Shown: positions 1 to 37,098 of the stretch, one piece after another
Layout of the letters: the number at the start of each line of letters is the position of its first letter
Numbering within the stretch: the first letter of the stretch is position 1
Origin: a virus
Reading direction: 5' to 3' (one strand)
DNA length: 37,098 nt
IMG/VR virus record: IMGVR_UViG_3300022074_000144
Coordinates: 1 to 37,098 of that record
The notes under the pieces: generated by a model
What the model saw: the letters and a program-made list of their open reading frames with translations, nothing else
What the model was told of the DNA's origin: nothing
Database searches by the model: none
Translations under genes and position numbers: made by a program

Positions 1-903
1 ATTGTATGCCCTAGATGCACCTCCACCACCGCCACCGCCTGTATTAGCTGTAGCGTGTGCTGGATGTGAACCAGATGTATATGTAACACCATTAGCTCCA
101 CCACCTTCTCCTGCTGGATTAAGTTGACCGTCACCACCTGCACCACCGCCACCACCACGAACAACAGAGCTTCCTGTAATAGTTGATGCTAAACCGTCAC
201 CACCAGCTGATTGACCGTCAGTGTTACCAGCTTCTCCAGCACCACCTCCGCCACCACCTCTATAAGGGCTACCACTTTCTGTACTTCCACCAGCATATCC
301 ATGCACCACTGGACTTGTTAAAGCAGCTCCACCAGAGCTATTTACTGGTGTACCTCCACCACCACCAGAACCACCTGTTCCAGCTGCTACATTATTATAA
401 CCACCACCAGTTCCACCACCTTTAGAAGTAATGTCTATACCTGTAGCTGCGTGTTTAAAAAATGAATCTGAACCAGATTGATGGTTGGTAGATGTACCGC
501 CTGCACCAACACTTACTGAATAAGCTGTTCCTGCTTGTATAGTAGTTAAAGTTGACTCTGAAGATTGACCTCCACCAGAAGTTTCATTATTCCAAGAACT
601 TCTATAGCCACCTGCACCACCTCCACCACCATTTGCTAAGTTTGTTTCTCCATTACCACCAGTTCCACCACCTGCAATAATAAGGTAATCAACTCTAGTT
701 AAAACTTCATTTGCTAATTGTACCCAAGAACTACCGTCATAATATTCTGGACTTGAAGTGGTAGTGTTATATATCATATCACCAGCTACTGATGTAAGTG
801 CATCTCTTTGAGTTGTGGTATAAGACTTTAGCCTTAGTGCGTCATCAATAGAAACATTGTTTCCGTTATACTTACCTATAGAGTTGGTTTCGAGTGTAGA
901 CAT
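1..903 (-). CDS. Glycine-rich tail tip/adhesin protein, partial (C-terminus off window)
   Basis: An open frame starts with ATG at 903 and runs 301 codons to the left edge without a stop, so the C-terminus is missing. Residues 1-65 carry the anchor-type motif TLETNSIGKYNGNNVSIDDA, then LKSYTTTQRDALTS and GDMIYNTT...YYDGSSW, also found in the 63-aa gene just upstream. After VDYLIIAGGGG (about residue 73) the chain becomes Gly/Ser/Ala/Asn-rich, with many GGGGG runs and short loops such as GAGGYR. Gly-rich chains of this kind are known from phage tail-tip adhesins, where polyglycine helices pack together and the loops bind the receptor; that role is inferred here. The start overlaps the previous stop as TAATG. 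The CCACCACC pattern on the plus strand is simply the complement of the Gly codons. Confidence 0.8.
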   Translation of the reverse strand, partial: MSTLETNSIGKYNGNNVSIDDALRLKSYTTTQRDALTSVAGDMIYNTTTSSPEYYDGSSWVQLANEVLTRVDYLIIAGGGTGGNGETNLANGGGGGAGGYRSSWNNETSGGGQSSESTLTTIQAGTAYSVSVGAGGTSTNHQSGSDSFFKHAATGIDITSKGGGTGGGYNNVAAGTGGSGGGGGTPVNSSGGAALTSPVVHGYAGGSTESGSPYRGGGGGGAGEAGNTDGQSAGGDGLASTITGSSVVRGGGGGAGGDGQLNPAGEGGGANGVTYTSGSHPAHATANTGGGGGGGASRAYN

Positions 904-1094
904 TATAAATCATTCCACGCTGAGCCATTATAAAATTGAACTTTACTATCTGTAGTGTTGTATATCATATCCCCAGCAGCACTAGTCAAAGCATCTCTCT
1001 GTGTAGTTGTATAGGATTTCAGATTTAAAGAACATTGCATCGCTACATTGTTACCAGAGCTTTTAGATATTGTGTTTACTTTTAGAGTTGCCAT
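903..1094 (-). CDS. 63-aa stand-alone tail-fibre anchor-like protein
   Basis: This 63-residue protein contains only the short N-terminal module seen at the start of the next gene: LKVNTISKSSGNNVAM, LKSYTTTQRDALTSAAGDMI and YNTT...YNGSAWNDL. It ends where the neighbour continues into its Gly-rich body. It is coupled on both sides by TAATG overlaps. It may be a real short virion protein, such as an adaptor or decoy anchor, or the remnant of a fibre gene that lost its distal part after duplication. The intact coupling and full module argue against random decay. Function is unknown beyond membership of the fibre-anchor family in this cassette. Confidence 0.65.
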   Translation of the reverse strand: MATLKVNTISKSSGNNVAMQCSLNLKSYTTTQRDALTSAAGDMIYNTTDSKVQFYNGSAWNDL

Positions 1095-1684
1095 TACATT
1101 ATCACCAGTGTTCCATTATTAGTTATTGTTCCAGTAATAGTTACTGGTCCAGCCATTACTTGTCCTTCACCAGAAGGTATTGTATAAGTAGCAGCTTGTG
1201 TCTGATTGTGTCTTACAGTTCCAGAGTTAGTTGTAAAAGCCATACCGCTTACATCTTGTGTAGCGACTTCTGTTCCTGCGACATCGTATCTAATTTTATC
1301 TTCATCAGATGATTCTTCTACTTGTATTTTTGTATCGCTATCAGCGTCTACAATTGCTGTACTATCTGTAGCTGATACTGCAAAGTCTAAAGTTCCATCG
1401 CTGTCTTGATAAGTAACGGTAACATTTGTTTCAGTATTACCACTTACCATAGCTCCAATAATGTCTTGGATTTGTTCAGTAGTATTTCCAACTACTTGCC
1501 AAGCAGAGCCATCGTAAATCTTAATCTTATCTTCTGAAGAGTTGTATATCATCTCACCTTCGGTTGTACCAGAAGGGTCTGATGAGTGTATAGGTAGTAA
1601 GATAGTATCAGAGTTACTAAACTCTGCTAGACCATCTGTGTCTCCACCAGTTCTTGTTACATGTAATAATCTATGTGTTGCCAT
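1094..1684 (-). CDS. Tail fibre / receptor-binding protein (196 aa)
   Basis: A small fibre protein. The N-terminal part contains GEMIYNSSEDKIKIYDGSAW, the same motif as in the two genes downstream of it. The middle has IVDADSDTKIQVEESSDEDK, closely matching ITDADSDTKIQVEEGSDED near the end of the 1866-aa fibre. The last 25 residues (EGQVMAGPVTITGTITNNGT then LVIM) are paralogous to the last residues of that fibre. It therefore looks like a miniature copy of the C-terminal end of the long fibre. ATG follows the previous stop by two bases, and the gene is coupled to the next by TAATG. The precise receptor or partner cannot be read from sequence. Confidence 0.75.
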   Translation of the reverse strand: MATHRLLHVTRTGGDTDGLAEFSNSDTILLPIHSSDPSGTTEGEMIYNSSEDKIKIYDGSAWQVVGNTTEQIQDIIGAMVSGNTETNVTVTYQDSDGTLDFAVSATDSTAIVDADSDTKIQVEESSDEDKIRYDVAGTEVATQDVSGMAFTTNSGTVRHNQTQAATYTIPSGEGQVMAGPVTITGTITNNGTLVIM

Positions 1685-1686
1685 TG

Positions 1687-1872
1687 TTATTCCTTTGGAT
1701 TGTCATCCTTAACTTGTTTAATTGCAAGAAACCAAGTTCCTGTCTTAGCATCTTCGCCAAACTTACCATCTTCAATATCGTGCCATAATTTATCTAACTG
1801 CACAGCTATATCTCCATATCCAAATCTTCTTGTATATAATAATTCTTCTTCTGCGTTTTCAAATTCTCTCAT
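1687..1872 (-). CDS. Small conserved tail-cassette protein (61 aa), XkdW-like
   Basis: A short acidic, soluble protein with the core RRFGYGDIAVQLDKLWHDIE followed by a WFLAIKQVKDDNPK ending. I recognise the pattern YGDI-x-x-QLD-x-L-x-x-DI ... AIK-x-VK-x-xNPK from small proteins encoded among tail-fibre genes in many phages, including XkdW-like ones. The family's role is uncertain; a fibre-assembly or adaptor function is the usual guess. The start overlaps the upstream stop as TAATG. No signal peptide or membrane segment is visible. Confidence 0.7.
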   Translation of the reverse strand: MREFENAEEELLYTRRFGYGDIAVQLDKLWHDIEDGKFGEDAKTGTWFLAIKQVKDDNPKE

Positions 1873-2459
1873 TATGTTTCACCTAGTTTATAGAAAAATA
1901 CAGCTGTTGGAACATAATCATTTGAGCCAACTAATGTAGCATTTCCTTCATCAAAAAATCTAAATTTAACTTTATCATTTGAAGTATCTTGTATATCTAA
2001 TATTGTTTCTATATGAATATTAGCAGTGTCATAGTTGTGTTGACCTTGACCTTCCATTGAAGCTATATTATCCCAAGTAGAGCCATTATCATTTGTTGTG
2101 TAAATATAACAATATCCACCAGCATATCCACTAAATCTCACCATAGCTGTAAATTTTACTATATACTTTCCTGTGCTTGGAAAGGTAAATACACCACTAG
2201 ATACTGACATACCAGTGCCTTTAGGAGTAGATGTAGCTAATAATAATCCAGCTGTTGGTTTTGCCCAAGTTGTTATTGGGTTAGCTGAAGCTGTTAGATT
2301 AGTACTGTTAATGAAATAATCTGCTTCTGTAATACCTTGTGTAATACCAGATACATCTACGCCATCTACATTACCATCTTTTATTAATACACCATCTACG
2401 GTAACACCATTTCCAGATGATGACTCTAATACGCTATCTACTTTTATTTGACTAACCAT
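1872..2459 (-). CDS. Receptor-binding protein with C1q/TNF-like head (195 aa)
   Basis: Residues 1-30 form an anchor module (QIKVDSVLESSSGNGVTVDG then VLIKDG) of the type repeated in the 199-aa protein upstream. After a short linker the C-terminal ~130 residues alternate aromatic/hydrophobic and polar residues in a jelly-roll-like pattern: GVFTFPSTGKYIVKFTAMVR, YCYIYTTNDNGSTW, IETILDIQDTSNDKVKFRFF and a terminal AVFFYKLGE. This fits a C1q-like trimeric head, a common shape for phage receptor-binding tips. The fold call is from pattern only. The gene is coupled at both ends by TAATG, with GGAG before its start. It is probably one of several alternative or co-assembled tips in this cassette. Confidence 0.75.
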   Translation of the reverse strand: MVSQIKVDSVLESSSGNGVTVDGVLIKDGNVDGVDVSGITQGITEADYFINSTNLTASANPITTWAKPTAGLLLATSTPKGTGMSVSSGVFTFPSTGKYIVKFTAMVRFSGYAGGYCYIYTTNDNGSTWDNIASMEGQGQHNYDTANIHIETILDIQDTSNDKVKFRFFDEGNATLVGSNDYVPTAVFFYKLGET

Positions 2460-2674
2460 TATTCACTCCACTCTGGTACTAAACCAAAATTGTGTTCTGA
2501 TTCTTTTTTGGATTGCCAAGCATCTTTGACTTCTTGTGTCCAATGCTCACTAGCTAAATCTTGTATCTCTTGGCTTTCTCCAGATACATCCATATCTGGT
2601 GTATAGACAATTTTGTGTCCATTTTCATCTGTTGTGTTTATATGCTTAAATTCTGATAAAACTTTGTATTCCAT
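2459..2674 (-). CDS. Hypothetical small protein of the fibre cassette (71 aa)
   Basis: I choose ATG at 2674 because it overlaps the upstream stop as TAATG and follows AGGAG at good spacing. An ATG six codons earlier (2692) would lie inside the previous gene and has no comparable site. The protein (MEYKVLSEFKHI ... VPEWSE) is small, acidic and Trp-containing, with a helical middle (ESQEIQDLASEHWTQEVKDA). I do not recognise it. Its position between two receptor-binding genes suggests a role in fibre assembly or folding, an inference from context alone. Confidence 0.65.
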   Translation of the reverse strand: MEYKVLSEFKHINTTDENGHKIVYTPDMDVSGESQEIQDLASEHWTQEVKDAWQSKKESEHNFGLVPEWSE

Positions 2675-3273
2675 TATGCTCCTATAAACCAACCAGATAA
2701 TATTGCATATCCATTTATGTCGTGTCTTACTTGTAAAAAACCTGTAGAGCCATCATCCCTCATACCTTGTACTATTGCATCAGAGCTATTAGAACCTGTT
2801 TGAATCATTGTTGTAAAGTTATTATAAGTTGATGTGTTATATCTTACTCTATGTCCATATCCCCCAATATTACTTACACTTTGATTTGTTGAACTACTTG
2901 TTGCAGGTAAAGTTAATTTATAAATTTGAAATGTGTTGGAAGTTCCTATATTTGAATTATTAATTTGCGGTAGCCACCATTGATACCAGTTACCTATTTT
3001 TATATAATTTCCAGTTATATTTGTTGTTTCCCAACCAGAGCTTCCTGTATGACTTAGGTTATCTTCCCAATGTATAGTAGAAGTCCAAGTACCAGATATA
3101 GGTGTAATATTACTATCTTTAATTAACATACCATCAATGGTCACACCAGAACCAGATGTTTTTTCTGTTATGGTATCAGTATTAACAGCGTTATCTTTAA
3201 TTAATACTCCATCAACAGTTACACCACTACCTGTGGTTGATTCGTTAATTGTATCTACTTGAACTGTACTCAT
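2674..3273 (-). CDS. Receptor-binding tail protein with tandem anchor repeats (199 aa)
   Basis: Two tandem anchor units occupy about residues 4-55 (VDTINESTTGSGVTVDGVLI and TDTITEKTSGSGVTIDGMLI, each followed by KD). The C-terminal ~135 residues are a separate head: ITGNYIKIGNWYQWWLP, then QIYKLTLPATSSS, GYGHRVRYN and a terminal GYAILSGWFIGA. The G-x-Y-x-KIGN-x-Y pattern is familiar from the terminal domains of many phage and prophage fibres. Its start overlaps the upstream 34-aa gene by ATGA. The anchor units are shared with the 195-aa protein while the heads differ, so this looks like a modular set of tips. Confidence 0.75.
   Translation of the reverse strand: MSTVQVDTINESTTGSGVTVDGVLIKDNAVNTDTITEKTSGSGVTIDGMLIKDSNITPISGTWTSTIHWEDNLSHTGSSGWETTNITGNYIKIGNWYQWWLPQINNSNIGTSNTFQIYKLTLPATSSSTNQSVSNIGGYGHRVRYNTSTYNNFTTMIQTGSNSSDAIVQGMRDDGSTGFLQVRHDINGYAILSGWFIGA
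3109..3264 (-). repeat. Tandem anchor-module repeat (two units)
   Basis: Two adjacent ~78-bp units within the 199-aa gene encode the pattern D-T-I-x-E-x-T-x-GSGVT-x-DG-x-LIKD. The protein motif is kept while the DNA has diverged. One further unit lies at the start of the 195-aa gene. Confidence 0.75.
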
Positions 3274-3374
3274 TCTGTTCCTTCTGGTTTAAAGAAATAG
3301 TTTTCTGGGTCGTATTGACTATTGACATACTCCTCCAGAGTTTTCTCTATTTCATTGTAATCTAAATCTTTCAT
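3270..3374 (-). CDS. 34-aa acidic small protein
   Basis: A short frame reads MKDLDYNEIEKTLEEYVNSQ and ends YFFKPEGTE. It has a Shine-Dalgarno-like AAGGA seven bases before ATG, and its TGA overlaps the next ATG as ATGA. It fills nearly the whole gap between the 1866-aa fibre and the 199-aa tail protein. The overlap, ribosome site and helical acidic composition support a real gene that length cut-offs would miss. I do not recognise a family. It may mainly couple translation into the receptor-binding genes, or be a small assembly factor. Confidence 0.6.
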   Translation of the reverse strand: MKDLDYNEIEKTLEEYVNSQYDPENYFFKPEGTE

Positions 3375-3384
3375 ATTTTCCTTT

Positions 3385-6300
3385 TTATAAAACTACTAAA
3401 CTTCCTTGAACATCTACGGTACCTTGTATATCCAATGGACCAGCTGCAACAGTTCCTTCTGTTGAAGCAATTGTAAATGTTTCTGATGCGTGCATAGCTA
3501 AGTTATGTGTAAAGAAACCACCCCTAGCAGCCATAGAAACATTATTGTCTATTGTTACTCTTTCTTGACCACCGGTATCTGCTCTAATTATATCTTCATC
3601 AGAACCTTCTTCTACTTGAATTTTGGTATCACTATCAGCATCAGTAATAGAGTTAGAACTTAATGAACCTAGTGCTGTATCTACATAAGCTGTAGTAGCA
3701 ACTTTAGTTGAATTATCACTTTGGTTTTGAGTCTTAGCTTTTAAGTCACCTTCTGTAACTGTTAAGTTAGCAGCCGCAGAACCATCTGTTGCAGTTGTAC
3801 CTACAACAAAAGAATCTGTTGACTCGTCCCATATAATTGCTGCATTATCTCCAGTAGAACCTCTTTCGATAATCATTCCAGCATCTGTGGTTAATGAACC
3901 ACCATCAGCGTTTAATTCAAATAAAGTATCCGTAATTTTTAATTCGTTAGCTTGTGTAGTTGTTCCAGTAACAGTTAAGTTAGTTACTGTTACACCAGAA
4001 CTTGTAGCTGTTATAACATCTGTTCCACCAGCTTTAATATGTACAGTATCATTGTCAGTAGTTCTCTCTACTTCAATTTTTGTATCACCATCATCATCTG
4101 CATAAGATGTCAATGTTTGTGTGGTTCCGGTCATATTAATTGGGTCTGATGAACCTCCTGCAAGTGTTACTGGTAAAGCACCACCTGTTGCAGCAGAACT
4201 TAAAACTATATTGTCTGTTGTACCATCGAAGTCTGTAAATGGCATTGTTCCACCACCACCACCACCTGAAGAAGTAAATGTAATACTATCCGCACTAGCA
4301 TCTGTTGTAAGTGTCATTCCTGTACCAGCTACAAGAGTTAAAGTATCAGTAGCTGCGTCAGCTACAACATTTGATTGTCCAGAAACTGCTAAGGTTGAAA
4401 AAGCATTTGCTGCACCACCAGTTGCTGCAAGAGTAAGAGTTCCAGCTGCATCATCATAAGTTTTTGTAATGTTTGCACCAGCAACTACTACATTGGCTGC
4501 GAAGTCTTCTACTTGTTCTTGAGTAAGTTGTGTGTTTGTATCTGCAGAAGCGATTGTTATAGAATCTCCAGAAGCATCTGTTGTAAGAGTTATATTGCTT
4601 CCTGCTACAAATGTTAAAGTATCAGTTGCTCCATCAGCAACTATATCAGACTGTCCCGATACGGATATAGTCTTAAATGCTTCAGATACAGAACCACCCC
4701 CAGTGACAGATAAATCGATAGTTCCATCACTATCTTGATAATCAACTGTAATATTGCTTTCGGTATTTCCACTGAACATAGCTCCAACTATGTCTTGTAC
4801 TGCTTCAGTATTAAGAGCAAATGTTACTTCATCTGTACCACCTACAGAAGTATCTATTCCAGAACCACCAGTAAGCGTTAATGTATTAGCATCTGCTACA
4901 ACTTGATTAGAACCACTATCAGCAGCTATTGTAAAGTTTGACATAGTACCTGCACCAGAAGCAGAGTTTAAGTCAGATACAGCTATTTTCTTTAAAGAAG
5001 TTGTTGAGTGGTCATAAATAAGTACAAAGTCATTTGTAGTGTCTACTGTTCCTGAATAAGCAGATTGTCCAGATATTACATTAGCATTAACCATTCCTGT
5101 TTCAACAGCAGCTGATTGAATTGTTGCAGTACCAGTTACATCACCAGCACCAGTAAATGAAGCAGATGTCCAAACAACATCTCCTGTCATTCCTATTGTT
5201 CTACCTGTTGCTAAGGCTGTTGCAGTGTCTGCATTACCTGTTACAGCACCTGTAACATTACCTTCTAAGTTTGCAACTAATGTGCCTGTTGATATTGTTA
5301 AGTTGCCTGTACTTGCACCTGTAAATGAACCTGTACCAACTATAAATTTGTCAGCACTTTCATCCCATCCTATGAATGCATTATCAGAGGAACCCCTTTC
5401 AATTACTATACCTGCATCATTAGCTGGTGAACCAGAAGTACCATTTCCAAGTTCTATTAGTGAATCACTAACAACTGTATTAGTTGTATCAATTGTTGTT
5501 GTAGTTCCATTTACTGTTAAGTCTCCAGTGATTGTTGCATTACCAGCAACTTCTAATCCAGTACCATTTAATAATTGGAAAGTGTCAGACTTTAATCTTG
5601 CAGTAATAACATTTGAACCTGCTTTAACATTTGCAAATTCAATAAGACCATCTTCAGAACCAGCAGAAGCATCTTGTATTTTACCTGTTATTTTTGCATA
5701 TACAGTAGAAGCTCCACCATCGTCATCACCTTTAAATTTAATTTGACCTAAGTAGTCTGCATCAGCTGGTGAAGAGCTGTCTCTCACAAAGTTAAATATA
5801 GGTCCAGCAGATGAGCCTGCATCAGTTGAAGTAAGTGTTACATCACCAGAAGTACTAATGTTACCTGTGCCTGTAATATCATTTGAATTTAAATCTAAGT
5901 TACCACCAAGTTGTGGAGATGTATCTTCTACAACATTATTTATAGATACTGCTTGAGCATCGCTGTCTGAGTATTGAGTAATTGTTGTAGCAATTACTCC
6001 AGAGCCAGAAAGAGTTATTCCCGTTCCAGCTGAAAGATAAGACTGTACATCGGCATCACCATAAGCTGAACCAAATACTGTAATTGTTCCACCCATACCA
6101 GAGTGTGAAGAACAGTAGTAATAAAGAATATCTGGAGTAGCAGCATTAACTGTAAATTCTATGTAAGCACCAGATTGTCCTTGTGAACCACTAGCAGTTC
6201 TACCAGTTGTATAAGCTGTACCTTCGCTTGTTTCTGATAATACAAATGGATGAGAAGCTACTGAGCTATCAGATAAATCAAATCTATGAACAACTCCCGG

Positions 6301-8985
6301 TCTAAATGATATTGTTGCTTGTGATTGTCCATCTATTACAAACTTACCACCAGCTACAGTTACAACATATTCAACAATTACTGTATTGTTTTCTAAGTTA
6401 ATAGTTTTATTTGTAAGTGTTTGAGAGTCATCTAAATCTACAAGTGTTGCATCAGATACTGCTGTTTGAAACTCTGCAAGGGTACCTGATAATGTGTTAT
6501 CTGTTAAATCTATAGATTTATTTGTTAAAGTATCTGTAGAACTTTCTGTAACAACTGTAGAGTCTATAGCAAATGTAATAGCATTACCAGAACCAGATGT
6601 ATCAATACCTGTTCCACCAGTAAATGTAAGTGTTTCGCTATCTAAATCTATTGATAATGCACCACCACTATCACCTTGAAAATCTAAATCTTGTGCGGTA
6701 ACTTGACTATCTACATATGCTTTTACAGATTGCTGTGTAGGAACTTTAACTGCTGAGTCAGAAGACATGTTATCTTCATCAACTAAGAAATCTATATTTC
6801 CTATTTGAACTGCATTTGCTTGTATTGTCGCGGTTCCAGTTACATCTCCAGAACCATCAAAAGAAGCAGATGTCCAAACAACATCTCCTGTCATTCCAAT
6901 TGTTCTGCCTGTAGCTAAAGCAGTTGCAGTCGCAGCGTTACCTGTTGTAGAACCAGAACTTCCAGTAACATTACCAGTAACATTACCAGTTACATTTCCT
7001 TCTATGTTTGCTACTAATGTTGCTGTGTTGTAAGTTCCAGCAGAGGTATCTACAGTGCCTGTTGGTTCTGTAGTTAATCCATCAAATAATTTAAATTTAT
7101 TAATACCACTAGCATCCCAATGTAAACCAACATATTTAGTTGTAGAAGATTGTACAATTTTTCCGTAAAAACCAATATCAGTAGAGTTACCAGTATTATC
7201 TTTAGCAAACTTGAACATTCCATCACCGACAGCAACAGTGGTAGAGTCAACAGTAGTTGTAGTACCCTCAACTGTTAAGTTGCCAGTTATAGTTGCATTA
7301 CCTGCAACGCTAATATTTGTTGATGTTATGTCGTCTGATGTAAGAGTTCCATCAACACTTACATTGTTAAAAGTTACATTATCAGAAGTTCCTACTGCTT
7401 GTCCAATAGATATAGCTCCAGTACCATTGTTATAAGTAACTCCAGTACCACCAGATAAACTTGCAAGTGTTATAAATGCAGAGTTTGTATTAGAGTAATT
7501 AGCTAAATCATTATCAACAACAAAATCTATATTTCCATCAGTGTCATCATAAGATACAGTTATTAACGTTTCTGTTCCGTCTAACATACCTCCAACAAAA
7601 TCTTCTACTTGCTCTTGTGTTAGAGTTGCTGTAATAAATCCAGAAGTACTGTTGTCATAATTTGCTAAGTCATTATCTACAACAAAATCTATGTTGCCGT
7701 CAGTATCGTCATAAGATACAGTTATCAGAGTTTCTGTACCATCGAGCATTCCACCAACAAAGTCTTCAACCTGTTCTTGTGTTAATTGAGTATTTGTATC
7801 AGTAGCATCTAGTGTAAGTGTTCCTGCTGTATCATCATATGTGGCTGTTACATTTGTACCACCTACAATTACACCATTTACAAAATCTTCAACCTGTTCT
7901 TGTGTGAGCTGAGTGTTTGTATCAGTAGATGCAATTGTCAAAGTACCTGCAGCATCATCATAAGTTAATGAGACATTAGACCCTGCTGTAAGCAAAGAAT
8001 CTACTCTATCATCAACTCTTTCATTTAAATCAGTTGTTATTTCACTTAAGTCAGCTGATATTGTTAATTGGTCATTACTATCGTCATAACTGATATCTAT
8101 ACCTGATGTTGCTGAATCAACTAATAGCGTTCCTACTCTGTCGTCTACTCTTTCATTCAAGTCAGTAGTTATTTCTGATAAATCTGCTGTCAAGGTAAAT
8201 GAATTTGCAGCATCATCGTATGCTACATCTACACCATTTCCTCCAACTACAAAACCAGAACCTATTCTGTCATCTATTCTTTCATTTAAATCAGCAGTAA
8301 CTTCTGATAGGTCTGCAGTAAATGTTAATGTACCAGCAGTATCATCATAAGCTGTATCTACACCAGCACCACCAACAATAAGAGCATTTACTCTATCATC
8401 AACTTTTTCATCTGTATAGTAAAAATTAGAAGAGCCTTCAGTTAAATCATCAGTGGTTAATCCTGATAAGCTAGAGACTGTACCTGTTACATTACCTTCT
8501 AAGTTTGCAACTATAGTTCCAGCAGTACCACTGAATACTTCTGCAGCATTTGTTGCATCAGGTATAAAAACAAATTTTCCTGTACTATCATCAAATCCAA
8601 AGAAACCTAACTTTGGTGCTGAACCAGTATGGTATCTAAACTCAATACCTCTATCTTTATTATCATCTGACGCTGGTGCAGTATCTCCACCTAATGTAAA
8701 TATTGGGTCATCAACTGTTACTGTTGTTGAATTTACTGTAGTAGTTGTACCATCAACTTGAAGATTGCCTCCAACTACTAAGTTTCCTGATGTTTGTAAA
8801 CCTGCAAATGTAGGAGTATCACTTGTTCCTAAACCTAAACCCTCTAGTAAAGCAGCTAATGAAGCATAAGAACCACCTGTACCACCATCATCTAAACCTA
8901 TAAACTCAGTAGATTGAAGCTCAGCAAAACCAGTGGGGTTACCACTATTATCAAAATTAACTCTTACTGGTGTTTTTTCTGCCAT
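3385..8985 (-). CDS. Very large repeat-rich tail fibre protein (1866 aa) with cupredoxin-like domain
   Basis: Starts MAEKTPVRVNFDNSGNPTGF, an N-terminus typical of marine phage fibres. Four divergent copies of a module (GTTTTV...V.D..F.L... D.GI ... ending in or near LVANLEGNVTG) are spread along the chain. From about residue 190 to 500 lies an array of short beta-rich repeats with DLSEITTDLNERVDDRV and LTQEQVEDFV-GG/NG motifs. Residues ~867-975 form a cupredoxin-like domain with H912, C958, H961 and M964. Later units include KVPTQQSVKAYVDSQV and TLAVSGQSNVVADAATDTL, the latter shared with the 384-aa neighbour. The C-terminus (EGTVAAGPLDIQGTVDVQGS then LVVL) is paralogous to that of the 196-aa protein. 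It is coupled to the upstream gene by TAATG. Probably a long trimeric side or tip fibre. No S74 chaperone is present, so folding help may come from nearby small genes. Confidence 0.85.
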   Translation of the reverse strand: MAEKTPVRVNFDNSGNPTGFAELQSTEFIGLDDGGTGGSYASLAALLEGLGLGTSDTPTFAGLQTSGNLVVGGNLQVDGTTTTVNSTTVTVDDPIFTLGGDTAPASDDNKDRGIEFRYHTGSAPKLGFFGFDDSTGKFVFIPDATNAAEVFSGTAGTIVANLEGNVTGTVSSLSGLTTDDLTEGSSNFYYTDEKVDDRVNALIVGGAGVDTAYDDTAGTLTFTADLSEVTADLNERIDDRIGSGFVVGGNGVDVAYDDAANSFTLTADLSEITTDLNERVDDRVGTLLVDSATSGIDISYDDSNDQLTISADLSEITTDLNERVDDRVDSLLTAGSNVSLTYDDAAGTLTIASTDTNTQLTQEQVEDFVNGVIVGGTNVTATYDDTAGTLTLDATDTNTQLTQEQVEDFVGGMLDGTETLITVSYDDTDGNIDFVVDNDLANYDNSTSGFITATLTQEQVEDFVGGMLDGTETLITVSYDDTDGNIDFVVDNDLANYSNTNSAFITLASLSGGTGVTYNNGTGAISIGQAVGTSDNVTFNNVSVDGTLTSDDITSTNISVAGNATITGNLTVEGTTTTVDSTTVAVGDGMFKFAKDNTGNSTDIGFYGKIVQSSTTKYVGLHWDASGINKFKLFDGLTTEPTGTVDTSAGTYNTATLVANIEGNVTGNVTGNVTGSSGSTTGNAATATALATGRTIGMTGDVVWTSASFDGSGDVTGTATIQANAVQIGNIDFLVDEDNMSSDSAVKVPTQQSVKAYVDSQVTAQDLDFQGDSGGALSIDLDSETLTFTGGTGIDTSGSGNAITFAIDSTVVTESSTDTLTNKSIDLTDNTLSGTLAEFQTAVSDATLVDLDDSQTLTNKTINLENNTVIVEYVVTVAGGKFVIDGQSQATISFRPGVVHRFDLSDSSVASHPFVLSETSEGTAYTTGRTASGSQGQSGAYIEFTVNAATPDILYYYCSSHSGMGGTITVFGSAYGDADVQSYLSAGTGITLSGSGVIATTITQYSDSDAQAVSINNVVEDTSPQLGGNLDLNSNDITGTGNISTSGDVTLTSTDAGSSAGPIFNFVRDSSSPADADYLGQIKFKGDDDGGASTVYAKITGKIQDASAGSEDGLIEFANVKAGSNVITARLKSDTFQLLNGTGLEVAGNATITGDLTVNGTTTTIDTTNTVVSDSLIELGNGTSGSPANDAGIVIERGSSDNAFIGWDESADKFIVGTGSFTGASTGNLTISTGTLVANLEGNVTGAVTGNADTATALATGRTIGMTGDVVWTSASFTGAGDVTGTATIQSAAVETGMVNANVISGQSAYSGTVDTTNDFVLIYDHSTTSLKKIAVSDLNSASGAGTMSNFTIAADSGSNQVVADANTLTLTGGSGIDTSVGGTDEVTFALNTEAVQDIVGAMFSGNTESNITVDYQDSDGTIDLSVTGGGSVSEAFKTISVSGQSDIVADGATDTLTFVAGSNITLTTDASGDSITIASADTNTQLTQEQVEDFAANVVVAGANITKTYDDAAGTLTLAATGGAANAFSTLAVSGQSNVVADAATDTLTLVAGTGMTLTTDASADSITFTSSGGGGGGTMPFTDFDGTTDNIVLSSAATGGALPVTLAGGSSDPINMTGTTQTLTSYADDDGDTKIEVERTTDNDTVHIKAGGTDVITATSSGVTVTNLTVTGTTTQANELKITDTLFELNADGGSLTTDAGMIIERGSTGDNAAIIWDESTDSFVVGTTATDGSAAANLTVTEGDLKAKTQNQSDNSTKVATTAYVDTALGSLSSNSITDADSDTKIQVEEGSDEDIIRADTGGQERVTIDNNVSMAARGGFFTHNLAMHASETFTIASTEGTVAAGPLDIQGTVDVQGSLVVL
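5159..5193. repeat. 35-bp direct repeat, copy 1 (copy 2 at 6863-6897)
   Basis: An identical 35-base stretch (plus strand begins GAAGCAGATGTCC) recurs at 6863-6897. Both encode the segment GMTGDVVWTSASF of a duplicated fibre module. It is the longest perfect repeat I noticed in this gene and could support recombination that removes the intervening 1.7 kb in frame. Confidence 0.8.
6061..6387 (-). other. Cupredoxin-like (blue-copper type) domain within the fibre gene
   Basis: This stretch encodes about residues 867-975 of the 1866-aa fibre: IVEYVVTVAGGKFVIDGQ, SFRPGVVHRFDLSDSS, HPFVLS, AYIEFTVNAATPDILYYYCS and SHSGMGGTITVFG. H912, C958, H961 and M964 fit type 1 copper ligands. The H-to-C distance of 46 is close to plastocyanin's 47, and C-x2-H-x2-M matches amicyanin's short ligand loop. 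Metal binding is inferred. Confidence 0.65.
6863..6897. repeat. 35-bp direct repeat, copy 2 (copy 1 at 5159-5193)
   Basis: Perfect match to 5159-5193. The match continues beyond it with scattered synonymous changes through the TATALATGRTIG segment on the downstream side of the plus strand. Confidence 0.8.
7495..8420 (-). repeat. Array of diverged beta-repeat modules in the 1866-aa fibre
   Basis: Successive units carry the pattern V-D-D-R-V/QVEDFV, then a variable GG or AGS, then YDD-x-x-G-x-x-T/I. Four units use a DLSE-(I/V)-T-x-DLNER spacer and several use LTQEQVEDFV. The two units at 7495-7623 and 7657-7785 encode the same 43 residues, although their DNA differs at 23 positions by my hand alignment. 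Confidence 0.8.
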
Positions 8986-10139
8986 TATTCAGCTACTTCC
9001 ATATCTACTATTTGATTGCTTCCAGATGAATTTACTACTGTTAATTGTAGTGTACTGTTATCGGATTTCGCTGGCATTAAAACATCTGATGTACTACCTG
9101 AACTTAATAGTAAAGGTATACTTCTTGTGCTTACTCCAACAAAACCACCACCACCAGATACTGTATCAGAGGTTGCCACATTAAAGAATTTATTTCTTAA
9201 AGGAACACCCTGCGTTACACCTGATGCATTCACTACTGGTACTTTACTAGCCATTGAGAAAGTTTTGGGTATATTATTTGTCACCTTAACTTCATTAGTG
9301 GAAGTATCTGTACTAATGGTTACCTTATCTCTTTCACTATCATATCTACTATCTACTGATGTATTGTTCTCTGAATTAAATTTTAAAGCAGCAGAAGTAG
9401 CATCTGCAGATAAAGTACTTTGATTTGTAGATTGAACTTGTGTAAAAGCATTTTGATTTAGTTCTCCATCTGTATTTGCATTTATTGTTATAGAATCATT
9501 ATTAGCATCTACATTAAAAGTAACATTAGAACCTGGTGTAAGTGTTAGTGTATCAGTATTATTGTCTGCTTGTATAGTTGTACCACCAGCAACTATGGTT
9601 CTAAATGCTTCGCTACCAGCAGAAGTATTAGTATTTGTAATTGTTATTGTATCTGTAGAAGCATCAGTAGAAATACTTATTCCTGTACCTGCAGATATAT
9701 TTAATGTATCCCCTGCTTGGTCAGCTACTACATTTGATTGTCCACTTACCGCGAGTGTTTTAAATCCACTTTCCTGTGTAACTGGAGATGACCATGATAT
9801 GTTACCAGTTCCATCAGTGGTAAGCATTTGACCTGATGCACCAGAGTTACCATTTATTAATAATTTTGAGGAAAGTATATCTAATGCACCATCAGTTGTT
9901 ATCTGAAGTCTTTCTGTATTATCTACACCAAATATTAATTTTTTACTTGCACTTGTATTGATTACAAATGTACCATCTGAAACAATAGATTGTCCATCTA
10001 AAGATAAAGTATGTTCCGAATCTACTAATGCAAGAACTGCATTACTTATTGAGTAACCAAAAGAACCATCGAGAATATGTTCGGCGGCTCCATCGCCTGA
10101 CATCTGGCCGCTAGATGTGTGTGTTTGTGTGATAGCCAT
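8985..10139 (-). CDS. Tail fibre protein (384 aa)
   Basis: Starts MAITQTHTSSGQMSGDGAAE. An N-terminal segment (TLSLDGQSIVSDGTFVINTS, then LIFGVDNTERLQITTDGAL) looks like the attachment part of marine fibre proteins. The middle has repeats of the form FKTLAVSGQSNVVAD...DTL...GTGISISTDAS, also present several times in the 1866-aa fibre, so the two genes share a module family. The C-terminal third (VPVVNASGVTQGVPL ... STLQLTVVNSSGSNQIVDME) is distinct. TAATG overlaps join it to both neighbours. It is probably the proximal part or adaptor that joins the long fibre to the tail tip; the order is inferred from gene order only. Confidence 0.75.
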   Translation of the reverse strand: MAITQTHTSSGQMSGDGAAEHILDGSFGYSISNAVLALVDSEHTLSLDGQSIVSDGTFVINTSASKKLIFGVDNTERLQITTDGALDILSSKLLINGNSGASGQMLTTDGTGNISWSSPVTQESGFKTLAVSGQSNVVADQAGDTLNISAGTGISISTDASTDTITITNTNTSAGSEAFRTIVAGGTTIQADNNTDTLTLTPGSNVTFNVDANNDSITINANTDGELNQNAFTQVQSTNQSTLSADATSAALKFNSENNTSVDSRYDSERDKVTISTDTSTNEVKVTNNIPKTFSMASKVPVVNASGVTQGVPLRNKFFNVATSDTVSGGGGFVGVSTRSIPLLLSSGSTSDVLMPAKSDNSTLQLTVVNSSGSNQIVDMEVAE

Positions 10140-10411
10140 TAACCTACACCAGGTATCTCGCTATCAAAACTCCCTCCTAACTGACCATATATAAAAATCA
10201 TTCTATTCATTTCTTCCATAACTTCTTTAACTGCTCTATACCAATTTTCGTATTCTTGATGATTTTCATCAAGCCTATCAATCATTAATCCAAAATGCTC
10301 TCTTTCTAAATCTTCAATTCTTCTTAGAACATAAGCCATTTTGTAATCATGACTTATAAATCTATAAGGCATATGGAATTCATCTTTCTTTTTTTGATTA
10401 TCGTCAGACAT
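10139..10411 (-). CDS. Hypothetical helical protein (90 aa) between hub and fibre genes
   Basis: A charged, probably all-helical protein: MSDDNQKKKDEFHMPYRFIS followed by MAYVLRRIEDLEREHFGLMI and a Tyr/Trp-containing helix ending in a Gly-rich tail. No membrane segment or signal is visible. GGAGG precedes a TAATG-coupled start, and the gene is coupled to the fibre by TAATG. I do not recognise the family. A small coiled-coil connector or fibre-assembly chaperone is plausible from position. Confidence 0.7.
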   Translation of the reverse strand: MSDDNQKKKDEFHMPYRFISHDYKMAYVLRRIEDLEREHFGLMIDRLDENHQEYENWYRAVKEVMEEMNRMIFIYGQLGGSFDSEIPGVG

Positions 10412-13400
10412 TATCCCTCCAATGCTTCGATTCTAGCAGTTAAATCTGAATTCTGTGTGCTTAGTTCTTGTATTGCTTTTACTAATGGTGCAATTAAATT
10501 TTCTTGAGAATAATTATATTCATCGGATTCTGTGTCGTGGTTTACTAAATTGTACAGTTTACTTGTACCTAATTCAGGAAGCATTTCTTGTGCAATAAAA
10601 CCAAAAGTATGTTTATCATCTGCTTCAGTGAATTGTTCTGTTACAGTCCCTGTACAGTCTATTAAGACTTCTTCGTCATTCTCATCTACAGATTTTATTT
10701 CTGAATTACATTCTTGTGCTGATTCATATATCTGACCACAAATATCACAGGAAAAACCGCTTGACATAGATTTCCAAGTAAATTCTCTAGGTCTTAAATT
10801 ATTTATAAAATCTAAACCATAATCTATATCTGTAATATTTTCTTTTAATCTTTCATCAGATGTTGAAGACTCAGAAATTCTAAATACAGTAGCCCATCTT
10901 CTACTAGAACTTCCTAAGTTTTTACCACCATTAGTACTTGGTTGAAAATTTGAATATACTGTTGATGTACCTGTTCCAACAGTTAAACCAAAGCTACCGC
11001 CTGGTTTTAAATATACAAAGCTAGAAGCAAAATCTATAAGTGTTGAGCTGAGCCTATCATAAACTTGTGCTACTGAAGCATAACTAGTAGTTCTCACATA
11101 ACCAGTACCATTCATATTTCCAAAGTTTTGTAATTCTTGACCTGCTAAGTTTATTGGTCCAGACATACCAAGACCACCATTTCCAATATTAGCTGCGTCT
11201 AAAGTAGCAGTACCAGTTAAAGTATTTGCATTAAGTTGCCCAGATACATTAACATTGCTTAAATTTAAAGTACCAATATGTGTATCACTTAAAGCATTGG
11301 TTGCAACGCTACCACCATCAACTGCATTATCTTCTATCTTATCGTTGTTAATAGCATCATTAGCAATTCTATCTCTATTTATTGCACCATTTGCTATTTC
11401 ATTTATAATGTCAGTTGCACCAACACTTAAAGAACTAAAAGCTAAACTACCTGCAGTAACATCTGAAAAATCTAATGTACCACCAGATATTTGGTCAGCA
11501 GAAACAGTTCCAGTAAATGTGCCACCTGCAGCACTTAAGTTTCCAGAAAATGTACCTGTAGCAGCACTAAGTGCTCCTGAGAATGTACCACTAGCACCAG
11601 TTATATCTCCTCTAAAGTTACCTGTGTTAGCTTCAATAGTACCGTCAGCTTTTATTATCCAACCATCAGAACCTGAAGAGTAGTTACTAGATTTAATAAC
11701 AGCACTATCAGAAGTATTAGTACCAACAATTATTTCTTGACCAGCAATAGTACCTGCAGTAATTTTACCTGCAGTTAATGTATCTATTTTTGCATCAGTT
11801 ACAGCTAGGTTTCTTATCTTTGCTTCTGTTATAGCGGCATCAGATATATTTGCAGTAGCTACTAAATTACCATTAGCTGATTGTTCATCTGATGGAGAAG
11901 ATTCATTACCTGCATTATCTACTGCTGTAAATCTAAAGAAATGTGTAGAGCCATTAGGCATCTGTACTTCACCTACTACAGGTATCTGGTGTTTTATAGA
12001 AGCTGAACCAACATTTAATTCACCAACCTTATGTTGTTCTTTGTCATTTGCTGAGGATAAAGAAAAACCTGAAGAAGTTGATGCGTATACATTTAAATGA
12101 TGTGTATCTCTTTGTAGTGTAAAATTAACAATAGAACCTATAGCATTACCTGAATCATCTTCTGCTCTACCTAAATTATGTATTATCTGAACTCTTAGAG
12201 CTCCAGCTGCTATTGTTGCAGCAGGTCCTGGTTTAGATGGAGCATTAGTATCTAAAGCAGTAGTAACAGTTCCAGTCGCTGGTTCTGATGTATTAGCATT
12301 TGTTAGTATTGCAATAACTCTTACTTCGTAAGAAGTATTTAACTGTAATCCTTCAATTGTAAAATCATTAGTAGAACTCCAATTTATAAATGAAGATTGA
12401 TAGTCACCAGTTGTATTAGTTGGTTTCCAATCTATTTGATACTGTAAACCATTTTGAACAGGTGAACCATTATCATATGTAGGTTCTTCCCATTGAACAA
12501 ATATAATTGCATTATCTCTCCCTAAGTCATCCTGTACTGTTGCAGATGTAAGTTTTAAATCACCTTCAACTAAAGTATCGGGATGCCTAGGTTTTCTTAC
12601 TCCTGTCTGTCTAGTACCAGATACTACTCCTGTTACAGCAGAGCTAAATCTTAAATCTTCTCCTATACGTTTTTGTAAATCACCAATGTCTAACTGGGTG
12701 TTACCAGTTTCCCAAGAAACGTAATCTGATAAATCTATGTACTCCACTCTGTAGGGAGATGTTGAAGCAACTTTTCTAAGGTACACACCATATCCATCTT
12801 TGACTGGCCATGTTATTCCTGTAATTCTTATTTTTTCAGGATTAATAATTTGACCACGGTATGCTACTTCAAATAAAGAACTTCTACCATCTTCTATTCT
12901 CTTTGCTTCAGTATCTTCAAATCTTATTTCAGGGTCATAAACATATATCATATCTCCAACACTAAAGTCACCTTGTAAGTCATACTCTTCTAATGAAAGT
13001 GATAGAGTTTTCTTTACCTTCTTAAATTCATTTAGATAAGCTAGAGCTCTTTCATTTCTTTGAATATTAGGTATATTGTTTTCACCAACAAATTGTATTC
13101 TTTCTAAGTCAGCTCCAAATAAATCTTTATAAGGTGTGTTATTATCAAATGCTTCTGCATGGTCAGCTTGTTGTGATGAGCCTTCAGCTTGTGTGAGTAA
13201 CTCTACACCTGATACATAATCTTCTGCATCAAACTGTGCAGTAATTTGTTCTGGTGTAAGACCAGATATTGCTGGGTCTTCTCCAGATACATCTCTTACA
13301 ATTATTGCAGGTGGTTCATTTGTTCCATGACCTCCAAACAAAACCTCTTTTTTACCAGCATCTAAAGTTCCATTTGTATTTATTCTATATTCTGTTTCCA

Positions 13401-15189
13401 ACTGTTCAGAAATAGTATTGATTGCTGAATAAACTGACTCAACATAATGTTCCCCATTGTATAAACCTGTAGTAGAAGTAGTTGATAATTCAGAACTAGG
13501 AGCAGTAAAGTTAGCAGTATATAATGCAGTTCCCTTTGTTACTCTTAATCCATCAATATAACCTTTAAAGTAATCTGAACCTTGTGAACGACCAATTGAA
13601 AATTTTAAAGTTCCATCTCTTGTATTTCTTGTTATAGCTTTTGGAGATGTAAACTCAGAAACTTTTGTACCATTTTTAAAAGTTCTAAATACATTACCTT
13701 TTCTTGTAATAGCAAAATGATTCCATTGACCATAGTTAATTGTTCCCATAGATTTACCATCTGCAATATCCCAGATAGTTGTATCGGTACCACTTGATAT
13801 CGTGCTTTGTGAGAGAGATGAACGCATATAAACTTTAGATGTTCCTGCTCCATCTTCGTTAAGACCAATTATAAATGCAGGTGTTTGCCCATCAGGATTA
13901 GCTGCAAAAACAGCTCCATGATTAGTAGCACTTCTAGGTGCTTCAACTACATCTGCGCCATGATAAAACTTTTCATTTGGTTGCCAAAATTTAGAATAAT
14001 ACTTTTGATAGAGTGGGTCATTTTCATAGAAGGTTGTACTACCAGGTTCAGTAGCGTATATAGACCTGTTACCTGTGTAATAATCTGGAACATCTGTACT
14101 TAAGTTTGCAATTAATGCAGAACTTGCTCCTGTATGAAAGTCTACAGATGGTGTAAAAAATACTTGTTGTTCGTCTGATGCTACAGTTCTACTTGTAGAA
14201 TTTCTAGCACCAATTGAACCATCTAAACCAAAATCTACATTTTTTTTATTTTCAAAATATTCAACTGGTATTGTTGCACCTTGATACCAATCAGGTTGTG
14301 TTATTGGATTGATAGTTGTTGGAAATGTTCTTGAACCTGCTGTACCCACCAACTCATCTATATCATTATTTCTTCTATCTATCTGTGGTTTTACCCAAAA
14401 GTAAGTTCCATCTTTTCCAACAGAAGCTAACCACATTAGTGCATATGCAGCATTATTATATGCTGTTAAGTTAGCAGTAGCTGTTACTGAAGTGCCATCA
14501 ACTAATTTATATCTGTCTACAAAAAATGAATGTTCAAATCCAGCTTGTCCTTGATGAAAACATATAGCAACCATGAGGTCATAGTGTTTTTGTGCAAGTG
14601 TATTGTCATAAGGGAAAGCATCTTTATGGGAATTAAATACAGACTTAACTTTTGTTTCTACTGCAGATAATTTATCTTGTAGTAATTGGTCAGCTAATGT
14701 CGCAGAAAATACTTTAGTAGAATTAGTTGAATCGTTACCTGTATATTTTAATTTAATAGAAGCATTAGTAACTTGATTGCCAGCCTCATTTTTAAAGAAA
14801 CCACCAGTGCTGTTTGTAGCATTAGCATCATTAAATTCTGCAGGAAATATAAATGTTGTTCCGCCAATATCTATACCTGTATTGTAAACCTTATTAAATA
14901 AAGTATCTTTACCAGGAACACCATCAAGAGTTGTTCCGTAACCAATAGTTAAAGTACCTCTTATCTGTCCATGATAATTTGGGTCATATGGAACACGACC
15001 ATAAAAGTCACTTATGTAATTAGTTGTTGCATTTGATGGTTTAGGGTCATTATCTAAATACTGTAAACCTACTGCAGAAAATAAAGGATATCCATCATCA
15101 TAAACAAATGGTATATATTTTTCAGCTGATTTTATTTTGGTTAAACCAGAAGAAGATAAAGAAGCGTTAGCTAAATCAAACTGTGGCAT
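10411..15189 (-). CDS. Tail hub / central tip protein: lysozyme, LamG C-half, hub, Fn3, S74 chaperone (1592 aa)
   Basis: Residues 1-~285 resemble a GH24 (T4-type) lysozyme. E23, D32 and T81 (AEKYIPFVYDD ... LTIGYGTT) match the catalytic Glu-Asp-Thr, with a ~45-residue insertion between D32 and T81, and IDRRNNDID matches the late Arg-rich signature. Residues ~416-566 (APRSATNHGAVFAANPD ... YGQWNHFAITRKG ... YFKGYIDGLRVTKGTALY) are the C-terminal half of a LamG/concanavalin-like domain whose N-terminal half ends the upstream gene. Hub sequence follows (LETEYRINTNGTLDAG, FDAEDYVSGVELL, then VGDMIYVYDPEI), then one or two Fn3-like domains (~867-1105), GTFSG-type beta repeats (~1180-1245) and a Peptidase_S74 chaperone with S1444/K1449 as the expected Ser-Lys dyad. 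C1481, C1484, C1494 and C1512 form a four-Cys insert within S74. A short coiled coil ends the chain. Confidence 0.85.
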   Translation of the reverse strand: MPQFDLANASLSSSGLTKIKSAEKYIPFVYDDGYPLFSAVGLQYLDNDPKPSNATTNYISDFYGRVPYDPNYHGQIRGTLTIGYGTTLDGVPGKDTLFNKVYNTGIDIGGTTFIFPAEFNDANATNSTGGFFKNEAGNQVTNASIKLKYTGNDSTNSTKVFSATLADQLLQDKLSAVETKVKSVFNSHKDAFPYDNTLAQKHYDLMVAICFHQGQAGFEHSFFVDRYKLVDGTSVTATANLTAYNNAAYALMWLASVGKDGTYFWVKPQIDRRNNDIDELVGTAGSRTFPTTINPITQPDWYQGATIPVEYFENKKNVDFGLDGSIGARNSTSRTVASDEQQVFFTPSVDFHTGASSALIANLSTDVPDYYTGNRSIYATEPGSTTFYENDPLYQKYYSKFWQPNEKFYHGADVVEAPRSATNHGAVFAANPDGQTPAFIIGLNEDGAGTSKVYMRSSLSQSTISSGTDTTIWDIADGKSMGTINYGQWNHFAITRKGNVFRTFKNGTKVSEFTSPKAITRNTRDGTLKFSIGRSQGSDYFKGYIDGLRVTKGTALYTANFTAPSSELSTTSTTGLYNGEHYVESVYSAINTISEQLETEYRINTNGTLDAGKKEVLFGGHGTNEPPAIIVRDVSGEDPAISGLTPEQITAQFDAEDYVSGVELLTQAEGSSQQADHAEAFDNNTPYKDLFGADLERIQFVGENNIPNIQRNERALAYLNEFKKVKKTLSLSLEEYDLQGDFSVGDMIYVYDPEIRFEDTEAKRIEDGRSSLFEVAYRGQIINPEKIRITGITWPVKDGYGVYLRKVASTSPYRVEYIDLSDYVSWETGNTQLDIGDLQKRIGEDLRFSSAVTGVVSGTRQTGVRKPRHPDTLVEGDLKLTSATVQDDLGRDNAIIFVQWEEPTYDNGSPVQNGLQYQIDWKPTNTTGDYQSSFINWSSTNDFTIEGLQLNTSYEVRVIAILTNANTSEPATGTVTTALDTNAPSKPGPAATIAAGALRVQIIHNLGRAEDDSGNAIGSIVNFTLQRDTHHLNVYASTSSGFSLSSANDKEQHKVGELNVGSASIKHQIPVVGEVQMPNGSTHFFRFTAVDNAGNESSPSDEQSANGNLVATANISDAAITEAKIRNLAVTDAKIDTLTAGKITAGTIAGQEIIVGTNTSDSAVIKSSNYSSGSDGWIIKADGTIEANTGNFRGDITGASGTFSGALSAATGTFSGNLSAAGGTFTGTVSADQISGGTLDFSDVTAGSLAFSSLSVGATDIINEIANGAINRDRIANDAINNDKIEDNAVDGGSVATNALSDTHIGTLNLSNVNVSGQLNANTLTGTATLDAANIGNGGLGMSGPINLAGQELQNFGNMNGTGYVRTTSYASVAQVYDRLSSTLIDFASSFVYLKPGGSFGLTVGTGTSTVYSNFQPSTNGGKNLGSSSRRWATVFRISESSTSDERLKENITDIDYGLDFINNLRPREFTWKSMSSGFSCDICGQIYESAQECNSEIKSVDENDEEVLIDCTGTVTEQFTEADDKHTFGFIAQEMLPELGTSKLYNLVNHDTESDEYNYSQENLIAPLVKAIQELSTQNSDLTARIEALEG

Positions 15190-15190
15190 A

Positions 15191-15883
15191 TCACGGACTC
15201 AACCTGTATTCCCACCATTCAATAGTGAAATCTCTATCATCTAAATTTAAATCATTATTGTAATCTATTTGTACGTGGTCTGATGCTCCAGTTAATTCTA
15301 GAGAAGAACCACCAAATTTATTTTGGTCGGTTGATATCTGTGCATTATCAAAAAATGTTAAAGTTTGTCCTAAGGCAGAAGCGTCAGTAGTTGTTGTTGC
15401 TCCGTCACTACCATTAAAGTTTAATAAAAGAGTTGTATCTTCTTTAGATGGGTCAGTAATTGTTCCTGCTCTAATAGCTCTTTGTTTACCTTCATCACCT
15501 TCTCTCAATATTCCAAATGGTTTACCACTTGAGTTATCGAGAACAAAAGATAAAGTCTTTTCGTTATAAGTTCTTTTAGAAGATAAGCCACCTTTTTCAG
15601 CTATAGGTAATCCTCTTGTCTCACTATCACCTAAGTAAGCAATTAAACCTGTACCTTCAACTTCTACTGTTTCGTCTTGAATTGCTAATTCTGTAATAAT
15701 TCCTACATACTCAGCACTTGACAACATACTTGAATCATCAAGTTCATCTTCTGAGACACGGGCAGGCATTATAACAATATGCTCCCATGGTTCAATAGAG
15801 TTCACTATTGAGTTAGGTACTAAATCTATATTTAAAGAAACATTAAATGTTCCAGGTGCCATAAGTTTTTCTGTTACACTCAT
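15191..15883 (-). CDS. Tail hub N-terminal part ending in half a LamG domain (230 aa)
   Basis: Residues 1-~145 (LMAPGTFNVSLNIDLVPNSI, WEHIVIMPARVSEDE, YVGIITELAIQDETVEVEGT) resemble the N-terminal domain of siphovirus hub proteins of the Gp37-like type. Residues ~152-230 begin a LamG domain (LLLNFNGSDGATTTTDASAL, KFGGSSLELTGASDHVQID, DFTIEWWEYRLSP) and stop midway through it. The missing half is in the next gene after a ~415-residue insert. The stop TGA is followed one base later by the next ATG, a +1 frame change; the window in which a +1 slip could fuse the frames is only a few codons. The start overlaps the Dit stop as ATGA after GGTGG. The N-half must therefore associate with the next product, or a fused form is made. 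Confidence 0.75.
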   Translation of the reverse strand: MSVTEKLMAPGTFNVSLNIDLVPNSIVNSIEPWEHIVIMPARVSEDELDDSSMLSSAEYVGIITELAIQDETVEVEGTGLIAYLGDSETRGLPIAEKGGLSSKRTYNEKTLSFVLDNSSGKPFGILREGDEGKQRAIRAGTITDPSKEDTTLLLNFNGSDGATTTTDASALGQTLTFFDNAQISTDQNKFGGSSLELTGASDHVQIDYNNDLNLDDRDFTIEWWEYRLSP

Positions 15884-17154
15884 GCTTTCACCACCTTACA
15901 ATACTCAGATACATTGTCTAGATATTGGTCTCTGACACTATCACCAGTATCTGCGCTATTCAAACTTCCATTTGCTTGATAATATTCATAACCAATAAAT
16001 GTTTTAAATTGAGTACCACCTGTTGTTGGATAAATCATACCTCTTACTAAATCCTCAGTGAATGCAGTTGGTGAACCTAATAACCATTTGTTACCATCAG
16101 TATCTACAGCACCTGCTTTTATATAACCTGTATCTGTAGCTGCATCAACACTTGGGTCTTCACTTAAACTAAAGTTTAATCTAGATGTTTTTGGTGATTG
16201 ATTAAATATTATAGAAGCATGATGTGCTCCTCTTCTTAAAGAAATGTCCATAGTTAATCTATCTTGTCCACTAGCTTGGTAGTTGGATGTACATCTTATA
16301 ATTCCAAGCTCTGGTGTATTCCTTAGTATTTGTATTGTTTTCCATCCTCTGTATTCTGTTGCAAGTTGATTGCTTCCTGATGGAGTACCACGACTTACAG
16401 CCCATTCTTGTTCTGAACCATAACTAGTTGTATCCCACATTTGTGTAGTAATTCTTGATTGTGCAGTTGACGAACCTATTGTTATCTTTAATAATCCATT
16501 TTCAATTACAGCATTTGCAGATGTATTAGGTGAATTTAGACCATTCCTAATTTTAGAATCAGTTGTTATTCTTACTGCACCTTTATAAAAATCTTCAGGG
16601 TTAACATGATATTGAGCATTCTTTCCTCTTAAATTATTATCACGTTTTATTCTCATTGTAATTGTGTCAGTACCAGTAGTAGTAGTTAAATCACCAGCAA
16701 CCCTAGTACCATCTGTTGGGTCGCTCTCATGAAAATAATTAAAATGATTTCCAGGAGGAGAGTGAAATTGATTACTTGTAGATGTTATTGAATGCGCATT
16801 ATCAAGAAGTTTTCCTGTCATAACCGATTCTTTAACAACCTCTCCTACTTTGCCTAAGTATTCCATATCTATTGAGTAGTTAAAACCACCCATAGAATAT
16901 CTAGCAATATCTACTGAACTGTCTGTTACATAAACAAAACCATCAAAAGAAGAATCACCATCATACCTAAAAGGTACATACATTCCTGATTGAGCCATAG
17001 AAACTAATTCATCTCTTATAAATTTAAGTGTAGCTAAATCTGTTTCAGCTATCTTTCCAGATATTCTTAAATCTCTTGAACCACCACCACCAGAAAAATC
17101 TAAAGATGCTGGAGATGTGATATCTAATCTACCAATGTGTACTTGATTTGCCAC
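15880..17154 (-). CDS. Distal tail (Dit)-like protein, extended (424 aa)
   Basis: GTG start at 17154, overlapping the tape-measure stop as TAGTG, with GAGGAG upstream. The N-terminal ~115 residues look like a Dit: HIGRLDITSPASLDFSGGGG, IRDELVSMAQSGMYVPFRYD, GFVYVTDSSVDIARYSMGGF and DMEYLGKVG. The remaining ~300 residues form a beta-rich extension (ITMRIKRDNNLRGKN, KTIQILRNTPELGIIRC, SIIFNQSPKTSRLNFSLSED) that I do not recognise. Such extensions in Dit proteins often bind host carbohydrate, but nothing here proves it. Position between tape measure and hub is exactly that of Dit. Confidence 0.75.
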   Translation of the reverse strand: MANQVHIGRLDITSPASLDFSGGGGSRDLRISGKIAETDLATLKFIRDELVSMAQSGMYVPFRYDGDSSFDGFVYVTDSSVDIARYSMGGFNYSIDMEYLGKVGEVVKESVMTGKLLDNAHSITSTSNQFHSPPGNHFNYFHESDPTDGTRVAGDLTTTTGTDTITMRIKRDNNLRGKNAQYHVNPEDFYKGAVRITTDSKIRNGLNSPNTSANAVIENGLLKITIGSSTAQSRITTQMWDTTSYGSEQEWAVSRGTPSGSNQLATEYRGWKTIQILRNTPELGIIRCTSNYQASGQDRLTMDISLRRGAHHASIIFNQSPKTSRLNFSLSEDPSVDAATDTGYIKAGAVDTDGNKWLLGSPTAFTEDLVRGMIYPTTGGTQFKTFIGYEYYQANGSLNSADTGDSVRDQYLDNVSEYCKVVKA

Positions 17155-20100
17155 TAATTTCTCCTCAATCCAGTTCCTGCGGAACCTTCTTTATCTAATT
17201 TTCTTAAAGCTTTACTAATTTGTACTGCTGCTTTCCTAGCTGATATAGGGTCAGATGGAACACCAGTAACATTAACATTAAGATTATTTACCACTGTACC
17301 AGATTTACCTGTACCTAGAGGTTTTACTAAAAATCCTGAACCTGGTACAAATCTTACTTCTTCAGGTCCATACTCACCTACAAGAGCTCTAGTCATTGGG
17401 TCTCCTCTTCCACCATATCTATAACTTGAAACTCTGCCTCCCATACCCATACCAGGTACAGCACCACTCATACTTGCAGCTACCCTAGTAAGAAAATCCA
17501 TAAAACTTCTAAATACATTTCCAATTGAAGACTCACCACCAGGTATATTTAGTTCATCTCCTGGTGAAAAGAAACCTACACCTCCTTTAGAAATTGGAAG
17601 GTCAGGGTTTTGTCCAGGTGTATCTATAACATTAGACCCTTTACCAAATCTTGCATCGAAAAAAGCTTGTTCTTCTTTCATTTGTTCAATAAAGTTTATA
17701 TCCAATAAGCTATCTTTTATTCTGTTCATATGTTCTTCGATAGCAGGAGTTTGTGAAATTAGATTTGCTACAAGCTGGTCTGTTCCATTTATAATACCTT
17801 GGATTGAATCAGTAGTGTCTCCATATACATTATTTAAATTTCCTAATCTAGTTAAGTATTCACCATCGTTAGCAATAGTATCTTCTAGTTTTCCTGTAGA
17901 GTCTAACAATCTTAAATCAGCATTTACTTCATTTTCTTTTGCTCTAGTTACACCATCTATTGCCATTGTAAGATTTAAACTGGATAGTTCTAGTTCATCT
18001 CTAAGTTTTATATCTTCTTCTCTGAGGCTTATAAGTTGAGGGTCAGTCTCTAATGCATCTTCTTTAATTTTATTTAAATCTTTTTCTGCTTGAGCTAATT
18101 CAAGTATTGCTAATTTTCTTTCATCATCAGATAAATCAGTACCTTTCATTCTTGCTAAATCTTCTTCTGCTGCTTGCAATTCTAAATTACTTATGACACC
18201 TTTATTTGCCATAGCTCTTAAGTCTTGAATATTTTCTTCTGCTTTTTGAATTGCTAGAAGTTCTTTTGCAGATTTGTTACCACCAGCATTTTTTAATTTA
18301 TCTTCTAAAGATATTTTTTTACGAAGTATATTAATTTCTTCATTAAGAGTAATGTTGCCTTTAGCTCCTTCTATTTCTAGCTTATTCAACTCTTTCTGAT
18401 TATTGATAATTCTTTCTGTTAAGGTAGCATTGTTTCTTCTTTCCTGATTTAACTGTTGCTCAGCTTTAATTCTTGCAGCGGCTGCAGATGCTACTCCTCT
18501 TTGAGCACTTCTAAAATCAGTTATTAAAGAAAAATCTTCCTGTGCTTGAGATACTGCTCCCCTAAGAGCTTCTACAAATACTCTTTCTAAATTTTGCTGA
18601 CCATCTTTAATACCCTCAATAACACCTTGTATAAGTGGATGACCTATAAGCTTTCTAGTTTTATCAGAAGGAGAATCTATATCATTATCTTCCATAACTT
18701 TTTCAATTGCTTGTTCTACAGATTCAGAGAATACCTCAGCTATATCATCTTGTTTATTAAATATTCCTACAATAAATCCATCAGCTAAACCTTCACTTGC
18801 TTTTTCAAACTCAGATGCATTATCTTTAAGCATTTTTGAGGCAGCCTCTGCTAGCTCTGGACCAACTGATTCCATCAATCTACTTTCTAGTCCAGCTGCT
18901 AAGCCAGGCATATTGACAAAATCTTGAGCAACTCTAAGAGCTGAAGGACCTATTTCTGATAATTGTTTTGCAACAAGAGGGCTCTGAAGTGCTATCTGAC
19001 TTATAAGTTTATTAAATACACCAGTCATTTCTAAATTGTGTTCTAAGTTTTCTATAAATTTTTGTGCAGTCATACGTGCTGCTTCAGGCAATTTATCTAG
19101 TGTACTAATAGCTCTATTAATTGCACCCTCAAAATTATCATCAATAGTTTGTGCAATATCTCCAAAAGCTAATTCCATTCCTTCTATAGATTCTTCTAAG
19201 CTATCTACAGTTCCGCCAGCTTCTTTTGCTTTTTCTCTTATAATATCCATTACCATGCCAGAAGCTTTTGCAAAGTTTTCTTGCTTAGTAGCATCTAGAG
19301 TTTGATTTTCTTGCATCAATCCTTGTGTTACTAATAGTTCTTGTTGCCTATTAAGAAATTGACCTTTGGCTTCAAGTAATTTACTAGATTGCTCAACCTC
19401 TTGTCCAGACACCATCTGTCCAAGATTTGCTCCTGTGGTCTGTTCAATAACATCTGTGTATAAACCTAAAGTATTTACTACATTTTCTAAATCACTATCT
19501 GGAATATTTAAACCTAGATTTTGTAATATAGTATTTTTTTGACTCTTAGTACCGACTTTATTTAAATCTTGCATTAAAGGAAGTAACTCACCAGCTTTTG
19601 AAATTCTTTCTATTTGTTTATCAACAGCTCTATCACCAGTACCTCCACTAATTAATTCTTCTAAAACACTGTCAACAGTTGGAAGCCCACCTGATTGAAT
19701 GTCTGTGACTAATCCTGATAGTCCGCCAAAAATTTTTGATTCTAAATTAGTTGCATCTAAACCTGCATCCTCTGCAAATTTTTCTATATCTTTTTCTAAA
19801 CCTTTACCACCCTTTTGACCATATAGTAATGTCTGAAGAAGTCCACCAGCATCTCCTCTAGCTTGTGCTTCATTACGTGATATCGCCTTCTCTGTACTAG
19901 CAATCATTTCATCTATAGCATCAGTTACTTCTTGAGGAGCTCCTTCATTTTTCTTTAATTCTTTTAAGTCAAGTAACTCTTCAAGTGTTAATTTGTGAGA
20001 TTCTAGTTCTAATATGCTTTCAGTAATTCCATCAAGCCCATTTGCAAACTCATCCATACTTCTTTTTCTTGCACCAATTCTTTCAAATATAGAAAATATG

Positions 20101-22028
20101 CCACTTATAGCAGCTGTGGCTACAAGCATAATACCTATAGATTTAGCAAATCCTATAACAGCAGCTGTTGCAGTTCTCGCTGCAATAGAAAGACCAAGCA
20201 TACCGCCTTTCATACGCTCTGTGAGAACAATAGTTCCCTTACCAGTCTTATTGAATTTCATGATTGCGTTATCCATATTTCTCAAAAACATATCACTATC
20301 ACTAAAAGCTTTATTAAGTTTAAGGAATCTAAAAGTTGCTATTTTTCCACCACCAGATAATTGCTTTAAAGCTCTAAATGCTTCTTTTGTTCCACCTTGA
20401 ATTGTTCCAATACCTCTTTGAAATAAAGTAGTTGTTTGAGTAACAGTTCTTTGTGTTTCTTCAAAATGTTTACCTTGAACTTGAGTTGTTTGTGTACCAA
20501 ATCTACTTAAGAAACTACCAGGAGTAAAAGCTTTTTTACTTTTATCTCTTGCAAATGTGTCCCCAAGATTTTGTGACAGACCACCAGTAAAGAACATACC
20601 TCCCATTCCTCTTTGACTTTTGAAAAGTAATCTTTCTTGTTCAGCATTTAAGCTAGAAACACCCATTGTTAATCTAGATATAGCAGCTTCTGCCTCTAAA
20701 GTTCCTTGTGCCATTGTTTTAAAAGCTGCTCTTAATCCAAATATGCTTCCACCAATAACAGTAAACACTGTACCTATTCTGCCAATACCTTTAACCCTCT
20801 TGTCGAAATCTGTTAAAAATGTTAAGAAATTTGCTAAGCCTTGAACAGCGTTATTAATTGTTGGTAAAAATTGTTCACCGAAAGATATAGCAGATTCATT
20901 TACAATATTTTTTAAAATCTTAACTTGAGATGCAACTGTTTCATATCTTCTTTCAGCTTCAGTAAGTAATGCATTATTCTCTTTAAATTCTTGATTAGAC
21001 ATAGCAAGAGCTTCACTAAGTAGCCCACCACCATCTGCTCCTTCAGCTCTACTTAATGCCTGTATTGCTCTTCTAGTTCTAATTTGACCTAAACCAATTT
21101 CTTCTAGTATTGCAACAGCATCATCACCTCTGTCTTCTACCTCACCTAAGCCTTCTATAAATCCAGCTAATGCTTGTCCAGGGTCTATTTCAAATAACCC
21201 CTTAAATGCTTCTACAGTCATACCAGCAGTCTGTGCTACTATTTGTAATCTTTTACCACCAACACTAGTTAATCTATCTACTACTTGAACTAATCTAATT
21301 ATCGCAGTTGCACCTGCTTGAGCTGGCTGACCAACTGCTCTTAGAGCCGTAGCAAAAGCAACAGCATCTGTTGCAGCGTTATTAAAATCTGAAGCAATAC
21401 CTGCAGTAGCAGTTGCTATTTGTGTTGCAGCGGTAACAATTTCTGATTCAGTAGTAGCAAAGTTGTTACCTAATTTTACAATTACAGAAGCTAGATTATC
21501 TACTTCACTTGCTGCAAGACCTGTTATTTTTTGAAGCCTTGCTAATGACATTGCTGCATCTTCTGCAGACATATTTGTAGCAACTGTTAGTTTTTGAATT
21601 GTGTCTGTAAACTTTACGATGTCTGATGCAGCTATACCTAACTGTCCACCAACTGCTGCTATTTGAGTTAACTCATTAATACCTGCTGGTGAAAATTTTG
21701 CTAGAGACCTTAGTTGTAATGCTATATTTGCAAAGGCTGCTTCAGCTTCTTTACCTTCTTGTTTGATGTCTAATGTTTTCTTAACGTTAGCGAATTGTTC
21801 TTCGAATCTTACAGCTGCCATACCACCTAAAGCAAAAGCACCAACCATTGCAGCACCAAATGGAGCTATAGATGTTCCTATTGCCTGAGAGAATGCACTA
21901 CCTGCTTTACCTACACGATTAGACATTAGTTGCATGTTTCTACCAACCTCACGGGTTGCTTGATTCATTGCACCTTTATCAAAGCCTGCTCTAAGCTTTA
22001 TGTCTATGATTCCAGCAGTATTTGCCAT
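17154..22028 (-). CDS. Tape measure protein, TP901-type (1624 aa)
   Basis: Sets tail length and is threaded through the tail tube. The N-terminal ~370 residues match the TP901 core: VRFEEQFANVKKTLD, LAKFSPAGINELTQIAAVGG, GIAASDIVKFTDTIQKLTVA and ATALRAVGQPAQAGATAIIR. Hydrophobic segments lie near residues 60-80 and 605-652, as expected for tape measures that may touch the host membrane. Long heptad-like helices fill ~1150-1420 (EEDLARMKGTDLSDDERKLA). The C-terminus has the familiar YGGRGDPMTRALVGEYGPEE pattern. At about 1.5 Å per residue, a commonly used rule, the tail would be roughly 240 nm, long for a siphovirus. The start lies one base after the G-T stop. Confidence 0.95.
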   Translation of the reverse strand: MANTAGIIDIKLRAGFDKGAMNQATREVGRNMQLMSNRVGKAGSAFSQAIGTSIAPFGAAMVGAFALGGMAAVRFEEQFANVKKTLDIKQEGKEAEAAFANIALQLRSLAKFSPAGINELTQIAAVGGQLGIAASDIVKFTDTIQKLTVATNMSAEDAAMSLARLQKITGLAASEVDNLASVIVKLGNNFATTESEIVTAATQIATATAGIASDFNNAATDAVAFATALRAVGQPAQAGATAIIRLVQVVDRLTSVGGKRLQIVAQTAGMTVEAFKGLFEIDPGQALAGFIEGLGEVEDRGDDAVAILEEIGLGQIRTRRAIQALSRAEGADGGGLLSEALAMSNQEFKENNALLTEAERRYETVASQVKILKNIVNESAISFGEQFLPTINNAVQGLANFLTFLTDFDKRVKGIGRIGTVFTVIGGSIFGLRAAFKTMAQGTLEAEAAISRLTMGVSSLNAEQERLLFKSQRGMGGMFFTGGLSQNLGDTFARDKSKKAFTPGSFLSRFGTQTTQVQGKHFEETQRTVTQTTTLFQRGIGTIQGGTKEAFRALKQLSGGGKIATFRFLKLNKAFSDSDMFLRNMDNAIMKFNKTGKGTIVLTERMKGGMLGLSIAARTATAAVIGFAKSIGIMLVATAAISGIFSIFERIGARKRSMDEFANGLDGITESILELESHKLTLEELLDLKELKKNEGAPQEVTDAIDEMIASTEKAISRNEAQARGDAGGLLQTLLYGQKGGKGLEKDIEKFAEDAGLDATNLESKIFGGLSGLVTDIQSGGLPTVDSVLEELISGGTGDRAVDKQIERISKAGELLPLMQDLNKVGTKSQKNTILQNLGLNIPDSDLENVVNTLGLYTDVIEQTTGANLGQMVSGQEVEQSSKLLEAKGQFLNRQQELLVTQGLMQENQTLDATKQENFAKASGMVMDIIREKAKEAGGTVDSLEESIEGMELAFGDIAQTIDDNFEGAINRAISTLDKLPEAARMTAQKFIENLEHNLEMTGVFNKLISQIALQSPLVAKQLSEIGPSALRVAQDFVNMPGLAAGLESRLMESVGPELAEAASKMLKDNASEFEKASEGLADGFIVGIFNKQDDIAEVFSESVEQAIEKVMEDNDIDSPSDKTRKLIGHPLIQGVIEGIKDGQQNLERVFVEALRGAVSQAQEDFSLITDFRSAQRGVASAAAARIKAEQQLNQERRNNATLTERIINNQKELNKLEIEGAKGNITLNEEINILRKKISLEDKLKNAGGNKSAKELLAIQKAEENIQDLRAMANKGVISNLELQAAEEDLARMKGTDLSDDERKLAILELAQAEKDLNKIKEDALETDPQLISLREEDIKLRDELELSSLNLTMAIDGVTRAKENEVNADLRLLDSTGKLEDTIANDGEYLTRLGNLNNVYGDTTDSIQGIINGTDQLVANLISQTPAIEEHMNRIKDSLLDINFIEQMKEEQAFFDARFGKGSNVIDTPGQNPDLPISKGGVGFFSPGDELNIPGGESSIGNVFRSFMDFLTRVAASMSGAVPGMGMGGRVSSYRYGGRGDPMTRALVGEYGPEEVRFVPGSGFLVKPLGTGKSGTVVNNLNVNVTGVPSDPISARKAAVQISKALRKLDKEGSAGTGLRRN

Positions 22029-22029
22029 A

Positions 22030-22700
22030 TTATTTACTCTTCACGTTCTTTACAAATTCGTCTAAACTTATAGTATCACGAGGTCTATTTCTTCCTCGTC
22101 TTCTATCAAGCTCTTTCTTCCACCAGCCTTTAGGTGGGTTTGCTTCACCTGTTTCATAATCTGGTGTATATTCTTCGCCATTAACAATGGCATTATATTG
22201 TGGTAAGTAAAAAGAAGATTTATCTACTGGTAAGTAAGATAATAAAGTCATAAATTTTCTCCAGCTTAGAGATAAAGGGTCATCAACTTTGTAGAATCTT
22301 TGAAAGTCAGATTCAACAGGACCCCATCTAAAAAAGATGTCTCTATAGGAGAAACTTATTTTGGGTTATCGTCCTCACTATCTGCTGTCTCTAATTCTTC
22401 ATTCTGACTAATGCCATACTTTTCGAGTAACCAATTAAGTAGTTCTTCGAGTTGCGGCCAAGTTGCACCTTTTGAAATTAATTCATCAAGTGTATCTTCA
22501 CCGAGTAATGATTCTAGCCATTCAGGTATTACAGATGTAGGTACTACCCCAGTTTCATCCATATACCTCATTTGTGTTAGAACTACTCTTGCAGGTATTT
22601 GTCCTGGTAGAGTATATTTTTTACCAATCATGGTAAATTCTAATTCTTTATTTTCAGACTCTGATATACCTTTATCAAAATCCATATAATTGTCAGCCAC
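22030..22700 (-). CDS. Tail assembly chaperone G-T fusion made by -1 frameshift (223 aa)
   Basis: Shares the first 114 residues with the shorter product. At C-CCA-AAA the ribosome can slip -1 to CCC-AAA and then read ATA AGT TTC..., giving ISFSYRDIFFRWGPVESDFQ and on through MTLLSYLPVDKSSFYLPQYN to a basic end (DRRRGRNRPRD ... NVKSK). I checked codon by codon that this -1 frame is open for 109 codons to TAA, one base before the tape-measure ATG. A G/G-T pair just upstream of the tape measure is the conserved arrangement in long-tailed phages: the rarer fusion binds the tape measure and recruits tail-tube protein. The distal 73 residues also have their own ATG (22251) but no independent role is needed. 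Confidence 0.85.
22356..22700 (-). CDS. Tail assembly chaperone G-like (114 aa)
   Basis: GTG start at 22700 with a strong AGGAGG five bases upstream. The protein (KELEFTMIGKKYTLPGQIPA, ... TLDELISKGATWPQLEELLN, LLEKYGISQNE) has the size, helical content and position of siphovirus gpG-like chaperones between the major tail protein and tape measure. It terminates at TAA directly after the CCCAAAA slippery site, so most ribosomes would make this short form. Expected partners are the tape measure and the major tail protein. Confidence 0.85.
   Translation of the reverse strand: MADNYMDFDKGISESENKELEFTMIGKKYTLPGQIPARVVLTQMRYMDETGVVPTSVIPEWLESLLGEDTLDELISKGATWPQLEELLNWLLEKYGISQNEELETADSEDDNPK
22359..22365 (-). 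promoter_or_regulatory. -1 programmed frameshift slippery site CCCAAAA
   Basis: In the G frame the sequence is GAT AAC CCA AAA TAA. C-CCA-AAA is a perfect X-XXY-YYZ heptamer lying directly before the stop codon. Both tRNAs can re-pair in the -1 frame as CCC and AAA. The -1 frame is open into the T extension. I saw no strong downstream stem-loop. Confidence 0.85.
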
Positions 22701-22729
22701 ACTGACCTCCTAGTTTATCCATTAATTTT

Positions 22730-23380
22730 TTAGTTAATATCGAATACTTCTGAGTCATTAGTATTATCAACAATTCTAAACAATTCTTGAAACTGTGACA
22801 CAGATTTTGGTGCGAGCACTTTAAACTCAGTTGCAATAACAACTTTTTGAGGTGCTTTTTGATGAGCCATTGAAAAAGCTCCAACGTTAATTGTACGTGG
22901 AATTTGAACATGTCTATCTGCACCTGCTGGTCCATCAACAATTAACAATAATGATTTCTCATCAAAGTCATCTGTTGAAGGAGGACTTATAGCATTGAAC
23001 CCAGTCTCGTATCCATTTGAACCATCACCAGTTGTGAGAGTTCCACCACCAAGAGCTACTTGTATATTAGCTTGTGAAGCTTGTGCAAGCTCACCAGTTA
23101 ATCTAACTTCTTGTGCTGTTTTAAATGTAGCGATAGGGTCAATTTCTTCAGCAACCATGATATCTTCAAATGTTTTATCCATTTCAAGAGTCCAGCCGTC
23201 TTCAGAATATCCTACGTCAACCCAGCCAGCAGCAGGGGCAGCCCATGCTCCAGCTCCGTCTCCGCCTGGAAATGCTACGTAGTCACCAGATGCGTTACCT
23301 GCGTTGCTGATAGCAGCAACGTAGAGTACACCAGTACCGACAATAACTTCAGATATAGTACCGTTTGTTGTATTAGGCAT
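22730..23380 (-). CDS. Major tail (tube) protein (216 aa)
   Basis: A soluble beta-rich protein just upstream of the tail chaperones, the standard place for the tube subunit. Motifs include EVIVGTGVLYVAAISNAG, WVDVGYSEDGWTLEMDKTFE, MVAEEIDPIATFKTAQEVRL and VVIATEFKVLA, all typical of major tail proteins. Length fits a simple tube subunit without an added Ig domain. ATG at 23380 follows an ACAGGAGA ribosome site, part of a junction sequence also found before the capsid gene. Confidence 0.9.
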   Translation of the reverse strand: MPNTTNGTISEVIVGTGVLYVAAISNAGNASGDYVAFPGGDGAGAWAAPAAGWVDVGYSEDGWTLEMDKTFEDIMVAEEIDPIATFKTAQEVRLTGELAQASQANIQVALGGGTLTTGDGSNGYETGFNAISPPSTDDFDEKSLLLIVDGPAGADRHVQIPRTINVGAFSMAHQKAPQKVVIATEFKVLAPKSVSQFQELFRIVDNTNDSEVFDIN

Positions 23381-23387
23381 TTAATTA

Positions 23388-23406
23388 TCTCCTGTTATTA
23401 TTCTTC
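23388..23406 (-). repeat. Shared stop/ribosome-site junction element before the major tail gene
   Basis: Minus strand GAAGAATAATAACAGGAGA includes the last codons and stop of the 102-aa gene and the Shine-Dalgarno site of the major tail gene. A nearly identical element lies before the 21-aa gene (29325-29343) and a version with five extra bases before the capsid gene (30811-30834). Confidence 0.6.
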
Positions 23407-23706
23407 TTCTACTTCAGTATCTTGCAAGACACTGCCATTTTTAGCAGTCTCTTCTATGTCAACTTCCCACGGAGCATCCTCAGCTTCATTGTCTTCCACT
23501 GGGGACTCTGAATCTTCTTCGATAAGTAGAGGATAACTTTTACCAGCTAAGGTCCAAGTTTTTTCCTTTAGTCTTTTCCAATCAGATTCTCCAATCTCAA
23601 CCACATCATTCTGATTAAACATTATGCCTGTTACAACATCTCTAGCTTGAGATTGCATAAACAAAGCATTCAGTTTAACCTGAAACTTTTTTTCTTTTTT
23701 TGCCAT
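23398..23706 (-). CDS. Hypothetical acidic protein between tail terminator and tube genes (102 aa)
   Basis: N-terminal ~65 residues are basic and mixed (MAKKEKKFQVKLNALFMQSQ, MFNQNDVVEIGESDWKRLKE), followed by a strongly acidic tail (IEEDSESPVEDNEAEDAP ... EVEEE). The N-terminal part could be a small beta domain. I do not recognise a family. Placement between two tail-tube genes suggests a tail or head-tail joint role. The acidic tail resembles those of the 59-aa protein and the prohead protease in this same window, which may reflect shared assembly interactions or composition alone. Confidence 0.7.
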   Translation of the reverse strand: MAKKEKKFQVKLNALFMQSQARDVVTGIMFNQNDVVEIGESDWKRLKEKTWTLAGKSYPLLIEEDSESPVEDNEAEDAPWEVDIEETAKNGSVLQDTEVEEE

Positions 23707-23717
23707 AAGTTCTTTCC

Positions 23718-24200
23718 TTATACCGCTCTATACGTCATAGCTAAAGCGATTGAATACCTACCAAGACCTGTAGAAACTTCTTCAACTCTTGTTGGGAATT
23801 GAACAATTTCAAATCCATATATCTTAGCTCTAGTATTACTATCACTTGTAGTTATATAAGTATTAGCATAGTTGAAAGCAGACTGAATCACGGCATTTGC
23901 TAAAGACATTGCTGTACTGTAATCAGCAAATGGTTTATCGTTTCCTGAACCACCCCATCTTCCTGCATAACATTCCATTGGAAGTAAAGCATTTTGTATA
24001 TGAGCGTCACTTCTAGGATTTATTAAAGCACCACCTGCTCTAAATAATACTAAGAAAGGCAAGGAAGAACCACGAGGAAGTCTAGTAGCTACATTAGTTC
24101 CTACAATATCTGTTATTGCAGTTTGAGATAAAGCCCACTGACGAGCAATAATTTCTGCATCTGGTGGTACTAATTGACTTTGGTCTTTTGTATTTGCCAT
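23718..24200 (-). CDS. Tail terminator / tail completion protein (160 aa)
   Basis: Sequence pattern (PDAEIIARQWALSQTAITDI, RLPRGSSLPFLVLFRAGGA, IQNALLPMECYAG, DYSTAMSLANAVIQSAFNYA, VEEVSTGLGRYSIALAMTYR) matches siphovirus tail terminators: an N-terminal helix binding the end of the tube, then an alpha-beta core ending in a strand of the type Y-x-x-x-x-x-TYR. It sits between neck and tube genes, as expected. It would cap the tail at the correct length and form the interface that joins the head. Confidence 0.75.
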   Translation of the reverse strand: MANTKDQSQLVPPDAEIIARQWALSQTAITDIVGTNVATRLPRGSSLPFLVLFRAGGALINPRSDAHIQNALLPMECYAGRWGGSGNDKPFADYSTAMSLANAVIQSAFNYANTYITTSDSNTRAKIYGFEIVQFPTRVEEVSTGLGRYSIALAMTYRAV

Positions 24201-24221
24201 ATTTAAATATTACACAATGTT

Positions 24222-27200
24222 TTAGAAATCAGGGGGAGCAAGTCCTATATTGCTATAAAAAGTATCTAAGTATTGTCTTATTGATTCAACTGACCCATCT
24301 AATCCCATACCTCTTGAATTAGAATCTTGAGATATAAATCTTATAAATGCTGATTTTATAAATGGACTGGCTTCACATTTTCTTATTATTTGTGATTTTA
24401 TAATAGCTCTATCATTTGCTCGTTCAAGTCTGTTTATTTCTCTTTGACAATATTTCAACTGTGCAGCTGTTGAATAATTTCTTAAACCAAATTCTTTTTC
24501 TTCTCTTTCAATCAATTGGTCAAAGGCGCTAGTAGTTGCTACTACTTGACCTACAGGTCCATCACCAGACCTTCCGCTAGGTGTTAATGTAGTACCAGGT
24601 ATATCAACTCTTGCTCTTTTCTTTCCACTAACATCTGAAACTGTGTCTGTTATAGGATTTTCAATTCTATTTTCGATTCTTCCAAGTGCTAATTCTGACC
24701 TTCTTTTAGTAAGATGAATGGCTCTGTTTATATCCATAGTTCCATCTATCACTGCATTTAAATGCATAGTGTCACTAAATATTTCTAATATATCATCTCT
24801 AGCTTTTTCATCGAAAAACACACCAAAAGTATTTCTAGCAGAGGCTTCCGAATCTCTTATTATCTGTTCTCTAACATCTGGATTGTTTATTGATTCTGTA
24901 TGAAACTGATTACGTGTTCTTCTGACACCACGACTTCTTCTTTTTGATTTATGTATTACAGTATTTAATGCTTCAAACTGTGCACCAGCAAACTCTACAA
25001 TTAAGTTTATTTCACGAGGTGTCAAATTGTCTACACCACCTGGACCACCACCTGCATACTTAGGATTTATTTTTCTAATGTCTCTTAATAAATTATTAGT
25101 TAATCTATTAGCAAAATCAACAATTTCACTATCCCCAAGTTCGTCACCTAAAATACTAAGTCTTTGTCTAAACTGTCTATTAATTTTATCTGATACACTT
25201 TGGAATTGTAACTGTCTTCCTATCTTTGCTCTTATAACTTGTTTTTCAAATTTCGGGTCATCTGGTCCAGAAATATTATTAGCTTCCATATCTCTTAATA
25301 TTTCTACATCTTCCCTTACTCCTGGGTCTTCATAATTAAATCCAGAATCTAAAGAAGTAACATTTTTCTTACTTCTTGCATTAATAATTTGTCCAGGTAT
25401 AAATGGCTTGCCCTCATCATTAAGAGGTAAATCTGCTTGGTCAAATTGCCTGCTTGTTATTTCATAAGTTATTTCTTTAGTCTTAGGGTCTACATGTTCA
25501 CGATAATTAAATCCTTGTGGAGGAGGTTCATTGTATTCAAAACCAACAACAAATTCATCTAAGAAATCGTCACTCGGCATAACTTGACCAGTTCTACCCA
25601 TTTCTTTCTGCATCCTATGAATAGCTTTTTCTTGATTTAAAATACTGTCTTCATCTCTTATAACCTTTTCAAAAGCACGTCTATCATTTATGTTTCTACC
25701 TTCATTAGAATAAGCACCAGGCCTTCTTCCTGTTTTGTCAGCCACACCCATTTGATTTAATATTCTACGACCACCAAATATTGCATCGTTTAAAGTATCT
25801 GAAGCTAAATCTAATGAACCAGTATCGAAAGCTGTACTTAATACTTTGTTCTTGCTAAGCATTAAATTACCATTTTCAAATATAGGGTTATTAATATTCT
25901 TGGCAGATTTTTCATAAAGCTCTTCAAGTATTTGTCTTTCTCTTTTACCTGTTGGACCACTTACACCTCTTGACTTTACAAAGATATCACTTAATGAATT
26001 AGAAGCACTAGTGCCTGCCAGACCACCAGAAACGTGACCTACTACATTTTTACCAGATGATACTTCAAGCCCAAAAGCTTTTGCTGCACCAAGAGCACTA
26101 CGATACATAAACAAGCTTGGTGTATAAGTAAACATATCAGTTCGCTCAGTCAATTTACCCCTTTTATCTGTACCTGGGCCACCATACTCTATTTGATATG
26201 AATCTCTAATTGCATCATTTTTTGTTGATTGAGGTGTCTTACCACCAAAAGATACCACATACTCGACTGTAGCTTCCTTACCCTTAGGACTTGTATTAGG
26301 TTTTTTTGAGTGTATAGCTGATTGTATCTGTCTTCTATTAGGCACAAAGTTATGTCTCGTTGGATTGTCAGAAAAATTTTGAACAAGATGAGTATCTCTA
26401 TTTATTGGAGTAGGATTAGGCTTCTGTCTATCGGCTAATGCCTTTTTGTATTTAAGGGAACCAAGATTTTCTCCAGTAACTTTTTTAATTTTTTGTTGAG
26501 TTCTTACTCTCTTTTCAGTAACAGTACCCCCAGTAAAATATTTTTTAGAAGTATTAGGACCCTGTATAGGAACATCTTCAAAAATGTCACCACCAAACCT
26601 ATCTCTACCAGTTTTTTCTTTCCTTTCTAAATTAGGCATTACAAATGATGTAGATGCATACTCACCCTCTTTTACTTGTACATTCCTTACAACATCTTCT
26701 CTAACTGTCTTTTCTACTGGAGCACCGTAAATATTTAAATCTGCATTTCTATATCTACTTTTTTTTCTATAAGAACTAGTACCTGTGTAGTTAGCATCGT
26801 CACCATGTAGGTATCTCATGACATCTACAGATTTACCTATTTGTAAAACTCCTTCTGGACCCATAACATCTAATTTTTCTTGTAATGACCTAGCAGTTGC
26901 TATGGCCATGTTTACATGATTCTGAACTGGACCAGTAAAATCTGGACCCATTTTATCAGCAAGTAACATTGTCTCTGCAATAAACTCTTTTATCTTAGTA
27001 ACTGTTTCTGTACCACCAGTTGGATTTCCAAAAGCATATTCTGCACCAATTCCTGATTCTCCAACTGCTAAATCAGCAAGAGATTTAGCTTCACTGTTTG
27101 TCATAGAAGGTGTATGGCTTCTTTCAAAAGTACCTTGATTACCAGTATTTGGTGCATATAAACTTTCTAAGATTCTTCCATTTTGATGTGGACCAAAACC

Positions 27201-27953
27201 ATGAGTAGATATATTATTAAATGAATTAGGTGAACCCGCTAAAGCATCTGAGCCCATAATATCTACAATATCTTTTCTAGAAAGTAAAGCATCTATATTG
27301 TCATCATCAAAAGTAGAAAGTGAAAATGCTGACATTATCTGGTCTTCTTTTCCTAATCTACCTAATGAACCATCTGCATTATTTCTATTAAATCTATGTA
27401 TAGCATATGGGTCAGGAGCGTTTGATATAGCTATAGCTTGCATACCTTTTTGAATTTTTAAAAAATCTAAAGCTACTTTATTGCCTGTACCTTTTACATA
27501 GTCATCAATCTTTTTAGAATCAACTTTGAATTCAGTATATAGTTGATTTCTTATTTTAAAATCTAATCTTCTTAATCTTAATGAAGTAAATCTACCACCT
27601 AATACTCTTAACCCTCTACCGCCAAGACCACCACCAGTCGGCATAAAAGAATTTAAAATTCTTGAATATCCAAAAGCAGCTAGTTTATAAACACCACGTC
27701 TTGTCAAAGATTTCATTGTTGCTTGCTGAGGATTTACTGCTGCTTTTACATCATTGCTAAATTGTAAAGAATTATATAAACCACCTCTTGCTTTACTTGT
27801 ACTTACACCAGTTAAAGCACCAACTGTTCCAAGATTGTAAGCAAATGCATAACCTTTATCTTTATAACCAGGAACGTCTCTAAGAGACTTGAACATTCTC
27901 CTTCCAGTACTAGCAGACCGAAGGTCAGAAGCAACGTTACCTAAGTAACCCAT
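24222..27953 (-). CDS. Over-sized neck-region protein with possible split HK97-gp10-like domain (1243 aa)
   Basis: It occupies the place, between stopper and tail terminator, where most siphoviruses encode a ~130-200-aa neck protein of the HK97 gp10 type. Two distant segments together resemble that family: residues ~140-200 (EFKVDSKKIDDYVKGTGNKV, IQKGMQAIAISNAPDPYAIH, DGSLGRL) and ~555-625 (ATVEYVVSFGGKTPQS, DSYQIEYGGPG, TYTPSLFMYRSALGAAKAFG). Between them lie ~360 unfamiliar residues, and ~600 more follow, helical and basic (INRQFRQRLSILGDELGDSE, LTKRRSELALGRIENRIENP, QREINRLERANDRAIIKSQI). The first ~130 residues are Gly/Arg-rich. No signal peptide, membrane segment or catalytic motif is evident. 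It could be an internal or neck-decorating protein, or one ejected with DNA. The gp10 link is inference from pattern. Confidence 0.6.
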   Translation of the reverse strand: MGYLGNVASDLRSASTGRRMFKSLRDVPGYKDKGYAFAYNLGTVGALTGVSTSKARGGLYNSLQFSNDVKAAVNPQQATMKSLTRRGVYKLAAFGYSRILNSFMPTGGGLGGRGLRVLGGRFTSLRLRRLDFKIRNQLYTEFKVDSKKIDDYVKGTGNKVALDFLKIQKGMQAIAISNAPDPYAIHRFNRNNADGSLGRLGKEDQIMSAFSLSTFDDDNIDALLSRKDIVDIMGSDALAGSPNSFNNISTHGFGPHQNGRILESLYAPNTGNQGTFERSHTPSMTNSEAKSLADLAVGESGIGAEYAFGNPTGGTETVTKIKEFIAETMLLADKMGPDFTGPVQNHVNMAIATARSLQEKLDVMGPEGVLQIGKSVDVMRYLHGDDANYTGTSSYRKKSRYRNADLNIYGAPVEKTVREDVVRNVQVKEGEYASTSFVMPNLERKEKTGRDRFGGDIFEDVPIQGPNTSKKYFTGGTVTEKRVRTQQKIKKVTGENLGSLKYKKALADRQKPNPTPINRDTHLVQNFSDNPTRHNFVPNRRQIQSAIHSKKPNTSPKGKEATVEYVVSFGGKTPQSTKNDAIRDSYQIEYGGPGTDKRGKLTERTDMFTYTPSLFMYRSALGAAKAFGLEVSSGKNVVGHVSGGLAGTSASNSLSDIFVKSRGVSGPTGKRERQILEELYEKSAKNINNPIFENGNLMLSKNKVLSTAFDTGSLDLASDTLNDAIFGGRRILNQMGVADKTGRRPGAYSNEGRNINDRRAFEKVIRDEDSILNQEKAIHRMQKEMGRTGQVMPSDDFLDEFVVGFEYNEPPPQGFNYREHVDPKTKEITYEITSRQFDQADLPLNDEGKPFIPGQIINARSKKNVTSLDSGFNYEDPGVREDVEILRDMEANNISGPDDPKFEKQVIRAKIGRQLQFQSVSDKINRQFRQRLSILGDELGDSEIVDFANRLTNNLLRDIRKINPKYAGGGPGGVDNLTPREINLIVEFAGAQFEALNTVIHKSKRRSRGVRRTRNQFHTESINNPDVREQIIRDSEASARNTFGVFFDEKARDDILEIFSDTMHLNAVIDGTMDINRAIHLTKRRSELALGRIENRIENPITDTVSDVSGKKRARVDIPGTTLTPSGRSGDGPVGQVVATTSAFDQLIEREEKEFGLRNYSTAAQLKYCQREINRLERANDRAIIKSQIIRKCEASPFIKSAFIRFISQDSNSRGMGLDGSVESIRQYLDTFYSNIGLAPPDF

Positions 27954-27954
27954 A

Positions 27955-28302
27955 TTACTCTCTATGTAATAAGCTTAAGGATTTATAATATATACCGCCA
28001 TCCATTTTTCTTCCCTCGCTTACCGCTTCTATCTCATAATATTTATTGGAGGATGCTTCATATATTCTATCTGATGCTTTAACATCTGTATCACCTGGGA
28101 GTACTAAATTAAAACTTCTTACAACAGTATTTCTACCATCTCTGTTTTCTACTTCATTTATTAAAGTAAATCTACATGGAACATTTGAAGATACATTTGC
28201 CCAATCATTACTTTCTATTCCTCTTTCGTCTACAGAAGAACCAGAAGTTCTTTGTATGTGAACTTTATCAATAAGTAATCTTCTTGGAAATCTTGCTGGC
28301 AT
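27955..28302 (-). CDS. Head closure / head-tail stopper protein (115 aa)
   Basis: Small basic beta-barrel-type protein: LLIDKVHIQRTSGSSVDERG, NVPCRFTLINEVENRDGRNT, LVLPGDTDVKASDRIY and YYEIEAVSEGRKMDGGIYYK. This order (I/V-x-IQR..., then CRF..., then D-x-I-x-x, then EIEAV) is typical of the SPP1 gp16-like stopper family that closes the portal channel after packaging. It follows the connector gene by a TAATG overlap, the normal neighbour. Confident by position and pattern. Confidence 0.8.
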   Translation of the reverse strand: MPARFPRRLLIDKVHIQRTSGSSVDERGIESNDWANVSSNVPCRFTLINEVENRDGRNTVVRSFNLVLPGDTDVKASDRIYEASSNKYYEIEAVSEGRKMDGGIYYKSLSLLHRE

Positions 28303-28958
28303 TATACAAAGAACTGCCTTCTGAATGGACTAAGTAATGTTAAATCAGCAGCAGTTAATATTGTTGCTGCATTTAATGAAAGTCCACCAGGATAACTAAC
28401 AGAGTAATCTCCCATTCTTTGACTATCAGATAAAACAAAATTAGACACATCAGAAGTAGATTGTCCTTTGATTTCTCCTGCTTCTTGTTGTGATGCAATT
28501 ATTAAAGTTGATTCAAGAATTCTAGCAGCAGACCTTTCAGTAACGGATTTAAACTGTATAGGAAGTTTTGGATTATCAGAACCACTTCGTGGATAATATC
28601 CTGCGTTATAAACTACAGTAATATTTAGAGGTCTTGCATAAGACCATCTTGTTCCAATTCTTGTTACTCTACCATTAGAATATTTAACAAAATCTTTTGA
28701 GTTACCTTCTTCTAATGTAGTGTCATCTTCAGTTATTGATGTTATAGAATTTACTGGTAGATGAGTTAAAAATAAATCTTTAGTTTGGTCACCTGTAAAT
28801 GTTTCAGTTTGATTAGCTTGTTCGACATCGTAACCTACATATTCAACAATAGCTGCTTGAACTAAAGGAATAATATTGTTTGTTAAATGTGTCTCTAAGT
28901 CAGAGGATAAAGCAAACTGTACGTAATTTTCTACGTCAGATGCAGTACAGAAAGCCAT
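28302..28958 (-). CDS. Head-tail connector / adaptor protein (218 aa)
   Basis: Mostly helical N-terminal part (CTASDVENYVQFALSSDLET, LTNNIIPLVQAAIVEYVGYD) followed by the beta-hairpin pattern ETFTGDQTKDLFLTHLPVNS and RPLNITVVYNAGY, then IQFKSVTERSAARILESTLI. This is the signature of HK97 gp6-like adaptors that dock below the portal: a helical ring, then the LPV-x-SI hairpin and VxYxAGY. The C-terminus (LSPFRRQFFV) is typical of sequences that insert into the portal. It begins after AGGAGG and leads directly into the stopper. Confidence 0.85.
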   Translation of the reverse strand: MAFCTASDVENYVQFALSSDLETHLTNNIIPLVQAAIVEYVGYDVEQANQTETFTGDQTKDLFLTHLPVNSITSITEDDTTLEEGNSKDFVKYSNGRVTRIGTRWSYARPLNITVVYNAGYYPRSGSDNPKLPIQFKSVTERSAARILESTLIIASQQEAGEIKGQSTSDVSNFVLSDSQRMGDYSVSYPGGLSLNAATILTAADLTLLSPFRRQFFV

Positions 28959-28975
28959 TAGTTAGACCTCCTGTT

Positions 28976-29236
28976 TTACTTATCTTCTTTTTTAACTTTG
29001 GCAGCTTTGTTTTCTACTGGTTCCTGAGCTTTAGCTTTTGCTGGCTCTGCCTTAGCAGGAGCTTTTTTAGCAGGAGCTTTCTTTCCCCAACCTTGCTCTT
29101 TCAGCCATTCAGTTGGATATTCATGTCCAGCTTTAGCAATTAAATCTGCTTGACTTACGGGTAAGTCTGCAGCAACGCCTTCCCATAACTTTCCATCAGG
29201 GAGCTTCCAAATATTCTTTTCTGGTATCGTATACAT
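28976..29236 (-). CDS. Hypothetical protein with Lys/Ala/Pro-rich tail (86 aa)
   Basis: Residues 1-50 form a compact Trp-containing N-terminal domain (MYTIPEKNIWKLPDGKLW, LIAKAGHEYPTEWLKEQGWG). Residues ~51-86 are low-complexity Lys/Ala/Pro (KKAPAKKAPAKAEPAKAKAQ), resembling histone-like or DNA-coating tails. It lies between the 21-aa Lys-rich gene and the connector, so the two basic proteins are adjacent among head genes. A head protein that contacts packaged DNA is plausible but unproven. Family unknown to me. Confidence 0.7.
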   Translation of the reverse strand: MYTIPEKNIWKLPDGKLWEGVAADLPVSQADLIAKAGHEYPTEWLKEQGWGKKAPAKKAPAKAEPAKAKAQEPVENKAAKVKKEDK

Positions 29237-29251
29237 AATAATTATCCTACC

Positions 29252-29317
29252 TTACTTCTTACGCTTTTTAGGTTTTTTCTTTTTCTTAGGTTTGTTATAG
29301 TTCATGCCGTAGCCCAT
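29252..29317 (-). CDS. 21-aa Lys-rich micro-protein
   Basis: ATG at 29317 follows ACAGGAG at eight bases and reads MGYGMNYNKPKKKKKPKK then RKK and stop. Ten of 21 residues are Lys. It is far shorter than usual cut-offs. The strong ribosome site, exact placement between the 59-aa and 86-aa genes and tight spacing support translation. A tiny, highly basic chain next to the capsid gene could bind DNA or the acidic tails of the protease or 59-aa proteins; this is inference. I recall similar small basic frames in phage head regions but cannot name a family. Confidence 0.6.
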   Translation of the reverse strand: MGYGMNYNKPKKKKKPKKRKK

Positions 29318-29324
29318 AGTTCAC

Positions 29325-29343
29325 TCTCCTGTGATTATTCTTC
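29325..29343 (-). repeat. Shared stop/ribosome-site junction element before the 21-aa gene
   Basis: Minus strand GAAGAATAATCACAGGAGA contains the stop of the 59-aa gene and the Shine-Dalgarno site of the 21-aa gene. It differs by one base from the element before the major tail gene. Confidence 0.6.
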
Positions 29344-29514
29344 TATTACCTCGTCAGTACTATCCTCAACCTTCTCCTCATCAGAAACTTCTTCTTCCTT
29401 AATTAAAAATTGTTCTAATTTTGCCTCAGAATTTTCAAAAAAATCTTTATCTCTTACAACCATACCAAATCTTTCTACTTGGTCTTTTGTGTCTTGTTGG
29501 TTTACGTATTTCAT
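29335..29514 (-). CDS. Hypothetical acidic protein (59 aa) after the capsid gene
   Basis: The start is ATG at 29514, which has AGGAG nine bases upstream. A longer reading from 29622 would run back through the hairpin and into the capsid gene and has no ribosome site. The protein (MKYVNQQDTKDQVERFGMVV, DKDFFENSEAKLEQFLI) ends in a very acidic tail (EEEVSDEEKVEDSTDEVIEE). Location just downstream of the capsid gene is where decoration or head-stabilising proteins are often found, but its sequence gives no proof. Family not recognised. Confidence 0.7.
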   Translation of the reverse strand: MKYVNQQDTKDQVERFGMVVRDKDFFENSEAKLEQFLIKEEEVSDEEKVEDSTDEVIEE

Positions 29515-29527
29515 AAATTCTCCTAAT

Positions 29528-29565
29528 GGTTTAAAGGGCGAATACAAATCCGCCCTTTTAAAACC
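29528..29565 (-). terminator. Hairpin directly after the major capsid gene (partial terminator or processing site)
   Basis: On the minus strand GGTTTTAAAAGGGCG pairs with CGCCCTTTAAACC across a 10-base loop. Eight base pairs are perfect (AAAGGGCG/CGCCCTTT), with more A-T pairs beyond slight bulges. Only three T follow the stem, so it is not a classical strong terminator. It could be a weak terminator, an RNase-processing site or a 3'-end stabiliser that raises capsid mRNA relative to downstream genes. Confidence 0.5.
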
Positions 29566-29575
29566 AAATGTCTTG

Positions 29576-30802
29576 TTACATTGCTGTAATAGTACAGAAT
29601 GCAGTTGGACGATAAATTGCAAATCCTAATCTCATTGTCAATCTGATTGCCAATTGATTCTTTGCAAAGAAATCGCTGTGACTGTCGGAAACAGCTAAGT
29701 CAACGCCTTCTCTCATTATTACTTGAGCAGCATCGCCTCCGCCGAATTTACCGACTAACATTGTTCCTTCAGCAATTACTGTTGAAGGTACTACGTTTAA
29801 TCCCCAAAGTTTTGGAGCAACAGCTTCACCGAATCCACCAGCAACGACAAACAATGGGTTTCTAGAACCGCTTGTTTCTACAGAACTTTCTTCTGTAACA
29901 AGGTCGTACCAGTCAGATGGGTGCATAATTATTGCGTCTGGTTCTACGAAAGCATCTTTTCTGATTTCAGTGATTGCTTGATAGACCTGACCGATTTTCC
30001 TTAACTTACCTGAATATGAACCAAATGCAAAGGTGTTAATACCTGATTTGTTCAATATACCAGTTAAGTTAGGAGCACTTCCTGAACCGTTGATTAATTG
30101 GTTATCCAAGTTCAACTTCATCATTGTTGATAAACGTGAGTTGACATATCCTTGAATACCAGCAACATCAGCTAACAACTCGTCAGTTACAGGCAAGAAA
30201 GTAGCCATCTTTCTGATGGATTCTGTTCTTTCTGTAAATGCTAAAGCACCTTCATTAGATGAACTAATGTCAGTAGACTCAGCAACTGCACCAGCGTTGT
30301 TGGTGAATGTTGTTTCTTCAAGATATACGTAAGCATTTTGGTTTGTTTGAATTTGGTCAAATAATCCAATAACGCTATCAGGATTTCTTAAAGCGGTCTC
30401 CAATATACCAGGAGCTCTTAGGCTCTCTGGTGCATAACCAGTTGTATTTAATGTTGTTTTAAATTCAACATTTGAATCTACACCTTTAACACCATTCTCA
30501 TTATATGCATTATAAGCTTTTGTTTCTGTGAACATTTCACCAATTGATTTTGGTGAGTTTACTTTTTCTGCATTAGGAATAGCATTTACAGGTGCTGATT
30601 CGACTTCCATAGCCTTTTCGTTGTTAACTTTTGCTTCTTCAATTTTTAAATCATCAACAAGTCCTGCAAGTTCTGTGTTGTAACCTTTGATTTTCTCTTT
30701 GGCTTCAGCAGTGTACTTGCCGTCTTCTTGTGACTCAAAAGCAGCTTTAAGTTCTTCACGAGAATTAGCTATTTGGTCTTTGAGTTCTTTAATTTTACTC
30801 AT
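29576..30802 (-). CDS. Major capsid protein, HK97 fold (408 aa)
   Basis: Residues 1-~100 are a helical, charged delta-domain-like segment (SKIKELKDQIANSREELKAA, YTAEAKEKIKGYNTELAGLV), likely removed by the prohead protease. The HK97-fold core follows: GLFDQIQTNQNAYVYLEETT, IRKMATFLPVTDELLADVAG, YVNSRLSTMMKLNLDNQLIN, then the phage-capsid pattern NLTGILN, DAIIMHPSDWYDL, NPLFVVAGGF, GLNVVPSTVI and IRLTMRLGFAIYRPTAFCTI. It follows a protease gene and a good ribosome site (ACAGGAGA). The protein forms the icosahedral shell. Confidence 0.95.
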   Translation of the reverse strand: MSKIKELKDQIANSREELKAAFESQEDGKYTAEAKEKIKGYNTELAGLVDDLKIEEAKVNNEKAMEVESAPVNAIPNAEKVNSPKSIGEMFTETKAYNAYNENGVKGVDSNVEFKTTLNTTGYAPESLRAPGILETALRNPDSVIGLFDQIQTNQNAYVYLEETTFTNNAGAVAESTDISSSNEGALAFTERTESIRKMATFLPVTDELLADVAGIQGYVNSRLSTMMKLNLDNQLINGSGSAPNLTGILNKSGINTFAFGSYSGKLRKIGQVYQAITEIRKDAFVEPDAIIMHPSDWYDLVTEESSVETSGSRNPLFVVAGGFGEAVAPKLWGLNVVPSTVIAEGTMLVGKFGGGDAAQVIMREGVDLAVSDSHSDFFAKNQLAIRLTMRLGFAIYRPTAFCTITAM

Positions 30803-30810
30803 TAACTTAA

Positions 30811-30834
30811 TCTCCTGTGATTATATTATTCTTC
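30811..30834 (-). repeat. Shared stop/ribosome-site junction element before the capsid gene
   Basis: Same GAAGAATAAT ... CACAGGAGA arrangement as before the 21-aa and major tail genes, with five extra bases between the protease stop and the ribosome site. Confidence 0.5.
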
Positions 30835-32427
30835 GATTAAGTCAGCTTCCAAGGACTCAGCAATTAATGCTTGTCCTTCAGCCCAGAGTGTATCAGATTC
30901 TTCGTCGATTTGAACTTCAGCTTCACCTTCTGCTACTTCTTCTGATTCACCAACAGGTACAGCGTCGGTCTCTGGTTCAACAGATTCCTCTTCTTCCTGT
31001 GTTTCCTCTTCTTCAGTAACTTCAGGTTCTATGACTTCAACTTCCTCAGTAGATTCTACTACTGCTTCAGCTTCATCATTTGCATCAACTTCTTCCACAG
31101 ATTCCTCTTCAACAGATTCTTCTGCTTCTTCGACGGCTTCCTCTAATACTTCTTCATTATCATTTCCGAATTCAGTTATGAATTCATCAACTTCTGCCCA
31201 AGCTTCCGTTAAGTCTTCTTGAACAGAGCGTAATGCTTCTGTAGCCTTCATACCTAGTTTCCTCCCGTCCTTAGCACGTAACATCGCAATGGCGTTAGCG
31301 CGTGCCATCAAGTTATTAAATGCAGCAAGCACATCTTTAACTTGTTGTGAAAAAGAAACCTTATCTTGAGTCTCTTCTTCAACACTTTCATCTACTTTGT
31401 AATATGATTTACCTTCAACTTCAATAATGTTAATTGTCTTGCCAGAAGTTTCTGCTTCAGCTAAAGCTTTAGCAGGGTCTTCATAAATATTTTGTAATGC
31501 CTTTTCAGGTTCGGGGTCAAGTAATTGGTCTCTGATATCATTAATATCTTTTGCCAGTTCTTTTACTTTACTTACCCACCAACTTGGAAGTTCAGCATTT
31601 TCATCTTTTGGTAGATTCTTTAAAATATCTTTCATGTCTTCAGCGATAGTTCCTAATGCCTGCATGACAGTGTGTTGTGGTGTATGACCTTTTGGCTTAT
31701 CACCATTCCCTACTGCTTCTTCATATTCATCATGAGTCTTGCATGGCATAAAAACATCTTTTTCATTTACTTTGTGAGTATGAACACCAACTGCACATGA
31801 AAGTTTTTTAGACCTTTCCATTGCTTCACCAGGATTATCAAAGACATCCTTGTCTAAAGCAACCTTTACATCATCAGCTGGTTCCAAAGATTCATTTGTT
31901 AAATTATCTTTTTCTCCAGATTCCTTTACAAAAGCTTCTACTAAATCATTATTAGATTTAATTGCCATTGTATATGTTTCTTGATTAGCTCCAACTAATA
32001 CTGGGCTAACTTCGAATACAGTTAAGCTCTTAAGATATCGAGCATCTATTTGCTCGTCATTACCTCTTTCTTTGAACTTACCGTGTTCAGCATCGTTAAC
32101 TCTATATCCAAAAGACCATTGTTGTAACTCACCCATGTTCTTCACAAGTTTGTAAGCTTCTTGTCCTGAATCTGTATCCATAAAAAATTCACCAACAAAT
32201 GTAGCTTTATCGCCATCTTCTTTGATAAATCCTTTTCCTATAGGCATATCCCATTTATGAGCCCAAACCATAGGAACCATTCCTGAATCCCATTTTGATT
32301 TGATTGCACCAGGTACGACAACATCGCCGTCTGAATCTAGATTATTGAATACAGAAAAAACTGCTGATACTTTTCCTTCAGATTCTTCATCAACCTGAAA
32401 GTCTATATTTTTAATTTCTTCTTGCAT
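30826..32427 (-). CDS. Prohead serine protease with long acidic C-terminal extension (533 aa)
   Basis: Residues 1-~160 match HK97-type (S78) prohead proteases: VFNNLDSDGDVVVPGAIK, H57 in MVWAHKWDMPIGKG, S105 in LQQWSFGYRV, and E139 in LTVFEVSPVLVGANQ as the probable third triad residue. Beyond, a Cys/His-bearing segment (about residues 208-232: SCAVGVHTHKVNEKDVFMPC then KTH) has an unclear role. A helical part (IAMLRAKDGRKLGMKATEAL) and a ~110-residue extremely Glu-rich end (EEAVEEAEESVEEESVEEVD ...) complete the chain. A typical enzyme of this family is ~200 aa, so the extension of ~370 residues likely doubles as scaffold or core protein. It begins after AGGAG following the portal gene. Confidence 0.9.
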   Translation of the reverse strand: MQEEIKNIDFQVDEESEGKVSAVFSVFNNLDSDGDVVVPGAIKSKWDSGMVPMVWAHKWDMPIGKGFIKEDGDKATFVGEFFMDTDSGQEAYKLVKNMGELQQWSFGYRVNDAEHGKFKERGNDEQIDARYLKSLTVFEVSPVLVGANQETYTMAIKSNNDLVEAFVKESGEKDNLTNESLEPADDVKVALDKDVFDNPGEAMERSKKLSCAVGVHTHKVNEKDVFMPCKTHDEYEEAVGNGDKPKGHTPQHTVMQALGTIAEDMKDILKNLPKDENAELPSWWVSKVKELAKDINDIRDQLLDPEPEKALQNIYEDPAKALAEAETSGKTINIIEVEGKSYYKVDESVEEETQDKVSFSQQVKDVLAAFNNLMARANAIAMLRAKDGRKLGMKATEALRSVQEDLTEAWAEVDEFITEFGNDNEEVLEEAVEEAEESVEEESVEEVDANDEAEAVVESTEEVEVIEPEVTEEEETQEEEESVEPETDAVPVGESEEVAEGEAEVQIDEESDTLWAEGQALIAESLEADLIEE

Positions 32428-32471
32428 GCTAAATAAAACTCCTATTGTAATTACAGTTTTATATATTTATA

Positions 32472-35096
32472 TTAAACAGAAGGTGTTGAATTTAGTGTCT
32501 TTTCTTTTGTAATATCTTTTATAACAGTTAACTTTGAAATTGGTTGTGTTACTTGCCTGTCAGTCTTTTTATGTTTTCCGTTTTCTAATATTGCCCATAC
32601 AACCATCGTTGCTGTTTTATCTTGTCCATTTATAGAAGTAACTACTCCGTGAACAGTAGAAGGTGGGTCGGGGTCCTTATTGATTGACCAACTAACAGAT
32701 TGCCCAACTCTAACACTTGATGCTTTCTCCCCATCCTTTTTAGATGAGAGTGGGTGAGAAGAAGGAAGCAAGTCTTGGTCATAAGGCTTTCTCTTAAATC
32801 TACCAGTCCTCAATGCGTGAAGGAACCCGTTAACTCTGGCTACTCCCCACTGTTCAGGTCCTGAAACATTTCCACGAACTGAACCAGGGTTTGTACGATA
32901 AGCACCTACACCTCTACGAAACACAGCTATTAAAGTTCTTAAGTTAGCCCTATGCTTAGGATTTTTTTCATTGTGTTCCTTAACCTTATTAGTTAATATT
33001 TTTCTGACATTAGCAGAAACCTTTTGTGAAAATATATCATCTAGTATTTCACTTTGTAATTCTAAACTTTTCTTTCTTCTTTCTCTAACAAGTTTTTTTC
33101 TTTCAGTAATAATTTTTTTCATAGCAGGAACACCAATGTTAGATACACCGCCCCACTTTATATTTGCTATAGTTCCATTTAATCTTGTATTACCTTGATG
33201 TCTTCCCATGTATCGTTCTCTTCTACGAACCCAATTCAAAACTGATTCACTTCTATCCCCAGCTTTGTATTTAGCCCAATTTCTATAAGCATCATTACCT
33301 GTAAAAGAAGTTGGTGGATTACCACCATTACCAGCTAATCTCCATATCTCTGGCCAGTTTTCTTTTAAATCTTTTGCATAACTAAATGGAAACTCTTTAT
33401 ATTTAGAATTAGATATTACAACTTTTTTATCTTCACCTGGACTTGGAAAATTAGTCCTATCTTTTTTAGGCTTTTCTTTCTTTTCACTTCTCCAAGAATC
33501 AGAATCTATTTCTTCTAAAACTTCAGCTTCTTCAGTGGATACTTTAATATTTTCTATATCATCATTTTTCTTCATGTTACTTAAAAAGGTTTCAGCTTCT
33601 TTTCTAGTTTTAAAACATTTAACAACTTCATTATCTTTGTGAGTAATTACACAATAAGAACCATTAGGCATTTGAGCAATATACTTTTCTTCTTCTAACC
33701 TTTGAGGTGATTCAACTATTTGTTGTCTTGTTGATTCTGGAACTGCAGCAACAGTTCCTAATAAACTTTTACCTTCATCATCTGGAGAAAATCTATCTCT
33801 TTCCAATAATGGTTGACCATCTGTATTAATCTGTACAGTATTTAATGGTCTTAGGTATATTTCATGTCTTTCGTCAGCATCCAGACCTACTACCTTTCTA
33901 GCTTCGCCGATTGTTATCCAACCGCCTTGTACACCCGTATTAACTCTTTTATACAAATCATCCATATCTTCTGATAAGGCTCTTACATTTGGTATATCAA
34001 ATTCACAAATAGAACCATCATTACTAAAGTCTGGTTCAAGTAATTGATGTGTAAGTTCTGAAGCAACCATTTTCCATAGTGGTATAAGTTTTTGTTCTGT
34101 AAAAAATTCTCTTAACTCTCTTGTATTATTGTAAGTTGCTGAATCTAAACCAGCACCTAGTCCTGCTAATATTGCAGGTACACCTAGTACTGCTGATATT
34201 CTTTCTTCAGGAAGTCTTCTTAATTCTTGAAGTTTCATTTGGTCTGGAGAAAAAGAAACTATATCAACATTCATAGAACCAGATAGAACCATAGGGGCTC
34301 CTCTGTTTTGTCCACCAAACTTTTGTTTGTATGATTCAGATATTGCTTCTGCTTCTTCTCTAGTAGGACCACCTAATGAATCATTTCTAGGAGACAGTAC
34401 AACTCCAGGTACGGCCATATTGTGTAATAGAGCAGCGGACCATTGTCCTGCAGCCTCGTCTCCCAGAATCTCTCTAAGTACTCCTTTAAGAGGCGCATGA
34501 CCTCTCCTATGGTCATTAGGGTCGATTCCTTGTCGGATATGTACTACATCTTCAACAGGTAATTTTAAATTCTCTCCACCTTTACCCTGTTGATAATATT
34601 CATAATGAGTTATCAATTGTTCAGAGTTTCCTCTAACTTCAACAAGGCTTGGCATTATAGGAACTAATTGGACTACTTTTCCATTTGCATTTCTATTCTT
34701 AAAAAGAAAAGCATCTCCAACTGTATTGATTGCTAAAACTATATAGTGAGATAAAAGTCCAGCTGACATAAAAGGATTTGGTCTTTTGTATAAACTTTCT
34801 ACTGGATGATTATTTACGAGGTCTCTGTTTCCAAAAGAATCAGTTTTACTTACTTGAAGTAATGGTTCTGAAAATGCTGTTGATAAAACATTTAAGCAAG
34901 CTATTACAGCTGAATTAGCTGAACCATCTCCAATCTCTCGAAGTTTATCAGACTCCCAGAAACCAGCAGATGTGTTGTATCCGTATACAGATAAGTCAGC
35001 ACCATAAGTTTGGTTATAACTAGCTGTACTTTTACTTTCAACATCTCTACCTGCTAGAGCATCAAAAGCTTTTTGAAATCTATTTCTTTCTGCCAT
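32472..35096 (-). CDS. Portal protein, HK97-like, with long C-terminal extension (874 aa)
   Basis: Residues ~1-425 match the HK97 portal family: SAVIACLNVLSTAFSEPLLQ, HPVESLYKRPNPFMSAGLLS, HIRQGIDPNDHRRGHAPLKG, RISAVLGVPAILAGLG and DSATYNNTRELREFFTEQKL. About 450 further residues are unusual: a small module at ~476-510 (MPNGSYCVITHKDNEVVKCF), an Arg-rich middle (~620-700: WAKYKAGDRSESVLNWVRRR), a Gly/Arg stretch with WGVARVNGFLHALRTGRFKR, and a Tudor/HVA1-like ending at ~790-865 (SSVRVGQSVSWSINKD, VHGVVTSING, TMVVWAIL). Such tails on portals are known in marine phages only loosely to me. They could reach inside the head or bind scaffold. The gene begins three bases after the terminase stop. 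Confidence 0.9.
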   Translation of the reverse strand: MAERNRFQKAFDALAGRDVESKSTASYNQTYGADLSVYGYNTSAGFWESDKLREIGDGSANSAVIACLNVLSTAFSEPLLQVSKTDSFGNRDLVNNHPVESLYKRPNPFMSAGLLSHYIVLAINTVGDAFLFKNRNANGKVVQLVPIMPSLVEVRGNSEQLITHYEYYQQGKGGENLKLPVEDVVHIRQGIDPNDHRRGHAPLKGVLREILGDEAAGQWSAALLHNMAVPGVVLSPRNDSLGGPTREEAEAISESYKQKFGGQNRGAPMVLSGSMNVDIVSFSPDQMKLQELRRLPEERISAVLGVPAILAGLGAGLDSATYNNTRELREFFTEQKLIPLWKMVASELTHQLLEPDFSNDGSICEFDIPNVRALSEDMDDLYKRVNTGVQGGWITIGEARKVVGLDADERHEIYLRPLNTVQINTDGQPLLERDRFSPDDEGKSLLGTVAAVPESTRQQIVESPQRLEEEKYIAQMPNGSYCVITHKDNEVVKCFKTRKEAETFLSNMKKNDDIENIKVSTEEAEVLEEIDSDSWRSEKKEKPKKDRTNFPSPGEDKKVVISNSKYKEFPFSYAKDLKENWPEIWRLAGNGGNPPTSFTGNDAYRNWAKYKAGDRSESVLNWVRRRERYMGRHQGNTRLNGTIANIKWGGVSNIGVPAMKKIITERKKLVRERRKKSLELQSEILDDIFSQKVSANVRKILTNKVKEHNEKNPKHRANLRTLIAVFRRGVGAYRTNPGSVRGNVSGPEQWGVARVNGFLHALRTGRFKRKPYDQDLLPSSHPLSSKKDGEKASSVRVGQSVSWSINKDPDPPSTVHGVVTSINGQDKTATMVVWAILENGKHKKTDRQVTQPISKLTVIKDITKEKTLNSTPSV

Positions 35097-35099
35097 TAA

Positions 35100-36314
35100 T
35101 TAATATGCTTCCCACACAACTCTCTTGTGCATTTCTTGAGCTCCAAGTGCAAGTGCGTCTACCATGTCATCATGCGAACCTAGTGGAAATGCAAGGAGCT
35201 CACGCTCTAGGTTCGGTAGCCATGGTGCTTCCGCTTTCATAAGTACATTTCCGCTCTCCATCCTAGCTGATAATGGTAAAGCTTTGGTTATTTTATCTTT
35301 ATCTGCTTTCATTTCTTGCACACGATAACCTTCTCTTGAAAGCATTTGTGAAACAGTTTTAGATAATCCAACATTTTCTATACAAACATGAGTCCAATTA
35401 TATCTTTGATACATGTTTTTAATTTCAGGAAATACATCAGGGCCTTCAACCTTTACTTGTTTTACATCATTAACAAATAAAGTTCCATCACTATGTTTTG
35501 CAAAATCTACTATTGCTGTGTAGTCAGAACTAGTAGCAGTAGTAACTGCAATATCTGCTGCACCAAAATGTGTTAGTTCAAGTGGGTCCCATGTTCCACC
35601 ACCACCTGACCACAAACCATTTTCTGTTTTTTCATAGTACGATAACCAATGAGGTTTAAAAAGAGATTGTCCATCTTCTACAAACTCTGCTAGATATTCT
35701 TGTGTGTAAATAATTGAACCCACTTCTTTCTTAGCAACTTCTACTTCATCAGGGTCTATTGCAGGATTGTCAGTCGTAGCAAATCTAAATGTTTCCCAAT
35801 TGTCATCATCTTCAGCCATTTTCCATAAATCATAAAACCAGTTATTCATTCCCATAGGAGTGCTAATAAATAAAGCTCCACCTTTTCTTTCAGTAAGAGT
35901 AGGTCTTAAAACTTCTCTCCATACTTCAGGTTTAACAAAAGCTGCTTCATCCATTACTAAGAAGTCCAAACCTTCACCTCTTAATCTTTGTGGATTGTCT
36001 GCAGACTTGGCAGCAATATATCCACCATTCTCAAATTGAACTTCCATATTTGCTAAAGAAACTTTTGGTCTTATCTCTTGAGGGAAAGACATAGCAGCTG
36101 ATTCAATAGCCCTCCAACCAACTCTAGCTATTGAAAATGTAGGAGCAACCCACCAAGCTCTCTTGCCTTCTAATGCAGCTTGAATACAAAGTTGAACTCC
36201 TAATCTTGTTTTACCAAACCTTCTTCCTGCACAAAGTACTTTCCATCTTGATTCTGAATTAGCTACTTCTTCTTGCGCTGGATGTAATAAAGGAAGCTTG
36301 GCAGAATATTTCAT
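35100..36314 (-). CDS. terL: Terminase large subunit (404 aa)
   Basis: DNA-packaging motor. ATPase residues: Walker A GRRFGKT (30-36), Walker B FLVMDE (D122/E123), and the coupling-type motif ISTPMG (150-155). The C-terminal RNase-H-like nuclease shows D254 in FGAADIAVTTATSSDYTAI and D382/D383/D386 in HDDMVDALALGAQ near the end. All expected motifs are present. It overlaps the upstream nuclease-like gene as ATGA. No classical small terminase is seen in the window, so its partner is unidentified. It is compact (404 aa) and looks complete. Confidence 0.95.
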   Translation of the reverse strand: MKYSAKLPLLHPAQEEVANSESRWKVLCAGRRFGKTRLGVQLCIQAALEGKRAWWVAPTFSIARVGWRAIESAAMSFPQEIRPKVSLANMEVQFENGGYIAAKSADNPQRLRGEGLDFLVMDEAAFVKPEVWREVLRPTLTERKGGALFISTPMGMNNWFYDLWKMAEDDDNWETFRFATTDNPAIDPDEVEVAKKEVGSIIYTQEYLAEFVEDGQSLFKPHWLSYYEKTENGLWSGGGGTWDPLELTHFGAADIAVTTATSSDYTAIVDFAKHSDGTLFVNDVKQVKVEGPDVFPEIKNMYQRYNWTHVCIENVGLSKTVSQMLSREGYRVQEMKADKDKITKALPLSARMESGNVLMKAEAPWLPNLERELLAFPLGSHDDMVDALALGAQEMHKRVVWEAY

Positions 36315-36805
36315 TCCCCTTCGTAATCATCCCAAGTTTCAAGTAATGCAAAAACAGTTTCTTCCAACTTATCTAATTCCATTACAACCATTCCATCTGA
36401 TGTGCCATCAGGCATTGCTACAAAAAGAAAAGGTTTATTGTTTCCTATGGCAGAATTATTTTCATCTGATTGTTGTTTAGCTGCTTTAAATTTTGTCCAT
36501 AAAGATTGAACTTGTTTACCTGCTTTTACTTCTACACGAACATGACCTAACCAACTCTCCTCATGTCCCATCATTGAACGAAATTTAGTATTAGGTATCT
36601 TAAGTTTTTTTCTAGCAAGGTTTTGTTTTCTTCTACCTTTGTTCCTATTACGCCTTGCTCTCTGTGCGGCTTCACTTTTAGCAGGGTCATCTGGGTTGTA
36701 TCTCTTTTGTCCCATAGCTACATTAAACCCTGGGCCTTTTTCTCTAAGCTTCCTTGATTTATATTCCGAATAAGTTTCATCATCTCGCATGTCGAATCCT
36801 GACAT
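36311..36805 (-). CDS. PD-(D/E)XK / Holliday-junction-resolvase-like nuclease (164 aa)
   Basis: The start is ATG at 36805, one base after the upstream stop and behind AGGTGG; an ATG at 36841 has no ribosome site. From that start: NKGRRKQNLARKKLKIPNTK (55-74) resembles the N-terminal motif of phage resolvase-like nucleases, HEESWLGH (81-88) and RVEVKAG (90-96, E92/K94) fit the E-x-K core, SLWTKFKAAKQQSD (101-114) follows, and KPFLFVAMPDGT ... MVVMELDKLEE complete the usual C-terminal pattern. It is highly basic overall. The family call is by pattern. The expected acidic residue before E-x-K is uncertain. Its place beside terL, where terS often sits, could mean a DNA-processing role in packaging. 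Confidence 0.6.
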   Translation of the reverse strand: MSGFDMRDDETYSEYKSRKLREKGPGFNVAMGQKRYNPDDPAKSEAAQRARRNRNKGRRKQNLARKKLKIPNTKFRSMMGHEESWLGHVRVEVKAGKQVQSLWTKFKAAKQQSDENNSAIGNNKPFLFVAMPDGTSDGMVVMELDKLEETVFALLETWDDYEGE

Positions 36806-36806
36806 C

Positions 36807-37052
36807 CTACCACCTGTACTTTCTTTTCTTAGCCTTCTCATATTTTTGATATGAGGTTGTTGTTAAATTACTTGGGTCTTTTTCCCATTCTACATCAATT
36901 GGTGTTTCAAACATTACGTTCCTAGAAATTTGTCTTTGTGTAGGACTAGAACATTTAGGACAATTTATTTTAGGTTCTTCTTTAATTCCATATGTAACTT
37001 CAAAAAGAAATTCACAAATATCTTTAATGCATTTATGTTCATATCTAGGCAT
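36807..37052 (-). CDS. FmdB-like zinc-ribbon protein (81 aa)
   Basis: MPRYEHKCIKDICEFLFE and KINCPKCSSPTQRQISRNVM give the FmdB-family layout (M-P-x-Y-E-x-x-C ... E ... CPKC). Cys8, Cys13, Cys31 and Cys34 would bind one Zn; the first knuckle is C-x4-C rather than the common CxxC. A basic, Tyr/Lys-rich tail follows (SYQKYEKAKKRKYRW). Proteins like this are frequent in marine and actinobacterial phages, often near terminase genes, with no settled function; transcription control is one idea. The stop lies directly before the nuclease-like gene. Confidence 0.8.
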   Translation of the reverse strand: MPRYEHKCIKDICEFLFEVTYGIKEEPKINCPKCSSPTQRQISRNVMFETPIDVEWEKDPSNLTTTSYQKYEKAKKRKYRW

Positions 37053-37098
37053 GGGGTAAGTATAGTAGTTATTTTGAATACGGCTATCCTATGGACAG
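37053..37098. other. Right-edge leader, no supportable gene
   Basis: 46 bases upstream of the zinc-ribbon start. Two minus-strand frames hit TAG within the first 15 bases, so an upstream gene may end here, but too little is present to say. TATACT near the start resembles a -10 box without a fitting -35. Confidence 0.3.

Follow-up and report, generated by a model that had tools for sequence, protein, structure and literature searches.

Can the tail fibre of a marine phage contain a blue-copper-like site? The question is raised by one long gene in a 37,098-base stretch of viral DNA (hereafter the window), which is a whole IMG/VR virus record and possibly a fragment. The phage is tailed, and its genes include those for an HK97-type capsid, a protease, a portal, a terminase and a tail tube protein; the terminase is only ~25% identical to those of the best-listed phages in the collection. 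Searches of the window for Rfam families and tRNA genes found none. The long gene encodes a protein that matches the PHROGs families phrog_697 (structural protein, 2e-61), phrog_30742 (tail fiber, 5.5e-15) and phrog_677 (2.8e-14). The initial annotation had proposed that a cupredoxin-like domain with a complete set of copper ligands lies inside this fibre. Therein, the position of the domain and the four residues H912, C958, H961 and M964 were as claimed when we mapped them onto the open reading frame (Table 1).

The candidate ligand set in the fibre

The four residues are spaced by 46, 3 and 3 positions and form a C-x2-H-x2-M loop, exactly as had been described. The H–C spacing of 46 is close to that of plastocyanin, which is 47, and the loop is identical to the ligand loop of amicyanin, C-x2-H-x2-M. 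C958 is the sole cysteine of the fibre. Since the 1866 residues include only 1 Cys, 9 His and 17 Met, chance would hardly produce the residues in this order and at these spacings (~1e-5 over all plausible H–C spacings, by our own arithmetic). None of the nine histidines belongs to an HxH motif. H900 was also considered as the first ligand and was ruled out, as this position is Tyr in most relatives. The search of the window's own record gave no second cupredoxin-like copy, so the domain occurs there once. Elsewhere in the same protein, residues ~405–505 contain near-identical internal repeats, in which LTQEQVEDFVGGMLDGTETLITVSYDDTDGNIDFVVDNDLANY occurs twice, with variants elsewhere.

Table 1. 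Positions of the fibre gene, the cupredoxin-like domain and its predicted ligands in the window.
Feature	Coordinates	Strand	Basis
Long tail-fibre-like structural protein, 1866 aa	3385..8985	−	ORF; PHROGs matches; last large gene of the tail module
Cupredoxin-like domain, residues 867–975	6061..6387	−	AlphaFold2 and fold matches
H912 codon, predicted N-terminal His ligand, HPF motif	6250..6252	−	Invariant in 40 rows; before strand 914–917; pairs with plastocyanin-like His
C958 codon, predicted Cys ligand	6112..6114	−	Invariant in 40 rows; end of strand 953–958; pairs with plastocyanin-like Cys
H961 codon, predicted C-terminal His ligand	6103..6105	−	Invariant in 40 rows; model; profile pairing
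M964 codon, predicted axial Met ligand	6094..6096	−	Invariant in 40 rows; precedes last strand 966–970; profile pairing
Linker before the domain, QTLTNKTINLENNTV-type	6388..6435	−	Flank comparison of all loci; common to most fibre copies of the module

Predicted fold and comparison with blue copper proteins

The AlphaFold2 model calculated from a 40-row alignment of the domain is a confident β-sandwich of nine strands (pLDDT 88.2, pTM 0.83; model residue i is fibre residue 861+i). In this model, H912 is located directly ahead of a strand, C958 ends the penultimate strand, and H961 and M964 lie in the loop ahead of the last strand (Table 1). The placement of type-1 copper ligands along the strands is known from plastocyanin, amicyanin and azurin, and the predicted ligands occupy the corresponding positions along the strand order of the model. 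In a model of a 271-residue fibre segment, high confidence is largely confined to the cupredoxin-like domain, as would be expected of an independent bead.

We compared the model with solved structures using Foldseek and VIA-align, and the 50 best-listed matches are all cupredoxin folds. The best Foldseek row is rusticyanin (E 3e-5), and laccases, AcoP, pseudoazurin, nitrite reductase and amicyanin are also present, with modest TM-scores of ~0.5. The VIA-align superposition on rusticyanin covers 91 residues at 2.7 Å with 18% identity and a Z of 8.9, and the laccase and nitrite reductase domains give Z of ~8.0–8.5; these Z values barely exceed those reachable by unrelated models, and all of the rows shown belong to one superfamily. 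The Greek-key β-sandwich of the cupredoxin superfamily is found both in the prediction and in all listed fold matches, and the ordered His, Cys, His and axial Met of a type-1 site are found at the strand positions of the predicted site. On this structural evidence, residues 867–975 very probably adopt the cupredoxin fold, as the initial annotation had suggested. BFVD models of many marine phage proteins match the domain in fold as well. Two further BFVD entries, A0A481YVH3 and A0A481Z6J5, which are marseillevirus and pithovirus β-sandwich proteins, also match the domain fold.

An immunoglobulin-like or other β-sandwich fibre domain with a fortuitous YYC..H string could resemble such a site, and PDB sequence searches do return antibody chains through YYC..H at E 0.14 and above. 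However, cupredoxins alone occupy the 50 fold-search rows shown, and 96 distinct copies of the domain keep the ligands. The Ig-like reading was rejected, with antibody chains absent from the fold-search rows shown, and chance resemblance in general is extremely improbable.

At the sequence level, neither Pfam nor NCBIfam has a model that captures the domain. The isolated domain scores 13.2 bits against PF00127 (Copper-bind), under the curated cut-off of 21.2 bits; 13 of 40 family members match this model at E up to 0.1 (best 0.011), and the window's own record gives no PF00127 match at E 0.001. PF25489 (At5g54830-like domain) scores 18.6 bits against a curated cut-off of 27 bits, with 11 of 40 members matching at E up to 0.1 and the best at 3.8e-6. 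The alignment with plastocyanin that the initial annotation called for was carried out between profiles. The hhalign comparison of the domain with a plastocyanin-like profile, built from 16 sequences from bacterial genomes, gives a probability of 91% across 73 columns and pairs all four ligands, where column shuffles reach at most 1.2% and a known plastocyanin-like/azurin pair reaches 96%; these probabilities are single comparisons and not a calibrated database search. When the ligand columns are masked, the value drops to 0.9%, so the sequence link to plastocyanin-like proteins depends on the ligand columns. The domain profile does not reach azurins (hhalign 0.7%), and a search of the plasmid collection for the domain gave no match.

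Thus compared, the domain resembles small blue copper proteins (plastocyanin, amicyanin, pseudoazurin, rusticyanin) in its predicted fold, in the order of its ligands and in their strand positions. It differs from them in several respects. The first His in small blue copper proteins is usually followed by Asn or Thr, whereas in the fibre it is followed by Pro (HPF), and the sequence stays under the PF00127 cut-off. Small blue copper proteins are soluble or exported electron carriers, whereas this domain sits inside a viral fibre and its copper site is a prediction. Likewise, amicyanin is the soluble periplasmic electron carrier of methylamine dehydrogenase, whereas the domain with the same loop is internal to an 1866-residue viral structural protein. 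The laccase motif HPFHLHG holds the same H-P-F context, and the type-1 copper domain of laccase, a multicopper oxidase, is similar in both fold and first-His context. Unlike multicopper oxidases, the fibre has a single such domain, lacks the HxH motifs of type-2/type-3 copper sites and has a shorter ligand loop.

Distribution of the domain and conservation of its ligands

A sequence search of IMG/VR gave 18 relatives and a subsequent profile search at least 169, of which 80 were kept for analysis. By tblastn, at least 108 annotated phage records carry the domain; among the matches listed, the records by name are Synechococcus, Prochlorococcus, Pelagibacter and Methylophilales phages or are of seawater origin. 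The statement in the initial annotation that similar CSSHSGMGG motifs occur in other marine phages was correct. The putative blue-copper-like fibre domain is not a one-off, and structural proteins of marine phages commonly contain it.

All 40 aligned copies have H, C, H and M at the four positions, the 39 others sharing 44–89% identity with the domain of the window. One of the two patterns used in the IMG/VR profile search includes Cys, so as a control we ran a profile with the four ligand columns masked on the phage loci found by tblastn without a Cys pattern; the ligand set was recovered from these loci as well. Over all loci, the complete set is present in 96 of 107 distinct matches. The other 11 consist of three copies cut by contig ends, one spurious frame, two repeats of counted copies and five real site-less copies, the last being second copies in L101, L102, S-B64, S-IOM18 and Sf-CH1b. 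In L101 and L102, GFPL replaces GHPF and both Cys and the second His are gone; each of these proteins also has an intact first copy. The second copy in the baseplate protein of cyanophage S-B64 has lost the first His, Cys and second His; that in the baseplate protein of cyanophage S-IOM18 has lost the first His, and the stretch stops before the Cys/second His. Finally, Sf-CH1b keeps the first His and has Ser for both Cys and the second His. Loss of a single ligand was not found among the copies readable in full.

The residues between Cys and the second His vary freely (SS, TA, SN, QH, GN, ES, KN), and the H–C spacing ranges from 41 to 58. The second His and Met are separated by x2 in 96 of 97 copies and by x4 in one (C-x2-H-x4-M), the x4 spacing being the loop length of plastocyanin. 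In 47 viral ORFs of at least 400 aa, the domain accounts for 6,059 of the 54,197 residues (11%) and for 55 of the 68 Cys. At the codon level the domain is under purifying selection, with dN of 0.025–0.117 and dS of 0.20–0.50 between the window domain and six close relatives, and with silent changes in the H912 codon. The joint loss of Cys and the second His, together with the free variation between them, points to one metal site: the family either keeps the full set or loses these two residues together.

This pattern bears on whether the fold works without copper, the Cys-His-Met set serving another metal such as zinc, a structural thiol or fold stability in a plain adhesion bead. Copies without the site exist in nature, so the fold is usable without it; apart from the ligands, little in the sequence ties the domain to blue copper proteins; and free copper is very low both in seawater and in cytoplasm. 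However, the joint ligand loss and the free spacer indicate a single metal site, and every copy with a site retains the Met, a residue uncommon as a zinc ligand. We consider a copper-free domain improbable; the domain probably binds copper.

Module context and possible roles in the virion

Comparison of the flanks of all loci shows several settings for the domain. In long fibres it lies internally, preceded by a 'TLTNKT.N.E.N' linker; elsewhere two copies stand in tandem. Short proteins and gp9-like baseplate connectors end exactly with the domain, podoviral pelagiphage fibres have it close to their C-terminus, and further virion proteins carry it too. The flanks are unrelated among carriers, and some cyanophages have up to four domain matches. 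In the window fibre, the bead is located mid-protein and is not terminal. The viral families that include the domain, the PHROGs phrog_697, 30742, 677 and 693 (tail fiber, structural protein, baseplate connector), were named by gene position, and their annotation does not mention a resemblance to copper proteins.

Outside phages, relatives were found in marine Bacteroidetes, encoded by very long frames (5,164 and 8,253 aa); across that phylum, 10 of 296 genomes gave a match. The Bacteroidetes frames L101 and L102 (and L117–L121) each have one intact copy near the start and one ligand-less copy. The domain also matches PF25489 At5g54830-like and bacterial CHRD-associated domains weakly, in the C-terminal half that includes the C..H..M region, and the extracellular CHRD-associated bacterial relatives share the same HPF...C..H..M set. 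Those are cellular proteins with other partner domains, unlike the viral carriers, and the matches are under the curated cut-off. In the bacterial CHRD-domain proteins L152–L156, a related HPF...C..H..M domain is found at one end. The module looks like one common to bacterial surface proteins and phage fibres.

The explanation that we favour, with moderate confidence for the reading as a whole, is a cupredoxin bead with a predicted copper site in structural or host-contact use. Residues ~867–975 would form an independently folding cupredoxin module with an intact type-1-like site, as one bead of a modular fibre. Each chain would acquire a single copper ion at the predicted site, either from seawater or from the lysate of the host. 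Copper loading would have to proceed by some route despite the reducing host cytoplasm, the presumed place of fibre synthesis, and this counts against the reading. The bound copper would tie the His912 strand to the C958–M964 loop and stiffen the loop-rich end of the bead, which may then act as a host-contact or fibre-structural module. The computations themselves give the ligand set and its strand positions, the predicted fold, the conservation and joint loss of the ligands and the reuse of the module; we infer copper as the metal and stiffening as its effect, and host contact solely from the presence of the domain in fibres and baseplates. Also against this reading stand the modest structure scores (TM ~0.5, Z under 9), the fall of the profile link on masking of the ligands, the PF00127 score below its cut-off, the failure of the profile to find azurins and the Pro after the first His.

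The copper site may instead be used chemically, such that host copper-uptake or electron-transfer proteins recognize the loaded fibre or receive copper or electrons from it, or a redox change at the host surface triggers attachment. The complete ligand set has an axial Met, as is typical of type-1 sites with redox activity, the domain occurs in phages that infect marine hosts, and its location near the C-terminus in podoviral pelagiphage fibres and gp9-like proteins would suit such a use. There is also a published parallel with iron: binding sites with HxH motifs and a proposed Trojan-horse use, the 'Ferrojan horse', have been described for the tail fibres of T4 (gp37) and Alteromonas phage R22Y (PMC11705849). 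A metal site is proposed in a phage tail fibre in both cases; however, iron in gp37 and R22Y lies between HxH pairs of the trimer, whereas the window site is within one folded domain of a fibre that has no HxH. Moreover, the window bead is not at an end of its protein, and the same domain occurs in baseplate connectors and bacterial surface proteins, which favours a general structural or adhesive use. Chemical use of the site is therefore unlikely, and structural or host-contact use of the copper bead is preferred.

We found no description of a cupredoxin-like domain in phage fibres in the open-licence literature, and a prior description elsewhere is possible. The family is unnamed, and its carriers bear no annotation beyond 'tail fiber', 'structural protein' or 'hypothetical protein'; they include cyanophages, pelagiphages and Methylophilales phages, whose hosts are abundant in the sea. 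The models and the conserved ligands suggest tail-borne copper sites in many marine phages. If fibres do carry blue-copper-like sites, phage adsorption would gain a metal-dependent step, and phages would count among the ligands that bind trace copper in seawater. It is a bolder and rather doubtful proposition that marine phages widely carry genuine type-1 copper beads in fibres and baseplates and use the copper in attachment, through its redox state or through recognition by host copper-handling surface proteins. Such an attachment use, if true, would be the copper counterpart of the iron 'Ferrojan horse' and would imply a virion-bound copper pool in the sea.

Two other observations concern the tail module of the window. 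First, a LamG domain is split across the adjacent ORFs 15191–15883 and 10411–15189 (−): the first ORF stops right after DFTIEWWEYRLSP, and the second starts with a lysozyme-like part and then continues into the second half of LamG, so that phrog_3545 is matched at 738–828 and then at 859–980. LamG is intact in one ORF of ~1000 aa in the relatives L195, L196, L201–L203 and L205–L211, and it is broken at the same place, with inserts of several lengths, in L185–L187, L189 and L197–L200. The break may have arisen by repeated insertion of an endolysin-like module, with LamG left as two chains. Finally, at the C-terminal end of 10411–15189 (−), a Peptidase_S74 (endosialidase chaperone) match spans only the first half of that domain. 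After it comes a Cys-rich stretch, CDICGQIYESAQEC...DC, which looks like an inserted zinc-ribbon.

Follow-up and report, generated by a model that had tools for sequence, protein, structure and literature searches.

The locus described here raises the question of whether a siphovirus tail hub can be interrupted within one of its own domains by a lysozyme and be made, over long periods, as two polypeptides. The window, by which we mean the whole stretch of DNA analyzed, is a virus contig of 37,098 bases from IMG/VR whose HK97-type head genes and siphovirus tail module all lie on the minus strand. Along that strand, downstream of the tape measure gene (17154-22028), come a gene for a 424-aa protein (15880-17154) and then two open frames, ORF1 and ORF2, so that the window has the gene order of gp27/Tal/gpJ-type hubs (tape measure, next tail gene, hub). 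ORF2 encodes, in order, a lysozyme module, a linker, the second half of a LamG domain, the remainder of the hub, fn3, a tail-tip region, and a Peptidase_S74 chaperone, with the lysozyme module and linker together accounting for about 415 aa at its start. The features of the locus are the following.

15191-15883, minus strand: ORF1, 230 aa, hub N-terminal domain and first half of LamG (open frame, relatives)
15476-15883, minus strand: hub N-terminal region, ORF1 residues 1-136 (alignment to split and unsplit hubs, with 44-80% identity to both)
15197-15475, minus strand: first half of LamG, ORF1 residues 137-229 (profile built from unsplit LamG)
15203-15205, minus strand: AGG codon for the Arg of WWEYR (codon comparison of split with unsplit loci)
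15187-15193, minus strand: junction, with TGA at 15193-15191, one base, and the ATG of ORF2 at 15189-15187 (sequence)
10411-15189, minus strand: ORF2, 1592 aa (Pfam and relatives)
about 13945-15202, minus strand: inserted segment, missing from unsplit relatives (alignment to these relatives, gap map)
14290-15189, minus strand: GH24 lysozyme-like module, ORF2 residues 1-300, with E23, D32, and T81 (weak Pfam match, Foldseek, alignment)
13945-14289, minus strand: linker of ~115 aa from the lysozyme module to LamG, the least conserved part (alignment)
13471-13944, minus strand: second half of LamG, ORF2 residues 416-573 (Pfam Laminin_G_3 and profile)
12574-13464, minus strand: remaining hub domains, ORF2 residues 576-872 (alignment across the three hub classes, fold matches of the relative L062)

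Small genes at 22030-22251 and 22356-22700 precede the tape measure gene, and one of them matches tail assembly chaperone profiles. Direct repeats of 129 bases (8132-8365; 1.8 copies, 78% match) lie inside a gene for an 1866-aa fibre-like protein.

Viral contigs were searched with ORF1, the hub N-terminus, and the insert as queries, and 27 hubs related to ORF1 were found. The first-pass annotation had proposed looking among relatives for an uninterrupted hub, and this search recovered hubs with an unbroken LamG and no insert, as well as hubs without LamG. Three hub classes can accordingly be distinguished: one without LamG, which reads ...RKGTITEP...TYTGKHY... at the LamG site; one with an unbroken LamG, which reads ...EWWEYRTSSSGNPTVMARNNDT... 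at the same place; and one, including the window, in which the lysozyme module interrupts LamG immediately after WWEYR. ORF1 ends in ...DFTIEWWEYRLSP, and in the alignment the unsplit relatives continue uninterrupted across the break (...DFTIEWWEYR-TSSSGNPTVMARNNDT...), while in the window the second half of LamG resumes at ORF2 residue 416, at about position 13944. All 25 insert-bearing contigs, the window included, share one break point, directly behind WWEYR, which is therefore not due to chance. The length of ORF1 is 229-232 aa in split loci wherever it was measured from the start, and it is constant even though identity between split members drops to 44% in ORF1 and 32% in the lysozyme region.

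To ask whether the two stretches belong to one domain, a LamG profile of 235 positions was built solely from unbroken-LamG relatives and searched in 17 split genomes. In all 17, ORF1 matched from profile position 1-4 to 93-94 and ORF2 from about 90-142 to 221-233 (E 1e-16 to 1e-28), and this search found no second significant LamG copy in any of them. The window itself matched at positions 1-94 of 235 with its first half (E 2.5e-28) and at positions 141-229 of 235 with its second (E 4.2e-28), the two halves taken together thereby matching the profile of the whole domain. Similarly, phrog_3545 is tiled by both frames, ORF1 residues 138-227 corresponding to its positions 738-828 and ORF2 residues 453-572 to 859-980. 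Pfam Laminin_G_3 (PF13385) matched ORF2 residues 436-551 (E 1.7e-11, 45 bits), and the N-terminal half on its own had no Pfam match. As judged from these profiles, the stretches in ORF1 and ORF2 are complementary halves of LamG and not two LamG domains. Relatives with two complete and independent LamG domains, which would have contradicted the first-pass annotation, were sought and none were found, and its placement of the second half at residue 416 of the next protein agrees with both the profile tiling and the alignment to unsplit hubs.

To evaluate the hub fold with both halves present, we modeled the relative L062, read through its TGA; the underlying alignment includes unbroken-LamG relatives, and the structure alignment was built with trimmed ORF2 pieces. 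The model reached a pLDDT of 63 and a pTM of 0.42, with many strands in both halves at a pLDDT of about 70-94. It matched 3cdd (a gp27-like hub, the MuSo2 43 kDa tail protein), 8k35 (lambda tail tip, gpJ), and 7zhj (T5 tail tip), with E values for the hub matches of 6e-6 to 4e-3, and Foldseek also returned LamG-type matches. Those Foldseek alignments of this modest-confidence model that are of sufficient length to cover both LamG halves have rmsd values mostly above 15-20 Å. Through this relative, the predicted fold is that of a gp27/Tal/gpJ-type hub.

The first-pass annotation had placed between the halves a segment of ~1.25 kb encoding a GH24-type lysozyme and ~130 further residues, and several lines of evidence bear this out. 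The insert occupies about 13945-15202 and carries E23, D32, and T81, with the Asp nine residues after the Glu as in T4 lysozyme; from their order and the Glu-Asp spacing, we take these residues to be the equivalent of the T4 lysozyme triad, and the Glu-Asp-Thr triad of GH24 is accordingly present in the window. The Pfam Phage_lysozyme model (PF00959) matched the window at E 4e-4 with 21.2 bits, against a cut-off of 22.3. Across the family it gave E ≤ 1 in 12 of 19 split records, the window among them, and in 0 of 26 unsplit records; its score was above the cut-off in 2 of the 19, and there was no match in seven of them. A profile of the insert itself found nothing in the 26 unsplit records. 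An AlphaFold model of ORF2 residues 1-575 from the window had a pLDDT of 56.5 overall and about 60-90 over a helical core, and its best PDB matches by Foldseek were GH24 enzymes, the SpmX muramidase 6h9d (TM 0.80, E 3.5e-4) followed by the phage endolysin 7m5i (TM 0.73), with AbLys1 and T4 lysozyme lower. The model thus predicts a lysozyme fold for the insert.

The proposal that the hub had acquired a wall-cutting enzyme stands in part. The triad is intact in the window, whose insert may well have lysozyme activity, but about half of the split members lack the catalytic residues. According to the alignment, one clade (L006, L007, L009, L062, and L064-L069) has Ile or Val in place of E23, Thr or Ser in place of D32, and Val in place of T81, and a further member, L078, has Val in place of the Glu and Arg in place of the Thr, with the Asp kept. 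The members that have lost the triad form two separate branches on the hub tree, indicating that the GH24 triad was lost twice while the module was retained, an observation new to this work. The residues are gone together in both branches, as expected if they form an active site. Within the clade, pairs of sequences still show a dN/dS of about 0.10-0.16 in the lysozyme region, and the module is therefore probably kept there for a role other than catalysis. The alignment also reveals that the module of L006, L007, L009, L062, and L065-L069 contains an extra segment of ~30 residues (KPSPADYPSGVDPNN...VVNGVKVTW or a variant of it), which is missing from members with an intact triad.

A hub tree was inferred from the hub columns alone; it is unrooted and gives no direction for gain or loss of LamG. 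The split class lies on one side of a branch with support of 100/100, as does the unbroken-LamG class, and the hubs without LamG fall in two groups. The tree of the lysozyme region is broadly congruent with the hub tree, except for the long branch of L016. Because the split clade has full support (100/100) and the two trees broadly agree, the data fit a single origin of the insert followed by long vertical inheritance. Together with the uninterrupted relatives, the profile tiling, and the conserved break, this upholds the central claim of the first-pass annotation, that a lysozyme was inserted inside the LamG of a tail hub. A search of a phage collection found neither the hub nor the insert in any isolate phage, and a host search in bacterial genomes gave no match; the carriers are one lineage of uncultured bacterial viruses.

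A second fission was also observed among relatives (L004-L007, L009, L013, L016, L017, L062, L066, L067, L116, L117, and L121), in which the hub chain stops near ...AGSVHIG and the distal fibre is encoded by a new gene, both parts being fused in the window. The separate distal fibre genes begin MAIHIDTDGN... or MANFNVD..., and several contain the S74 chaperone.

We next consider whether the two LamG halves are still functional as a unit. It is conceivable that LamG is merely broken, its halves decaying or folding apart, and that the hub works without it, since some related hubs have no LamG and presumably function nonetheless. This is difficult to reconcile with the selection acting on the halves. 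Estimates of dN/dS were 0.04-0.22 for the N-terminal half and 0.04-0.20 for the C-terminal half, low even at high synonymous divergence, and were 0.10-0.22 for the lysozyme region and 0.08-0.45 for the linker. These values indicate that purifying selection acts on both LamG halves and on the enzyme region. Neither half is truncated, moreover, and together they tile the profile in each of the split genomes tested, which makes a simply broken LamG improbable. With both halves complete and under purifying selection, and with the break conserved, their assembly into one LamG is likely.

The junction between the frames provides evidence on how the two chains are made. The distance from the ORF1 stop to the ORF2 start in relatives is 0, 2, 5, 7, or 9 bases. 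Among split loci, ORF2 is found in each of the three possible frames relative to ORF1. In L062, L064, L065, and L066 the frames are in register and are set apart only by TGA or TGA TAA, a single TGA being all that separates them in L062. ORF2 opens with MPQF in each of the 25 insert-bearing contigs. Of the 23 split loci listed, 21 use AGG for the Arg of WWEYR, and the 22 unsplit loci all use AGA, against a background for AGG of 10% of Arg codons in split hubs, the compared rows being related and the counts not independent; from this difference, the AGG is possibly part of the initiation or ribosome-binding signal of ORF2. A strong Shine-Dalgarno sequence precedes ORF2 in several loci (AGGGAGG in L007, L009, and L067; also strong in L016), and that of the window is weak. 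The arrangement suggests that translation of ORF1 and ORF2 is likely coupled. As a separate observation, a rare Pro codon, CCG (used for 10 of the 455 prolines in these hubs), stands directly before TGA T at positions 15194-15196 of the window and likewise in L002, L004, L005, L013, L116, and L121, and could represent a recoding or reinitiation signal.

The recurrence of this CCG, and the fact that one TGA alone parts the frames of L062, raise the alternative of programmed recoding, in which a +1 shift at CCG TGA T or read-through of the stop would sometimes give a single chain of LamG-N, lysozyme, and LamG-C. However, the frame relation is variable, some loci have tandem stops (TGATAA), and no single event could serve the family; a shared frameshift or read-through therefore cannot maintain the arrangement. 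The invariant MPQF start and the strong Shine-Dalgarno sequences just before it in several loci likewise argue against recoding, which we regard as very improbable. Since every possible frame relation is represented, the halves are most likely two chains with separate translation starts and not the product of a frameshift, in line with the earlier suggestion that the hub is made as two polypeptides. It is hardly credible that the insert represents a mobile intron or intein whose excision from the mRNA or protein restores a continuous LamG, given that, for all its presence at one exact site and absence from relatives, it is coding throughout, is under purifying selection, and supplies the start codon for the second half, and that an identity as self-splicing intron or intein was rejected when Rfam gave no intron or RNA element in the region or the whole window and Pfam gave no Hint, intein, or homing-endonuclease domain.

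Based on the data presented above, we favor, with a probability of roughly 0.78, a siphovirus hub of two cistrons with nested LamG and lysozyme additions, whose halves assemble and place the lysozyme at the tail tip. The nesting, the position of the break, the layout in two cistrons, the conservation, the selection, and the disappearance of the catalytic triad can be read directly from the sequences; the joining of the halves into a single sandwich, the place of the hub in the virion, and the activity of the lysozyme are inferred. In this reading, a gp27/Tal/gpJ-like tail hub was elaborated by nested additions, with a GH24 lysozyme-like frame entering the LamG loop after the WWEYR strand. The incoming frame brought its own start codon, and its 3' end became fused in frame to the second half of LamG, which left the hub as two adjacent cistrons, probably translationally coupled. 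ORF1 supplies the N-terminal part of the hub and the first LamG half; the lysozyme, the second LamG half, the central fibre, and all other hub parts come from ORF2. The chains most likely join to form a single beta-sandwich from the two LamG halves, and the lysozyme would be displayed from a loop of this sandwich at the tail tip of the virion, where it would cut peptidoglycan during entry. In the two sublineages without catalytic residues, the module probably binds the wall or has a structural part. In support of two separate chains, the in-register stops of L062, L064, L065, and L066 have been retained although a fused chain is only one or two stops away. One could speculate that the split is needed and not just tolerated, the break allowing the lysozyme arm to be mounted or moved during entry with a benefit that outlasts the death of the enzyme; we consider this tentative proposal rather unlikely.

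With the simpler states persisting in relatives, the locus documents the elaboration of a hub by insertion of a domain within a domain, and the hub has long persisted as two chains broken inside a beta-sandwich. As a naturally evolved split, this LamG is a candidate two-part assembly, and the lineage allows one to test directly whether retaining a tail lysozyme module pays once the active site has disappeared.

Several known systems share individual elements with this hub. T4 carries a GH24 lysozyme at its tail hub (gp5/gp27), where the gp5 chain exists as two pieces bound to each other. There, however, the lysozyme lies between the OB domain and the spike beta-helix and the pieces arise by proteolysis, whereas here the gene is broken inside the LamG sandwich. 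Two-chain legume lectins, such as pea lectin, form a jelly-roll fold from two polypeptides through protein processing; the chains described here come instead from separate cistrons and have a third domain between them. The muramidase domain of SpmX (6h9d), the closest solved structure to the insert model, is likewise a GH24 domain in a non-endolysin context, but SpmX is a cellular protein found outside phage tails, while the insert is part of a tail hub. In siphophages, 'evolved Tal' hubs have carbohydrate-binding modules inserted in the gp27-like N-terminal domain, and 'evolved Dit' proteins have them in the Dit loops (PMC7291167). Unlike in 'evolved Tal', the hub insert here is of the LamG type, a lysozyme interrupts this insert in turn, and the hub consists of two chains with the break inside the inserted beta-sandwich. 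Split genes whose products reassemble are known from nrdA of phage Aeh1 (mobE insertion) and gene 43A/43B of phage 25 (PMC2988022). As in those systems, for which association of the products has been demonstrated, an insertion cut one gene into two cistrons; their genes were interrupted by a homing endonuclease or, in the case of gene 43, perhaps by an untranslated spacer at an earlier stage. In the present hub the insert, a lysozyme-like module, is joined to the second half, and the protein that has been split belongs to the virion. The first-pass annotation knew of no standard example of a tail lysozyme nested in a broken LamG, and the open-access literature searched likewise held no match for a lysozyme nested in the LamG of a tail hub. 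Each element therefore has precedents, and it is their combination, a lysozyme within an inserted LamG, fused to its second half, in a hub of two chains, that appears to be new.
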